Positions 1-50,455 of a DNA stretch of 50,455 bases are shown here, piece after piece. The notes below the pieces were generated by a model. That model was not told the origin of the DNA. It worked only from the letters and a program-made list of their open reading frames with translations, and made no database searches. The stretch is from positions 1-50,455 of the forward strand of contig VBBP01000046.1 in the NCBI GenBank assembly GCA_005884195.1, written 5' to 3'. A program made the position numbers and the translations under genes. This DNA comes from Candidatus Bathyarchaeota archaeon (GTDB lineage Archaea > Thermoproteota > Bathyarchaeia > 40CM-2-53-6). The first letter of the stretch is position 1; each line of letters begins with the position of its first letter.

Positions 1-1
1 T

Positions 2-1321
2 ATCATCGTCACTAACCGTTGCGATCTGACCTGCTGGTACTGCTTCTTCTACGTCAAAAAGGGCCTCGAAGGAGCGTACGTATACGAGCCAAGCCTCGAC
101 CAGGTCAAAGAAATGGTCCGAGCCCTCAAAGCTGAGAGGCCAGTACCAGGAAACTCGCTCCAGATAACCGGAGGAGAACCGACCCTACGACCAGAGCTTC
201 CAGAGATCGTCAAGATCATCAAAGAAGAGGGAGTAGACCACATACAGCTCAACACAAACGGCATCAACCTCGCACTCAACCCCAACCTAGCCCATATCCT
301 ACGCGATAACGGGCTCAGCAACCTCTACATGAGCTTCGACGGAGTAAGCCCCAAGACCAACCCCAAGAACCACTGGGAAGCACCCTATACAATCGAGAGT
401 TGCCGAAAAGCAAACCTCGGCGTAGTACTCGTCCCAACAGTCATCAAGTCAATCAATGATCACGAGCTAGGCGGCATACTCCGCTTCGCCCAGAGAAACA
501 TCGACATCGTCCGAGCAATCAGCTACCAGCCAGTGTCGCTAACGGGACGAATGAAGAAGCAAGAGAGGGAAAAGTACCGAATTACCATTCCGGACTGCAT
601 CGAGAGGATCGAAGAGCAGACCAACGGAGAGATTCCACGAGACGCGTGGTTCCCAGTCCCCAGCTGCTCACCGGTAACCCACTTCGTGGAAGCGTTCACG
701 AAGCGACCCCAGTACGAGCTGTCGATCCACTTCGCGTGCGGCGCCGGAACATATGTGTTCGAGGACAAGGACACCAAGAAGATGGTCCCGATAACCTCTT
801 TCGTCGATCTCAAAGGACTATTCGAGTACCTTGATGAGAAGACCGACGAGTTGAACTCGGGCACCAACAAGTACTTGGTCGCTGCGAAATTCATTACCAA
901 GCTCAACAGCTTCATCGAGAAAGACAAGCAACCAGCGGGACTCAACCTAAGCAAATTGCTCGTAGGGGCATTGCTGAAACACGACTACAGCTCAGTAGGA
1001 CAGTTCCATGTTCGAAGCATGTTCCTCGGCATGATGCACTTCCAAGACAAGTACAACCAGGACGAGGAGCGACTACAGCGATGCGACATACACTACCTCA
1101 CACCGGACATGAGGATCATTCCATTCTGCAGCTTCAACGTCATCCCCGAATGGTACCGTGATAGGATCCAGAAGAAATACGGTGTCAGTGTAGAAGAGTG
1201 GGAGAAGAAAAATGGAGAGAAGCTTGAGTCACGCCTCTACCGTGGACAGCTACGACGCGGAAAGCACGCGGACGGCTGCGGCTGCAGCGCGGTACACATC
1301 GAGCCCATTACCGGCACCTAA
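2..1321 (+). CDS. tes: Tetraether lipid synthase (Tes), radical SAM, 5'-truncated by window edge
   Basis: The reading frame is already open at the first bases, so the N-terminus lies outside the window. The first codons carry a radical-SAM cluster motif, CDLTCWYC (CxxxCxxC), followed by the LQITGGEPTLRPEL motif typical of radical SAM enzymes. The C-terminal half has further cysteines (FACGAGTYVF, QRCDIHYLTPD, IPFCSFN) and the run RSMFLGMMHFQDKYN, which match what I know of Tes (MJ0619-type) proteins, enzymes with several Fe-S clusters. Tes joins the phytanyl chains of two archaeol lipids to make membrane-spanning GDGT tetraethers at the cytoplasmic membrane. The C-terminus is complete and ends ADGCGCSAVHIEPITGT. 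A hairpin with a T-rich tail follows directly. Family assignment is from remembered motifs, without an alignment. Confidence 0.88.
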   Translation: MIVTNRCDLTCWYCFFYVKKGLEGAYVYEPSLDQVKEMVRALKAERPVPGNSLQITGGEPTLRPELPEIVKIIKEEGVDHIQLNTNGINLALNPNLAHILRDNGLSNLYMSFDGVSPKTNPKNHWEAPYTIESCRKANLGVVLVPTVIKSINDHELGGILRFAQRNIDIVRAISYQPVSLTGRMKKQEREKYRITIPDCIERIEEQTNGEIPRDAWFPVPSCSPVTHFVEAFTKRPQYELSIHFACGAGTYVFEDKDTKKMVPITSFVDLKGLFEYLDEKTDELNSGTNKYLVAAKFITKLNSFIEKDKQPAGLNLSKLLVGALLKHDYSSVGQFHVRSMFLGMMHFQDKYNQDEERLQRCDIHYLTPDMRIIPFCSFNVIPEWYRDRIQKKYGVSVEEWEKKNGEKLESRLYRGQLRRGKHADGCGCSAVHIEPITGT

Positions 1322-1370
1322 ATCGGAAAATTATCCTCCAGACATTTTTTGCTTGGAAGTCGGAGAGCTA

Positions 1371-1402
1371 CGGGAGTTTCTATCCCGTTTTCTCCCTTTT
1401 TG
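1371..1402 (+). terminator. Probable terminator of the tes gene
   Basis: A 5-bp stem (CGGGA at 1371-1375 with TCCCG at 1383-1387) is followed by TTTT and then CTCCC and TTTTT. It lies 50 nt after the tes stop codon and before the convergent peptidase gene. Archaea terminate mainly on T-runs, so the T-tracts are the important part. Confidence 0.5.
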
Positions 1403-1438
1403 TTAACCATCGAGAACCAAGATACGCGAGACTACGCG

Positions 1439-3280
1439 TTAAGGCACGGGTTTCTCCCGGGCCAGCAGCGTCCGTTCTAGAAAGTCGCCTATCGCAGTGT
1501 AGGCTTTGACTCGGTTTGGGATCTTCGCGATTCCATGTCCCTCGTCCTCGAATCTCAAGAATTCAACTTGTCTTCCACGTTGTTTCAATCTCTCCACTAT
1601 TTGTTCTGCTTCCCCGACTGGGACCCTAGGATCGTTGGCTCCATGAATCACCAACAGGGGGGCATGGATCTTGTCCACTTGATGTATCGGCGAGATCCGT
1701 TTGAATAATTCCCTGTCCTTTTCGAGGCTACCGTATTCTGCTTCTCTGAGGTGTCGTCTCCATCGTGCCGTATTTTCCAGAAACGTTTCAAAGTTAGCGA
1801 TCCCCACGAGGTCCACGCCAGCGGCCCAGATGTCCGGGTATTCCGTTATTGCCGATAGAACCATGAAGCCGCCGTAGCTTCCGCCTACGATTCCTACTCG
1901 GTCTTGCTTTGCAAGACCTTTTCCAACCGCCCACTTTACTAGATATTCTAGGTCCCGAACAGAGTCTAGGCGCTTATCGACATCATCCAGATGGACGCCT
2001 TTCTTGCCATAGCCTGTGCTGCCGCGCACGTTCGGGGCTAGCACCAGGAAGCCGCGGTTGACGAGGTATTGGATGATGATGTTGAACCGGGCAGTCTCTT
2101 GGCTTTCGGGGCCCCCGTGGACAAAGACGACCGTTGGCAGCGATTCTCGACCACTAGCCGGCCGGTAGGCCCAGACAGGAATGAGAAGGTCGTCGAAACT
2201 GGGAAATCTCAAACCTTCAGGCTCGACGAGACTCGACTGCGGAATGGCCGCGGTCGGGGCAAACGTGACTTGCCTAACCAAACTGTCTTCAACATCCAAG
2301 AGCCAGAGGTTCAAGTTGTGCTTCGGGCCCTGAAAGCTGAACACGAGATGTTTGGAATCAGGGCTCCAATCCATTAGGTTGCGGCCCGAAACTACAGGCG
2401 ACTCAAAAGCGCCTAGAGGAAGACCATCAACCACAGAATCCTGTTTCTTCTCCAGGTCGTAAATATGCAATCTGCTAGCCCCGTCGACGTTCCGGAAGTA
2501 TGCTAGCAAGCGAGTATCATGGGAGACACTTCCACCTATCGCGTCCCAGTCCTCTTCGATCAGATAATCCAAGTGTCCGGTTCCAACATCGATGGTAGCG
2601 GGCTGGAGGAATTCCCGACCTTCGCTTGTCAGAACATACAACGTGCTCATGTCTTTGGCATGGCCAGCATAGTCAAAGCTCGCTTCACCGGAGTGCTTTG
2701 TGAGGTGAGCTGTCTCCCCCGTTTCAGGCCAGAGCAGGTAGAGATCACTATCCATGTTGGTGTTTGCCTTTGTGAAGACAATTCGATCTTTGTCTACCCA
2801 GTCCAAGGGATAGTTCGTAGCGTCGTTCTGGTAGACGAGATTCTTCTCTCCGCTCACAAGAACGCTGGTGTAGATGTCGAAGAATTTTTCATCTCTCTCG
2901 TTTGACGCATAGCACACCGACTCGCCGCTAGGAGAGAAGGAGCCGAGGACGCGGATCCAGTCGTCTCCAACGGTCAATTTCTTCGCCGCGAGATTCTCCA
3001 TGTCCAAAGTCCATACTTGGTGCTTCTCGCCGCCTCCAGGGTCCATCGAGAGTCCAAGGTTTTGGCCGGTCGGCGAAAAGACGGCCGAAGAAACGCGCTC
3101 GTTGAAAAGTGTTAACTGGTCTATTCGACTTGTTGCGAGGTCTAGAATCCAGGCTTGCGGGACTCCGGTAATGTCGCTGATGAACGAGATGTGCTGACCA
3201 TCAGGCGCAAAGCTTGGTCCATAGGCTATGCGCACGCTAGAGTATCGATCGAAACCATATCTTGGACGGTTTGACGACAT
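1439..3280 (-). CDS. S9 family serine peptidase (acylaminoacyl/prolyl oligopeptidase type)
   Basis: This 613-residue protein has the two-part design of S9 peptidases. The N-terminal ~350 residues are a WD40/TolB-like beta-propeller (repeated SFSPSGESVCYAS and DWSPDSKHLVFSF type blades). The C-terminal part is an alpha/beta-hydrolase. The catalytic triad is readable: Ser468 in GGSYGGF, Asp550 in GANDPRVP and His582 in DEGHG. The oxyanion-side motif VFVHGGPE is also present. No signal peptide is seen, so it should be cytoplasmic and trim oligopeptides or acylated peptides. It is transcribed towards tes, with divergent small genes behind its start. Exact specificity (acylaminoacyl- versus dipeptidyl-) cannot be told from sequence alone. 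Confidence 0.9.
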   Translation of the reverse strand: MSSNRPRYGFDRYSSVRIAYGPSFAPDGQHISFISDITGVPQAWILDLATSRIDQLTLFNERVSSAVFSPTGQNLGLSMDPGGGEKHQVWTLDMENLAAKKLTVGDDWIRVLGSFSPSGESVCYASNERDEKFFDIYTSVLVSGEKNLVYQNDATNYPLDWVDKDRIVFTKANTNMDSDLYLLWPETGETAHLTKHSGEASFDYAGHAKDMSTLYVLTSEGREFLQPATIDVGTGHLDYLIEEDWDAIGGSVSHDTRLLAYFRNVDGASRLHIYDLEKKQDSVVDGLPLGAFESPVVSGRNLMDWSPDSKHLVFSFQGPKHNLNLWLLDVEDSLVRQVTFAPTAAIPQSSLVEPEGLRFPSFDDLLIPVWAYRPASGRESLPTVVFVHGGPESQETARFNIIIQYLVNRGFLVLAPNVRGSTGYGKKGVHLDDVDKRLDSVRDLEYLVKWAVGKGLAKQDRVGIVGGSYGGFMVLSAITEYPDIWAAGVDLVGIANFETFLENTARWRRHLREAEYGSLEKDRELFKRISPIHQVDKIHAPLLVIHGANDPRVPVGEAEQIVERLKQRGRQVEFLRFEDEGHGIAKIPNRVKAYTAIGDFLERTLLAREKPVP

Positions 3281-3401
3281 GGCTATCTCGGTTGTTCCTT
3301 ACGGGCTGTTCTTATAATCGCTTCAGGGGGTCGAGTGCTGATGCCAAGGTTTTTCAGCGTGGAAGCTCAGGAGCGCCATCCTCGGGCCTAGTGGGAAACA
3401 A

Positions 3402-3959
3402 TTGCAGAAATCTGTTGTGAAGCAGGACGCGGGTAGCTGGGCGCGTATCGAGAATGTTACAGTCAAGTGCTCGCCGTCTAACGCGAAGGTTGACGATAAT
3501 CTTGCCTTCACTGTGGGTTTCCGACTTGACGGTGTCGTCCGCCGAAACTTTCATCAGAAGTTCTGGGAAGCTGCGTACGATCAGCATGATGGTGGACTGC
3601 GGATGGCGTTCAAGGCTCAACTCCACAAGTCTGGGCTTCGCTTGCTCGCTAAGCCGTTGAAAGAGGAGAAATTCGTTCGGAGAGCAGTTTTCTTCTGGAC
3701 GCGGAACCCCGAGCTTCCTCACCGAGTCTGGATGACTGTAGCGACAGAATTTGAGACGATCCTCTATCCGAAAACTGAGGAGGAAGCCAGAGAGATGATG
3801 TTCAATGTGACCCGGAGCTTCGAGTTGCCGGCAAGCTCGCTTGGGAAGGGCAATCACAGCCTAGGAGCCAGCGTTAGTGCAAAGTGGGGCAAGCACGTCT
3901 TCACTGAGCGAGGAGAAGCCTCTGGGAAATCGCCTCCTCTGAAGATTCAGATCGCCTGA
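3402..3959 (+). CDS. Hypothetical protein, 185 aa
   Basis: I do not recognise this protein. It starts at TTG (3402); the frame stays open upstream only to a stop at 3339-3341, and no better start exists. It has no transmembrane segment or signal peptide. The alternating hydrophobic/polar pattern (NVTVKCSPSNAKVDDNLAFTVGF, here cited only as a region, and VWMTVATEF) suggests a beta-sandwich. It is rich in Lys/Arg and Phe. A TATA-like CTTATAATC at 3311-3319 sits in the gap shared with the divergent S9 peptidase. It may form a small unit with the 62-residue ORF that follows 42 nt downstream. Confidence 0.6.
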   Translation: MQKSVVKQDAGSWARIENVTVKCSPSNAKVDDNLAFTVGFRLDGVVRRNFHQKFWEAAYDQHDGGLRMAFKAQLHKSGLRLLAKPLKEEKFVRRAVFFWTRNPELPHRVWMTVATEFETILYPKTEEEAREMMFNVTRSFELPASSLGKGNHSLGASVSAKWGKHVFTERGEASGKSPPLKIQIA

Positions 3960-4001
3960 GCTTTTCCAATTTCACCGCAAGATAACAGCCGTCATCTTTA
4001 T

Positions 4002-4190
4002 GTGGCAAGATCATCGGAGACGATGCAGCAGGCGAATCTAACTTTGGCAAAATATGACGGGATCAGAGGACAAGAAATCCTGGAGATTGAAGAAGGGGAG
4101 AATGAAGTCACCGTCATTCTCAGAGACAACCGTTACCTATTCGTCAAAGTAGTCGATGGAAAGCTCATTACAACCTCGGTACCAGAGTAG
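4002..4190 (+). CDS. Small hypothetical protein, 62 aa
   Basis: A short acidic-basic protein of unknown function. The stated start is GTG; an in-frame ATG at 4020 would give 56 residues starting MQQANLTLAKYDG. The pattern of short strands (EVTVILRDNRYLFVKVVDGKLI) looks like a small beta-rich fold. It lies 42 nt after the 185-residue gene in the same direction and could share its transcript. Nothing more can be said. Confidence 0.45.
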   Translation: MARSSETMQQANLTLAKYDGIRGQEILEIEEGENEVTVILRDNRYLFVKVVDGKLITTSVPE

Positions 4191-4259
4191 GCCGCAACTA
4201 GATCATCCCTATCGTCTGTCAGAGGATTCCTCGTTCATCGTGCGATTCGTGGTCGCCCG

Positions 4260-4629
4260 TCAGATGAATTTGTTGATCACCATTAAGACCAGAATGGTCA
4301 AGGAAGGATACTCATTCCCAAGATCGGTAGAGTCGTTGGCCTCTGCGACAAACGCGTAGATCTGGAACACTAATGCGACGATAAGGAGGACGAGCAATGT
4401 TGTGCTGTTTCCTTAGCCCAGCAAGCGACTGCTTCTTCCACATGGCCCCAATCACTACGAGTGCTGCGACCGATATTGCTAGAATCGCGTAATCGTCCAG
4501 CGCATGAGTGAGCATGTCGCCTTCTAAGCCTATGAAGGCTACAACAATCTCGATCAACACGATAAACAGGACAATGAAGGCTCGGCGTTTCGCCAGCTCA
4601 CGTGCGATGGATTTTTTCTTCGGAAACAT
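4260..4629 (-). pseudogene. Small multi-pass membrane protein with a frameshift
   Basis: The frame that starts at ATG 4629 encodes a basic N-terminus, two hydrophobic segments (FIVLFIVLIEIVVAFIGLEG and ILAISVAALVVIGAMW) and then LAGLRKQ. After this it runs into an Arg-rich tail that looks like wrong-frame translation and stops at 4312. In the neighbouring frame the DNA continues as TTLLVLLIVALVFQIYAFVA, a third hydrophobic helix, and ends with ILVLMVINKFI at a TGA (4260-4262). A stop in that second frame at 4413-4415 places the shift between about 4390 and 4412. The gene is therefore either a recently broken four-helix membrane protein or carries a sequencing indel. Function unknown. Confidence 0.6.
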
Positions 4630-4744
4630 CGGTCGATGGGTTTGTCTTCATGGTTCACCCTTTCTCGGTCTCTAGCACGCGAGCCGCATTGTACTTCCCT
4701 ATTATGAAAGATTCTACACAGGGTTGGATGTCACTTTTTGCTCG

Positions 4745-5773
4745 TTACACCTTGAGGACTATCTTTCCAAAGTGCTCGCTCTTCTCCATTTTCTCCTGAG
4801 CTTTCGCGGCCTCCATGAGCGGAAAGATTGAATCGACAACGGGTTTTAGTTTTGCGTCTTCGAAGAAGCTGAGGACTTTGAGGAGTTCTCCTCGTCCTCC
4901 CATAAAGGAGCCCATGAGGGAGAACTGCTTGACGAAGATGTATCGGATATCGATCTCAGCTTTTCCTCCACTTGTGACGCCGCAGTTGACCAACCGACCC
5001 GCTGGAGCCATCGACTTCATGCTCTTCTCCCATGTTGCTTGTCCAATATGGTCGAAGACAACGTTGGCCTTCTTTCCGTTTGTTACTTGTTTGATTTCGT
5101 TCGGTATGTCCTGTGTATGATGGTTTAGAACGAAATCTGCTCCGAGCTTCTCAGCCTTGTCTCTCTTTCCATCACTCCCGACTGTGGCAATGACTTTCGC
5201 TCCCAGCAGCTTAGCAACTTGGACTGCAGCACTTCCCACACCGCTTCCTGCAGCCCACACCAGAACCATCTCGCCCGGAACCAGACGTGCTCTAGTTACT
5301 AGCATATGCCAGGCCGTCAAAAAGACAAGCGGGATAGCCGCTGCCTGTTCGAAACTGAGCTTGTCAGGAATAGGAAGCGCGTTCATTCCGGGAACAGCAA
5401 CATACTCAGCGTAGCCGCCCTGCGTCTCATATCCGATGATCTTGTACGAATCGCATAGACTATCCCAGCCATTGCTGCAGTAATCACAAATTCCACAGCT
5501 GATTCCGGGGGCAATCAAAACCTTGCCGCCCTTTGAATGCCCGCTAACCAGATTTCCTATGTCAACGACTTCTCCTGAAATGTCACAGCCCGATATGTGG
5601 GGAAGCGGAATTCTCTCCTTCCTAGTTCCGCTTCTTGCCCAAATGTCCAGGTGGTTCAGCGCACACGCTTTTACTCGAACCAGAATCTCGCTTGCCTTGA
5701 TCTTCGGGTCGGGGGCTTCTTCAAAGCGGAGCTTCTCGGGTCCACCGAATTCGTGAAATCTGACAGCCTTCAA
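4745..5773 (-). CDS. Zinc-containing alcohol dehydrogenase / quinone oxidoreductase family (MDR)
   Basis: A medium-chain dehydrogenase/reductase of 342 residues. I place the start at TTG 5773, because KAVRFHEFGGPEKL is the usual beginning of this family; an ATG 42 nt upstream would add 14 unusual residues. The structural-zinc loop is complete: Cys93, Cys96, Cys99 and Cys107 in CGICDYCSNGWDSLC. Catalytic-site candidates are Cys37 and His59. The Rossmann motif AAGSGVGSAAVQVAK binds NAD(P)H. It probably oxidises or reduces alcohols, aldehydes or enones; the substrate cannot be inferred. It is divergent from an HTH regulator that begins 112 nt away, which might control it, though that regulator may instead serve its own downstream gene. 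Confidence 0.87.
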   Translation of the reverse strand: MKAVRFHEFGGPEKLRFEEAPDPKIKASEILVRVKACALNHLDIWARSGTRKERIPLPHISGCDISGEVVDIGNLVSGHSKGGKVLIAPGISCGICDYCSNGWDSLCDSYKIIGYETQGGYAEYVAVPGMNALPIPDKLSFEQAAAIPLVFLTAWHMLVTRARLVPGEMVLVWAAGSGVGSAAVQVAKLLGAKVIATVGSDGKRDKAEKLGADFVLNHHTQDIPNEIKQVTNGKKANVVFDHIGQATWEKSMKSMAPAGRLVNCGVTSGGKAEIDIRYIFVKQFSLMGSFMGGRGELLKVLSFFEDAKLKPVVDSIFPLMEAAKAQEKMEKSEHFGKIVLKV

Positions 5774-5884
5774 ACCGATCTGGCATGCGATGAGAAATGA
5801 CAGTTTTAAGTCCACTAGGTTCTCTGGGCAGTCTATCCTTAACTACCCCGCTCAATCCCTAGCCAAAATCTAGTTCGGTAGTCC

Positions 5885-6337
5885 ATGTCTACGGGCTCGA
5901 CGGAGATTAGCGCTGACAGGATAGCAAGCGAGCTCAAAGGAAATACCTTGAGGGTATACTGGTTTGTTATGAATGCATCAAACCAGACGGTCGGAGTTCG
6001 AGAGGCTCAGAGAGCCTTGAACTTCTCAAGCCCCACTCTCGCTCTCTACCATCTGGACAAGCTCCGAGACCTAGGCCTCGTTTCCCGCGATCCTGGAGGG
6101 TACAAGCTGATCAAAGAGGTGAAAGTTGACGTTCTCAAGCAGTTCATGAAGCTCCCTGGACAGTTTTTCGTGCCCAGATTCTCGCTATACGCCGTCCTTT
6201 TCACAGTCTTGACTATCTATTACGCCCTGAACCTCGTAACAATCGACTTCTTCGCATTCTTTGGCCTTCTCTTCGGAGGGCTCGGCTCAGCCATCTTCTG
6301 GTTTGAAGCGATCAAGACTTGGAGGCAGAGACCCTAG
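5885..6337 (+). CDS. Membrane-tethered winged-helix transcriptional regulator
   Basis: Residues ~10-80 form an ArsR/MarR-like winged helix (VGVREAQRALNFSSPTLALY, then HLDKLRDLGLVSRD). The C-terminal third holds two hydrophobic helices (YAVLFTVLTIYYALNLVTI and FAFFGLLFGGLGSAIFWF), so the DNA-binding domain is likely held at the inner face of the membrane. This one-component layout, HTH plus two TM helices, is common among small archaeal regulators. It lies between a divergent dehydrogenase and a downstream secreted/anchored protein 80 nt away, which may be the sensing partner or target. Both roles are inferred from position only. Confidence 0.8.
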   Translation: MSTGSTEISADRIASELKGNTLRVYWFVMNASNQTVGVREAQRALNFSSPTLALYHLDKLRDLGLVSRDPGGYKLIKEVKVDVLKQFMKLPGQFFVPRFSLYAVLFTVLTIYYALNLVTIDFFAFFGLLFGGLGSAIFWFEAIKTWRQRP

Positions 6338-6417
6338 AATGGTCCTACTGTGGTCAGGAGTGTTCAAAATCGTTGAGTTAATTGTCAGAGTGACGTTAAC
6401 GTAGGAGGAATAGACTG

Positions 6418-7071
6418 ATGGATCTGGCAACAAGAAAGATGGTCTACTACGGCCTCTTGGGCCTGCTTTTGGCTGGGTCGACCATAGCCGTGTTCCGAGT
6501 AGCACCGCAGATGATTCCTGTGCAATTCCTGGCCAAGGACGGAACGTTTGCTGTTTACTTCAGCAGTATTCCTTCAGATATACAAAGCAATCAGAGTGGA
6601 TCTAATCTTGCCCCTCAGGCTCTGGGCCTTAATCCTCCCGGACAGGTTGTTCCCATTAGTATCAACGTCACGATAGACTCGATTTCCTTTCACGACAACG
6701 AAGGCAATGATAGTGGGTGGACCACAGAATCTCTCTCTCCGCCCATGACAATCAATCTTCTCCAGCCTACTACCGTCTCGTGGCTAATTGTAACAGAAAA
6801 GATTCCTGCGCAGAATGTGACCATGATTGTTCTTCATGTCTCCAAAGCCGTTGCTTCGGTGAGCACCAATGGACTCCTCCCGATTAGCCCGGTATCTGTT
6901 AGTATTCCCAGTAATACTCTCAAGATTCCAATAAACTCGGGAGCAAGAGTCGACCCTCAAAAGACCACGAGGGTAGTAGCTGTTCGTCCTCATATTGTCT
7001 TCGCGGGTAATAGTGGTATGGTCAAAGTTACCCCGGTTCTCCTGGTGGAGAGCATCAGCGGACCAGAGTAG
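6418..7071 (+). CDS. Membrane-anchored extracytoplasmic protein, unknown function
   Basis: A 217-residue protein with an N-terminal anchor (MVYYGLLGLLLAGSTIAVF) and an outside domain of Ser/Thr/Asn-rich beta-type sequence (NVTIDSISFH, NVTMIVLHVSKAV). It is preceded by a good Shine-Dalgarno (AGGAGG at 6402-6407), which supports ATG 6418 and translation from a led transcript, probably shared with the HTH protein upstream. The arrangement of periodic strands and the stretch on additive DNA-binding-like motifs show nothing catalytic. It resembles small archaeal cell-surface proteins of DUF4382-like type, but I cannot confirm a family. Confidence 0.65.
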   Translation: MDLATRKMVYYGLLGLLLAGSTIAVFRVAPQMIPVQFLAKDGTFAVYFSSIPSDIQSNQSGSNLAPQALGLNPPGQVVPISINVTIDSISFHDNEGNDSGWTTESLSPPMTINLLQPTTVSWLIVTEKIPAQNVTMIVLHVSKAVASVSTNGLLPISPVSVSIPSNTLKIPINSGARVDPQKTTRVVAVRPHIVFAGNSGMVKVTPVLLVESISGPE

Positions 7072-7104
7072 GATAAGAGTCACTTTTTGGTAGCGGGGGG
7101 TGGA

Positions 7105-7126
7105 CTTTCGGGCCCCACACGGGCCC
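7105..7126 (-). other. tRNA intron 3 (22 nt, T loop)
   Basis: It interrupts the T loop after TTCGAA. Removal restores the 7-nt loop TTCGAAT and the stem GGTGG/CCACC. The intron is mostly a GGGCCC hairpin closing a GTGTG loop. Introns at position 59/60 are known from Thermoproteales tRNAs. Confidence 0.83.
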
Positions 7127-7138
7127 TTCGAACCACCG

Positions 7139-7164
7139 CTTGAGGATCGAGTTCCTATCGATCA
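7139..7164 (-). other. tRNA intron 2 (26 nt, variable loop / T stem junction)
   Basis: It lies between AGAT of the variable loop and C-GGTGG of the T stem. The inner part, GATCGA...TCGATC, forms a 6-bp stem that extends into a bulged helix near the exons. A one-base shift of both ends is equally possible. Confidence 0.8.
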
Positions 7165-7199
7165 ATCTCAGGGTTATGAGCCCTGCGGGTTAAACCTGG

Positions 7200-7243
7200 C
7201 TAAGCGACCCGTTCCGGTCATTTGTTTAACCGGAGTCGAGTCT
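7200..7243 (-). other. tRNA intron 1 (44 nt, D loop)
   Basis: This sequence separates GGGGTAG of exon 1 from CCAGG of exon 2. TAG occurs at both edges, so the cut can slide by up to 3 nt. The intron folds as a hairpin with TCCGGT (7231-7226 region) pairing with ACCGGA, as expected for a substrate of the archaeal splicing endonuclease. It interrupts the D loop, just before G18-G19. Confidence 0.85.
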
Positions 7244-7284
7244 CTACCCCACCCCGCTACAAGAGCGAAGCCGCCTCTGGCGAG

Positions 7285-7292
7285 TTTTAAAA
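7285..7292 (-). promoter_or_regulatory. TATA box of the initiator tRNA gene
   Basis: TTTTAAAA lies with its near edge 27 nt upstream of the tRNA 5' end on the minus strand, the right distance for an archaeal TATA box. It shows the tRNA has its own promoter and need not depend on tiaS read-through. Confidence 0.7.
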
Positions 7293-7335
7293 GGTTTGAC
7301 CGGAAAAAGAATCCACTCGCTACCGGAGCTCTAAT

Positions 7336-8718
7336 TCATGAAGACGCAACTGAAATTGAAACTAGCGACTCAAGTGTCTGACCGATGCTAGCCTCGCTGG
7401 TTTCGAAGAAAGTTGGGCGGTGGATTCTATCTCTGGAAGCCGGCTTGGTCAGATGTCGATGGGCTCTGGGCGGCGGACGATAGACTCCTAACGAAATTTT
7501 TCGATGATCTGTCGTCTGGACCCGTGATGTCTTCGAAAGGTGGGTTTTGCACTTTTTGCATCTTAATCCTTGACCCTTTCCCATAGATTCACACCGAGAT
7601 CCGCAACGAGAACAACGAGGGTTCTCCCACCGAAAAACATCAACTAATGCAGTCACCTCCAGTTTTTCCACGTTCAGAGTCAACTCTCCAGGGGGCCGAG
7701 ACCGGATTCCACCCGAAATAGTAACCGAGTCTCCAAGGGTTAACTGAAAAGCCGTTTCGCGAACAGATCCTGTTGCATTGTAGGCTGCGCAGTCAACCGA
7801 GCCTGTCTCGTCACTTGTTCTGAAAATCACGTGGCCTCCGCGAAGTATCCGAGGCGCATCGCTGACTCTTCCAACAACCACTGTGGACTGGTAGGGTTGA
7901 AGTGCGTCGATTGTTCTGTGACAACCTAGATGAGCGTCTGTTCCTTGGTTCGTTTTGAATATCATGGTTCTTTCGATTGGCTCGCCAACGGTGATTTGAC
8001 CGAAAGCTCGTGCGACGCTGGCAGGGTCCTCTCCTCGGACTCCAAACAGAACAGGATCGGGGCCGTGAGGACAAATGAGTACCCTGCCCGTTTCAGGGTC
8101 GACGTTGTTGAAAGTTAAGCCGCGAAACATTGCGTCCATTCGACGAACTGAGTCATGATTCACCCTCCTCGTCGTCCCGATGTTTTCTGGTGTCCGGTAT
8201 GCAATAATCTCGAAGGTATGATCGCCGCTGAAGTCTGCTCCGACGCTTGCTAGAGCTCCGACGAGTCCTCGGGACCCTTTTAGCAAGTGGGTTTCCACGC
8301 CTACTGCATCCGCGATGTGTCGCGCTTCTCTAACTGAGAGAATATCGTGCAGTGCTCTGATGGAAAACTCGACCAATTGACTTGGTGTCCGACCCTTGAG
8401 GAATACCACAGATGGATCTGTTGATCGCTGGCTAAGATCGCTAGTCCGTTCGACGACTGCAACTGCAATTTTCTTCACTTCCTGCAGTTGCTCCTCTTCG
8501 AGACTAAAGTGAAGTGAGAGGGCTCCATTTCCTCGTGTTTTCCAAGGAACGTTAGGATTGAGCCGGACCAGCCAGGGAAAGTCGACAGGTTTGAATCCTT
8601 TGGATACTAGCTCTTGGAAGAGAAGCGCGGCAGTGTATGTGGTGCATCCTCCGAGTCTTGAATCGGTGTCGTCGATTCCGATGTGAAACTCAGTTTGCAC
8701 TGGGAGCAATGTCTCCAA
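7336..8718 (-). CDS. tiaS: tRNA(Ile2) 2-agmatinylcytidine synthetase TiaS
   Basis: TiaS attaches agmatine to C34 of tRNA-Ile2 (anticodon CAU) with ATP, so that the tRNA reads AUA and not AUG. The 460-residue length fits the family. The N-terminus has the signature FHIGIDDTDSRLGGCTTYTA, followed by PWLVRLNPNVPWKTRGNGA. The middle holds the kinase-like domain. Then comes an OB-fold (RILRGGHVIFRTSDETGSVD) and a C-terminal zinc ribbon, with CSRCGSRC and CKKC. The neighbour downstream on the same strand is an initiator tRNA that also carries a CAU anticodon, which TiaS must not modify. Start ATG 8718 is 32 nt after the RAM-domain gene ends, so both may be co-transcribed. Confidence 0.93.
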   Translation of the reverse strand: METLLPVQTEFHIGIDDTDSRLGGCTTYTAALLFQELVSKGFKPVDFPWLVRLNPNVPWKTRGNGALSLHFSLEEEQLQEVKKIAVAVVERTSDLSQRSTDPSVVFLKGRTPSQLVEFSIRALHDILSVREARHIADAVGVETHLLKGSRGLVGALASVGADFSGDHTFEIIAYRTPENIGTTRRVNHDSVRRMDAMFRGLTFNNVDPETGRVLICPHGPDPVLFGVRGEDPASVARAFGQITVGEPIERTMIFKTNQGTDAHLGCHRTIDALQPYQSTVVVGRVSDAPRILRGGHVIFRTSDETGSVDCAAYNATGSVRETAFQLTLGDSVTISGGIRSRPPGELTLNVEKLEVTALVDVFRWENPRCSRCGSRCESMGKGQGLRCKKCKTHLSKTSRVQTTDHRKISLGVYRPPPRAHRHLTKPASRDRIHRPTFFETSEASIGQTLESLVSISVASS

Positions 8719-8750
8719 GAGAGGTCTAAGAGATGGGCTCTCGAGAGTGA

Positions 8751-8984
8751 CTAGTTCTCGATAACGATCATCGTGAGTGTCGACTTAACCTTGTTGAGAT
8801 GGCGTACCTTCCAGGTAATGATCTCTTTCAGCTTGTCCATGGTGTCAGCGGAAACCTTTGCTACGATGTCGTATACTCCGTAGACCATGTAGGCCTCTTT
8901 GACCTGTGGAACCGACTTTAGTTCCTTGACGACTTGGTCTTCGGAACCGATCTCGGCGTTTATCAGAACGAAAGCCATAGGCAT
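8751..8984 (-). CDS. Stand-alone Lrp/AsnC ligand-binding (RAM) domain protein
   Basis: A 77-residue protein that matches the C-terminal half of Lrp/AsnC regulators (FVLINAEIGSEDQVVKEL; AYMVYGVYDIVAKV) and lacks any DNA-binding helix-turn-helix. Such proteins form oligomers that bind amino acids at subunit interfaces and may act as partners of full-length regulators. Two ATGs are six nt apart (8984 and 8978); MAFVLINAEIG from the second is the usual family start. A TATA-like TTAAAAC lies at 9021-9027 on the minus strand. It precedes tiaS by 32 nt. Confidence 0.88.
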   Translation of the reverse strand: MPMAFVLINAEIGSEDQVVKELKSVPQVKEAYMVYGVYDIVAKVSADTMDKLKEIITWKVRHLNKVKSTLTMIVIEN

Positions 8985-9020
8985 TTTTGAAACAGCCGAG
9001 TTGATGGTTTGAGCTGTTTA

Positions 9021-9029
9021 GTTTTAAGC
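9021..9029 (-). promoter_or_regulatory. TATA box of the RAM-domain/tiaS unit
   Basis: On the minus strand GCTTAAAAC lies about 40 nt ahead of the first ATG of the RAM-domain gene. This allows a transcript with a very short leader that could continue into tiaS. Confidence 0.45.
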
Positions 9030-9139
9030 TTTCGGCCGAATCGTGTGGCACTAATGCTGAGTAGTACCGGGCGTTACTAGTGTTGGTTTCAGAATTGATA
9101 TGCCCGGTTCCAGTGTGTAGCGGGAAGTCTGGAAAGTCT

Positions 9140-9952
9140 ATGAGCACCGCGACGCCGTCAAGCATCGATCTAGCAGCTCTCATTGTTAGCTTGGGAGTGC
9201 TAATAGTGGCGTCACTTAGCGATCTGAAGACTCGGGAAGTCTCCAATAGATTCTGGATAATCTACGCTCCCGTAGCAGCCGTCTTATTCATAGGGCGAAT
9301 CGTTTTTGCGCCGGATACCGCTGCGATTCTTCTCGTCTCCGCGGCTGCGACCATTGTTGTCGCGTTTCTTCTCTTTCAGTTCGGAGCGATGGGTGGCGCC
9401 GACAGTAAGGCCTTGATGTGTATTGCTCTCGCTCTTCCAGTTGCTCCTGCTTTTCTCTCTCCGCTTTGGCAAGGTCCGCTGGTCTTCTATCCGTTTCCGA
9501 TCGCCATCCTTGTCAACTCGTTCCTGCTCTCTATCAGTATGATGTTCATTCTACTTGGGAAGAACGTCCTGTCGAGGTCTTCCGCGGGCAAGGGTCTCTT
9601 TCAAGGGTTCGAGAAAGAATCGATTTTGAGAAAAGCTCTGGTACTTCTAACATCATACAAGACAAGTTTCAATGCGCTGCAATCCAGCACGTATCTTTAT
9701 CCTGCCGAACAGGTGGCGGTTGTTGATTCTCGGCCCGTGCGACAATTACACCTCGTTTCCTCTGTAGATGAGGAACGAGACAAACTTGTCGCGGGACTTC
9801 AAGGATACAAGGATCAGGGGCTTTTCTCCGATGGTGTCTGGGTAACCCCCGGCCTTCCTCATCTAGTATTCATGACCGCAAGCCTAGTCGTGACTGTAGT
9901 GATTGGGGACTTGTTGATGTGGCTCTTCTTCAGAGCGGTGGGGGTTTCATAA
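9140..9952 (+). CDS. Archaeal prepilin peptidase (A24 / FlaK-PibD type)
   Basis: An integral membrane aspartic protease that cuts class III signal peptides of pilins and archaellins. ATG 9140 is preferred; a TTG 60 nt upstream would add residues without family character. The two catalytic aspartates are Asp28 in SLSDLKTREV and Asp88 in the GGAD version of the GxGD motif. Several hydrophobic helices follow, with a long soluble stretch of ~80 residues before a final C-terminal helix (VTVVIGDLLMWLFF), longer than minimal FlaK. Its stop overlaps the start of the TrmB gene (TAATG), so the two are translationally coupled. Six genes downstream encode its probable substrates. Confidence 0.88.
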   Translation: MSTATPSSIDLAALIVSLGVLIVASLSDLKTREVSNRFWIIYAPVAAVLFIGRIVFAPDTAAILLVSAAATIVVAFLLFQFGAMGGADSKALMCIALALPVAPAFLSPLWQGPLVFYPFPIAILVNSFLLSISMMFILLGKNVLSRSSAGKGLFQGFEKESILRKALVLLTSYKTSFNALQSSTYLYPAEQVAVVDSRPVRQLHLVSSVDEERDKLVAGLQGYKDQGLFSDGVWVTPGLPHLVFMTASLVVTVVIGDLLMWLFFRAVGVS

Positions 9953-10833
9953 TGACATCGTCGATTTTAAATCCCGCAGTAAACGACAACGACAGAAGCC
10001 TAGGAGTGAAAGTGTTGGCCGCAGACGAATTCAGCGTACAATCCCTGATGAAACTAGGACTGACAGAGTACGAGGCCCGGATCTACGTTGTACTGACGAA
10101 AATGGGGCCTAGAAACGCTAGTGAGATCAGCTTCCTCGGTAAGGTCCCGAGGCCAAAAACATACGGCGCAATCAGAGGACTGGAGAGCAAAGGTCTCTTG
10201 CGGATCGTACCAGGCAAACCAGAAAGATACATGGCCGTCTCGCCAAACGACGTACTAATACCACTGGTTGAGAAGCTGAACAAGGAGACGACGGAATGCG
10301 TCCAAGTCGTCGAGAACCTGGCCATGGCCTTTGAATCTTCAAGATATGTCTACACCGAGAAACCGTACGAGAGATACGATCTCTGGAGTGTTAGAGGCAG
10401 GGACAAAGTCTACAAACGCGTACAAGACATGATCGGTGAAGCCAAAGTCAATGTATTCTTTACGACCACAGCTAACGGCCTAGTTCGAATCTACAAAGCT
10501 CACTCAGAGGTCCTGGAAAAGGCGGCAGAGAGAGGAGCCAAGGTCAGAGTCGCAGCGCCGATCAACCAGGTCAATCAGAGCGTGGCGAGAGAACTGGGAG
10601 AGGTAATCGAGGTAAGAAACTCCTCAGGTCCGATGGTAAAGTTCCTCACCGCCGACTCTGCAGAGATTATTTTCATGGAAGACATCCCAGACGATACGAA
10701 CGTAGCAACAGGACAGGACGTAGCTACTTGGACAAATGATCCACTGCTAGTGAAGGCGCACGAGAAAATGTTTGACCAGCTCTGGCCATCCCAGCCTCAA
10801 CAGAAAGAAGTAGTGAAAGCCAAAGCTCGCTAG
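9952..10833 (+). CDS. TrmB family transcriptional regulator
   Basis: The N-terminus is a TrmB winged helix (LGLTEYEARIYVVLTKMG, ASEISFLGKVPRPKTYGAI, GLLRIVPGKPERY) and the C-terminal part a PLD-like sensor domain with an alpha-beta pattern. ATG 9952 overlaps the prepilin peptidase stop codon, so an upstream alternative inside that gene is unlikely. TrmB proteins usually bind sugars or other metabolites and control neighbouring genes. Here the neighbours are pilus genes, so it probably regulates surface-structure expression. A 13-bp imperfect palindrome 96 nt downstream of its stop is a candidate operator. The effector is unknown. Confidence 0.88.
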   Translation: MTSSILNPAVNDNDRSLGVKVLAADEFSVQSLMKLGLTEYEARIYVVLTKMGPRNASEISFLGKVPRPKTYGAIRGLESKGLLRIVPGKPERYMAVSPNDVLIPLVEKLNKETTECVQVVENLAMAFESSRYVYTEKPYERYDLWSVRGRDKVYKRVQDMIGEAKVNVFFTTTANGLVRIYKAHSEVLEKAAERGAKVRVAAPINQVNQSVARELGEVIEVRNSSGPMVKFLTADSAEIIFMEDIPDDTNVATGQDVATWTNDPLLVKAHEKMFDQLWPSQPQQKEVVKAKAR

Positions 10834-10928
10834 TCTATCCAGATAGAGCAACCTGTTACCCACGCGATCGTTCTCGGATAATACCGGGGATATCTGGTTC
10901 TCTCCCCGGATTGATACACGCGAGTCTC

Positions 10929-10962
10929 CATGTAACTATTCGATAATTCTCGAAGTTACATG
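10929..10962. promoter_or_regulatory. Long interrupted palindrome before the pilin operon
   Basis: CATGTAACTATTCGA (10929-10943) faces TCGAAGTTACATG (10950-10962) around a 6-nt AT-rich centre. The arms pair over 13 bp with a 2-nt bulge. It lies between the TrmB gene and the wHTH gene that opens the pilin cluster. A dimeric regulator (TrmB or wHTH) binding site is the obvious reading, but it could also be an RNA hairpin ending the TrmB transcript; no T-run follows. A second GC-rich stem (CCGGGGA/TCCCCGG) lies at about 10883-10908. Confidence 0.5.
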
Positions 10963-11044
10963 ATGCCTATGTTGGATGCGGCCTTGGGTGTAGTCAGTGG
11001 CTTGTGGGCGATATCCACGCCACGACCCCAGAGCTAGAGAACAA

Positions 11045-11299
11045 ATGAGTCGATTGAACAGATCGAAGGATACCTTACGCGACCGAATACTGCACGTTCT
11101 CTCTGGCGCACCAATACCAATGGACGTCGAAAACGTCCGGATCAAGTCAGGGCTCAAGAACTGGGAAAGCACCAAGGCACTGCTCCTCGAACTCGTAGTG
11201 GAGGGCGTCATCAGTGGTCAGAAGACGACAAAGTCCTGGGTCTTCTGGGTAGATCACACAGACACCAGGCTAAGCATAGCTGGAAGAGATCACGCATGA
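11045..11299 (+). CDS. Small winged-helix DNA-binding protein, pilus locus regulator
   Basis: The 84 residues from ATG 11045 (MSRLNRSKDTLRDRILHVLS) form a helical N-terminus, a recognition-helix-like region (VENVRIKSGLKNWESTKALL) and a wing (GVISGQKTTKSWVFWV). This is the simple wHTH layout common in archaeal regulators. A GTG 48 nt upstream is in frame but adds residues with no fold logic. It is 142 nt ahead of the first pilin and behind the long palindrome. Target genes are inferred from location. Confidence 0.7.
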   Translation: MSRLNRSKDTLRDRILHVLSGAPIPMDVENVRIKSGLKNWESTKALLLELVVEGVISGQKTTKSWVFWVDHTDTRLSIAGRDHA

Positions 11300-11441
11300 A
11301 CAACGCCCCTCGAAACCTCCACCGCGGAACAACGGTACCAGCGAGCCAATCAAGCGCGTCTTCTCGCGTAGCCAAGGCTTCGGTTCAATCTGGGAAACGG
11401 GTTGGGACGAGCCCACAGGGAAACTACAAGGAGTGAAAAAA

Positions 11442-11954
11442 TTGAAAAAAATAATCGGGAACAAGAAAGGCATCGACACAATACTCGCAGCACTACTCAT
11501 GGTCGTCATCGTCGTCGTAGCATCAGTCATGGTCTACGCTTGGTCAACCGGACTACTCGGCACACTACTCGTAACACCACAAACTGGCAAGGAAGCAATG
11601 AACATTGAAAACTACGCTTTCAACTCTAACGTCAACGTAACATTGGACCTTAGGAATACAGGGAGCGCTTCTATTACCCTAAACAGCTACTACGTCAAGG
11701 ATTCTAGCGGTAACCAATGGTCCAGACTAACATGGCAAACGGACGCAGGCGGCCAACACCCAGCGGCAATCTCTCCGAACGCGCTAGGAATTGTCTATGT
11801 CTCCATCGGGAGCGGTGCTTCAGGCTCAGGAGGCCAATGCGGCAGCAGTTGCACACCGACGGGCACCTTTACACAGTTCAGCACTGGCTTCTCTTACACC
11901 ATCATCGTCGTGACTTCACGGAACAACCAGTTCAGCTTCACGGTGACTAAGTAA
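11442..11954 (+). CDS. Type IV pilin-like protein 1 (class III signal peptide)
   Basis: The N-terminus MKKIIGNKKG-IDTILAALL is a class III signal peptide. Cleavage after Gly is followed by a hydrophobic helix (LMVVIVVVASVMVYAWSTG) that would form the pilus core. The Shine-Dalgarno AAGGAG (11428-11433) ends 8 nt before TTG 11442, so this TTG, not the GTG at 11433 that overlaps it, is the likely start. The remaining ~120 residues are a Ser/Thr/Gly-rich beta head with a Cys pair (GGQCGSSC). The C-terminus TSRNNQFSFTV is shared with pilin 2. At DNA level the signal-peptide region is nearly identical to pilin 2, so they are recent duplicates. Confidence 0.88.
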   Translation: MKKIIGNKKGIDTILAALLMVVIVVVASVMVYAWSTGLLGTLLVTPQTGKEAMNIENYAFNSNVNVTLDLRNTGSASITLNSYYVKDSSGNQWSRLTWQTDAGGQHPAAISPNALGIVYVSIGSGASGSGGQCGSSCTPTGTFTQFSTGFSYTIIVVTSRNNQFSFTVTK

Positions 11955-11969
11955 ACAGGCGATAGCAAA

Positions 11970-12452
11970 ATGAATCCAGTTCGCAAATACTTGAAGCACA
12001 AGAAAGGCATCAATACCATACTCGCATCTCTACTCATGGTCGTCATCGTCGTCGTCGCATCAGTCATGGTCTACGCCTGGTCCACCGGCTTACTCGGCAC
12101 CCTTCTCGTACAACCAAACGTTGGCAAAGAGGCACTCACCATGGACACATACGCGTTTCCAAACAACAACAACGTCACACTAACCCTAAGAAACGCGGGC
12201 ACCGTCGCCATAACCTTCGCGTCATATTACGTGAAGAATGCTACAGGTACCACGTACACGCAATCAGGATACGCTTGGGGCCCAACGATCCAACCTAATA
12301 CACCCGGACTCACCCAAGTTGGAATCACCGCGGGGTGTGGAGTATGCGGCTCATTTTCGACCAGTTCATTCACATTCGTGAGCGGCAACAGCTACACTGT
12401 GACGCTTGTGACTTCGAGAAACAACCAGTTCACCTTCACCGTAGTTCGGTAA
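11970..12452 (+). CDS. Type IV pilin-like protein 2
   Basis: A 160-residue paralogue of the preceding pilin, 15 nt downstream. The signal peptide is KHKKG-INTILASLL, followed by the same core helix. The head domain has Cys residues in CGVCG and ends TSRNNQFTFTV. Two near-identical pilins in tandem could be major subunits or alternative subunits of one filament. No start ambiguity: ATG 11970 gives a short basic n-region (MNPVRKYLKHKKG) as expected. Confidence 0.87.
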   Translation: MNPVRKYLKHKKGINTILASLLMVVIVVVASVMVYAWSTGLLGTLLVQPNVGKEALTMDTYAFPNNNNVTLTLRNAGTVAITFASYYVKNATGTTYTQSGYAWGPTIQPNTPGLTQVGITAGCGVCGSFSTSSFTFVSGNSYTVTLVTSRNNQFTFTVVR

Positions 12453-12483
12453 ACTAGGTGAGCACATGTTGGTGGATCATGAT

Positions 12484-12500
12484 GCCTGGTTTGAACTTCC
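12484..12500 (+). repeat. Conserved upstream box, copy 1
   Basis: GATGCCTGGTTTGAACTTCC-type sequence begins here, 76 nt before the GTG of pilin 3. A copy with 2 mismatches lies at 14267-14283, 71 nt before the paralogous pilin 5. The core GGTTTGAACTTCC is identical in both. It is either a leftover of the tandem gene duplication or a kept regulatory site. Confidence 0.6.
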
Positions 12501-12528
12501 CGGTTTTTTGAAAACCGATCTATATCGG
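12501..12528 (+). promoter_or_regulatory. Two mutually exclusive hairpins ahead of pilin 3
   Basis: CGGTTTT-TTG-AAAACCG (12501-12517) is a perfect 7-bp stem. CCGAT-CTAT-ATCGG (12515-12528) is a 5-bp stem. They share the ACCG/CCGAT bases, so only one can form. The site separates the two small pilins from the duplicated pilin pairs and may set their relative expression, or it may simply be an end for the upstream transcript plus a TATA-like element (CTATAT). Confidence 0.4.
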
Positions 12529-12559
12529 TAAAACTAGAAGTTAGGAGAAGAATGGAAAA

Positions 12560-13042
12560 GTGACTACGGTTAGGTGGGCCAAGTCTGGGGTGAAGAAGAA
12601 CCGTAGGTCACGAAAGGGCATTTCTACAATCATGGCCAACTTGACCATGCTTATCATAGTCGTCTCTTTGAGTGGGATGCTCTTCGTATGGGCTACATCC
12701 AGCTTCGGAGCCTATACCGGTGGCGCTGGATACTGGTTCACAAGCCGGAGCATCGCCAATCAAGAAAGAGTCTCCTTGGAGGCTGTCTATTTTGGGAGCA
12801 CAGGCCCCAGCAACAATCTCGTGACTCTTTACGTGAGGAATGTGGGGACAACTCCCTTCACGGTCGCCTCAGTATATGAGAATTCGACCCTCTACCAGAT
12901 CTCACAGTCTCCAATACCCGTTAACCAAGTTCAGTCGATCCAGATCTTCCTCTCAGGCCAGACTTGGGCTCACGGAGATCTTCAGAGCATAAGGATCGCA
13001 ACAATCAGGGGAACGACAGTAACCGCGACTTGGGTGTCCTAG
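12560..13042 (+). CDS. Type IV pilin-like protein 3
   Basis: The start is GTG 12560; an ATG at 12552 meets a stop after three codons. The leader KKNRRSRKG is followed by ISTIMANLTMLIIVVSLSGM, a class III signal peptide and core helix, with a motif different from pilins 1-2. The conserved head has GAGYWFTSRSIANQERVS and ends with TWAHGDLQSI and ATIRGTTVTATWV. Its closest relative is pilin 5 (14338-14826). It is followed 2 nt later by the large pilin-like protein, and the pair looks like one functional unit. Confidence 0.85.
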   Translation: MTTVRWAKSGVKKNRRSRKGISTIMANLTMLIIVVSLSGMLFVWATSSFGAYTGGAGYWFTSRSIANQERVSLEAVYFGSTGPSNNLVTLYVRNVGTTPFTVASVYENSTLYQISQSPIPVNQVQSIQIFLSGQTWAHGDLQSIRIATIRGTTVTATWVS

Positions 13043-13044
13043 CC

Positions 13045-14169
13045 ATGGGTATGTATCGCCGATTTGTTCACGCAAAGAAAGGAATGAGCACTGTATTCGG
13101 AGGGCTCTTCTTTGTCATACTGATACTCATGGGGTTCAACTTGATGACTTGGAACTTTCTCCAGTACGATGCCTACAACGGCGTTGTCACCTCGATGAGC
13201 CAGCGCGACCAGCTGTCCAGTTCGGAGAATATTCAAGCCATCGCTCCGGGTGCAACTGGTTTTGCCGGTAACTCCTTCAATGTTACTGTTACCAATTTAG
13301 GCGGAATTACAACTACACTTTCGAGGATCTACATTCAGAACGTCTCGCCAACCGGCACTCTGCCTCTACAGTGTCGAGGGGCTAGCTTGTGCACCGTAGA
13401 CTCAGGATCTGGTACGATCAATTGCGCGGGCAACGGCAACTGCGGTTTCACTAGCGCGAACATCCGACCCGGAGAGAACAATCACGTCATGAAGGTCACA
13501 GGGCTAACGATCAACGATGGAAGTGGCTACCAGGTAATCATGTCATCGACGCGAGGAAGACAGTTCAGCTTCTTTTATCCATGGCCTGTAAACGGCTTTG
13601 GTGGTTCGAACTCGAATGCTACGAACACCGCGCATGGAGCTCTGGACGTAAAATTCGACCTTAACTCATTCAACTTTACCCGGGGCACCCAGACCGTCTC
13701 CGTACCCGGTTGGACTGTCCCTTATGCGACACCTCTCGTATACTGGGTAAAAGTAGTCAATAACGCTGTCAACCCAATCACCATCTCACAGTATACGTCA
13801 CTCTACTTCGTATGCTACCAGGACAGGTTCGGTTCAGGCAACGGTACTTGCAATGAGACTGATCTCAACTTCGTTGTCGACAACCGAACCATGAATCCGA
13901 ACACTCTGATGGCATATGACGATGTTAACAGGCCCTACGTTCTTCCAGGTGCCGGTCCGAATGGTCCGACCGGGAATACAATTATCAAGTTCGGTTCGTT
14001 CTGTCCTGGCGCTACCTGTGGGAATCCTCCACCCAACCAGGATGTCGACTTCCCCACACCCTATCTGGTCTTCATGGGATTCTTCTACAAGATCAACGGA
14101 CAGATAGTCGGCCAGACAATTTCGTTCGTCGCCGTCAGAGCTTGCACAACATACCCATCATGCCCGTAG
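13045..14169 (+). CDS. Large pilin-like surface protein 4 (374 aa)
   Basis: From ATG 13045 the N-terminus is MGMYRRFVHAKKG-MSTVFGG, a class III signal peptide with Met after the cleavage site, then a core helix (LFFVILILMGFNLMTWNF). The long head contains a four-cysteine segment with NCAGNGNCGF at its centre and the motif SSTRGRQFSFFYPWP. Both are repeated in protein 6 (14831-15934), so they are structurally important. At 374 residues it is much larger than a typical pilin and might be a tip or minor subunit, or an adhesin. It starts 2 nt after pilin 3 ends. Confidence 0.83.
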   Translation: MGMYRRFVHAKKGMSTVFGGLFFVILILMGFNLMTWNFLQYDAYNGVVTSMSQRDQLSSSENIQAIAPGATGFAGNSFNVTVTNLGGITTTLSRIYIQNVSPTGTLPLQCRGASLCTVDSGSGTINCAGNGNCGFTSANIRPGENNHVMKVTGLTINDGSGYQVIMSSTRGRQFSFFYPWPVNGFGGSNSNATNTAHGALDVKFDLNSFNFTRGTQTVSVPGWTVPYATPLVYWVKVVNNAVNPITISQYTSLYFVCYQDRFGSGNGTCNETDLNFVVDNRTMNPNTLMAYDDVNRPYVLPGAGPNGPTGNTIIKFGSFCPGATCGNPPPNQDVDFPTPYLVFMGFFYKINGQIVGQTISFVAVRACTTYPSCP

Positions 14170-14266
14170 AACCCCTGGCTTGATCAGATTTGAGCTTTGG
14201 ATTCTTGGTACCACGGAGATGGGGCGGGAGAAACAGCGGGGCTTTATCCTCAGAACCCTTTGAGAT

Positions 14267-14283
14267 GTTTGGTTTGAACTTCC
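14267..14283 (+). repeat. Conserved upstream box, copy 2
   Basis: It matches copy 1 (12484-12500), with the 13-nt core GGTTTGAACTTCC identical at 14271-14283. The distance to the next start codon is also kept (71 versus 76 nt). The surrounding sequence has diverged, so conservation of this box is stronger than that of the flanks. Confidence 0.6.
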
Positions 14284-14337
14284 ACGTCTCAACAGAGATT
14301 GGAGCACGATAGACATCATGGGAGATAGGGAGAGAGA

Positions 14338-14826
14338 ATGAGTCTAGTAAAATGGGCAAAGAATCGTATTGAAAGGAACCGCAAGTCAAAGCGGGGCATC
14401 GCTACGATCATGGCCAACCTGACCATGCTTGTCATAGTCGTTAGTCTAAGTTCCCTACTCTTCGTCTGGGCAATCTCGAGCTTCGGAGCCTACCAGGGTG
14501 GTGCAGGTTACTGGTTCTCCAGTCGCAGCATTGCCAACCAGGAACGGGTTTCGGTCGAGAACGCTTTCTTCACCGGATCATGTGGCACTTGCAACAATAT
14601 CATTAAGGTCTATGTGCGTAACGTGGGAACAATCCCGTTCACTATCGCGTCAGTCTATGTGAATTCGACGCTCTTCCAGTTCTCACAAACAGTCAACGTA
14701 GGCAACGTTACCACGACCCCGTTGACCATGACCCTGAGCAGCACGACTTGGGCTCATAACGACATCCAGAAGATCACCGTCGCTACCGTTCGAGGAACGA
14801 TCACAACCACAACATGGGTGCCTTAG
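14338..14826 (+). CDS. Type IV pilin-like protein 5 (paralogue of pilin 3)
   Basis: A 162-residue paralogue of pilin 3: NRKSKRG-IATIMANLTML class III signal peptide, GAGYWFSSRSIANQERVS and a C-terminal TWAHNDIQKI with ATVRGTITTTTWV. It carries an extra cysteine pair (GSCGTCNN) that pilin 3 lacks. ATG 14338 follows a purine-rich stretch (GGGAGATAGGGAGAGAGA) that serves as ribosome binding site. With protein 6 it forms the second copy of the duplicated unit. Confidence 0.86.
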   Translation: MSLVKWAKNRIERNRKSKRGIATIMANLTMLVIVVSLSSLLFVWAISSFGAYQGGAGYWFSSRSIANQERVSVENAFFTGSCGTCNNIIKVYVRNVGTIPFTIASVYVNSTLFQFSQTVNVGNVTTTPLTMTLSSTTWAHNDIQKITVATVRGTITTTTWVP

Positions 14827-14830
14827 CCAC

Positions 14831-15934
14831 ATGGCGATCTATAGAAGATTCGTCCGCGCAAAGAAGGGCATGAGCACCATATTCGGAGGACTATTCTTCA
14901 TCATACTGATCCTCATGGGATTCAACCTGATGCTCTGGGGATTCATCCAATACGACAACTACAATTCCTCACTTTTCAAGATGAACCAGAACGATCAGCT
15001 TGCAACCTCAGAGAACTTGGTTCCAGCAGCTCCCGGAGCACAGAACTTCACCAGTACTAGCTTCAACATCCCGGTCAACAACCTAGGCGGGACTACTGTC
15101 AGCATCGCGAGAATATACATATCGAATATCTCCCCAACTGGAGGAACCAAGTGCACCAACAGCGATCCCAACAGCCTGGGCCCCTGCATAGTTGATACGG
15201 GATCAGGCACCCAAAACTGCGCTGGCAGTGGCAACTGCTTCTTCACGAACGGAAACGTAGCGGCTGGAGTAATCAACCAACTCATCCATGTTAACGGAGT
15301 GACGTTGAACGACGGTAGCGGATACAAAGTCATTCTCAGCAGTACAAGGGGTCGCTTGTTCAGCTTCTTCTACCCCTGGCCAGTGGTCGTCAATACGAAC
15401 AACCCCGGGGGACAATTCGTCACCAACATCGGGCCCCTATCAATCTATTTCGACTTCAAATCCTTCAACTTCACCCAGGGATCCCAGACTCAGTCCCAAT
15501 CAGCCTTCTGCGTTCCGTCAAGCACCAACATGGTGTTGTGGGTCAAGGTCGCTAACACAGCAACCGACAGCGGGGTGACATTGCAAGGCAGCACCATGAT
15601 GCAGATGCAGCCTTACAGCGCCAACGGTTTCGGACAGTTCGTCCGAACCTGGATCGTATCGCCGACAAGCATCAATCCGAGCGTTATCACCGCCTACAAC
15701 CAGGGTACCCTCCCCTATAATTTACCGCCAGCCCCTGCGAACGGAGCAGCACCTACGACCGAGGTCTACTTCGGGGGAAACAGCCAAGGCGGGACAGGTG
15801 GTGTTACCTTGGGCAACCAAGACAACTGGCTAACGTTCATCGGATTCTACTACAATTACAGAGGCCAGCCCCAGGGAGAGACGATCCCATTCATGGACCT
15901 CAAGAGTACTAGTGGTTATCCGGGCACGTGTTGA
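14831..15934 (+). CDS. Large pilin-like surface protein 6 (paralogue of protein 4)
   Basis: A 367-residue paralogue of protein 4. N-terminus MAIYRRFVRAKKG-MSTIFGG, core helix LFFIILILMGFNLMLWGF, four-cysteine segment centred on NCAGSGNCFF, and SSTRGRLFSFFYPWP. The second half diverges more, apart from the closing FIGFYYNYRGQ (compare FMGFFYKINGQ in protein 4), also shared. It is 4 nt behind pilin 5. Retention of two diverging copies suggests different filament variants or hetero-oligomeric tips. Confidence 0.84.
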   Translation: MAIYRRFVRAKKGMSTIFGGLFFIILILMGFNLMLWGFIQYDNYNSSLFKMNQNDQLATSENLVPAAPGAQNFTSTSFNIPVNNLGGTTVSIARIYISNISPTGGTKCTNSDPNSLGPCIVDTGSGTQNCAGSGNCFFTNGNVAAGVINQLIHVNGVTLNDGSGYKVILSSTRGRLFSFFYPWPVVVNTNNPGGQFVTNIGPLSIYFDFKSFNFTQGSQTQSQSAFCVPSSTNMVLWVKVANTATDSGVTLQGSTMMQMQPYSANGFGQFVRTWIVSPTSINPSVITAYNQGTLPYNLPPAPANGAAPTTEVYFGGNSQGGTGGVTLGNQDNWLTFIGFYYNYRGQPQGETIPFMDLKSTSGYPGTC

Positions 15935-15953
15935 GTGAGACCTGGGATGGCTA

Positions 15954-16991
15954 ATGAGTTATGATGATCAGGGACAGCCAGCAAACAACGACCCTTACTC
16001 ATACCAGGACCCCTCGCAATACGACCCCTCACAAGGCTACACCGGATACGAGTCCGGTTCCTATGAAAACCAGGGATACGACAATTCAGGATACGCTCCA
16101 ACTCCCCCTCCACAAGAGCAGCAACCAGCGCGTCCTCAACTCCAACAGCTCCAAAGAATACCGTCGGGAGTCCCCGGCTTCGACCAGATTGTCGGCGGCG
16201 GGCTCATCCGTGACAGAGTCTATCTCCTAAGTGGGCCTGCAGGTGCCGGCAAAACGATCTTCTCAACACAGTTTCTCTACAACGGGATTTCAAAGTATAA
16301 CGAAAACGGGGTCTATGTTGTGCTAGAAGAGACTCCTCAGCAACTCCGAGAGAACATGTACAACAGCTTCGGCTGGAACATACAGACATACGAAGACAAT
16401 GGCAACATAGTCGTCCTAGACGCGATTTCAAGCAGGCTCGGACTCAGCAGTGCCGAGCGGTATGTAGTACCTCGTCCCTTCACCCTAGAATCTCTACTCT
16501 ACGAGATCCAAAACGCCATCCAAACCGTAAACGCTCGCAGAGTCGTCATCGACTCACTAGACGCAATGAGTCTCGAACTTACCCAAGTCGATCTTAGAAG
16601 CCTAATTCAGAGGCTTACTATGATTCTCAAATCCTTCGGCTGCACCACCCTGCTCGTCAGCGGACAAGCTGAGACAACCAGTCAAGGACGGAAATCTGTC
16701 GAGGAATACGTGGTCGACGGAATGATCAGACTTCACCACAACCTCGAAGAGAGTGTCAGCGGTGAAACGACGCTCGAACAGAACGCTCTCCAGGGAAACT
16801 CGCTCGAGGAGGATTCGTTCTCTATGAAGGTGCGCTCTCGAAAAATCGAGATTCCCAAAATGCGTGGGACCTCTCACTCTCAATATCAACATCCCTTCAT
16901 CATTAACGAAAACGGGATCGAGATCAAATCAGAGCCTGAGGTCACCAAGCGTTTGAGACGCGCAATCTTCAAGGCGAAACAGGTTGATTAG
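15954..16991 (+). CDS. KaiC/FlaH-like RecA-fold ATPase with a Tyr/Gln/Gly-rich N-terminal tail
   Basis: After a ~65-residue low-complexity tail rich in Tyr, Gln, Asp, Gly and Pro comes a single KaiC domain: IPSGVPGFDQIVGGG, Walker A GPAGAGKT (residues 94-101, Lys100) and Walker B VVIDSLDAMS. It resembles FlaH (ArlH), the regulatory ATPase under the archaellum motor, and other KaiC-like signalling ATPases. Position between pilins and the secretion ATPase supports a role in pilus assembly control. The tail has a prion-like composition that is unusual for this family. The 3' end overlaps the next gene by 8 nt. Confidence 0.85.
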   Translation: MSYDDQGQPANNDPYSYQDPSQYDPSQGYTGYESGSYENQGYDNSGYAPTPPPQEQQPARPQLQQLQRIPSGVPGFDQIVGGGLIRDRVYLLSGPAGAGKTIFSTQFLYNGISKYNENGVYVVLEETPQQLRENMYNSFGWNIQTYEDNGNIVVLDAISSRLGLSSAERYVVPRPFTLESLLYEIQNAIQTVNARRVVIDSLDAMSLELTQVDLRSLIQRLTMILKSFGCTTLLVSGQAETTSQGRKSVEEYVVDGMIRLHHNLEESVSGETTLEQNALQGNSLEEDSFSMKVRSRKIEIPKMRGTSHSQYQHPFIINENGIEIKSEPEVTKRLRRAIFKAKQVD

Positions 16992-17772
16992 AGCCAGACC
17001 ACAGGAAAGAGTCCGCCGAATCCGGATAGGCATGGGCGGCCTGGACGAGAAACTGGGCGGTGGAATTCCGGCAGGTAGCACAGTACTCCTAATCAGCAAT
17101 CAAGAAGGTCCGGTCCGTCTCTTCTGTCAGCAGATCGCCTATCTCCTGTGCACTGAGGGGCATCGAATTTTCTATTTCACAATTGTCAGAGACCCAGCGT
17201 ACATTAGAGAAGAGATGATGGTCTACGAATGGGATACCGGTGAAATGGAACAAGGGAGACAGTGGACCTTTATTGACGCATACAGTCCAAGAGTGCAGTC
17301 CCTCCAACAAGGGGGTCACGGGCCAGGATCAATGGGCACGGGTTTGCTCGGGCCAGGGGCGATGAGTCCCGGTTCGAGAAGTCTCGGCTCGGACCTGTTT
17401 GTGACGCTCCGGAGGGAGATACTGTCACAACTGGATGAAGGAGACATAGTAATGATAGATTCGCTCTCGGACCTGCTGGTCAATCATGACGCCGCATCGG
17501 TCCGTGAGCTCTTGGAGATTCTAGGGAGCCAGATTCATCAGAGAAACGGTCTCGTCTTCATGCCGATCCTGTCGGACATTCACGATCCACGTGTCGTTGC
17601 GACTTTGTCGCACATGTCCGATGTCGTTGTTGAATTCGAGCTTGAGTCTGAGCACTTAGAGGGTAAGCTTCGGTTTTACAAGATGAGGAGAGCACAGCTG
17701 CGCCCAATGCTCCTGCCTTTTTCGATCACTGACAGAGGAGTTATGGCCGAGACATTCGGCAGAGTGATCTGA
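16984..17772 (+). CDS. KaiC-like pseudo-ATPase without Walker A
   Basis: A KaiC-fold protein of 262 residues beginning at TTG 16984, which overlaps the stop of the KaiC ATPase. IRIGMGGLDEKLGGGIPAGS aligns with the KaiC start motif, and GDIVMIDSLSDLL is a good Walker B. The expected P-loop reads LISNQEGPVRLF, with no GK[ST], so ATP hydrolysis by the normal mechanism is unlikely. A Gly/Pro/Met-rich insert (around residues 108-136) follows. It probably pairs with the active KaiC protein as a structural or regulatory partner. A distant FlaH relationship is possible. Confidence 0.75.
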   Translation: MIRARPQERVRRIRIGMGGLDEKLGGGIPAGSTVLLISNQEGPVRLFCQQIAYLLCTEGHRIFYFTIVRDPAYIREEMMVYEWDTGEMEQGRQWTFIDAYSPRVQSLQQGGHGPGSMGTGLLGPGAMSPGSRSLGSDLFVTLRREILSQLDEGDIVMIDSLSDLLVNHDAASVRELLEILGSQIHQRNGLVFMPILSDIHDPRVVATLSHMSDVVVEFELESEHLEGKLRFYKMRRAQLRPMLLPFSITDRGVMAETFGRVI

Positions 17773-17777
17773 TAATC

Positions 17778-19382
17778 ATGTCAAGAACTGCGAAGCCCGA
17801 GAAGACCGACAAGATAGACAACATTGTCGGCATGCTGATGGAATACGAAAAGATGACGATAGATCTGATGAAGAAGGCATCAGACACACCCGTTGTAGAA
17901 CAATACGATGTAAACGCGCCTTATGCAAAGGTCCGGATCGTCAAAGAAGATGGCGCGATCAAGTATCAGATAGTGGAGGTCCAGCTAAGCGATGATGAGA
18001 AGAAGAGTCTCAAAGAGATCGGAGAACTTCTGGTCGAAGAGCTGGATGTTGATATTAAGAGATTAGGTGGCACCGAGAACGCTGGAGCTTACATTAGGAA
18101 ACTTGTAGAGAGGATCATCAAGAACTACAAGATCAAGATTACGCCCGATGGCCTGGACCGTATCATGTATTATGTTATCCGGGACTTTGTTCACTTCGAC
18201 AAAATAGATCCGTTGATGCGGGATCCCTGGATCGAAGATATCTCCTGCAACGGCATGGGAATACCACTCTACATATGGCATCGAAAACATGAATCGATAC
18301 CCACGAACGTTATCTTCAACACCACGGAAGAGCTTGACAAGTTCATCCTCAAACTCAGTTACATGACCGGCCGGGCCATATCCATCGCCCAACCTGTCCT
18401 GGACGCCACACTACCTGACGGAAGTCGAGTCCAGATGACATACGAGAAAGAAGTCACGAGGCGCGGATCAACCTTCACGATACGAAAGTTCAGAGAGAGA
18501 CCTCTCACCTGTTCGGACCTGATAATCTACAACACGATGTCCGCCGAGATGGCGGCGTGGTACTGGTACATCATCGAGAAACAAGCCTCAGTCATAGTTG
18601 TGGGCGGCACCGCTTCAGGGAAGACAACTTGCATCAACACTCTTGCTATGTTCATCAAACCCAACGCCAAGATAGTCTCGATCGAAGACACGTCGGAAAT
18701 CCAGCTCCCTCACGAAAACTGGCTTTCATCCGTCGTCAGAATGGGCTTCGGAGTTACAGGGGAAGTCTCCGAGATCACTCTCTTCGACTTGCTCAAGAAC
18801 GCCATGAGGCAGCGCCCTGAGTACATCATCGTTGGAGAAGTCAGAGGTAATGAAGCGTACACCCTGATGCAGGCGATCGCTACTGGTCACGGAGGCCTCG
18901 CAACGCTGCACGCCGATTCCGCAGAAGCAGCCATCCACCGTCTCGAGAGCGAACCCATGAACATACCACGGCCCCTCATCCCGACTATCGACGTCATCGG
19001 GGTCCAAACCCGAGTCCAGGTAGGCGACAAAAGCGTGCGACGCATGGTCAACATAGCTGAGGTCGTCGGACTGGATCCCACCACGAAGGACGTGTTAACC
19101 AACGATGTTTTCAAGTGGAATCCAAAGACGGACACCTACGTGTTCTACGGACGTAGCTACGTTCTCGAGAACATCATGAAACGTCACGGCTACAAGCATG
19201 AGGAAGTGATGGAGGAACTCAACAACAGACGCCTCGTCCTCGAATGGATGGTCCGGAACAACATTCGTGACTTCAAGGATGTCGTTGAAGTCATTCGCAC
19301 TTACTACGTCAATCCGCAACAGCTTCTGGATCGGGTCAAGCGCGAGAAGATGGTCCAATCACCATCTGGAGCTGGTCCGTAA
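17778..19382 (+). CDS. Type II/IV secretion ATPase (FlaI/TadA/GspE family)
   Basis: This 534-residue ATPase drives pilus extension from the cytoplasmic side of the membrane. Walker A is GGTASGKTT (Lys282). It is followed by SIEDTSEIQLPH (Asp box), the Walker-B-like YIIVGEVRGNEA, and the His box HGGLATLHADS. The N-terminal ~270 residues are the usual helical and N-domain region ending in GRAISIAQPVLDATLPDGSR. Family-typical length and all motifs suggest it is active. ATG 17778 follows the pseudo-KaiC stop by 5 nt and its stop TAATG overlaps the next gene. Confidence 0.94.
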   Translation: MSRTAKPEKTDKIDNIVGMLMEYEKMTIDLMKKASDTPVVEQYDVNAPYAKVRIVKEDGAIKYQIVEVQLSDDEKKSLKEIGELLVEELDVDIKRLGGTENAGAYIRKLVERIIKNYKIKITPDGLDRIMYYVIRDFVHFDKIDPLMRDPWIEDISCNGMGIPLYIWHRKHESIPTNVIFNTTEELDKFILKLSYMTGRAISIAQPVLDATLPDGSRVQMTYEKEVTRRGSTFTIRKFRERPLTCSDLIIYNTMSAEMAAWYWYIIEKQASVIVVGGTASGKTTCINTLAMFIKPNAKIVSIEDTSEIQLPHENWLSSVVRMGFGVTGEVSEITLFDLLKNAMRQRPEYIIVGEVRGNEAYTLMQAIATGHGGLATLHADSAEAAIHRLESEPMNIPRPLIPTIDVIGVQTRVQVGDKSVRRMVNIAEVVGLDPTTKDVLTNDVFKWNPKTDTYVFYGRSYVLENIMKRHGYKHEEVMEELNNRRLVLEWMVRNNIRDFKDVVEVIRTYYVNPQQLLDRVKREKMVQSPSGAGP

Positions 19383-20887
19383 TGAGTCTAATTGATCCGA
19401 TCGTTCCATTCCTGGGACCGCTAGGTCAGATCCTTGCGACAAACTCCAACGACATTCTCTCGATAGGACTCGGATTATTGGGTCTAGTTTCTCTAGGCCT
19501 CTACAAGGTAAAGAAGAATCTCTTCGAAACGAGTAAGTCGTGGGTCGGAGCGACCGTTGTACTCTCGTTCCTCACACTCTTTTTCAGAGGAATGGGCGCG
19601 ATCTGCGGCTGCACCTGGTACACGGACCCCAGTACCGGTGCCATTCAGCAGCTTGTCCCAGTCACCTACTTGCTGATAGCGGGGTCCTTCTTCGCGATAC
19701 TATACAACTTCAACATCCCCGCGTTGAAGAAGCACAAGTGGTTGATCAGCATCCCATTATCCGTTCCAATCTCAATCATCTCCAACATACTCTTCCCGTT
19801 GATCGCAAGTACTCCGCCTTGGCTGATCATCGAGATTGTCATACTATCGCCCGCCGGCGCGCTCTACAGCAGTTTCGTCTATGAGAAGGCCGTGCTTCAC
19901 ATGGGAGATTACCGAGCTAGAATGCGTCGCTTCATGGAACAGGGTGAGAAGGGGAAGAAAGGAGGGATTGCGCTTCCAGAAGAGAAGCAAGGGTTCTCCT
20001 ATTTCACCTACGGTCTCCTTGGCAAAAAGATAGGCAGGCTACTTCCGGTTTTCAACGGCCTGAAGCAGGTTCTCTCGCTAGCTGGAATGAAGATTGGGTA
20101 CAAGGCCTATGTGAGCAGCATGGTCTTCTTCGCCTTGGTGGGAGGAGGATTATCCTTCTTCGTATGGTTCCTCATTCTCAACCTGGGCCTCGGAAGCGCG
20201 TTCGGTCTCACCTTCTCAATAACCTCCGTCCTATTGAGCATTCTACTCTCCATTGGGCTCGCAGTAATGACAGGCGCCGCAATTCTCGGATTCTTCTACA
20301 TACTCCCATCCATGAAAGTCGGGTCCCGGAGACAACGGCTAGACAATTTCCTACCCTTCACTGCAAGCTACATGACAGTTCTCGCATCCGCAGGAGTCAC
20401 CCCTGAGCGAATACTGAGATCCACATCTGAGAAAGATCCCAAGTTCATGCTCTCCGACGAGATTGCAAATGTAATCGGAAGAATCGACCTTCTCGGCTAC
20501 GATGTCATCAACGCGATGAACGCGGAGGTAGAGCGCTCACCATCAGCAAACTACCAAGACCTTCTGCGAGGCTTCTCAGGAGTCATCAGGACCGGTGGGG
20601 ACATGAAAAAGTTCTTCCAAGGCATAACAGACCATTTGTTCCAGAAACGCGCTCTCTCAGTCCAAGGATTCCTCGACACGCTGGGAATAATCGCTGAGAC
20701 ATACGTGCTCATGCTCATCGCCTTCCCACTAATGCTCGTCGTCATGCTCTCGATCATGGCCTCTATCGGAGGCAATCTGGGAGGGATAGATGTGTTCTCT
20801 TTCATGTACCTTCTCGCCTTCATACTCATACCAATATGCGGCGTAATGTTCCTCTTCATCCTGGACACTATGCAGCCGAAAGGTTAG
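19382..20887 (+). CDS. Pilus platform membrane protein, T2SSF/TadC-FlaJ type, first
   Basis: An integral membrane protein of 501 residues, overlapping the ATPase stop codon. The N-terminal third has five or so hydrophobic helices and no T2SSF motif. The C-terminal part is a T2SSF/TadC-like module with FLPFTASYMTVLASAGVTPE and the ATPase-contacting cytoplasmic region, followed by three helices. It is the platform on which the secretion ATPase works. Archaella have one FlaJ and many TadC systems two platform proteins; this locus has two. Confidence 0.87.
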   Translation: MSLIDPIVPFLGPLGQILATNSNDILSIGLGLLGLVSLGLYKVKKNLFETSKSWVGATVVLSFLTLFFRGMGAICGCTWYTDPSTGAIQQLVPVTYLLIAGSFFAILYNFNIPALKKHKWLISIPLSVPISIISNILFPLIASTPPWLIIEIVILSPAGALYSSFVYEKAVLHMGDYRARMRRFMEQGEKGKKGGIALPEEKQGFSYFTYGLLGKKIGRLLPVFNGLKQVLSLAGMKIGYKAYVSSMVFFALVGGGLSFFVWFLILNLGLGSAFGLTFSITSVLLSILLSIGLAVMTGAAILGFFYILPSMKVGSRRQRLDNFLPFTASYMTVLASAGVTPERILRSTSEKDPKFMLSDEIANVIGRIDLLGYDVINAMNAEVERSPSANYQDLLRGFSGVIRTGGDMKKFFQGITDHLFQKRALSVQGFLDTLGIIAETYVLMLIAFPLMLVVMLSIMASIGGNLGGIDVFSFMYLLAFILIPICGVMFLFILDTMQPKG

Positions 20888-20900
20888 GAGAACAAAAAAA

Positions 20901-21902
20901 ATGTCACAATCAAACGAACCAGCACCCGCACCAGCCCCAGGGGCCCCAGACGCTGCAGTCCCCGCCAAGAAGGTAAAAAAAATCAAGGACGATTCGGGCG
21001 GCGGAGGCGGAGTAAGCGGAATCTTCAGCAAGATCACCCGCAAACTAGTCTGGGTCTTCAGCGGAATAATATTCGCTGGAATATTCTTCTGGGGTCTCAT
21101 TGAGATCGCCCTCTTCGGGCCTACTCCAAACGTTCCGATCGCAGGATTAGTCGGCAAGTTCAGCATTGACCGCTTCCTCCTCCTAGCGGGAATCGTCGCG
21201 CTGATACCTCCCGCCCTAGTATATCTTGCAGAGTCCAAGCGGCGAGACTCAATCGACAACAACATTCCACACCTTATCCGAGACATCGCTGACGCAGGTC
21301 GAAGCGGCATGACCCTAACCAGGTCTATCGAAATATCCGCGGAACGGGACTATGGTCCGTTGACAAAAGAGCTCAAGAAGCTAATTGCGAAGATCAGCTT
21401 CCGGGTCCCGCTGGAAAGGGCGCTTCAATACTTTGCGGACGCTACTGGTACAACTCTGGCTCGGCGAAGCTCGATGCTTATCTCAGAGGCCAACAAGTCC
21501 GGAGGAGACATCCAAGAGAGCATGGAGTCCGTCGCTAAGCACGTGCAAGAGATCCAGTACCTGGAGAGAAAGAGGCGTGCCACTCTGAGACCCTTCATCG
21601 GAGTCATGTACATCAGCTTTGCAGTATTCCTCGTCACAGTCTACCTGCTAATCTCGAGCTTCTTCAAACAATTGGCCAACACCGACTTCGGTGGTGGGGG
21701 TACGGTTGGAGGAGTAGGGTTCAATTTCGTTAGTCTTCCCTTGGACAAGATCACCACGGTATTTCTCTACATGGCAATGATAGAAGCCCTTTTCGCTGGA
21801 CTAGTCGGCGGTAAAATGGCGACGGGCTATCTCAAGGACGGGCTGAAGCATGCCATACTGCTGATGATGATATGCTTCGTAACCTTCATCTTCCTCATCT
21901 AG
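20901..21902 (+). CDS. Pilus platform membrane protein, T2SSF/TadC type, second
   Basis: A 333-residue protein with a charged, Ala/Pro-rich N-terminus (residues 1-45), two helices (FSGIIFAGIFFWGLIEIALF and LLLAGIVALIPPALVYLA), a T2SSF domain (NNIPHLIRDIADAGRSGMTL) and three C-terminal helices. SD TAGGAGA lies 8-14 nt ahead of ATG 20901. It forms the second platform subunit with the preceding gene. The pilus operon appears to end here, since a 328-bp gap with T-rich and hairpin sequence follows. Confidence 0.87.
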   Translation: MSQSNEPAPAPAPGAPDAAVPAKKVKKIKDDSGGGGGVSGIFSKITRKLVWVFSGIIFAGIFFWGLIEIALFGPTPNVPIAGLVGKFSIDRFLLLAGIVALIPPALVYLAESKRRDSIDNNIPHLIRDIADAGRSGMTLTRSIEISAERDYGPLTKELKKLIAKISFRVPLERALQYFADATGTTLARRSSMLISEANKSGGDIQESMESVAKHVQEIQYLERKRRATLRPFIGVMYISFAVFLVTVYLLISSFFKQLANTDFGGGGTVGGVGFNFVSLPLDKITTVFLYMAMIEALFAGLVGGKMATGYLKDGLKHAILLMMICFVTFIFLI

Positions 21903-22230
21903 CCATTGTCCTGGTTGACGAAGTCAGCTCGGAAGAAACGAAATCATAGACTCTTTCATCAGAAAGCCCAGTAGTCGCTGGGGCGGCCTTTAGGGCAGGA
22001 TGCGAACCGGAGTTCTAACCTTCTTTTTTGGGGATCTATCTGTAAGATCCAACAGTCTCAAAAAAGAGCCATCATAGGGAGAGATTCCAGGTGCCCCTAG
22101 AGAGATTCGCGCAAGACAGATTTCCATGGTTCTAAAGCTCGCTAGTACCCGACCCTGATGGGGTCTGGAGTCACGATACTATTGGCTCGGTTTCGAGGTA
22201 GAGGGTTTTCGAGACATCCGAGGGTTTCTT
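21903..22230. other. Gap after the pilus operon
   Basis: No gene seen. It holds CTTCTTTTTTGGGG (T6 at about 22023-22029), probably the end of the pilus transcript, then an imperfect hairpin GGATC...GATCC (22032-22050). The rest is unremarkable and leads into the promoter of the next gene. Confidence 0.4.
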
Positions 22231-23655
22231 GTGAGAAAGAAGTTATCGTTTCTACTTCTAGTCCTAGCTTTCTCAGCTACGATGGTCCCGGGTTTCGTTC
22301 TGAATGCTCATGCGAGCGGTTGCACGACTCCTTGCAGCGTCGATACAATAACAAACGTCCCGTCTTCCGAAGGAGTAGTACAGGTACAACTCGACGGGGG
22401 AGCGTGTCCGGCCAACTGCTTCAATCTGAATCACACCTTTGCCTTCGGCAATAATACGTCTCACACAGTAAAAGTGCTCGACACATTTTTCGTAGGAGCA
22501 TCTACGGGTAAGAGGTACACGTTCAGTGGATGGTACACCTATGGTCCCGGAGGTTGGTTCCAGTTCGACACTAATCCTCTAAATGTTGGCCCAATCTATG
22601 CCGATTATACTGTTGCCAAGTGCCAGCCGGGTCCTCCCGGACAGAACTGCCCATTCTGGGCCGTGTATGCAGTCACGCCACCTCTTGGGTGCAAGACGAG
22701 TTGTGGTATGGATGCCTCGACAAATGTCGCCACTGCGGACGGGAAGATCTGGGTCAGCGTCGATGCCTCCCCTGGAGTATCATTGAGCCAGACCTTCGCT
22801 TTCGGCAACGGGACAGTGCATTCGATTCACGTCTTGAATTCGACCTTCACCGGAGCGTCGTCCGGTGCGTTATACACCTGGAAACAATGGAGTTGTGCTT
22901 GCACCGGGGTGCCCCCGACGATAAGCGCTACGCTTACAACTCCAACGATGTACTACAATTACACAAGCCCGGCAGGTGCTACCTATCTGAACGGGGTGGG
23001 GGGATTCACCGCGATGTTCGATAAACAGTTCAAGCTGACATTGAGCTTTGTCGACCCGAGCGGTTTGCCGGTTTCCGCTCCCGCCTTTGTTACCCTAACC
23101 AGTGGTTCGACCGTGATGAACATCACTTCATACTCGGGTCATTGGACTAGTGCTGCTTCCTGGACTGTGACGGATGCTATGTGGGAGGGCATGAGAGGCA
23201 TGGTTGTCGGCACCCCAACGATCGACCTGACCAGTGGAGCCGTAACGACTACGATTACGCTGAAGGCCTACTCGGCAAGCGTCAAGACGGTTGACACCTC
23301 CGGCAATCCGGTATCAGGAGTAACAGTGGCCGTCAGCTTTGTAAACGCCACCACGAAGACCTTCACAACCGGTAGCCAAGGAACCGTTCAACTCGGGCAC
23401 ATTCCGACGGGTCCGTATAACGTCGTAGTGACATACCAGGGTAAAAGCACGAACTGGGCGACAGACGCGTCAAGCGCTTCTCAACCTCTCACGGTTACGA
23501 TTCCGGTGGCAGGTGGGGGCGGTGGGATGACCAATAGTACAGCGGTGTCGGCGGTGGTCCTATTGACCATATTCGGACTCGCCTTCCTACTCATTATACT
23601 CGCAATTCGGGTCCGCAAACCTCCGGCTCCCCCCATAATAGATAAGCCCGAATAA
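22231..23655 (+). CDS. Secreted cell-surface protein with two internal repeats and C-terminal anchor
   Basis: A 474-residue protein with a Sec signal peptide (KKLSFLLLVLAFSATM) from GTG 22231 and a C-terminal helix (VVLLTIFGLAFLLIILAIRV) followed by a short basic tail. Two repeats of about 100 residues lie near the start: GCTTPCSVDTITNV and GCKTSCGMDASTNV open them, each continues to TFAFGN, then a Gly-Trp or Trp-rich strand. A carboxypeptidase-regulatory-like domain (VDTSGNPVSGVTVAVSF) follows. It probably stands in the cell envelope, perhaps as a surface-layer or adhesion protein. Its place after the pilus locus may be coincidental. Confidence 0.72.
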   Translation: MRKKLSFLLLVLAFSATMVPGFVLNAHASGCTTPCSVDTITNVPSSEGVVQVQLDGGACPANCFNLNHTFAFGNNTSHTVKVLDTFFVGASTGKRYTFSGWYTYGPGGWFQFDTNPLNVGPIYADYTVAKCQPGPPGQNCPFWAVYAVTPPLGCKTSCGMDASTNVATADGKIWVSVDASPGVSLSQTFAFGNGTVHSIHVLNSTFTGASSGALYTWKQWSCACTGVPPTISATLTTPTMYYNYTSPAGATYLNGVGGFTAMFDKQFKLTLSFVDPSGLPVSAPAFVTLTSGSTVMNITSYSGHWTSAASWTVTDAMWEGMRGMVVGTPTIDLTSGAVTTTITLKAYSASVKTVDTSGNPVSGVTVAVSFVNATTKTFTTGSQGTVQLGHIPTGPYNVVVTYQGKSTNWATDASSASQPLTVTIPVAGGGGGMTNSTAVSAVVLLTIFGLAFLLIILAIRVRKPPAPPIIDKPE

Positions 23656-24026
23656 CCTCTGTTTCCAGCTAGATTGAAAGAACATTGTCCAGAGGACATG
23701 GCGGGCCTGGGACCGCTTGAGCCATGACGCGGTCAAGAATTGCTCCTCTTCCGGGATGGTAAGTTACCAATCCAGATTCGCTTTCTCCGCTTATCTGGGT
23801 AGCGGCAAAGTTTTCGTCTAGACCGCAACCCCGGGGTAGAATCAGCGGAACTCTATCGTGCAGTCTCCCGGGTTGTACCGACAGAGATTTCATGCATTAT
23901 CAGAGAAAAACAGGTGTGCCATCCCCGTTCAAACCGCCTGAACGAAGGTTCGCGCGAGTCTTCGCGTCGAGATCTTCTTGTTCAAAATTGTGGGCTTATA
24001 CCGAACTATACCGCAATGTATCTCTC
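23656..24026. other. Intergenic stretch with one doubtful minus-strand ORF
   Basis: A 74-codon minus-strand frame (23669-23893, MKSLSVQPGRLHDRVPLILP...) reads through the gap. It has no recognisable domain or clear promoter, and I do not call it a gene. The right end holds GCTTATACC (23993-24001), the TATA box of the next gene, 26-34 nt before its ATG. Confidence 0.35.
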
Positions 24027-24278
24027 ATGGCCAAGTTTATCTTCTCAATGGGGAACGAGAACTACCGAAAGCTGCAGCTCGAGGCAAAGACGAGAGACGT
24101 GACCATCCAAGCGCTGATCCGCACCGTGGTCATACCTGAGTGGATCAAGACGCACATCGAAACGACCGCAACCAACACTCACGCGAGCGTCACAGAGACA
24201 TCGTCTCTCCTCAGCCACACGACCGGATTCCTCGGCCAACATCGTTCCCTCCCCTCCTCGGTTGGGCGACGGACCTAA
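24027..24278 (+). CDS. Small ribbon-helix-helix-like protein
   Basis: ATG 24027 is the first ATG after a TATA box at 23993-24001, so translation is probably leaderless and an earlier in-frame TTG/GTG is unlikely. The product has 83 residues. The first 45 (MAKFIFSMGNENYRKLQLEA, then TRDVTIQALIRTVVIPEWIK) look like a strand followed by two helices, the RHH (CopG/MetJ) layout of small DNA-binding proteins. The Ser/Thr-rich tail is probably disordered. Its stop codon lies inside a terminator hairpin loop. Confidence 0.65.
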   Translation: MAKFIFSMGNENYRKLQLEAKTRDVTIQALIRTVVIPEWIKTHIETTATNTHASVTETSSLLSHTTGFLGQHRSLPSSVGRRT

Positions 24279-24301
24279 GCCCAACCTCCCGCCTTTTTTT
24301 T
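24260..24301 (+). terminator. Hairpin plus T8 terminator overlapping the coding end
   Basis: GGTTGGGC (24260-24267) and GCCCAACC (24279-24286) form a perfect 8-bp stem around an 11-nt loop that contains the TAA stop of the RHH gene. Seven bases later come eight T's (24294-24301). It is the clearest intrinsic-type terminator in the window, and it also separates this gene from the convergent CDC48 gene. Confidence 0.8.
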
Positions 24302-24353
24302 GTGGACCGGCCGCGCTCCAGCCCGGCCCTAGAACTCCTTCGTCTCAGTCCCG

Positions 24354-27300
24354 CTATGCGGGTGCCGCAATTTTAGGAAGGCCTGCCTTCGAGTCAGAAA
24401 ACTGCTGCGAGAAGCGCTCGTACATCCTAAGCTCTTGGCTAGAGATCGGCTTTACCTTCTGCATAGCCTCGTCGAAATGACGCTTAGCCACCTTCAACCC
24501 CTTAGCCTTCTTCATCGCATCCTCGGCATCTTTCGCCTTCCCGATATGCTCCTTGATCGACAACATTACTGCAGTATTGCAAATAGACGCGATATCCGCC
24601 CCAGTGTAGCCTTCCGTCTTCTTTGCAAGCTCATCCAGTTTCACATCCTCAGCCAGCGGCGTCTTCTTCGTATGAATCCGGAAGATCTGCTTCCTCGCCT
24701 CTAGGTCAGGAGGAGGAACCAGGAGCATCCTGTCAAACCTGCCAGGACGTAGAAGGGCAGGGTCTACAATATCAGGCCGATTTGTTGCAGCTATAATTAC
24801 GACGTTCCTGAGTTCTTCAAGCCCGTCCATCTCGGTCAGAAACTGGCTGATGACCCGCTCGGAAACGTTGGAATCTCCTGTGCCACTTCCACGAAGAGGC
24901 GCTACTGAGTCGATCTCGTCAAAGAAGATAATGCATGGCGAGGCTTGGCGAGCTTTGCGAAAGACCTCCCTAACTGCCTTCTCGGACTCTCCGACGTACT
25001 TGTTGAGCAGCTCCGGACCCTTGACGCTGATGAAGTTCGCCTCACTCTCGTTCGCAGCCGCCTTCGCCAGAAGCGTCTTACCCGTCCCGGGGGGACCATA
25101 CAACAACAGCCCCTTCGGTGGAACCGCGTTCATCTGCGCGAAGAGCTCCGGGTACTTTAGCGGCCACTCGATGGCCTCTCGAAGTTCCTCTTTGACCCCC
25201 TCTAGACCTCCAATATCATCCCATTTGATATCAGGAACCTCCACCAGAACCTCCCTCATTGCCGAGGGTTCCACCTCCTTCAGCGCCTCTTGGAAGTCGC
25301 TCATCCGGACGATGATCTTGTTGAGGACCTCCGCGGGAATGTTCTCCGCTTCCAAGTTAATCTCAGGCAGGATCCTACGAAGCGCCCGGATGGCTGCCTC
25401 CTTTGCCAGCGCCTCCAAGTCTGCGCCCACAAACCCGTGAGTGACATCAGCCAGTTTTTTCAGATCCACCTCCTCCAAGGGCATTCCACGCGTGTGAATC
25501 TGCAATATCTCCAGCCTTCCACCCCTGTCGGGGACACCGATCTCGATCTCCCGATCGAATCTTCCGGGGCGTCGGAGAGCAGGGTCTATTGAGTTGATCC
25601 GGTTAGTCGCTCCAATCACCACGACCTTACCTCGGGACTGTAAGCCGTCCATCACTGAAAGAAGCTGCGACACAACGCGTTTCTCAACCTCCCCTGTAAC
25701 CTCTTCCCGTTTCGGCGCGATCGAATCTATCTCATCAATGAAAATGATAGAAGGCGCATTTTCCTGGGCCTCTTTGAAGATCTCTCGGAGCCTCTCCTCG
25801 CTCTCGCCGTAGAACTTGCTCATTATCTCCGGCCCGCCAATACTGTAGAAGTTCGCATTCGTCTCGCTCGCCACAGCCTTCGCTAGCAATGTTTTGCCGG
25901 TGTTGTGGCTCAATATGCCGTTCGTGAAGAACGAGTGTGTAGTCGGGACCTCGAAGTCGTATACTCTCTGCCAGCCTTCGAGCTTCCTTACTGTCTTGAT
26001 CTTTTCGAAGTCGTCATCGAGATATGTGAGATTCCGCTTGTAGCCTTTGACTATAGCTTCCAGTCGCGCTCTTTTCCGAGTAGAGATGAAGCCAATTCGC
26101 TCCTTGAACTTGTTTACAGCATCTTTACCACGAATCGCCAACGCGTAAGAGGCTGAGTCTCTTCCTCCTCTGGTGATATAGGGGCCTCCGTGAATCCTTG
26201 AGGTAATTCCGAACCTTAGAAGGAGGGTCTGCACTTCCTCCAACAATTTCCGGTGTTTGCTTTTGAGGAAGACAACGTGGTAGTTGTTCGCTTTTCTTGC
26301 GTAGCCATCTCCTTCGAAAGCACCTCGGAGGAATGCTGCCACAACTGTGTTCGGTGACATCAGTATCGGCGACGGCACTCTCTTGTCTACACGAGACCAA
26401 TATTTACCGAAGAATTCGGCGAGTCCTCTGTTGTTGAATCGTAGCACATTGCAATGTTTGCCTGACTTCGGAACAGTGTACCCTTTAACGCCGAAAATAA
26501 CCATCCCTTTCCTTATTGCAGTTGCGAGTTCCTCTTCGTGACTCTCAATTGTGAAGAAGACTCTATCCTTGCCAGCTGTCCCCTCCGCGATGAATATGCC
26601 GAAAAGTTCTCCCAACTGCTCATCCCAAAACTTTGGCATGACCGGTTGGGTCCATAGTCTCACCATGTTGATGGTATCGCTGACAACCACGTATTGGGTA
26701 GGCGAGGGAATCCACCTAATCGTCTTCACTCTATCCTCCGGCTTGAGTTTCTCCGCCGCGGTCCACCCTCGCTCAGTCATGAGAGGATGGTTCAGAGTCG
26801 TCTGGAGTCTCTTTCCGGTCTCGGTGATTATCTCCATCGTTTCAGGTACATCATGGATGTGAAGGGCCTTGGCACTGCCTGGTGGATAAATAGGAAGGTC
26901 TGCAACGTAGATGCCGGGTAGCACGCCTTTCGCGAGTTCTTCCAACCGAATGAGTCCACCATTTTCAAGGGCGATCAACGAGTCCCCAACAACGCAGCCT
27001 GGCGGTCCGTGAAGAAGGACACCTTTCGGGGCCTCGACTCCCAGTCGCTCGAACAGTTCCGGATGCCTCAAGGGCAGCTCGATCATCTCCCGAACTTTCT
27101 GGATGACAGGCCTTAGCCCTCCGATGTCCTCGTAAGCAATCCTCGGAATAGATCTAGGAGCTTCTTTCACCTGCTCGCCGACAGTGACTTGTGTCTGGTC
27201 TGTGACGATGACGGCTTCGGCGGTCGGTGCCGTGTGGGTGACCACGAGGTCGATTTTGCGGCCCATCACGCTTATCGGGACATAGTCTCCGCGCGCCAGA

Positions 27301-27665
27301 ACCCGGCCTTCCAGAATTTGGCTGAGGTACTCCTCTCCTCCCACGATGCGGAGAGGTTCCGTTGGCGCTAGGGTGAGACGCTGGGCGATCTTCGCTTCTA
27401 TTTTCCTGATTGTGACTTTATCGTCTATTGAAACGCCAGCGTTATTTCTTAGATAGCCGTCTATGCGGATTGTTCCCTTGCCGGAGTCTGACTCGTATCC
27501 AGGCCAGGAGAGAGCGGTTGTCTTCTTCTTTCCGACAATCTGGATAACATCGCCTGAGGTTAGCCCAAGTTGATCCACGACTTTCGGGTCTACTCTCGCG
27601 ATGCCTCGACCGACATCTCTCTGATATGCGTCGGCGACTCTAAGTGTAAGGGTCTTTTCTGGCAA
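24354..27665 (-). CDS. cdc48: CDC48/VCP-like AAA+ ATPase with an intein in the first Walker A
   Basis: The 1103-codon frame encodes a 738-residue CDC48 plus a 365-residue intein. The host protein has an N-terminal double-psi barrel and CDC48-N domain (residues 1-175), D1 (about 180-795 including the intein) and D2 (from ~800). Walker A of D1 is split as GPPG / TGKTLLAKA; Walker A of D2 is GPPGTGKT. Walker B ([12 protein letters not shown] and [12 protein letters not shown]) and arginine-finger regions ([17 protein letters not shown]) are intact. CDC48 hexamers unfold proteins for degradation or complex remodelling in the cytoplasm. The ATPase can only work after the intein splices itself out. 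Confidence 0.96.
25902..26996 (-). mobile_element. Intein with LAGLIDADG homing endonuclease in CDC48
   Basis: The intein spans residues 224-588 of the frame. It starts with Cys ([14 protein letters not shown]), has the block B motif TTLNHPLMT and ends [21 protein letters not shown] with the +1 residue Thr, the standard class 1 splicing set: Cys1, a Block-B His, penultimate His and terminal Asn. The middle carries two dodecapeptide-type endonuclease motifs, [12 protein letters not shown] and [11 protein letters not shown], so the element may still home. It interrupts the GPPG/TGKT P-loop, a favoured insertion place because mutation of the site destroys the host enzyme. Coordinates were checked at codon level. 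Confidence 0.95.
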
Positions 27666-27766
27666 GACTAGTCCTCTAAACTTCTGTCAGAACGGAACCA
27701 TCCTTGGAATAATAACTCTACCTAGATCCTGTCGAGACAGCTGGTCGGCGTTCTTTCGCTGGAGAT

Positions 27767-28321
27767 CTATCTTGGTCGTGGAGCTTGCATGAGTTGAGGC
27801 TTTCGGAAAACCTCTATCATTGCTCTTGCGAATTCGGGGAGATCGTTGGGGACTCTTGAGGTGATGAGGTTGCCATCGATGACTACAGCCTTGTCGACAT
27901 ACCGGGCGCCGGCATTGATCATATCGTCCCTTATTCCAGCAACACATGTTAGGGTCCTGTTCTTCACAATCCCCGCTGACGCCAACACCTGCCCCGCGTG
28001 GCAGATGGCAGCAATAGGTTTACTCTGAGCATCGAAGTCCTTCACAAATCTGAGGATTTTCTGGTTAAGACGAAGCTTCTCCGGCGATTTTCCTCCGGGA
28101 ACAACTAGAAGGTCGAATTTCTCCGCATTCACATCGTCTATCGAAGCGTTAGGTGTGATCCAGTATCCTTTCTTGCCTTTGATAGGGTCCATAGTTAGAC
28201 CGATGACTATTGTCTTGATCCCTTCCTCCTCTAGTCTGTACATGGGATGGAATAGTTCTAGGTCCTCGAACTCATCTGCGGCAATTATGGCCGCTGTTTT
28301 TCCTCTCAGGTCGTTTGGCAA
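27767..28321 (-). CDS. DJ-1/PfpI family protein (glutamine amidotransferase fold)
   Basis: A 184-residue member of the PfpI/YhbO branch. Cys107 in AAICHAGQVLA is the nucleophile (followed by His108), and Glu17 in ADEFEDLE is the acid partner. Family members are reported as deglycases, glyoxalases or proteases of damaged proteins; all are cytoplasmic. It begins 102 nt upstream of CDC48 on the same strand, so the two might share expression, both dealing with protein quality, although the 100-nt gap allows a separate promoter. The exact reaction is not determined here. Confidence 0.9.
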   Translation of the reverse strand: MPNDLRGKTAAIIAADEFEDLELFHPMYRLEEEGIKTIVIGLTMDPIKGKKGYWITPNASIDDVNAEKFDLLVVPGGKSPEKLRLNQKILRFVKDFDAQSKPIAAICHAGQVLASAGIVKNRTLTCVAGIRDDMINAGARYVDKAVVIDGNLITSRVPNDLPEFARAMIEVFRKPQLMQAPRPR

Positions 28322-28455
28322 CGTCTAAAACCGCTTATTGCTAGACCGCTATGGCTCGAAATCGGTTGGCTATAATGGCTTTTGAGGCGCTCCGACGATT
28401 TTCGTTGTTTCAGCACCGTTTCCGAAGCTCTAGTCGACTTGTCCTGGTCCCGTGC

Positions 28456-28465
28456 GATTTATAGA
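28456..28465 (+). promoter_or_regulatory. TATA box for the autoantigen p27-like gene
   Basis: GATTTATAGA lies 31-40 nt before ATG 28496, giving a transcript with hardly any leader. The 174-bp gap 28322-28495 is a divergent promoter region shared with the DJ-1 gene. Confidence 0.5.
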
Positions 28466-28495
28466 GCGCTCAGCGACTATTACTGTTAGTCGAAG

Positions 28496-28849
28496 ATGTC
28501 TGAGGATGTGAAGCGTATGGCGGACCTGTTGAAGTCAGGCGCCACTATGCTCTCTGACGTCTGTCCCGTCTGCGGAACGCCCTTGTTCAAGGTGAAGGGC
28601 GAAGTCTTCTGCGCAAAATGTAACAAGCCAGTTGTTTATCAGAAGGCAATGTCGCCTCAGGCGACTCTCTCTCCGGGTTATCTCTTAGACTCGGTCGAGA
28701 TGACGATTGTCGGGAAGATTAGTGAGGCGAATGAGGTTTTGAAGCTGGAAAAGGATCCGGAGAAGCTGTCGGCTTACAGTAACCTTGTTTTTGGTTGGTT
28801 GTCGATGCTGGAAAAGCTTCGTAGCTTGAAAGAGTCTTTCAAGGAATAG
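28496..28849 (+). CDS. Zinc-ribbon protein of the SSSCA1/autoantigen p27 family
   Basis: A 117-residue protein with an N-terminal helix (EDVKRMADLLKSGATMLSD) and a zinc ribbon with Cys23, Cys26, Cys39 and Cys42 (CPVCGTPLFKVKGEVFCAKC). This matches the archaeal homologues of human Sjogren's syndrome/scleroderma autoantigen 1. The C-terminal half is helical. The role of the archaeal proteins is not settled. The last 11 nt overlap the convergent hjc gene. Confidence 0.85.
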   Translation: MSEDVKRMADLLKSGATMLSDVCPVCGTPLFKVKGEVFCAKCNKPVVYQKAMSPQATLSPGYLLDSVEMTIVGKISEANEVLKLEKDPEKLSAYSNLVFGWLSMLEKLRSLKESFKE

Positions 28850-29156
28850 CTGATAGGTTCTTCGGGTCGAACAGTTTACCATCCGCCAGGTTTGTCAGTT
28901 CTACTTTGCGTCTTCGGCGTTTGGCTAGGATAATTGGCATGCCCGCTTGCTCGGCCAATCCTAGAAGCTCTTTTTTCCGGTCCTTTCCTAGGAACGATCT
29001 GTCTGTCTTGCATTCTATCAAGAACGATTTTCCACCTCTCATACACACCAAGTCGATGGGTTTCGATTGCGCAGCCCTGATGACCAAATATCCTTCTCTC
29101 CGAAAGAGATCCCTGATCCGATACTCTAGCCTTCTACCCGTCGCGTAGTTAGACAA
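28839..29156 (-). CDS. hjc: Holliday junction resolvase Hjc
   Basis: A 105-residue PD-(D/E)XK nuclease that resolves four-way junctions in recombination. The key residues are Glu11 (GRRLEYR), Asp35 (KPIDLVCM) and Glu48/Lys50 (FLIECK), in the normal spacing. RRRRKVEL gives a basic surface. Length and order fit Hjc. The gene converges with and overlaps the p27-like gene by 11 nt. A 14-nt interrupted palindrome (29204-29217) lies about 50 nt upstream of its start. Confidence 0.93.
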   Translation of the reverse strand: MSNYATGRRLEYRIRDLFRREGYLVIRAAQSKPIDLVCMRGGKSFLIECKTDRSFLGKDRKKELLGLAEQAGMPIILAKRRRRKVELTNLADGKLFDPKNLSAIP

Positions 29157-29450
29157 GCCTTTTCGATTGTTGAGGTTCGGTCTCTTAAGAACACCGGACT
29201 TGTGTGAATCTATTCACCGATCTCACACGTAGGATTAGCCATTGGTTCACGGTCCCGCGTTGAAGAGCGGCTCAGACTGACTCTGGGCTGAGAATCCACC
29301 TAGCATGAAAAAGGCGAGTCGGCCACCAACCGCTGGAAAGGGAAAAATAGCAAAAATGACCTGTCCCCTGTTCACAGTCTCCGTGTGAGGATCGCGAGTA
29401 ATGGAAATCTTTTAATCGGAACCCAGCCCGTGCTCATCTTCTGGGCTAGG
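29157..29450. other. Non-coding stretch between hjc and the UPF0147 gene
   Basis: No gene is convincing. It holds the near-perfect palindrome GTGAATCTATTCAC (29204-29217) nested in GTGTGA/TCACAC arms (29202-29228), a 27-codon plus-strand ORF at 29305-29388 (MKKASRPPTAGKGKIAKMTC...) of doubtful reality, and a TATA-like CTTTTAAT at 29409-29416 that fits the start of the next gene. Confidence 0.4.
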
Positions 29451-29775
29451 ATGCGTACCGAGCTAAGACGCCCATCCAACAATCTGGTGAAAGCGCCTGC
29501 AAAAAGCAAAACGGAAAGAAGAATATGAGACACGAATAAAACAGGCCCTAGCCGTACTCAACGAAGTCTCGAATGACAATACTACCCCGCGAAATATCCG
29601 GCGGGCAGCCAAGGGCGCCATGGACGCGCTCCAAGCGCAGGGGCACACAATAGGTGTCCGTGCATCAAACGCGATCTCAACACTAGACGAGATCAGTCAA
29701 GACCCCAACATGCCGCCATATACTCGTGTAAAGCTCTGGAACGTTGCAAGCATTCTTGAAGCCGTGAAGGACTAG
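29451..29775 (+). CDS. UPF0147 family protein with an apparent 1-nt frameshift near the N-terminus
   Basis: The 3' part reads EYETRIKQALAVLNEVSNDN, then TPRNIRRAAKGAMDALQAQ and ISTLDEISQDPNMPPYTRVK, a clear match to the small conserved archaeal UPF0147 family (about 90 residues; helical; unknown function). That frame has no ATG, GTG or TTG after its upstream stop at 29488. The neighbouring frame starts at ATG 29451, well placed after a TATA box, and runs to 29528. Dropping one A from the A5 tract at 29501-29505 joins the two into one 107-residue protein. A CTG start at 29497 would be the only alternative. I cannot tell a sequencing indel from a real frameshift. Confidence 0.75.
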
Positions 29776-29839
29776 TTCACCAAAACGGCTTCGGACAAGT
29801 ATTTATCGCCAATCGATATCACTCCTGGCCTGCGCGGGA

Positions 29840-30766
29840 CTGGGACTTCTGGAACGAAACCGGCTTCTACTCTTTCTAGTCGCACTTGCACTTCTGGCCT
29901 TCGCTCTCGGCTCCCTCCCTCGATCCCAGCCCGGAGGAACAGGTTTACTGTTCAACTCCACCTGGATTATCTACATCCTCTACCTAATTCCTATCATCGC
30001 CCTCGGAGCAATGGTCATCATGATAATCCTCCTTGCCTACAACTGGCGCCTGCTCTCCGAAGCTATCGGCTATGGAATGGCAGGGAGAAGAAAGCCGCGT
30101 AGGAAACAGTCAAAGACCGTCCAAATAATTGTCTGGATGGCTGCATGGCTCGTCGCTGTAGAGTTCTTGCTTCAGAAATGCGGTGGAATCTTCTGCAGAC
30201 CCAGCCAGAACGTTGTTTCTACGCAGGTCCAAAGGTTCGTGGCAGGGTCCGGCCCGGTGCCCGAGCTGCCTTACGTTGACGCAGTTTCCCAGCTAGGCAG
30301 CATTGTCCAGACTAACTGGTTTTCAATCGCCTTCCTTGGCTTGGTCGCTGTGGGCTCCGTAATAATAGTCCGCGCCGTCAAAATATCTTTGGTGGAAGGC
30401 AGGGGGAAGATCATTCAGCTGCCAGGGCATGGCGCCGAGGGAATATCAGCTGTGGAAGACGCAATTCACATCCTAGAGTCGCAAGAGGCGACAGATCCTC
30501 GAACTAGGATCATCAACTGCTACAAGCGCATGGTCCAGGCTGCTCAACATCTCGGCGCGCCAATTACATCGGATCAGACGGCGCGGGAGCTTGAAACCGC
30601 GATCCGCAAGATGCTCATGCTAAGGGGGCCGGCCATCAATGATCTCACTCAGCTCTTCGAGGAGGCGCGGTACAGCTTGCACCCGATGACAGAGAAGGAC
30701 GGAGAGAAAGCATACCAGCTTCTGGTTAGCATAGCTGAAGAGATGAAAATCCCAGTCAGCGTCTAA
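29840..30766 (+). CDS. DUF4129-containing membrane protein
   Basis: The frame encodes about four membrane helices (LLLFLVALALLAFALGSL, IIYILYLIPIIALGAMVIMI, IIVWMAAWLVAVEFLLQK, FSIAFLGLVAVGSVIIV) and then a cytoplasmic DUF4129 domain (NCYKRMVQAAQHLGAPIT, LTQLFEEARYSLHPMTEKD). The first in-frame ATG, 30011, would cut off the first helix and half of the second, so the true start is upstream, where only CTG codons (29825, 29840, 29849) exist. A TATA box TATTTATC at 29800-29807 points to a transcript start near 29830, so I use CTG 29840 with low certainty. It opens the operon that continues with MoxR and DUF58, the usual DUF4129 company. Confidence 0.75.
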   Translation: MGLLERNRLLLFLVALALLAFALGSLPRSQPGGTGLLFNSTWIIYILYLIPIIALGAMVIMIILLAYNWRLLSEAIGYGMAGRRKPRRKQSKTVQIIVWMAAWLVAVEFLLQKCGGIFCRPSQNVVSTQVQRFVAGSGPVPELPYVDAVSQLGSIVQTNWFSIAFLGLVAVGSVIIVRAVKISLVEGRGKIIQLPGHGAEGISAVEDAIHILESQEATDPRTRIINCYKRMVQAAQHLGAPITSDQTARELETAIRKMLMLRGPAINDLTQLFEEARYSLHPMTEKDGEKAYQLLVSIAEEMKIPVSV

Positions 30767-30769
30767 GAC

Positions 30770-31288
30770 TTGAGACATAGTACTCTAAAGCTACTGGTCC
30801 TATCTTCAGGTCTTTACGTTCTATTCCTGGTATTCCTCAGGAGCCTCCTTCCCGAGCCACTTGCTCCCTCCATCACAATTCTCGCCCTTCCACTGCTCAT
30901 TCTTGTCCTGATCCTTGTCAGCGACCTATCTTACAGAGCGACGACCCCGTTGAAGACTCCGGCACGGACGAGAGTTCAGAGGTTTCAGGCCCGGGACGTT
31001 CAATATCTATCCCGACAAGTCGAGGTCGCTTCTATCGGAAGCCAGGCATATTTCGAATCGATCCTTCTCAGTCGTCTTATAGATATTTTCGCTGAGAAAG
31101 TGAGCCTTGAAACCGGGATTGAGAAAGAGAAAGTGAAACAAGAACTCGCTGATGCGGTGAAGGGGCCTGCACTAGTTAGGGACGGGTTACTCTACAGGCT
31201 ACTTTATGGTTCGACGTCTTTCAGGGGAGCGACACGTGTCAAGATGTTACGTGAGGCCGTTGACGGAATAGAGGCTTGGAAAGCGTGA
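30770..31288 (+). CDS. Hypothetical membrane protein in the MoxR-DUF58 operon
   Basis: A 172-residue protein from TTG 30770, 3 nt behind the DUF4129 gene. It has two hydrophobic helices (LLVLSSGLYVLFLVFLRSLL and SITILALPLLILVLILV) then a cytoplasmic helical domain that ends in RVKMLREAVDGIEAWK. I know no family name. Its last 13 nt overlap the MoxR gene, so it is translationally coupled, and it probably belongs to the same membrane complex. Confidence 0.75.
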   Translation: MRHSTLKLLVLSSGLYVLFLVFLRSLLPEPLAPSITILALPLLILVLILVSDLSYRATTPLKTPARTRVQRFQARDVQYLSRQVEVASIGSQAYFESILLSRLIDIFAEKVSLETGIEKEKVKQELADAVKGPALVRDGLLYRLLYGSTSFRGATRVKMLREAVDGIEAWKA

Positions 31289-32235
31289 AAATCGGAGATG
31301 CAGGTGAGATATGCCGGCAAGTTGTCGACCAGGTTACGAAGGTCATTGTGGGGAAGGAGCAAGTTCTAGAAAAGGTCATGCTGGCTGTTCTGGCAAACTC
31401 CCACATATTGTTTGAAGACTACCCGGGCTTGGGGAAGACGCTGATGGCGCGAAGCTTCGCTATGAGCATGGGATGCGAGTTTTCGAGAATACAGTTTACC
31501 CCGGACTTGTTGCCTGCCGATATCACCGGCACCTACATCTATAACGTCAAGACCTCGGACTTCGAACTGAGACGGGGTCCAGTGTTCACAAATGTACTCT
31601 TGGCTGACGAGATAAACAGAGCTCCTCCGAAGACCCAGGCAGCTCTACTCGAGGCGATGCAGGAACGGCAAACTACCTTGGATGGAAAAACTCATCCCAT
31701 CACAGACCCGTTCATCGTCATCGCAACCCAAAACCCGATCGAGTTTGAAGGTGTCTATCCGTTGCCTGAAGCTCAGTTAGATCGGTTCCTACTCCGCTTA
31801 CGGCTAGGATACCCGAGCCGAGCGGAAGAAGTCGAGATCCTGAAGAGACGAATGGAGAGGGCCACGGAAGATACCCTTCTCGAACCCGCGGCTGATGGAG
31901 AAACAATTCTCGCGCTTCAGAAAACCGTGGAGGGAATTCACGTAGATGATGACGTTCTTGGTTACGTTACGGACATTGTCCAAGCAACGAGAGTGCAGCG
32001 ACAAGTCGAAGTCGGAGCAAGTCCGCGAGGCTCTCTGGCCATATTCAAACTCGCAAGGGCAAGGGCTGTGTTCCACAGTCGAGACTACGTCATTCCAGAC
32101 GATGTGAAAGAAGTAGCCGCACCTGCTCTTGTGCACCGAATGATCATGAAGGCAGAATCCTGGGTTAAGGGAGTGGACCCAGGGCACGTGGTGGAAGAGA
32201 TTCTGAAGAGCATTCCCGTGCCCAAGGCCAAGTGA
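31276..32235 (+). CDS. MoxR family AAA+ ATPase
   Basis: A 319-residue MoxR ATPase. Walker A is EDYPGLGKT (Lys54), Walker B VLLADEINRAPPKTQ and sensor 1 VIATQNPIEFEG. The C-terminal lid has RASPRGSLAIFKLARARA-like sequence (GASPRGSLAIFKLAR). MoxR proteins are chaperone-like and often mature or remodel partners with VWA or DUF58 domains. The DUF58 protein encoded 10 nt downstream is the likely partner. TTG 31276 is stated; GTG 31285 is an equal alternative start. Confidence 0.92.
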   Translation: MESVKIGDAGEICRQVVDQVTKVIVGKEQVLEKVMLAVLANSHILFEDYPGLGKTLMARSFAMSMGCEFSRIQFTPDLLPADITGTYIYNVKTSDFELRRGPVFTNVLLADEINRAPPKTQAALLEAMQERQTTLDGKTHPITDPFIVIATQNPIEFEGVYPLPEAQLDRFLLRLRLGYPSRAEEVEILKRRMERATEDTLLEPAADGETILALQKTVEGIHVDDDVLGYVTDIVQATRVQRQVEVGASPRGSLAIFKLARARAVFHSRDYVIPDDVKEVAAPALVHRMIMKAESWVKGVDPGHVVEEILKSIPVPKAK

Positions 32236-32245
32236 TCCCAACCAC

Positions 32246-33517
32246 TTGTTCACCAAGAAGGCCAGCGTCTACTTCGCTCTGGCAACCATTCTCTTGGTGC
32301 TTGGGCTCGTGCTTCAGGACTGGCAGCTCGCCGCACTCGTGCTTCCCATCGCTTCTCTTTTCTTTCTCAGCAACACTAGGGGCCTTCCTGAGAGTGTTAG
32401 AATACGGTTGAACCATCAAGTCATTCCTCGCGATAGTTTCGGAGAGGAAGACATCCATGTCCGAATTGAGATGTCGAACGAGACGGAGAGCACGCTCGGA
32501 AATGTTGAGGTTCACGAGTTGATTCCTGATGCTATCAAGCTTGAGAAAGGAGCCGCTCAGATACGAATGCAACTGAAGGCTCTTGAAGAACAGGATATAC
32601 AGCTAGTCTTCGCGAGTCCGATTAGAGGACATTATTCTATTGGGCCATTGGTCCTTAGGGCGCGAGATCCCTTCGAGCTGTACTTGGTTGAGGTTAAGGT
32701 GGACTCGGAGGTATTGTCGGTAATGCCCCGGCCGGAACGGATCAGGGGTGCGGAACTGAGACCTCGCCATCTAGGTCCTTGGCCTGGGATAATCCCTGCT
32801 CGGACTCTTGGACCAGGAATGGAGTTCTACAGTATGCGGGGATACATTCCAGGCGACGACCCGAAGCGAATCAATTGGAAAGCTTCTGCGAAGCACCGTC
32901 GACTGATCACTAACGAGACAGAGGCAGAGAGGGTTACAGACGTCATGGTCGTGCTAGATACTGACGTTACCTTCTACGAGCCTGCTGAGGCGGAATTGTT
33001 TGAGCGAGGAGTTCGAGCTGCAGCATCCCTTGCGAGCCTCCTTCTCAAACAAGGCAACAGAGTCGGTGTGATACTACAGGGAGAGGAGCGCGGCGTCGTT
33101 GCTCCGGCTTTCGGCAAGAGGCATGAGAGAAACATCCTCTTCCTCCTCGCTGCTGCGAGGCCCGGAAGGGCAGTCATTCCCACGGACTACGTCGTCGCTC
33201 TCCTCGCCAGGCTACTTTTGCCTGCGAGAGCCCAGATAGTCATTATCTCCTCCCTAGTAGACAGTACGTTAGTCGGCGGGATACGAGGACTTGTCGCTGC
33301 GGGGTACAGCGTGCTCGTTCTCTCGCCCTCACCGAAGAATCCGGCCAGGTTCGAGTCCGAGTCAGAGGAAGTGGCTTACCGGATGCTGATGCTGGAGCGG
33401 GCGAACACTCTGATTGCTCTTGAGAAAATCTGCGGCGTGAGCCAGTGGCCAGAGGGTATTCCGCTTTCCGTCATTCTGAGCAAGGTGAGACACGTACGTT
33501 CAATGATCAGGGTCTGA
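32246..33517 (+). CDS. DUF58 domain membrane protein
   Basis: A 423-residue protein with two N-terminal helices (SVYFALATILLVLGLVLQD and AALVLPIASLFFL), a beta-rich middle, and a DUF58 domain: YSMRGYIPGDDPKRINWKAS and then a VWA-like core starting VMVVLDT. DUF58 proteins typically act together with MoxR ATPases. It lies 10 nt after moxR and 23 nt before the last operon gene. The C-terminal region contains another VWA-like strand set (AQIVIISSLVD). Confidence 0.9.
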   Translation: MFTKKASVYFALATILLVLGLVLQDWQLAALVLPIASLFFLSNTRGLPESVRIRLNHQVIPRDSFGEEDIHVRIEMSNETESTLGNVEVHELIPDAIKLEKGAAQIRMQLKALEEQDIQLVFASPIRGHYSIGPLVLRARDPFELYLVEVKVDSEVLSVMPRPERIRGAELRPRHLGPWPGIIPARTLGPGMEFYSMRGYIPGDDPKRINWKASAKHRRLITNETEAERVTDVMVVLDTDVTFYEPAEAELFERGVRAAASLASLLLKQGNRVGVILQGEERGVVAPAFGKRHERNILFLLAAARPGRAVIPTDYVVALLARLLLPARAQIVIISSLVDSTLVGGIRGLVAAGYSVLVLSPSPKNPARFESESEEVAYRMLMLERANTLIALEKICGVSQWPEGIPLSVILSKVRHVRSMIRV

Positions 33518-33540
33518 GTATCGGTTTCAGAATTACAACT

Positions 33541-34107
33541 ATGATGGTTAAGCTGCACTATTTGGTCTTGGCGCCGTGGATCATCTTCACCCTTCCTTCT
33601 CTTGTGTTGTTGGGATTGCAAATCCCGGCCATGCTGGTGGTCTCGGGGGTCGGATTATTGGGGATGTTTGGGAGGAAGGAGTCTATAGCGAGAGCCGCCT
33701 CTCTGAGCCTGGTCGGGCTAGTCATCGGGGGAAAGGTTGGAGAGGATGTTCTAGGAGCGGCGGCCCCCGACACGGCCGTCCTGCTAGTTCAGTTCGTTGC
33801 TGCCATTTTCTTCTTAGAGGCCTGTAGAGTGATCATATCATTCGAGAACGAGAATGGTGAACTTGCGGGGAAGAATGACGAGATATCAACAGGTCTCATG
33901 ACGAAACTTGTCGAGTGGACCCAAGGTCAGCTTGTAGGTCAGGCTCGAATAATCATCGTCTCCCTCGCGCTGTCCTTAGTGTTATTACTCGTCGGTGGTT
34001 TTGCCAACATCTCCTTCAACCAGCTGGGCTTCTCAGCAGCTCTTGTGCTTGTTGTTGTCGGAGTTCTTCTATTCCTCGTAACGAACCGACGTGAACCCGA
34101 ACGATAA
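33541..34107 (+). CDS. Multi-pass membrane protein closing the operon
   Basis: A 188-residue protein from ATG 33541; a frame further upstream overlaps the DUF58 gene but starts with non-membrane residues. It has about six hydrophobic helices (LVLAPWIIFTLPSLVLLGL, IIIVSLALSLVLLLVGGF, SAALVLVVVGVLLFLVT). No domain is recognised. It belongs with the DUF4129-MoxR-DUF58 set by spacing and may form a membrane partner of that complex. Confidence 0.75.
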   Translation: MMVKLHYLVLAPWIIFTLPSLVLLGLQIPAMLVVSGVGLLGMFGRKESIARAASLSLVGLVIGGKVGEDVLGAAAPDTAVLLVQFVAAIFFLEACRVIISFENENGELAGKNDEISTGLMTKLVEWTQGQLVGQARIIIVSLALSLVLLLVGGFANISFNQLGFSAALVLVVVGVLLFLVTNRREPER

Positions 34108-34509
34108 CAAAGGGCTGTGTCAGAGGAGCCGCTCTTGCGTCGCGGGACCGTTGACACATATCTCCTTGTCCGACAGTCACTCGCGTATCTGGCGCAAATT
34201 CGGGCGAGTCTGGCGATTCAAGCGGTGGTCAGGGCTTTGATCGGAAGAGGAAAATCGCGGTTATATCGGCGATTCGCTAACGATTCGTGAGCGAGATTTT
34301 CGAGCCCTCCCAGATCCGAGATCAGGGCTGATTCTGGGCGAATCCGTCACTGTTTTGAAACGGATCACACGATCTTCTCACCATAGCCTTTAGGGAATCC
34401 ATGCTTGGGCTTCTTGTCCAAAACGAGGACCCATGCGGAATTCGGATAGGAGGCTACGAACTGGGTTCCTGGAAGATGCTATTAGGACGCGATTCCTGTC
34501 TTTAGGCTC
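34108..34509. other. 400-bp intergenic stretch with inverted repeats
   Basis: No gene. Three imperfect inverted repeats are visible: TGTGTCA/TGACACA (34116-34158), AGCCCT/AGGGCT around 34300-34330, and ATCCGT/ACGGAT around 34340-34365. They are not followed by T-runs. They may be operators or parts of an RNA, or chance. Confidence 0.35.
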
Positions 34510-35886
34510 GTGAAAGAGCAGAGCCTGAGACAGGCCTTCGACTACATCCAGAAAAACAGGGAGCCATTCCTCCGAGACTTCCGCACCCTACTCCGACAAC
34601 CCAGCGTATCCGCCCTGGGAGAAGGTATTACGGACTGTGCCCGAATCGTCAAGAAGAACATGGACGCTGCAGGAATCAAGACCCAGATTCTTCCCGAAGA
34701 AAACGGTAACCCGATCGTCTATGGAGAAGTAAAATCGAGATCCTCCAGCAAGACCCTGCTGATTTACGGCCACTACGACGTTCAACCTGTCGAGCCCTTG
34801 GAAGAATGGGACTCGCCACCATTCGACGCGAAATTGCAGGGCAAGAAGATAGTGTCGAGAGGTGCGGCCGACAGCAAGAACAACGTCACCAGCTGCGTCA
34901 AAGCTACGGAGAGTTTCCTGAAAGCGACTGGTGATGTCCCGCTCAACTTGAAATTTCTTTTCGAAGGCGAAGAAGAGATCGGCAGTCCCCACCTTCCAGG
35001 ATTCATCGATGAGAACAAGGAGCGACTGAAGGCTGATAGTGTCGTGTGTTACGACGGAGATTTCGACGAGACAGGTCGGCCCAAGATCAGCCTAGGCGTC
35101 AAAGGACTACTCTATGTCGAACTAAGATGTAAGAAGGCCAGAGAAGATCTTCACTCATCCTACGCGCCGTTGGTCGATAATCCAGCCTGGCGACTAGTCT
35201 GGGCGCTGAACACGATGAAAAGCCCCGAGGGAAAGATATTGATCAAGGGATGGTACGATGACGTCGAACCATTCACTCCCGCCCAGTCGAAGCTGGTGAG
35301 TAAGATTCCGTTCAGAGGAGAAAACTATCTCAAAGAATGGGGCCTGAAAAAATTCCTCAATGCAAAGACAAACGGAGAGGCTTTGAAAAAATACTTGATG
35401 GAGCCAACATGCACGATTTGTGGATTCAAAACAGGATACATCGGACAAGGATCCAAAACCGTGCTTCCCGGAAGGGCGATGCTGAAGATCGACTTCCGGC
35501 TCGTATACAACCAGAACCCGAAAAAACTTCTTGGAATCTTGAAGGGTCATCTGCACCAGCACGGTTTCGATGACATCCAAGTCAAGGCTCTAGGATTTCT
35601 GGAGCCTTCCCGGACGAAACCGTCTGCGCCAATTGCTAAGGCTGCAGCTCGGGCCGCAAAGATAGCCTACGGACGTAGCCCGGTGGTTCTGCCGAGAAAC
35701 CCGGCCTCTGGTCCAGATTACCTATTCACGAAACGACTAGGTTTAGACAGTATTTGGACAGGAAGCGGGCCGCCCTCTGCTTACAGCCACGCGCACGCGC
35801 CAAACGAATATACAACAACAGATGATTTCATGGCAGGAATACGATACATTACAGCCATAATCCACCAATACGCCAGCATGGCCTGA
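34510..35886 (+). CDS. M20 family metallopeptidase (dipeptidase, CNDP/DapE-like)
   Basis: A 458-residue enzyme starting at GTG 34510. Metal and catalytic motifs are YGHYDVQP (His88), RGAADSKNN (Asp121) and FEGEEEIGSP (Glu155 as general base, Glu156 ligand). A dimerisation lid domain occupies the middle, and a later AYSHAHAPNEY holds the last ligand His. It is closest in pattern to dipeptidases and acylases of the CNDP type, cytosolic, hydrolysing dipeptides or N-acyl amino acids. The real substrate is not readable. It stands alone, with 400 bp upstream and 700 bp downstream free of genes. Confidence 0.93.
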   Translation: MKEQSLRQAFDYIQKNREPFLRDFRTLLRQPSVSALGEGITDCARIVKKNMDAAGIKTQILPEENGNPIVYGEVKSRSSSKTLLIYGHYDVQPVEPLEEWDSPPFDAKLQGKKIVSRGAADSKNNVTSCVKATESFLKATGDVPLNLKFLFEGEEEIGSPHLPGFIDENKERLKADSVVCYDGDFDETGRPKISLGVKGLLYVELRCKKAREDLHSSYAPLVDNPAWRLVWALNTMKSPEGKILIKGWYDDVEPFTPAQSKLVSKIPFRGENYLKEWGLKKFLNAKTNGEALKKYLMEPTCTICGFKTGYIGQGSKTVLPGRAMLKIDFRLVYNQNPKKLLGILKGHLHQHGFDDIQVKALGFLEPSRTKPSAPIAKAAARAAKIAYGRSPVVLPRNPASGPDYLFTKRLGLDSIWTGSGPPSAYSHAHAPNEYTTTDDFMAGIRYITAIIHQYASMA

Positions 35887-36592
35887 TCGCTCTCTACGAT
35901 CACGAGGCAGCCACCTGGGCGACCGGGGTTCGACTATGGTCCGGGTCATTCATCTTCCACGTTAGAGTCCAAGGTAAGGTTGGCTCTTGAACCGAGCAGG
36001 GCAGGTCGAGGTTAAGAACAGGCTAAGCCTCGGTTGCCGTACATTATAGTGTCAAGAAAGGAATTCCAATATCGCATAACGCCTGAAGTCTTTCTGGGAT
36101 CTTTGCTGCGAACTCATCATGCGCAGTTTCAAGGTCCGATCGTCACTTTGAGCGATAGAGGGAGAAGTGAGTGGGCGGGTCCCAGGCACAGCCCGAACCA
36201 AGAGCGAGATAGCTCTTGGGTGGTCATCAGGTTGGAAACCTGGAATCCGACAGGATCAAAAACGTTGAACGACGCCTAATAACCAGTTGTCACCTTGTGA
36301 GGCTTGTCAACCATTCGTTTGTTGTATATTCTTCCTTCCGCGTTTTGTCGACATGTCTCGTGAGTAACTGTCGCACAGCGTCAAAGTTTCGAAATGTTCT
36401 TATTGTTTGGAAGACCTTGTGTGTTTTGGTCATCAGGTTGAGGAGTTACGTCAGAAACAAAATAGCTGACGCGCTTCATGGTTGCGAGCGTCAAACCAGC
36501 ATGGCGAGAGCGAATGGTTTGCTCTCCCGCCTGAGGCTGGGAGACAATTCTAGCTGACGCTAGTTGCCCGCGGTCGAAGACCGCTTCTGGCC
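35887..36592. other. 700-bp gene-free region carrying the structured element
   Basis: No protein-coding gene is supported; the open frames here have no recognisable content. The stretch contains the minus-strand structured element (36177-36248), a short match to its core (36427-36440), and the upstream region of the large PKD protein gene. Confidence 0.5.
36177..36248 (-). ncRNA. Candidate structured RNA element, copy A
   Basis: Read on the minus strand it has an outer stem (36248-36239 pairing with 36186-36177, 9 of 10 pairs), a conserved loop AACCTGATGACCACCC, an inner hairpin of 8 bp (CCAAGAGC...GCTCTTGG) with a 6-nt loop, and TTCGGG before the closing strand. A homologous element lies at 44059-44137. 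The loop bases are kept and the stem and hairpin bases change in a paired way, which supports a functional RNA. The role is unknown, and it matches no riboswitch or guide RNA I can name. Confidence 0.55.
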
Positions 36593-39500
36593 ATGTTGCT
36601 GCTGGCGTCAATCGCACTCGCTTTACCAGCAACAGCGTTTGTGGCTTCCAACTATCAGTCTCATACTCCTAGAGCGATACAGGCGTCTCTGGCCAACGCT
36701 CCGTTCGACCATATCGTAACTGTAGTGCTGGAAAATCAGGGACTTTGTAGCGTTTATGTTGGATGCGGCGGTTCAGGTACATACGAAAGCCAGCTAGCGG
36801 ACCAAAACGTTCTGGTCAATACTTGGGGCACAATCAATCACAACAGCGAACCAAACTACATCGCGTTACTAGGCGCGATAAACGATGGCAGCACAAGCAA
36901 CGACGGCGTCTGTTGCTACTTCGAAACCACACCTAACATCATAGACAGAATAGAGTCCGGTGGACTCACATGGCAAGCCTTCGCCGAGGACGCCGGAGGC
37001 TCAGGAACCTGCAGCTTCAGTCCGCCGAGAAGTGGAGACCACTTCCCTTTCATCGACTTCTCTGACATGAACACAGCGAGCAGATGCTCCCGCTTCCTGA
37101 CAACCGCATCATCAACCGACCCGGAGTTTCTTGCCGCGCTAAACACACCTAACCCTGCAAATTTCATCTGGCTAACGCCGAATGACAATGACAACGGACA
37201 TGACACGGGCGTGTCAGGAGCTGATTCCTATCTCTCAGCTCTGGTACCGAAAATCCTGAGCAGCGCAGAATTCACAACGACAAAAGCAACCTTACTATTA
37301 CTCTACGACGAAGGATACAGCCAGTGCACCAACACTGGAGGAATTGGAGAGTGCATCTACGCATCCTTCAGCGGACCGGCAGCGAACAAGGGCGTGCAGA
37401 TCAGCCCAGCCGGCGCATCTCACTACTCCTATCTATCTACGATCGAAGCAGCATGGGGACTACCATCGATCAATTCCAACGATGCGGGAGCACCAAACAT
37501 GCTCGCTGCCTTTGCTACCTCTTGTACCACCAACTGTCCCCCACCACCCCTCTCAACAAGTTTTACAGCATCTCCGTCTACGCCGCTCGTGAATGTCCAA
37601 GTAATTTTCACGGCAACGACAACAGGAGGAACGGCGCCCTACACAGTAAGTTGGAATTTTGGCGATGGAACAACCGGAACGGGAGCGTCGATCACACACA
37701 TCTATGCTAGCGCTGGCTCGTTCATGGTGACCGAGACAACAAGAGATTCATCCTCACCCGCCCAGACAGCGGCGAGCTCGAACACACTGACTGTTAGTAC
37801 TTCACTACTCTTATCGACGAACCTTACCTTCCTTCCCACAACCCCATCAGTCAACTCGCCGGTCACTTTTACCGCCGCGACGACAGGTGGAATCGCACCC
37901 TACACGATCAGCTGGAGCTTCGGCGACGGTGCAACAGGAACAGGAACGATTGCAAGCCACACTTACACCACAGCCCACTCCTTCACCGTAACTGAGACAG
38001 CGAAGGATTCGTCCTCACCCCAGCAAACAGCAACGAACTCACAAACGGTACTGGTCTTACCTTCGCTAAGCGGGAACTTTGGGAGTTGCACAAATCTTCC
38101 TCAGGGCTGGAGTTGTGGTAATTCTGCTCCGTCAACAAGCTCTGCCACGATTGTTAACGGGGTACTTGAGACGCGCGAGTCAAATCCAGGGCTGGGAAAC
38201 GACATCAACTACTACTACGCCACGACGCAAAAAGGAGCGTTTCCTTGGAGTCCATGCCAGGCTCCAGTGTCAGGTGTTATTCCAACTGGAATGACGGATG
38301 TGAGTGCGAACTTCACCGTTCTCTCCTACAATCCAGGCCCAAATCCAAGCTCGGATAGATACCATATCTATATCGCACTCTACTTTTGGCTTCCCAATGG
38401 GCCCGTTTCCGCCGGTGGCTCAACTTACCAGTGTCTTGACACTCAAGTCCGAGTAGAAAACGTAGGGGGAATATTCAGTGCGATTGGTTCTACTGCAACC
38501 TACAATCCGGGAGACTCATTTGGCTGGGATCAGGTTACACTGCAGACTAGTTTAGGACAATCGGGCACGCTAACCGCCAATGTGGCGCAACAATGCCAAG
38601 CTGACTTGGCAGCCTGGGGAATACCGACGAATACTCCGTGTGAACTAGCAGGAATAGAGATTGGAACGGAAGGTTTCCAGTTCCAGGAACTGAACGTGAA
38701 CTGGTACAATGTGAAACTCACGACTGTGACGCCCCCTGTGTTGACCGCAAGCCTCAGCTTCACACCATCTTCTCCAATCACAGGTCAGACCATATCATTC
38801 ACTGGCAGCGTAGGGGGCGGAACAACGCCCTATGCATACTCATGGAGTTTTGGAGATGGTGTCACGTCCATCGGGCAGAACCCAAGCCACACCTATTCCT
38901 CGCCTGGGACATACACCGTTACTCTGACAGTAACCGACGCTAGCAGCCCGCAACAAAAGGCGACCGCGAGTAAGACTCTAACGGTAACGGTCCCTGCGCT
39001 GAAGGTCTCATTTACCTTCACACCCTCATCGCCTCAGGCAAACAGCTTGATCACTTTCACGGGGTCCGGCTCCGGAGGAATAACTCCATACGTCTACTCT
39101 TGGGCGTTCGGAGATGGCCAGACCGCATCAGGCGCGAGCGTGACTCACACCTATACGACCGCAGGTACTTTCACTGTCACGCTTACACTAACCGACGCCG
39201 CTAATACTCAAGTTATTTCGACTCAGAGCCTTACTATTGCTCCACTCCCTATTGCTCCGAGTTTCACTGTGAGCACTGACCCAACGGAAGTCAACCTACC
39301 TGTATCCTTTAGCGCTACGGCTAGCGGTGGTACTCCACCCTACGTCAGCTTCAGCTGGAACTTTGGAGACGGCTCAGCACCGGCTACCGGTAACCCCATC
39401 ACGCATGCATACGCTTCTGCCGGAACCTTCAGCGTCACCGTCACAGTAACGGACTCAGCAGGCGAGACGGGAACGTCGGCGGCTCAATCAGTGGTCGTGA

Positions 39501-42316
39501 ACGCCAATCTCGCCGTGTCTAGCATTACCGCTAGTCCAAACCCAGCTAGTACCGGACAAACGATCACCTTCATCGCCACGACTTCAGGAGGCGTTGCACC
39601 TGTGACGTGCACTTGGAACTTCGGCGATGGTGCTACAGGAACAGGATGCTCGACCACTCACATATACAGTACCGCAGGTAATGTCACGGGAAGTGTAGTA
39701 GTGACGGACGTTCTCAGCGTTGCAATGTCAAAAAGCATCGGGGTGAAAATTATTCCTGCTCCCCAATGCACGGTCAGTCTAGTCTTCGGCCCAGCCACAC
39801 CCGAGGCGACTTCCCCAGTCGGTTTCACCGCCGCGGCAACCAACTGCACCGCGCCAGTTTCTTTCGCGTGGTCCTTTGGGGATGGGAACACAGGGTCCGG
39901 TGTTACTGCGGCTCACATCTATAGCACGAGCGGGACATTCAGCGTCAGCGTGACTGCCACGGACTCGTCTTCGCCATCACAGATCGCGACGAGCTCGAAA
40001 TCCGTCACTGTTGTCGCAGCCCTGGCCGTGCCATCTATTACCGCCAGTCCAAACCCGAACGATGCAGGTGCCTCTAGCAGCTTCTCGGCCAGTATCAATG
40101 GTGGTGTCGGAGCGGTCTCTTGCAACTGGACCTTTGGCGATGGCACCTCAAGTACCGGATGCTCCACGACACACGCCTACTCTAATCCAGGAACCTTCAT
40201 GGTCGTCGTGACCGCTCAAGATAGTCTCGGAGTCACCGCGTCAAAAACCGTTTCAGAAGTTATCAACGCGCAGCCAACCGTTAGCTTCACGATCACGCCT
40301 ACGTCCCCGGTGGTTAACCAGTCAGTGACTCTCACAGCAACTACTGCCGGTGGAACGAATCCGTTCACTTTCGGTTGGAACTTCGGTGATAATAGCTCCG
40401 CGAGTGGAAACGTCGTTAACCACACCTACTCCTCCGCAGGGTCTTACATCGTCACCCTTACGGCCAAGGATGCTAACGCCCAAACAGTGACATCAACTCA
40501 GACCCTGCTTGTTGCACAATCGCCTCCGACTACTATCTTCGCGGTGACACCCTCATCAGGCCTAACAGTCGGACAGCTCGCCAGCTTCAGAGCCTCCGTC
40601 TCAGGTGGAACATCTCCTTACACGTTCAACTGGAACTTTGGTGATGGGACCACAGCTTCAGGAAATCCAGTAAATCACAGCTTCAACATGCCCGGGACTT
40701 ACACGGTCACAGTAACGGTGGCTGATGCCAACGCCCAGACCGCGACAGCAACCTCCAGCGTCTTGGTCAATCCGCTTACACTTGTAGTGACGATCAGTGG
40801 ACCAACGACTGGAACCGTGGGCTCTGCGGTGACGTTCACTGCGACTGGGTCAGGAGGGACGACACCGTACACGTTTGGATGGACCTCAACAGCGGGCAAT
40901 CCGGTTTCAGGCACGGGCGCAAGTTTCTCCTCGATTTACAGTGCAATAGGGACTTTCATGGTTTCAGTCACGATCACCGATGCAAACTTGAACACGTCCA
41001 TTGCTTCGCAGAATGTGACAATAGTAGCCCTTCCAATCTCTGCAAACTTCACTGTCTCGACCAACCCAACAATTGGCGTTCAAGTTACCTTCGTTGCATC
41101 TGCTTCAGGAGGCACTGGTGGATACTCGTACAGCTGGAGCTTTGGAGACAGCAGTGCCGCAACAGGAAACCCAGCCTCGCACACTTACACAACAGATGGG
41201 TCCCTCACAGTCACGCTGACCGTTACAGATTCAAGTATGACCCAGACAACCATCACGCAGATCATAACCGTCTCTCCGTCTGCCCCCACGCCCCTCAGGA
41301 CCAGCTTTACAATGAGTTCAACATCCGCACAAGCAGGACAACCAGTCACCTTCTCAGCAATTGCGATCGGGGGAACCTCTCCCTACGCCTACTCGTGGAA
41401 CTTTGGCGACTCGTCATTCTCGACCGGGAACCCGGTCTCTCACACTTTCGCGGCGGGGAACTACACTGTTTCCCTGACGGTTACCGACAGTTCCGTTCTC
41501 AGCGAAACGGCTGTTGCCTCCCAAACCATCACAATCACGACAGGACAACTTACACTGCTTGTTCCCAGCTCTCAGACTATCAACGAGGGCTCTCCACTCA
41601 CTTTCAACGTCTCAGCGACTGGCGATCCCTCACGGACAATCAGTATTGCATGCGACAACTGCCACGCCCTTGGAGCAGCTTTCACAACGAATGGCGGCCT
41701 CGGTTTCTCGTCTGGGAACTTTACCTGGACACCGTCTGAGGGTCAAGGTTCAAGCACTTACCTGGTGAGAATATCCGCATCAGACGGGGCGCTAGTTGTA
41801 TCGGCCAACGTAAGCATCTTCGTAAATGAAGTAATCGAGCAACCAGTGCTGATCGTCCCAGGACCCATCCATGTTAGCCAAGGAGACATCATTCATTTCA
41901 TGGTAAATCTAACTGACCCTGATAGCGCAGCGGATGACGTGACCCTCGCAGCGAGCGGACTTCCCAACGGCGCGAGCTTCGACCCTTCGACTGGAATCTT
42001 CTACTGGAACGTCAGTTCTGTACAGCCAGGCCCATATGTAATCACGTTCACGGCGACCAGCGACGGCTCACCAGCCCTCCAGGATTCGAATATAGTAACC
42101 ATTCACGTGGACAATGGAAACGGCAAATGTTTCTTCTGCAACTTCTTCTCGACCGCCCGAAGCGTCTTACACGCTTCGACTTTACCGACCAATCTTTGGT
42201 TGCTCCTCGTTGGTGGTACGATTGGATTGACAACCACTCTTGCCGTGATGACCAGGCGGGCCCGCGCGCACCTTCGGCCATCTCGGCGAAAAGTCCGCTA
42301 CGTTAAGAAAGAATAA
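36593..42316 (+). CDS. Giant surface phosphoesterase with 13 PKD-like repeats
   Basis: A 1907-residue exported protein. After an N-terminal signal sequence (LLLASIALALPATAF) comes a phosphoesterase domain of the acid phosphatase/phospholipase C type (residues ~40-310): HIVTVVLENQG, HNSEPNYIALLGA, DNGHDTGVSGADSYLSAL and LLLYDEGYS. Next are two PKD-like repeats, an unassigned ~210-residue domain (LSGNFGSC... NVGGIFSAIG), then eleven more PKD-like repeats marked by W(N/S)FGDG; repeat 11 lacks that motif. Two Ig-like domains (SQTINEGSPLTFNV and GDIIHFMVNLTDPD) follow, then a C-terminal helix and basic tail. It probably sits on the cell surface; the enzyme substrate is unknown. Confidence 0.87.
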   Translation: MLLLASIALALPATAFVASNYQSHTPRAIQASLANAPFDHIVTVVLENQGLCSVYVGCGGSGTYESQLADQNVLVNTWGTINHNSEPNYIALLGAINDGSTSNDGVCCYFETTPNIIDRIESGGLTWQAFAEDAGGSGTCSFSPPRSGDHFPFIDFSDMNTASRCSRFLTTASSTDPEFLAALNTPNPANFIWLTPNDNDNGHDTGVSGADSYLSALVPKILSSAEFTTTKATLLLLYDEGYSQCTNTGGIGECIYASFSGPAANKGVQISPAGASHYSYLSTIEAAWGLPSINSNDAGAPNMLAAFATSCTTNCPPPPLSTSFTASPSTPLVNVQVIFTATTTGGTAPYTVSWNFGDGTTGTGASITHIYASAGSFMVTETTRDSSSPAQTAASSNTLTVSTSLLLSTNLTFLPTTPSVNSPVTFTAATTGGIAPYTISWSFGDGATGTGTIASHTYTTAHSFTVTETAKDSSSPQQTATNSQTVLVLPSLSGNFGSCTNLPQGWSCGNSAPSTSSATIVNGVLETRESNPGLGNDINYYYATTQKGAFPWSPCQAPVSGVIPTGMTDVSANFTVLSYNPGPNPSSDRYHIYIALYFWLPNGPVSAGGSTYQCLDTQVRVENVGGIFSAIGSTATYNPGDSFGWDQVTLQTSLGQSGTLTANVAQQCQADLAAWGIPTNTPCELAGIEIGTEGFQFQELNVNWYNVKLTTVTPPVLTASLSFTPSSPITGQTISFTGSVGGGTTPYAYSWSFGDGVTSIGQNPSHTYSSPGTYTVTLTVTDASSPQQKATASKTLTVTVPALKVSFTFTPSSPQANSLITFTGSGSGGITPYVYSWAFGDGQTASGASVTHTYTTAGTFTVTLTLTDAANTQVISTQSLTIAPLPIAPSFTVSTDPTEVNLPVSFSATASGGTPPYVSFSWNFGDGSAPATGNPITHAYASAGTFSVTVTVTDSAGETGTSAAQSVVVNANLAVSSITASPNPASTGQTITFIATTSGGVAPVTCTWNFGDGATGTGCSTTHIYSTAGNVTGSVVVTDVLSVAMSKSIGVKIIPAPQCTVSLVFGPATPEATSPVGFTAAATNCTAPVSFAWSFGDGNTGSGVTAAHIYSTSGTFSVSVTATDSSSPSQIATSSKSVTVVAALAVPSITASPNPNDAGASSSFSASINGGVGAVSCNWTFGDGTSSTGCSTTHAYSNPGTFMVVVTAQDSLGVTASKTVSEVINAQPTVSFTITPTSPVVNQSVTLTATTAGGTNPFTFGWNFGDNSSASGNVVNHTYSSAGSYIVTLTAKDANAQTVTSTQTLLVAQSPPTTIFAVTPSSGLTVGQLASFRASVSGGTSPYTFNWNFGDGTTASGNPVNHSFNMPGTYTVTVTVADANAQTATATSSVLVNPLTLVVTISGPTTGTVGSAVTFTATGSGGTTPYTFGWTSTAGNPVSGTGASFSSIYSAIGTFMVSVTITDANLNTSIASQNVTIVALPISANFTVSTNPTIGVQVTFVASASGGTGGYSYSWSFGDSSAATGNPASHTYTTDGSLTVTLTVTDSSMTQTTITQIITVSPSAPTPLRTSFTMSSTSAQAGQPVTFSAIAIGGTSPYAYSWNFGDSSFSTGNPVSHTFAAGNYTVSLTVTDSSVLSETAVASQTITITTGQLTLLVPSSQTINEGSPLTFNVSATGDPSRTISIACDNCHALGAAFTTNGGLGFSSGNFTWTPSEGQGSSTYLVRISASDGALVVSANVSIFVNEVIEQPVLIVPGPIHVSQGDIIHFMVNLTDPDSAADDVTLAASGLPNGASFDPSTGIFYWNVSSVQPGPYVITFTATSDGSPALQDSNIVTIHVDNGNGKCFFCNFFSTARSVLHASTLPTNLWLLLVGGTIGLTTTLAVMTRRARAHLRPSRRKVRYVKKE

Positions 42317-42361
42317 ACAATTCCCTGTTCAGTGTAGTGTGATGACGGAAAAGCCACTTCG

Positions 42362-42901
42362 TCATCCTGAAACGGTCAAGGTAACTCTCTCTTCTTTGAG
42401 TTTCCCGTAGGATCGCCTCAGAGCAAGAATAGCGAGCAGGTAACATATTGTTGTGCCAAGTCCGAACCAGTATAGATCTCCGTAGACATCAGAGACATTT
42501 ACGCCGCTAGTTTCTAGGACTCCGATCCAACCCAGAGTATTCAGAAACTTGCCGCCTAAATGGTATGCGAGATAGGTTGAGACGAACACACCCGTCAGTG
42601 GGTATTGCCACCTCCAGCCCCTTCGAGAGGAAGTAGCCCCGGCAACCCCGATCACTAGAACTGCTATGACTCCTTGGAAGATGAGACCCGATCTGAGAAA
42701 ATCCAAGACAAGTCCGGTGCTCGATCCGTATTGAGCGATCAAACTCATCGTCGTTCCTTTCGGAATTATAGCTAGCTCGAGGGCGGTGTTGACTGCGATG
42801 TACTGCGGGACTGAAAGGAGAAAATTCGCTAGCGTTGCGAGCGAGTATATTGCGAGATGTTCGCGGCCATTTGATCTCCATAACTGCTGGATTGACAACA
42901 T
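42362..42901 (-). CDS. Hypothetical four-helix membrane protein
   Basis: A 179-residue protein with about four transmembrane segments (IYSLATLANFLLSVPQYIAV, FQGVIAVLVIGVAGA, YPLTGVFVSTYLAYHLGG and YWFGLGTTICYLLAILAL). No family recognised. It is convergent with the PKD protein (45 nt between stops). The next gene runs in the opposite direction, so it stands alone. ATG 42901 is the natural start. Confidence 0.7.
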   Translation of the reverse strand: MLSIQQLWRSNGREHLAIYSLATLANFLLSVPQYIAVNTALELAIIPKGTTMSLIAQYGSSTGLVLDFLRSGLIFQGVIAVLVIGVAGATSSRRGWRWQYPLTGVFVSTYLAYHLGGKFLNTLGWIGVLETSGVNVSDVYGDLYWFGLGTTICYLLAILALRRSYGKLKEERVTLTVSG

Positions 42902-43062
42902 ATTCTGGGGACGATGACTTCCCGTCGACTCCTAAAAGATGACGCTGGACCGTGACGTCTTGAGACAAGTTTCCCAGTCGTCATTGTTAGAACGAGCTTA
43001 TGTAGTTCAGAAAACGGCCCTCTACGGGTCTCGACAATAAGGCGTGTTACAGTAGTTCATTA

Positions 43063-43860
43063 ATGACCGATCTTCTGTTTCTGCATCTGATCCTAGCATT
43101 CGCGGTTGGCGGTACGTGGGTTAGTTTCGCGACGCTGATCGCGGAGCGATATGGTAGCGCTCTTGGAGGTCTGGTAGGCGGGCTTCCTGCCATATCCATA
43201 GTCTCATTTCTCTTCATCGGTCTCAACCAGGGACCTGCTCTTGCATCGCAGGCAACTGCAGTCTTCCCTCTAGCCCTCAGCTTCACGATGTCATTCCTCT
43301 TCGTCTATGCGATTCTTTCAGTAAGGGGGTTCCAGTCCGCGCTTCTTGGCGCGTTGCTCGTTTGGATCGGCCTCTCAACGATGACAGCTCTTCTTGATTT
43401 GAGAAATCTGCTCTTCTCGGTGGGAGTTTTTCTTCCAGTCGCCGGCCTCTACTTCTATGTGTTCAAGGTGAAAATGAAACTTCCCGGTGTCGTCGGCGCG
43501 CAGGTGGTATACTCGTTTGCGCAAGCGGCATTCAGGGCGCTAGTAGGAGGAAGCATCGTTGCACTGGCAGTTTTGTCAAGCCAGCTCGGAGGCCCTGAAC
43601 TAGGTGGCATAGCTTCATCGTTCCCTGCAATATTCAGCCTAACTCTATTTTTCACATACAGGGCTCGCGGAATGGCGCTGTCGCGGGCATTGACGAAACC
43701 GCTTTTGGTATCTGCGGGATTAACCGCTTTTCCCTACAGTCTTCTCGTAGGGGACCTCTATCCTATTCTGGGCGTAGGGTTTGGAACCGTCGTCGCATTG
43801 CTATGCTCTGCCCCCTTGGTTGCCTTAGCCCACTTCCTGATCAATGTCAGGAAGATTTGA
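43063..43860 (+). CDS. Polytopic membrane protein (DUF3147-like)
   Basis: A 265-residue integral membrane protein with about eight helices in two similar halves. GGLVGGLPAISIVSFLFIGL in the first half and LGGIASSFPAIFSLTLFF in the second form a matching Gly/Pro motif, which suggests an internal repeat as in small transporters. No charged catalytic site is seen. DUF3147 is my best guess from this pattern; transport of an unknown solute is inference. TTAATG places ATG 43063. Confidence 0.65.
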   Translation: MTDLLFLHLILAFAVGGTWVSFATLIAERYGSALGGLVGGLPAISIVSFLFIGLNQGPALASQATAVFPLALSFTMSFLFVYAILSVRGFQSALLGALLVWIGLSTMTALLDLRNLLFSVGVFLPVAGLYFYVFKVKMKLPGVVGAQVVYSFAQAAFRALVGGSIVALAVLSSQLGGPELGGIASSFPAIFSLTLFFTYRARGMALSRALTKPLLVSAGLTAFPYSLLVGDLYPILGVGFGTVVALLCSAPLVALAHFLINVRKI

Positions 43861-44821
43861 GACTAGTGAAAAGCGTTCTCGCGCAAAATGGTAAGTCAAG
43901 GCTTGCGTTCGGCTAGCCATTAGATGGAGCCTAAGCAAGTCAATATTGTTCTTCCTATCGCTTGATAGTTCCATTTTGCTGCGACATATACCGAATGCTA
44001 TCTAGTAGATCCTAAGAACGCCTGTTTCCTTCTTATACTGGTGTGTTTTTTGCTTCTAGGGGCTTCCCGGGGTCTTAACCTGATGACCACCCAAGAGACC
44101 TTCGGGTCCTCTTGGTTCGGGTTTTGCCGGGGAGCCCGTCCCACTTCCCGGCAGAGCAGTCTCGAGTCTTTTGTAGCAGTCAGGTAGGAAAGAATTCTTC
44201 AGTTGCCTCCCAGATTCCCGGTGGCAGATCTAGTGCAGAGTTTTTTTACGAAGCTGGAACGCTTTGGGCCGTAGAACCTGCAGCGGCCTACGAATTCAAG
44301 AGCCTCGAGCGATCTTCCAAGACGGAAGCAGGACGGGGATAATTTCCGATCTGAACGACCGGATTAGGTTCGGAAGTGAAAGTTTGCCCGTTCGATAACG
44401 CAGAGTCGCCGCAGTAGGAGAGGATGAGGGCGAAGAAAATTGTTCGTTGCACGCTGGACTCGGGACGAGATGAAGTACTGGACGTCTCCATTGTTTAGAT
44501 TTGCGTCTGACGCTATTTTCAATATTAAGACTTGTGGTGCAGCAATGCCTCACGATAAGCTACGGATAGATGTGGTCAGCCGGTGATACTTCTTGCGATC
44601 AGGAACTAGGACTCAACCTGTTGTTCAACGATTTTGATCCTTGGTTGATAGGGTGTTGCTCGTGCAACAATCGGGAGTCCATTGATTCCGCATCTTATGG
44701 GTGAAAATGATTGGAGATCCGAGGAATGAGCGCTATCAGTGAATTGCAGAAACATAGGTGATGCAATGAGTGCATTCTTGGAATTTCCTAGTACTCGCTT
44801 AACGTAATAAGCAACCCGGAC
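43861..44821. other. Long gene-free region with the second structured element
   Basis: Almost 1 kb with no gene I can support. It contains the structured element (44059-44137), an ATG-led 24-codon ORF (44424-44498, MRAKKIVRCTLDSGRDEVLD...) of doubtful reality, a small hairpin GTTGC-TCGT-GCAAC near 44653-44666 and the ATGCA/TGCAT hairpin near 44761-44776. Base composition is more AT-rich than in coding areas. Confidence 0.5.
44059..44137 (+). ncRNA. Candidate structured RNA element, copy B
   Basis: Homologue of copy A on the opposite strand. Outer stem GGGCTTCCCGG (44060-44070) pairs with CCGGGGAGCCC (44127-44137) over 11 positions (one wobble). The conserved loop AACCTGATGACCACCC is identical to copy A. 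The inner hairpin CCAAGAGACC-TTCG-GGTCCTCTTGG is capped by a cUUCGg tetraloop, which copy A lacks. TTCGGG follows again before the closing strand. The tetraloop and paired changes fix the plus strand as the RNA strand. T-rich sequence precedes both copies in a similar manner. Function unknown. Confidence 0.58.
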
Positions 44822-45424
44822 TTGTTCGGTTATCTCTTGCCGTCCCGTCTTATCGCGTTAGAAGGAATTGACCAAGCAGGGAAGAAGACTCAGACCAGAC
44901 TCTTGTCGGCGAGCCTTCGCCGGGAAGGGTTCAAGGTTGGCATTCTGAGCTTTCCAGTTTATTCTTCTAGTTCTGGACGGCTGATCCGATCCTTCCTAGC
45001 TGGAAGGTCAGAGACCTCACCACATGCACTTCACATGCTCTACTCCCTCAACCGCTGGGAAAACATGGACACGATCACTGGGGCACTGAAAAAGAACGAC
45101 TTCGTCATCTGTAACAGATACACCCCCTCAAACTTGGCCTACGGTGAAGCAAGGAGCTTGAGCGTCCAATGGCTCGCAGGCCTAGACGCGGGCCTCCCAG
45201 AAGCTCGAGCGGTCTTCGTCCTGGATGTTCCTATTCCCAAGTCGTTTTCGAGAAAAACTAGGCGGCGGGACGTAAACGAGAGAGACCGGGCCTTTCTAGA
45301 GAAGGTGCGAAGAAACTACCGGTCGCTTGCCACAATATTTGGATGGCATCTCGTGGATGGCACTAAGCCTCCTAGCGAGGTTCACCAGCGAATACTTCTA
45401 GGTCTTCGAAGCGCTTTCCTCTAG
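44822..45424 (+). CDS. tmk: Thymidylate kinase homologue (dTMP kinase)
   Basis: A 200-residue P-loop kinase. P-loop ALEGIDQAGKKTQT (Gly15 to Lys21) has Lys where most enzymes have Ser/Thr, and the usual DR[YF] box appears as VICNRYTPSNLAY, with Asn for Asp. The end of the core (FVLDVP) and the LID-type Arg cluster (FSRKTRRRDV) are present. The enzyme phosphorylates dTMP to dTDP using ATP. The variant motifs belong to a subgroup known in archaea as far as I recall, so it may still be active. TTG 44822 is the only early start. Confidence 0.8.
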   Translation: MFGYLLPSRLIALEGIDQAGKKTQTRLLSASLRREGFKVGILSFPVYSSSSGRLIRSFLAGRSETSPHALHMLYSLNRWENMDTITGALKKNDFVICNRYTPSNLAYGEARSLSVQWLAGLDAGLPEARAVFVLDVPIPKSFSRKTRRRDVNERDRAFLEKVRRNYRSLATIFGWHLVDGTKPPSEVHQRILLGLRSAFL

Positions 45425-45461
45425 AATGACCAGGCTTGGTTTGAGATGAACTCTACGCAGG

Positions 45462-47888
45462 TTAGTCTCTTGGTTTTCTGGAGTATTCTCCAAATTTTGT
45501 GATCTTTTCTGCCATTTCCGCCAGTCGTTTGTTGACCTTGAAATGAACCGTGTCCGGTTCATAGGATCCATCGTTCTTGAGTTCTCCCGCCTTTACCCCC
45601 GTCAAGATTTCAATACCTTCATCTATTGTGCTTACCGGATAGATATGGAAGCGTCCTTGTTTAACGGCTTCCACGACTTCTTCGCTGAGCATGAGGTGCT
45701 GGACGTTACTTTTGGGTATGAGAACTCCTTCGTCACCCTTCAGGCCTTTAGCTTTGCATGTATGGTAGAATCCTTCGATCTTCTCGTTTACTCCCCCTAT
45801 TGCCTGAACCTCGCCCTTCTGGTTTACAGATCCGGTGACCGCGAAGTTCTGCTTGATGGGAAGGTCGGAGAGGGCGGATAGAATCGCGTAGAGTTCGGTG
45901 CTGGAAGCGCTGTCACCGTCAACTCCGCCATAACTTTGTTCGAAGACGAGTCTACATGAGACGCTCAAGGGTTTGTCACGAGCGTACTTGTCCTCGAGAT
46001 AGCCGGAAATGATCAGGACACCTTTCGTGTGTGTTTGTCCGCCTAGTTTGGCTTGGCGTTCGATATCGATGACTCCCTCTCTGCCGAGACCGATGCTCAC
46101 GGTTATCCTGGAGGGCTGGCCGAAGTCGAAGTCGCCGAGGCTGATGACGGATAGCCCGTTTACCTGCGCTGTCTTTTTCCCGGAAGTGTCGATGAGTATT
46201 ACGCCTCTCTCTATCATCTCCTTGGTCTTTTCATCGAGGAGGTTGGAGCGGTAGATCTTCTCCTCTAACGCCCTCGCGATGTGGGTGTCCTTGATGTATT
46301 TGGACCCATCCTGAGATGCGTAGAGGTTGGCTTCTCGAACAAGATCGGCTATCTCGGGGAACTTAGTGGAGAGCTTGGTCTGGTCCTCTGCGAGTCTTGA
46401 ACCATATTCCACGACCTTCGCTATCGCCGCTGCCTCGAGATGACTCAGTTTCTCATTCTCGCAGAGAGTGTGAACGAATCTTCCGTAGGTTTCCATGTTC
46501 TCGTCACTCCTATCGATCGCGTCGTCAAATTGTGCTTTGACTTTGAATAACAGGCCGAAGTCGGGGTCGGCGACGTAGAGGGCCTGGTAGATCTGATGCT
46601 CACCGGCCAAAACGATTTTCACGTTCAACGGTATAGGTTGAGGAGTGAGACTCTTCGTGCTTGCAATGCCAAGCCTCTGGCCAGTTTCCTCAATCGATAT
46701 GTTTCCGCTCTGAAGAGCTCTCTTGAGACTCTCGTACGACAGCTGGCTCGTTAGAAGCTCCCTAGCTCCGAGTATGATGTAGCCGCCGTTAGCTTTGTGG
46801 ATCGATCCGCCTTTGATCAGGGTGAAGTCTGTTGAGAGAGTTCCAAACTTGGCCTCGTTCTCGATTCTGCCAAGCAGGTTCGTTACCGTTGGGTTATCTT
46901 CGACGATGACCGGTGCTCCTTTGAGTTCAGAATTATCAACTATGACATTGACTTGGTATCTTCTGTACAGAAGATCAGGCAAGCCAGTATCAGCAGGACC
47001 GGGTGGTGAGTCAGGATCTTTCTTCTGCTGTTCCGTCCCACTAAGAGTGAACAGTTCGGTATTTTCTAGAATGTCATCTTTCAGATCGTCGAGATATTGT
47101 ATCACATCTGGCTGGTCTTGGTAGCGAGAGGTTAGCGTGCTGATGAGGCCGCCCATTGCATAGTGGACTGTGTCATCCCTAAGTTTCTTCAGCTCGTCCA
47201 ATGTCCTTGCTTCGAGTTCGTTGACCTGTTTCCCGGCCTTGTCAAGCGCGTTTCTTACGGTCTCTCTACTCTGTTCGAATTTCTTCTTCACGCTCGGTGG
47301 TAGAGCGTCAAACTCCTCTTGACTGACGGGCTTTCCTGCACGCATGGGGACTATTCCGATGCCCAGCTGGTTCATTCGGACAGCGTAGCTGGACTGTTTT
47401 GCCACATCGTTAAGCACGTTGAGAACTCGGTCTCTCTCCTCAACCGACTTCTTGGTTATGCCGTTTGTTCGGGCAGCAAACTCTTCGCTCTGAAGGGCCG
47501 CTGGAACGGCTCTCTTGACTTGGTCTATGAGGTTCTTCAGGTCTTTCTGGAAGATCTTAGCCTTGCCCGCCGGGAGTTTGAGGGCTTTAGGCTCGTAAGG
47601 ATTCTGAAAGTTGTTTACATAACACCAGTCAGGCGGAGTAGGTTTCGTTTTCGCGATTTTTTCCAGGTAACTTCTAGTCGCAGGCCTCTTACCGGTAACG
47701 GGAGGACCGGCGGCAAAGACATTGAATCCTTTCCCCTTCATCTCCATGCCGAATGTGAGGGCTTTGAGGGCGCGATCTTGTCCAACGATTCCTTCGAGAG
47801 GGGCTAGTTCTTCGCTGGTCTTGCATTCGACCTTTCCAGGCGGACATTCCAATCGCAGTTTTTCCGCAGGAAGCTCGCTAATCGCCAA
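45462..47888 (-). CDS. Lon-like ATP-dependent protease (AAA+, S16 type) with altered Walker A
   Basis: An 808-residue protease of the YcbZ/LonC-like branch. The catalytic dyad is Ser660 (DGDSASS) and Lys703 (NEKIEG), spaced 43 residues as in Lon. The N-terminal region has LEGIVGQDRALKALTFGMEM and then a P-loop-like AAGPPVTGKRPATRSY, in which Arg replaces the Ser/Thr of GK[ST]. KGGSIHKANGGYIILGARELL is the Walker B-like zone. A long helical domain (residues ~110-260) separates them. It probably degrades damaged proteins, although the P-loop change may weaken ATP use. Start is TTG 47888. Confidence 0.9.
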   Translation of the reverse strand: MAISELPAEKLRLECPPGKVECKTSEELAPLEGIVGQDRALKALTFGMEMKGKGFNVFAAGPPVTGKRPATRSYLEKIAKTKPTPPDWCYVNNFQNPYEPKALKLPAGKAKIFQKDLKNLIDQVKRAVPAALQSEEFAARTNGITKKSVEERDRVLNVLNDVAKQSSYAVRMNQLGIGIVPMRAGKPVSQEEFDALPPSVKKKFEQSRETVRNALDKAGKQVNELEARTLDELKKLRDDTVHYAMGGLISTLTSRYQDQPDVIQYLDDLKDDILENTELFTLSGTEQQKKDPDSPPGPADTGLPDLLYRRYQVNVIVDNSELKGAPVIVEDNPTVTNLLGRIENEAKFGTLSTDFTLIKGGSIHKANGGYIILGARELLTSQLSYESLKRALQSGNISIEETGQRLGIASTKSLTPQPIPLNVKIVLAGEHQIYQALYVADPDFGLLFKVKAQFDDAIDRSDENMETYGRFVHTLCENEKLSHLEAAAIAKVVEYGSRLAEDQTKLSTKFPEIADLVREANLYASQDGSKYIKDTHIARALEEKIYRSNLLDEKTKEMIERGVILIDTSGKKTAQVNGLSVISLGDFDFGQPSRITVSIGLGREGVIDIERQAKLGGQTHTKGVLIISGYLEDKYARDKPLSVSCRLVFEQSYGGVDGDSASSTELYAILSALSDLPIKQNFAVTGSVNQKGEVQAIGGVNEKIEGFYHTCKAKGLKGDEGVLIPKSNVQHLMLSEEVVEAVKQGRFHIYPVSTIDEGIEILTGVKAGELKNDGSYEPDTVHFKVNKRLAEMAEKITKFGEYSRKPRD

Positions 47889-48014
47889 TTGGCTCCAAGG
47901 CTCATTGACTAGGAGCAGTATCTAAAGAAAACCGCCTACGAAAATACAAGATTCTCGATTGCCTTCACGATCGAACCTTATACAGCCATAGCCGGATTTC
48001 ATGTCGGAAGAGGC

Positions 48015-48827
48015 TTGCGCGACATCTTAGAGAGACCTCCGCCGAGCTTCGATAAGCGTGTCAAGTATGGCCATGACCCTCAACACTTTGCTGAGCTGCG
48101 CTTCCCTGTTGGCCAGGGACCATTCCCGTTCTTGTTCGTAATCCACGGCGGTTTCTGGCAGTCCGCATATGACTTGTCGCACATTGGCCACCTCTGCGCC
48201 GCCTTCACCGGCGAGAGAATCATTACCTGCAACCTTGAATATCGACGGCTCGGAGATCCCGGTGGTGGCTGGCCTGGAACTTTTCAGGATATTGGCCTCG
48301 CGATCGATCACATTCTGGAGATGATCTCTTCAGACCCACGCGTCGACTTGGCGCAAACAGCCGTCATAGGCCACTCGGCTGGAGCGCACCTCGCACTATG
48401 GCTTGGAGGCAGACATCGAATACCCAAAGCCTCACCGCTACATGGCACTCCGAAACACCGTCTCGGCAGTGCAGTTTCACTGGCCGGCGTGTGCGACCTA
48501 AGGACCGCGTGGAAGCAGCGGCTGGGAAACGGTGTTGCTGCGAGACTCATGGGCGGAACGCCTGACCAGTATCCCGATCGATACGATGCCGGCAGCCCCA
48601 TTGAACTCCTCCCCACTGGAACAAGACAAGTCCTAATCCACGGATCAGTCGACGACCTCGTCCCGGCCTCTCAGTCCGAAAAATTCGTTGAAAGAGCTAA
48701 ACAATTGGGCGAGCATCCCACTCTGATCAAACTTGATGGCATCGGTCACTTCGAGCTAATTGACCCAGAATCAGACGCGTGGTCCCCGGTCGTTGGAGCC
48801 GTTCTCCCCCTACTGGGCGTGAGGTAG
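48015..48827 (+). CDS. Alpha/beta hydrolase (esterase / kynurenine formamidase-like)
   Basis: A 270-residue hydrolase starting at TTG 48015, preceded by a TATA-like CCTTATAC (47976-47983) about 35 nt upstream. The triad is Ser in GHSAGAHLAL, Asp in HGSVDDLVP and His in GIGHFELID. HGGFW gives the oxyanion hole of the HGGXW subgroup (kynurenine formamidase and BD-FAE type carboxyl esterases). It has no signal peptide. It may hydrolyse formamides or small esters; kynurenine use is not implied, since no other genes of that pathway are nearby. Confidence 0.85.
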   Translation: MRDILERPPPSFDKRVKYGHDPQHFAELRFPVGQGPFPFLFVIHGGFWQSAYDLSHIGHLCAAFTGERIITCNLEYRRLGDPGGGWPGTFQDIGLAIDHILEMISSDPRVDLAQTAVIGHSAGAHLALWLGGRHRIPKASPLHGTPKHRLGSAVSLAGVCDLRTAWKQRLGNGVAARLMGGTPDQYPDRYDAGSPIELLPTGTRQVLIHGSVDDLVPASQSEKFVERAKQLGEHPTLIKLDGIGHFELIDPESDAWSPVVGAVLPLLGVR

Positions 48828-49208
48828 AGGATCAGAGCTGAGACAGAAAGAGATAGATTCGTGGGTTTGCAAAAGCGGATTAGGAAGCCGGCGTCGTACT
48901 CCGCTTAGTTCGCCTGGGATGGCACATGCATTCTTGGAGTTTCATTACTTAGGAAGTTGCCACCGTGTCGACACTTTTCTGTGAAGGACAGATTCTCGCC
49001 GCCACACCTCTGGGCATCTTCCAAGTCCATGCCCTAGGTTCAGCTTTGATTTGGATGATGGATGGGTCCTAAACCGTAAGGCGACAAGGGAGACAGTGCC
49101 GACCGCCACAAGACCCAAAGACGCGTTGGTAAGGGTCCAAGTCATCCCTAGATCATTGTGCTCAAGTGCTCTTCTCACTTTCTATCGGAAAGACTCGTCC
49201 TTCTAGTT
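48828..49208. other. 380-bp gap with one doubtful small ORF
   Basis: No well-supported gene. A 77-codon minus-strand frame (48945-49178) has a basic N-terminus and a single hydrophobic stretch (TNASLGLVAVGTVSLVAL), possible for a tiny membrane protein, but the C-terminal part looks random. Otherwise nothing notable. Confidence 0.35.
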
Positions 49209-50156
49209 TTAGAGGAATCGCCGGACCGTCCATACTACGATGCTTATGCCCCCGATAATAGCAATCCAAAATCCGACAGCTGCGATGACGACAAGGGCTG
49301 CGCAAGTATTGTCCGCGCAAGCTACGTTGGTTTGGCCTCGAGCATAGATGTTACCCGCGATGAACCCTGAGCCCCAGAAAGTAGCGAAGCCGACAAGAAC
49401 GATAATTGCACGTCCGCGGAGGCCTATTTTCGGAATTCTAGACGGTCTGGGAAGACCCCCAAAGCGTGGGTCGTTCAACTCTCCAATTCGTTCTTTGATG
49501 CTCGGGCTCCAGTATGCTAGAAAGAAAAACCGGGGTATTACCATCGGCTCGAGATTCTGCATTTTTCCGAGAACCCGTGATACCTGCTCGGTTCCGAGCT
49601 GAGTGGCGGCGTCCCTGTCCAGTTCAAACTCCCGTCTCTTCAGCGATTTTCTCAGGGATCTCCGAATCCAGAGCGCGGAGAGAAGGAATATTGGGCTAGG
49701 GAGAACAATAATCGGACCCGACAGTCCTCCAGCGGCGGCAGCAGGGATGTAGAATAGCAGAAGGAAAAATAAGCCGCGGGGGGCCAGAGCGATTTTTCCG
49801 AGCAGCTTGCTCATCCTTCCTGAATTGTAGGCCTTGATTCTCACTAGGTGCATCGAGATGAGAATCTTCCACTCGTCTAGTGACAGTTTTCCTTTCAGGT
49901 ATTCCGGCAGCATAAGTTCGGCCTGGGAGAGTGACCCTGGAACAGTGAGAACTTCTCCGGAGAGGATCACTGGTTTTGATATCATCCAGCCTGTGCTGTT
50001 ATAGCGGTCGAATCTTCCCCAGAAAATCTGTTTGTACCAGTACGGTATCTGGAATTGCACTGATAGTTCTCTTGTTAGCTGTAGGAGTGCGTCGTCTTCT
50101 GGACTTGGGTCTGTCTTGATTCTCTCGTACCAGCTAAGCCGGCGCAGTCGTTCCAA
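49209..50156 (-). CDS. M48-like membrane protein without the HExxH motif
   Basis: A 315-residue membrane protein with two to four hydrophobic helices (GLFFLLLFYIPAAAAGGL, IIVLPSPIFLLSALWIR, IIVLVGFATFWGSGFIAG, IAIIGGISIVVWTV). The soluble part keeps the M48 layout: the segment before the zinc site (LSLDEWKILIS), the downstream FELDRDAATQLG with the third ligand Glu and Asp, and SPSIKERIGEL where M48 has HPS..RI..L. At the place of HExxH stands MHLVR, so the zinc-binding histidines are gone. It is probably an inactive HtpX/Ste24 relative. TATA-like GTATAAG lies about 30 nt upstream of TTG 50156. Confidence 0.72.
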   Translation of the reverse strand: MERLRRLSWYERIKTDPSPEDDALLQLTRELSVQFQIPYWYKQIFWGRFDRYNSTGWMISKPVILSGEVLTVPGSLSQAELMLPEYLKGKLSLDEWKILISMHLVRIKAYNSGRMSKLLGKIALAPRGLFFLLLFYIPAAAAGGLSGPIIVLPSPIFLLSALWIRRSLRKSLKRREFELDRDAATQLGTEQVSRVLGKMQNLEPMVIPRFFFLAYWSPSIKERIGELNDPRFGGLPRPSRIPKIGLRGRAIIVLVGFATFWGSGFIAGNIYARGQTNVACADNTCAALVVIAAVGFWIAIIGGISIVVWTVRRFL

Positions 50157-50455
50157 GAATGCTTGCTAGTATTCTTCTAGCAATCTTATACGTATAGTGG
50201 AACGACGAGCAGAATGGTGTGTCGGGTTATTGTAAGAGACGGCCCAAATTGACGTGGACGCTCAAGTTAACGCGACAAGAACTCGACGGAGCTCGACGCT
50301 TGGCCGAAAGTATCCAAGACTAACAGAGAGAACAGACGAATAAGAGAGTAAGCCTGTGCGACAAGGGCCGTTCTCGGAATCGTCACGGTTGTGTGGAACT
50401 CTTTTTCGGGGGCAGATGGTAGAAATGCAGATAGGTTAATCCAATTACCGAGAGG
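50157..50455. other. Right-edge non-coding stretch
   Basis: No gene seen. It contains the promoter of the M48-like gene (minus-strand CGTATAAGATTG, about 50181-50195) and a GCTAG/CTAGC hairpin right in front of its start. Confidence 0.4.

Follow-up and report, generated by a model that had tools for sequence, protein, structure and literature searches.

An initiator tRNA-Met gene with three predicted introns in a bathyarchaeon

A locus on the minus strand of the window (the whole 50,455-nucleotide stretch of DNA from a Candidatus Bathyarchaeota archaeon that was analysed here) raises the question of whether an initiator tRNA-Met gene interrupted at three sites can be a working gene, as three introns must come out before any protein synthesis can start in this bathyarchaeon. 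We put at about 93% the probability that this is a functional, single-copy gene, with its three introns cut by an (αβ)2 endonuclease and its exons joined by the RtcB ligase. A TATA-type promoter would give rise to a precursor of ~170 nt, in which the introns would form bulge-helix-bulge (BHB) junctions; a heterotetrameric (αβ)2 endonuclease of the crenarchaeal, broad-specificity type would cut these, and RtcB would ligate the exons. The introns would have been added, across the family, to a gene that most sampled Bathyarchaeia carry without introns. The V- and T-loop introns would be stable; the D-loop intron would turn over and is probably a new gain in this species. Multi-intron tRNA genes are a known class in archaea, and this gene belongs to it; for its lineage we found no report: a literature search on tRNA introns in Bathyarchaeota, with subscription papers mostly outside its reach, returned no direct account, and Bathyarchaeia are unmentioned in the tRNAscan-SE 2.0 paper (PMC8450103).

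The gene extends from A1 (7258) to A73 (7091), and its four exons follow one another in normal order on a single strand over 168 nt, which rules out a split or permuted gene. Exon 1 (AGCGGGGTGGGGTAG, 7244..7258, tRNA positions 1–15) and exon 2 (CCAGGTTTAACCCGCAGGGCTCATAACCCTGAGAT, 7165..7199, positions 16–47), the latter holding the anticodon arm CAGGG-CTCATAA-CCCTG, are the same in all 18 family genomes. Exon 3 (CGGTGGTTCGAA, 7127..7138, positions 48–59) is made up of C48, the 5' strand of the T stem (GGTGG), and TTCGAA, and differs by one base in a single genome, G013. Exon 4 (TCCACCCCCCGCTA, 7091..7104) runs from position 60 to A73 and is followed by an encoded CCA (7088..7090), which is kept in most relatives and reads CCT in some; the gene ends, exon 4, and CCA were read directly from the minus strand. 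Between the exons, and thus in cis within one tRNA gene, are intron 1 (44 nt, 7200..7243) in the D loop after G15, intron 2 (26 nt, 7139..7164) in the V loop at position 47/48, and intron 3 (22 nt, 7105..7126) in the T loop at 59/60, all on the minus strand. An earlier note on this DNA had placed the gene at 7091-7258; these coordinates are right, to which we add the strand, which had gone unstated, and the CCA at 7090..7088, just outside that interval. The intron lengths and positions it gave are correct base for base, as is its statement that there is no intron at 37/38.

Once spliced, the exons are complete, and the 79-mer (exons plus CCA) was identified by ARAGORN as tRNA-Met(cat), in agreement with the identity proposed earlier. 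The spliced tRNA is paired fully (7/7 acceptor, 4/4 D, 5/5 anticodon, and 5/5 T-stem pairs), its cloverleaf is intact, and it carries the marks of archaeal initiator tRNA-Met, namely A1-U72, three consecutive G-C pairs at the base of the anticodon stem, and a CAU anticodon. The earlier note was right on each of these three marks. In its unspliced form the gene gave no match on the raw window by ARAGORN or Rfam, relaxed thresholds included. Because common finders overlook tRNAs of this kind, the number of tRNAs counted in these genomes may be an underestimate.

Junctions were evaluated as BHB motifs in which 3-nt bulges flank a central helix of 4 bp and a cut behind the second base of each bulge leaves an exact mature tRNA. 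A scan for such junctions combined with ARAGORN gave the three introns of 44, 26, and 22 nt as the best solution. The geometry at each junction, a check that had been proposed along with the original claim, was strict in its central pairs at the V and T sites (4/4 Watson-Crick) and relaxed, with 4/4 paired, at the D site. The intron 3 junction is a strict BHB: its central helix is TTCG/CGAA, the T stem serves as its outer helix, and the outer and inner helices are of 5 bp each. At intron 2, the central helix is TGAG/CTCA, with inner and outer helices of 6 and 2 bp, respectively. The 169-nt precursor has a folding energy of -79 kcal/mol (z = -4.2 against dinucleotide shuffles), and intron 1 itself folds far below its shuffles.

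The D-loop junction is weak. Its relaxed BHB has a central helix of GGGU/GCUU, in which one pair is Watson-Crick and three of four are G-U, and an outer helix of 2 bp; an inner helix of 6 bp and a second stem complete the intron. The initial filter, which demanded at least two Watson-Crick central pairs, missed this intron, and the full tRNA emerged with a relaxed filter. The D junction is the least certain of the three, because it was found only in this way. The mostly G-U central helix could mean that the tRNA and two of its introns are real and that the 44-nt D insert is a recent, poorly spliced insertion and no working intron; the insert is species-specific, and the syntenic sister genome G013 lacks it. 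We consider this very unlikely, since an exact D loop remains after removal of the insert, the inner helix is strong, the relative G012 shares the G-U rich central helix at this site, nine relatives carry an intron at the same position, and no other initiator gene was found by its anticodon arm.

The same gene occurs in 15 of 17 congeneric genomes and in 2 of 3 genomes from other genera of the family. Its exons are identical in 17 of 18 family genomes (window genome G000 included), and all three introns are present in 10 of the 18. The introns vary in length, and V or T introns of equal length average ~89% identity; in the inner-helix stem of the V intron, both sides of pairs have changed among relatives. 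Compared with the spliced tRNA predicted at L060, a locus in another bathyarchaeal family, the spliced tRNA here differs at 1 of 79 positions. Chance is excluded because of this near-identity, the exons identical in 17 of 18 genomes, and a precursor that folds 4.2 s.d. below shuffles.

Several other observations were made on the family genomes. The sole exon change in the family (L047 in G013) replaces T by C at position 54, where the T loop begins, and also costs the T-loop intron junction one of its central pairs. Among named genomes, the central exon is matched exactly mainly in Candidatus Bathyarchaeota archaeon (isolates BA_2, BA_6, and others) and in a few cases in Crenarchaeota archaeon 13_1_40CM or archaeon 13_2_20CM; the sample names of these relatives suggest a soil origin for the window genome. 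Genome G002, labelled as belonging to the same genus, groups with G019 far from the genus in the HisRS tree and is possibly mixed or misassigned.

A TATA-like element, TTTTAAAA, preceded by GTCAAACC, was read directly on the minus strand at 7285..7292, 27–34 nt upstream of A1, and of the family members in which the locus is kept, most have an element like TTTTAAAA equally far upstream. Further upstream on the same strand is an ORF (7336..8718) that we take, by recognition of its sequence, to encode a TiaS-like tRNA(Ile2) agmatinylcytidine synthetase. This gene adjoins the tRNA, directly upstream, in 12 of 17 relatives' loci; splicing does not need it, though it is conserved beside the tRNA. 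At L037, L038, and L039 (genomes G004, G014, and G010, respectively), the initiator gene is relocated, without the TiaS neighbour and without the conserved TATA-like block.

The genome (1.92 Mb in 72 contigs, 95% complete) has one exact match to the anticodon arm GGGCTCATAACCC. The sole match with one mismatch is GGGCCCATAACCC, which has an altered loop base, and no second initiator tRNA was found by anticodon-arm search in this 95%-complete genome. The single copy lends indirect support to the predicted initiator function (aIF2 binding and use at start codons). A decaying or dead gene at this locus, with the working copy elsewhere in the genome, is extremely unlikely. Exons (near-)invariant in the family despite HisRS of only 67–97% identity to that of the window genome, intron stems that stay paired, a conserved promoter-like block, and the lack of a further anticodon-arm match in the genome all argue against decay, even though 5% of the genome is missing, three interruptions are unusual, and the gene is outside its usual neighbourhood in G004, G014, and G010. 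Two features that the earlier note had named as speaking against a working gene, another complete initiator gene and a decayed promoter, were looked for: no further copy of the anticodon arm was found in the genome, and the upstream TATA-like element is conserved.

A functional gene of this architecture was expected by the earlier note to need a broad-specificity, heterotetrameric splicing endonuclease, and the genome has candidate subunits for one. Relaxed BHBs are cut efficiently only by (αβ)2 and ε2 enzymes, for which the loop lysine is required (PMC6379350). Two PF01974 proteins are encoded in the genome. The stronger-scoring one, a predicted catalytic EndA, aligns over its length with the EndA of Aeropyrum pernix (3p1z; E = 1.6e-42). 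Its Y126, H134, and K165 fall on the catalytic Y/H/K residues of 3p1z, and its K42 is aligned with K44 of the crenarchaea-specific loop; this lysine is kept in 30 of 30 other bathyarchaeal catalytic subunits aligned. The second protein, encoded beside HisRS, resembles the structural half of the enzyme. The triad was not seen in its partial alignments, and it is weakly similar to solved subunits. The likeness to the A. pernix (αβ)2 endonuclease (PDB 3P1Z, 3AJV) lies in the triad and specificity-loop lysine, unlike the non-catalytic subunit, which is too diverged here for a clear sequence match, and assembly of the two is predicted. A gene for the RtcB ligase is also present. A permissive enzyme is not a sufficient cause, because all Bathyarchaeia examined share the loop-bearing endonuclease and only this sampled family loads its initiator tRNA so. 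The endonuclease would permit the gene architecture without explaining why this family has it.

The history of the D-loop intron was reconstructed on a single-gene (HisRS) tree with open nodes, which limits the argument. D introns of 22–25 nt occur in genera G018 and G020 and in members of both subclades of the genus, because of which an intron of this size is probably ancestral. The D intron is missing from eight family genomes scattered over the tree, which indicates repeated precise loss. The window genome, with its 44-nt D intron, groups with G013 (97% HisRS identity) and G014, both of which are without a D intron; the sites in the window and in G013 are comparable, because G013 keeps the TiaS neighbour. 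The simplest reading is that the D intron was probably newly gained at the same site in this species, and we infer gain over replacement. Transposition from another tRNA was considered as its origin and is unsupported by the intron alignments and by the search for the D-intron core: aligned with the genome's other introns, the 44-nt intron did not outscore its shuffled controls, and in related genomes its core matched only sites without a surrounding tRNA.

An alternative history, compatible with a functional gene, is that the 44-nt intron descends from the old family intron through strong divergence and a gain in length. This is possible, though we think it the less probable course of events. 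The insertion site is identical, presence is probably ancestral given the introns of the outgroup genera G018 and G020, and G013 and G014 could each represent a separate loss. However, the 44-nt intron aligns with the 22–25 nt introns at a score of 8–10, below the shuffle median of 14, whereas these introns are 74–100% alike among themselves, and the nearest relatives G013 and G014 lack a D intron.

The intron load of the genome extends beyond the initiator. Other tRNA sites were reached by T-arm patterns followed by a BHB solver and were counted if the spliced form scored as near-perfect; about a dozen sites that were ambiguous or unsolved by the automatic solver were left out of the count. 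The 18 confidently solved tRNAs carry 30 introns, and 16 of these tRNAs have introns. Three introns each occur in iMet, Asn-GTT, Ser-TGA, Lys-CTT, and Pro-GGG; two each in Gly-CCC, Thr-CGT, Ala-CGC, and Val-TAC; and one each in seven tRNAs, with Arg-GCG and Leu-CAG intronless. The Asn-GTT, Ser-TGA, Lys-CTT, and Pro-GGG genes lie at L015, L021, L100, and L109, respectively, in G000. For all tRNAs other than iMet, the boundaries are predictions made in this genome only. The earlier note had called three introns in an initiator striking. The three are there, but they are not special, as 10 of the 18 family genomes keep all of them and at least four further tRNAs of this genome are interrupted three times. 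The density is 1.67 introns per gene in a partial, score-selected set, and comparison with published values is indicative only: Pyrobaculum calidifontis has 71 introns in 46 genes, and the Thermoproteales have a mean of 0.84 per gene and a maximum of three (PMC8450103).

We are evenly divided on a broader proposal, that this bathyarchaeal family underwent a tRNA-intron expansion independent of the Thermoproteales, with a density near the reported archaeal record, and that sister species differ by precise intron loss and by new gain at one and the same site, the essential single-copy initiator gene included. The debate on tRNA-intron proliferation rests mostly on the hyperthermophilic Thermoproteales, and a family with many close genomes, in which introns can be seen to come and go at a single site, lends itself to comparative study of intron origin and loss. 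As in the Thermoproteales (Pyrobaculum, Thermofilum), there are up to three non-canonical BHB introns per tRNA, a predicted heterotetrameric endonuclease with the crenarchaea-specific loop, and a high genome-wide intron load (PMC8450103). Unlike these, the present host is a bathyarchaeon whose named relatives are largely from soil-depth samples, and in the D intron we detected no sequence in common with introns of other tRNAs, in contrast to the large-scale transposition in that order (PMC4033280). Disrupted initiators are also known from Thermofilum pendens, whose permuted tRNA-Met (59/60 junction and 37/38 intron) has the 59/60 T-loop break in common with the present gene, and from Nanoarchaeum equitans, in which the initiator is split (PMC3218864). 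The present gene differs from both in its normal exon order, its single predicted transcript, and its lack of a 37/38 break.

We surveyed initiator genes across the phylum by their uninterrupted anticodon arm, a pattern that genes with a 37/38 intron escape. Outside the family, nearly all surveyed initiator genes of Bathyarchaeia are intronless, the exceptions being L060, with two introns in the D arm, and L190, with one in the T loop. About three-quarters of those fetched from other classes are intronless as well; family f26 has mostly one intron, f57 and L253 have two, and L202 has at least three. The genes of f26, f57, L060, L190, and L253 resemble the present one in being the same gene with the same kind of BHB intron at overlapping sites, and differ in having fewer introns; the likeness is one of gene, intron kind, and site.

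Two further observations concern this survey. In none of the 17 genomes G021-G037, which belong to other families of the same order and of which many are >90% complete, does a tRNA carry the 13-base initiator anticodon arm; the one match to the arm among them, L052 in G028, is not a tRNA. The initiator gene of these genomes may be broken inside the anticodon arm. The initiator tRNA at L202 (G101:C116:700-1300, family f39) has apparently four interruptions, in the D loop (28 nt), the anticodon stem (~20 nt), the V loop (19 nt), and the T loop (17 nt). The anticodon-stem interruption has a central helix of ACCC/GGGT but leaves an A-A mismatch; if all four are true introns, the gene is above the published maximum of three per tRNA.
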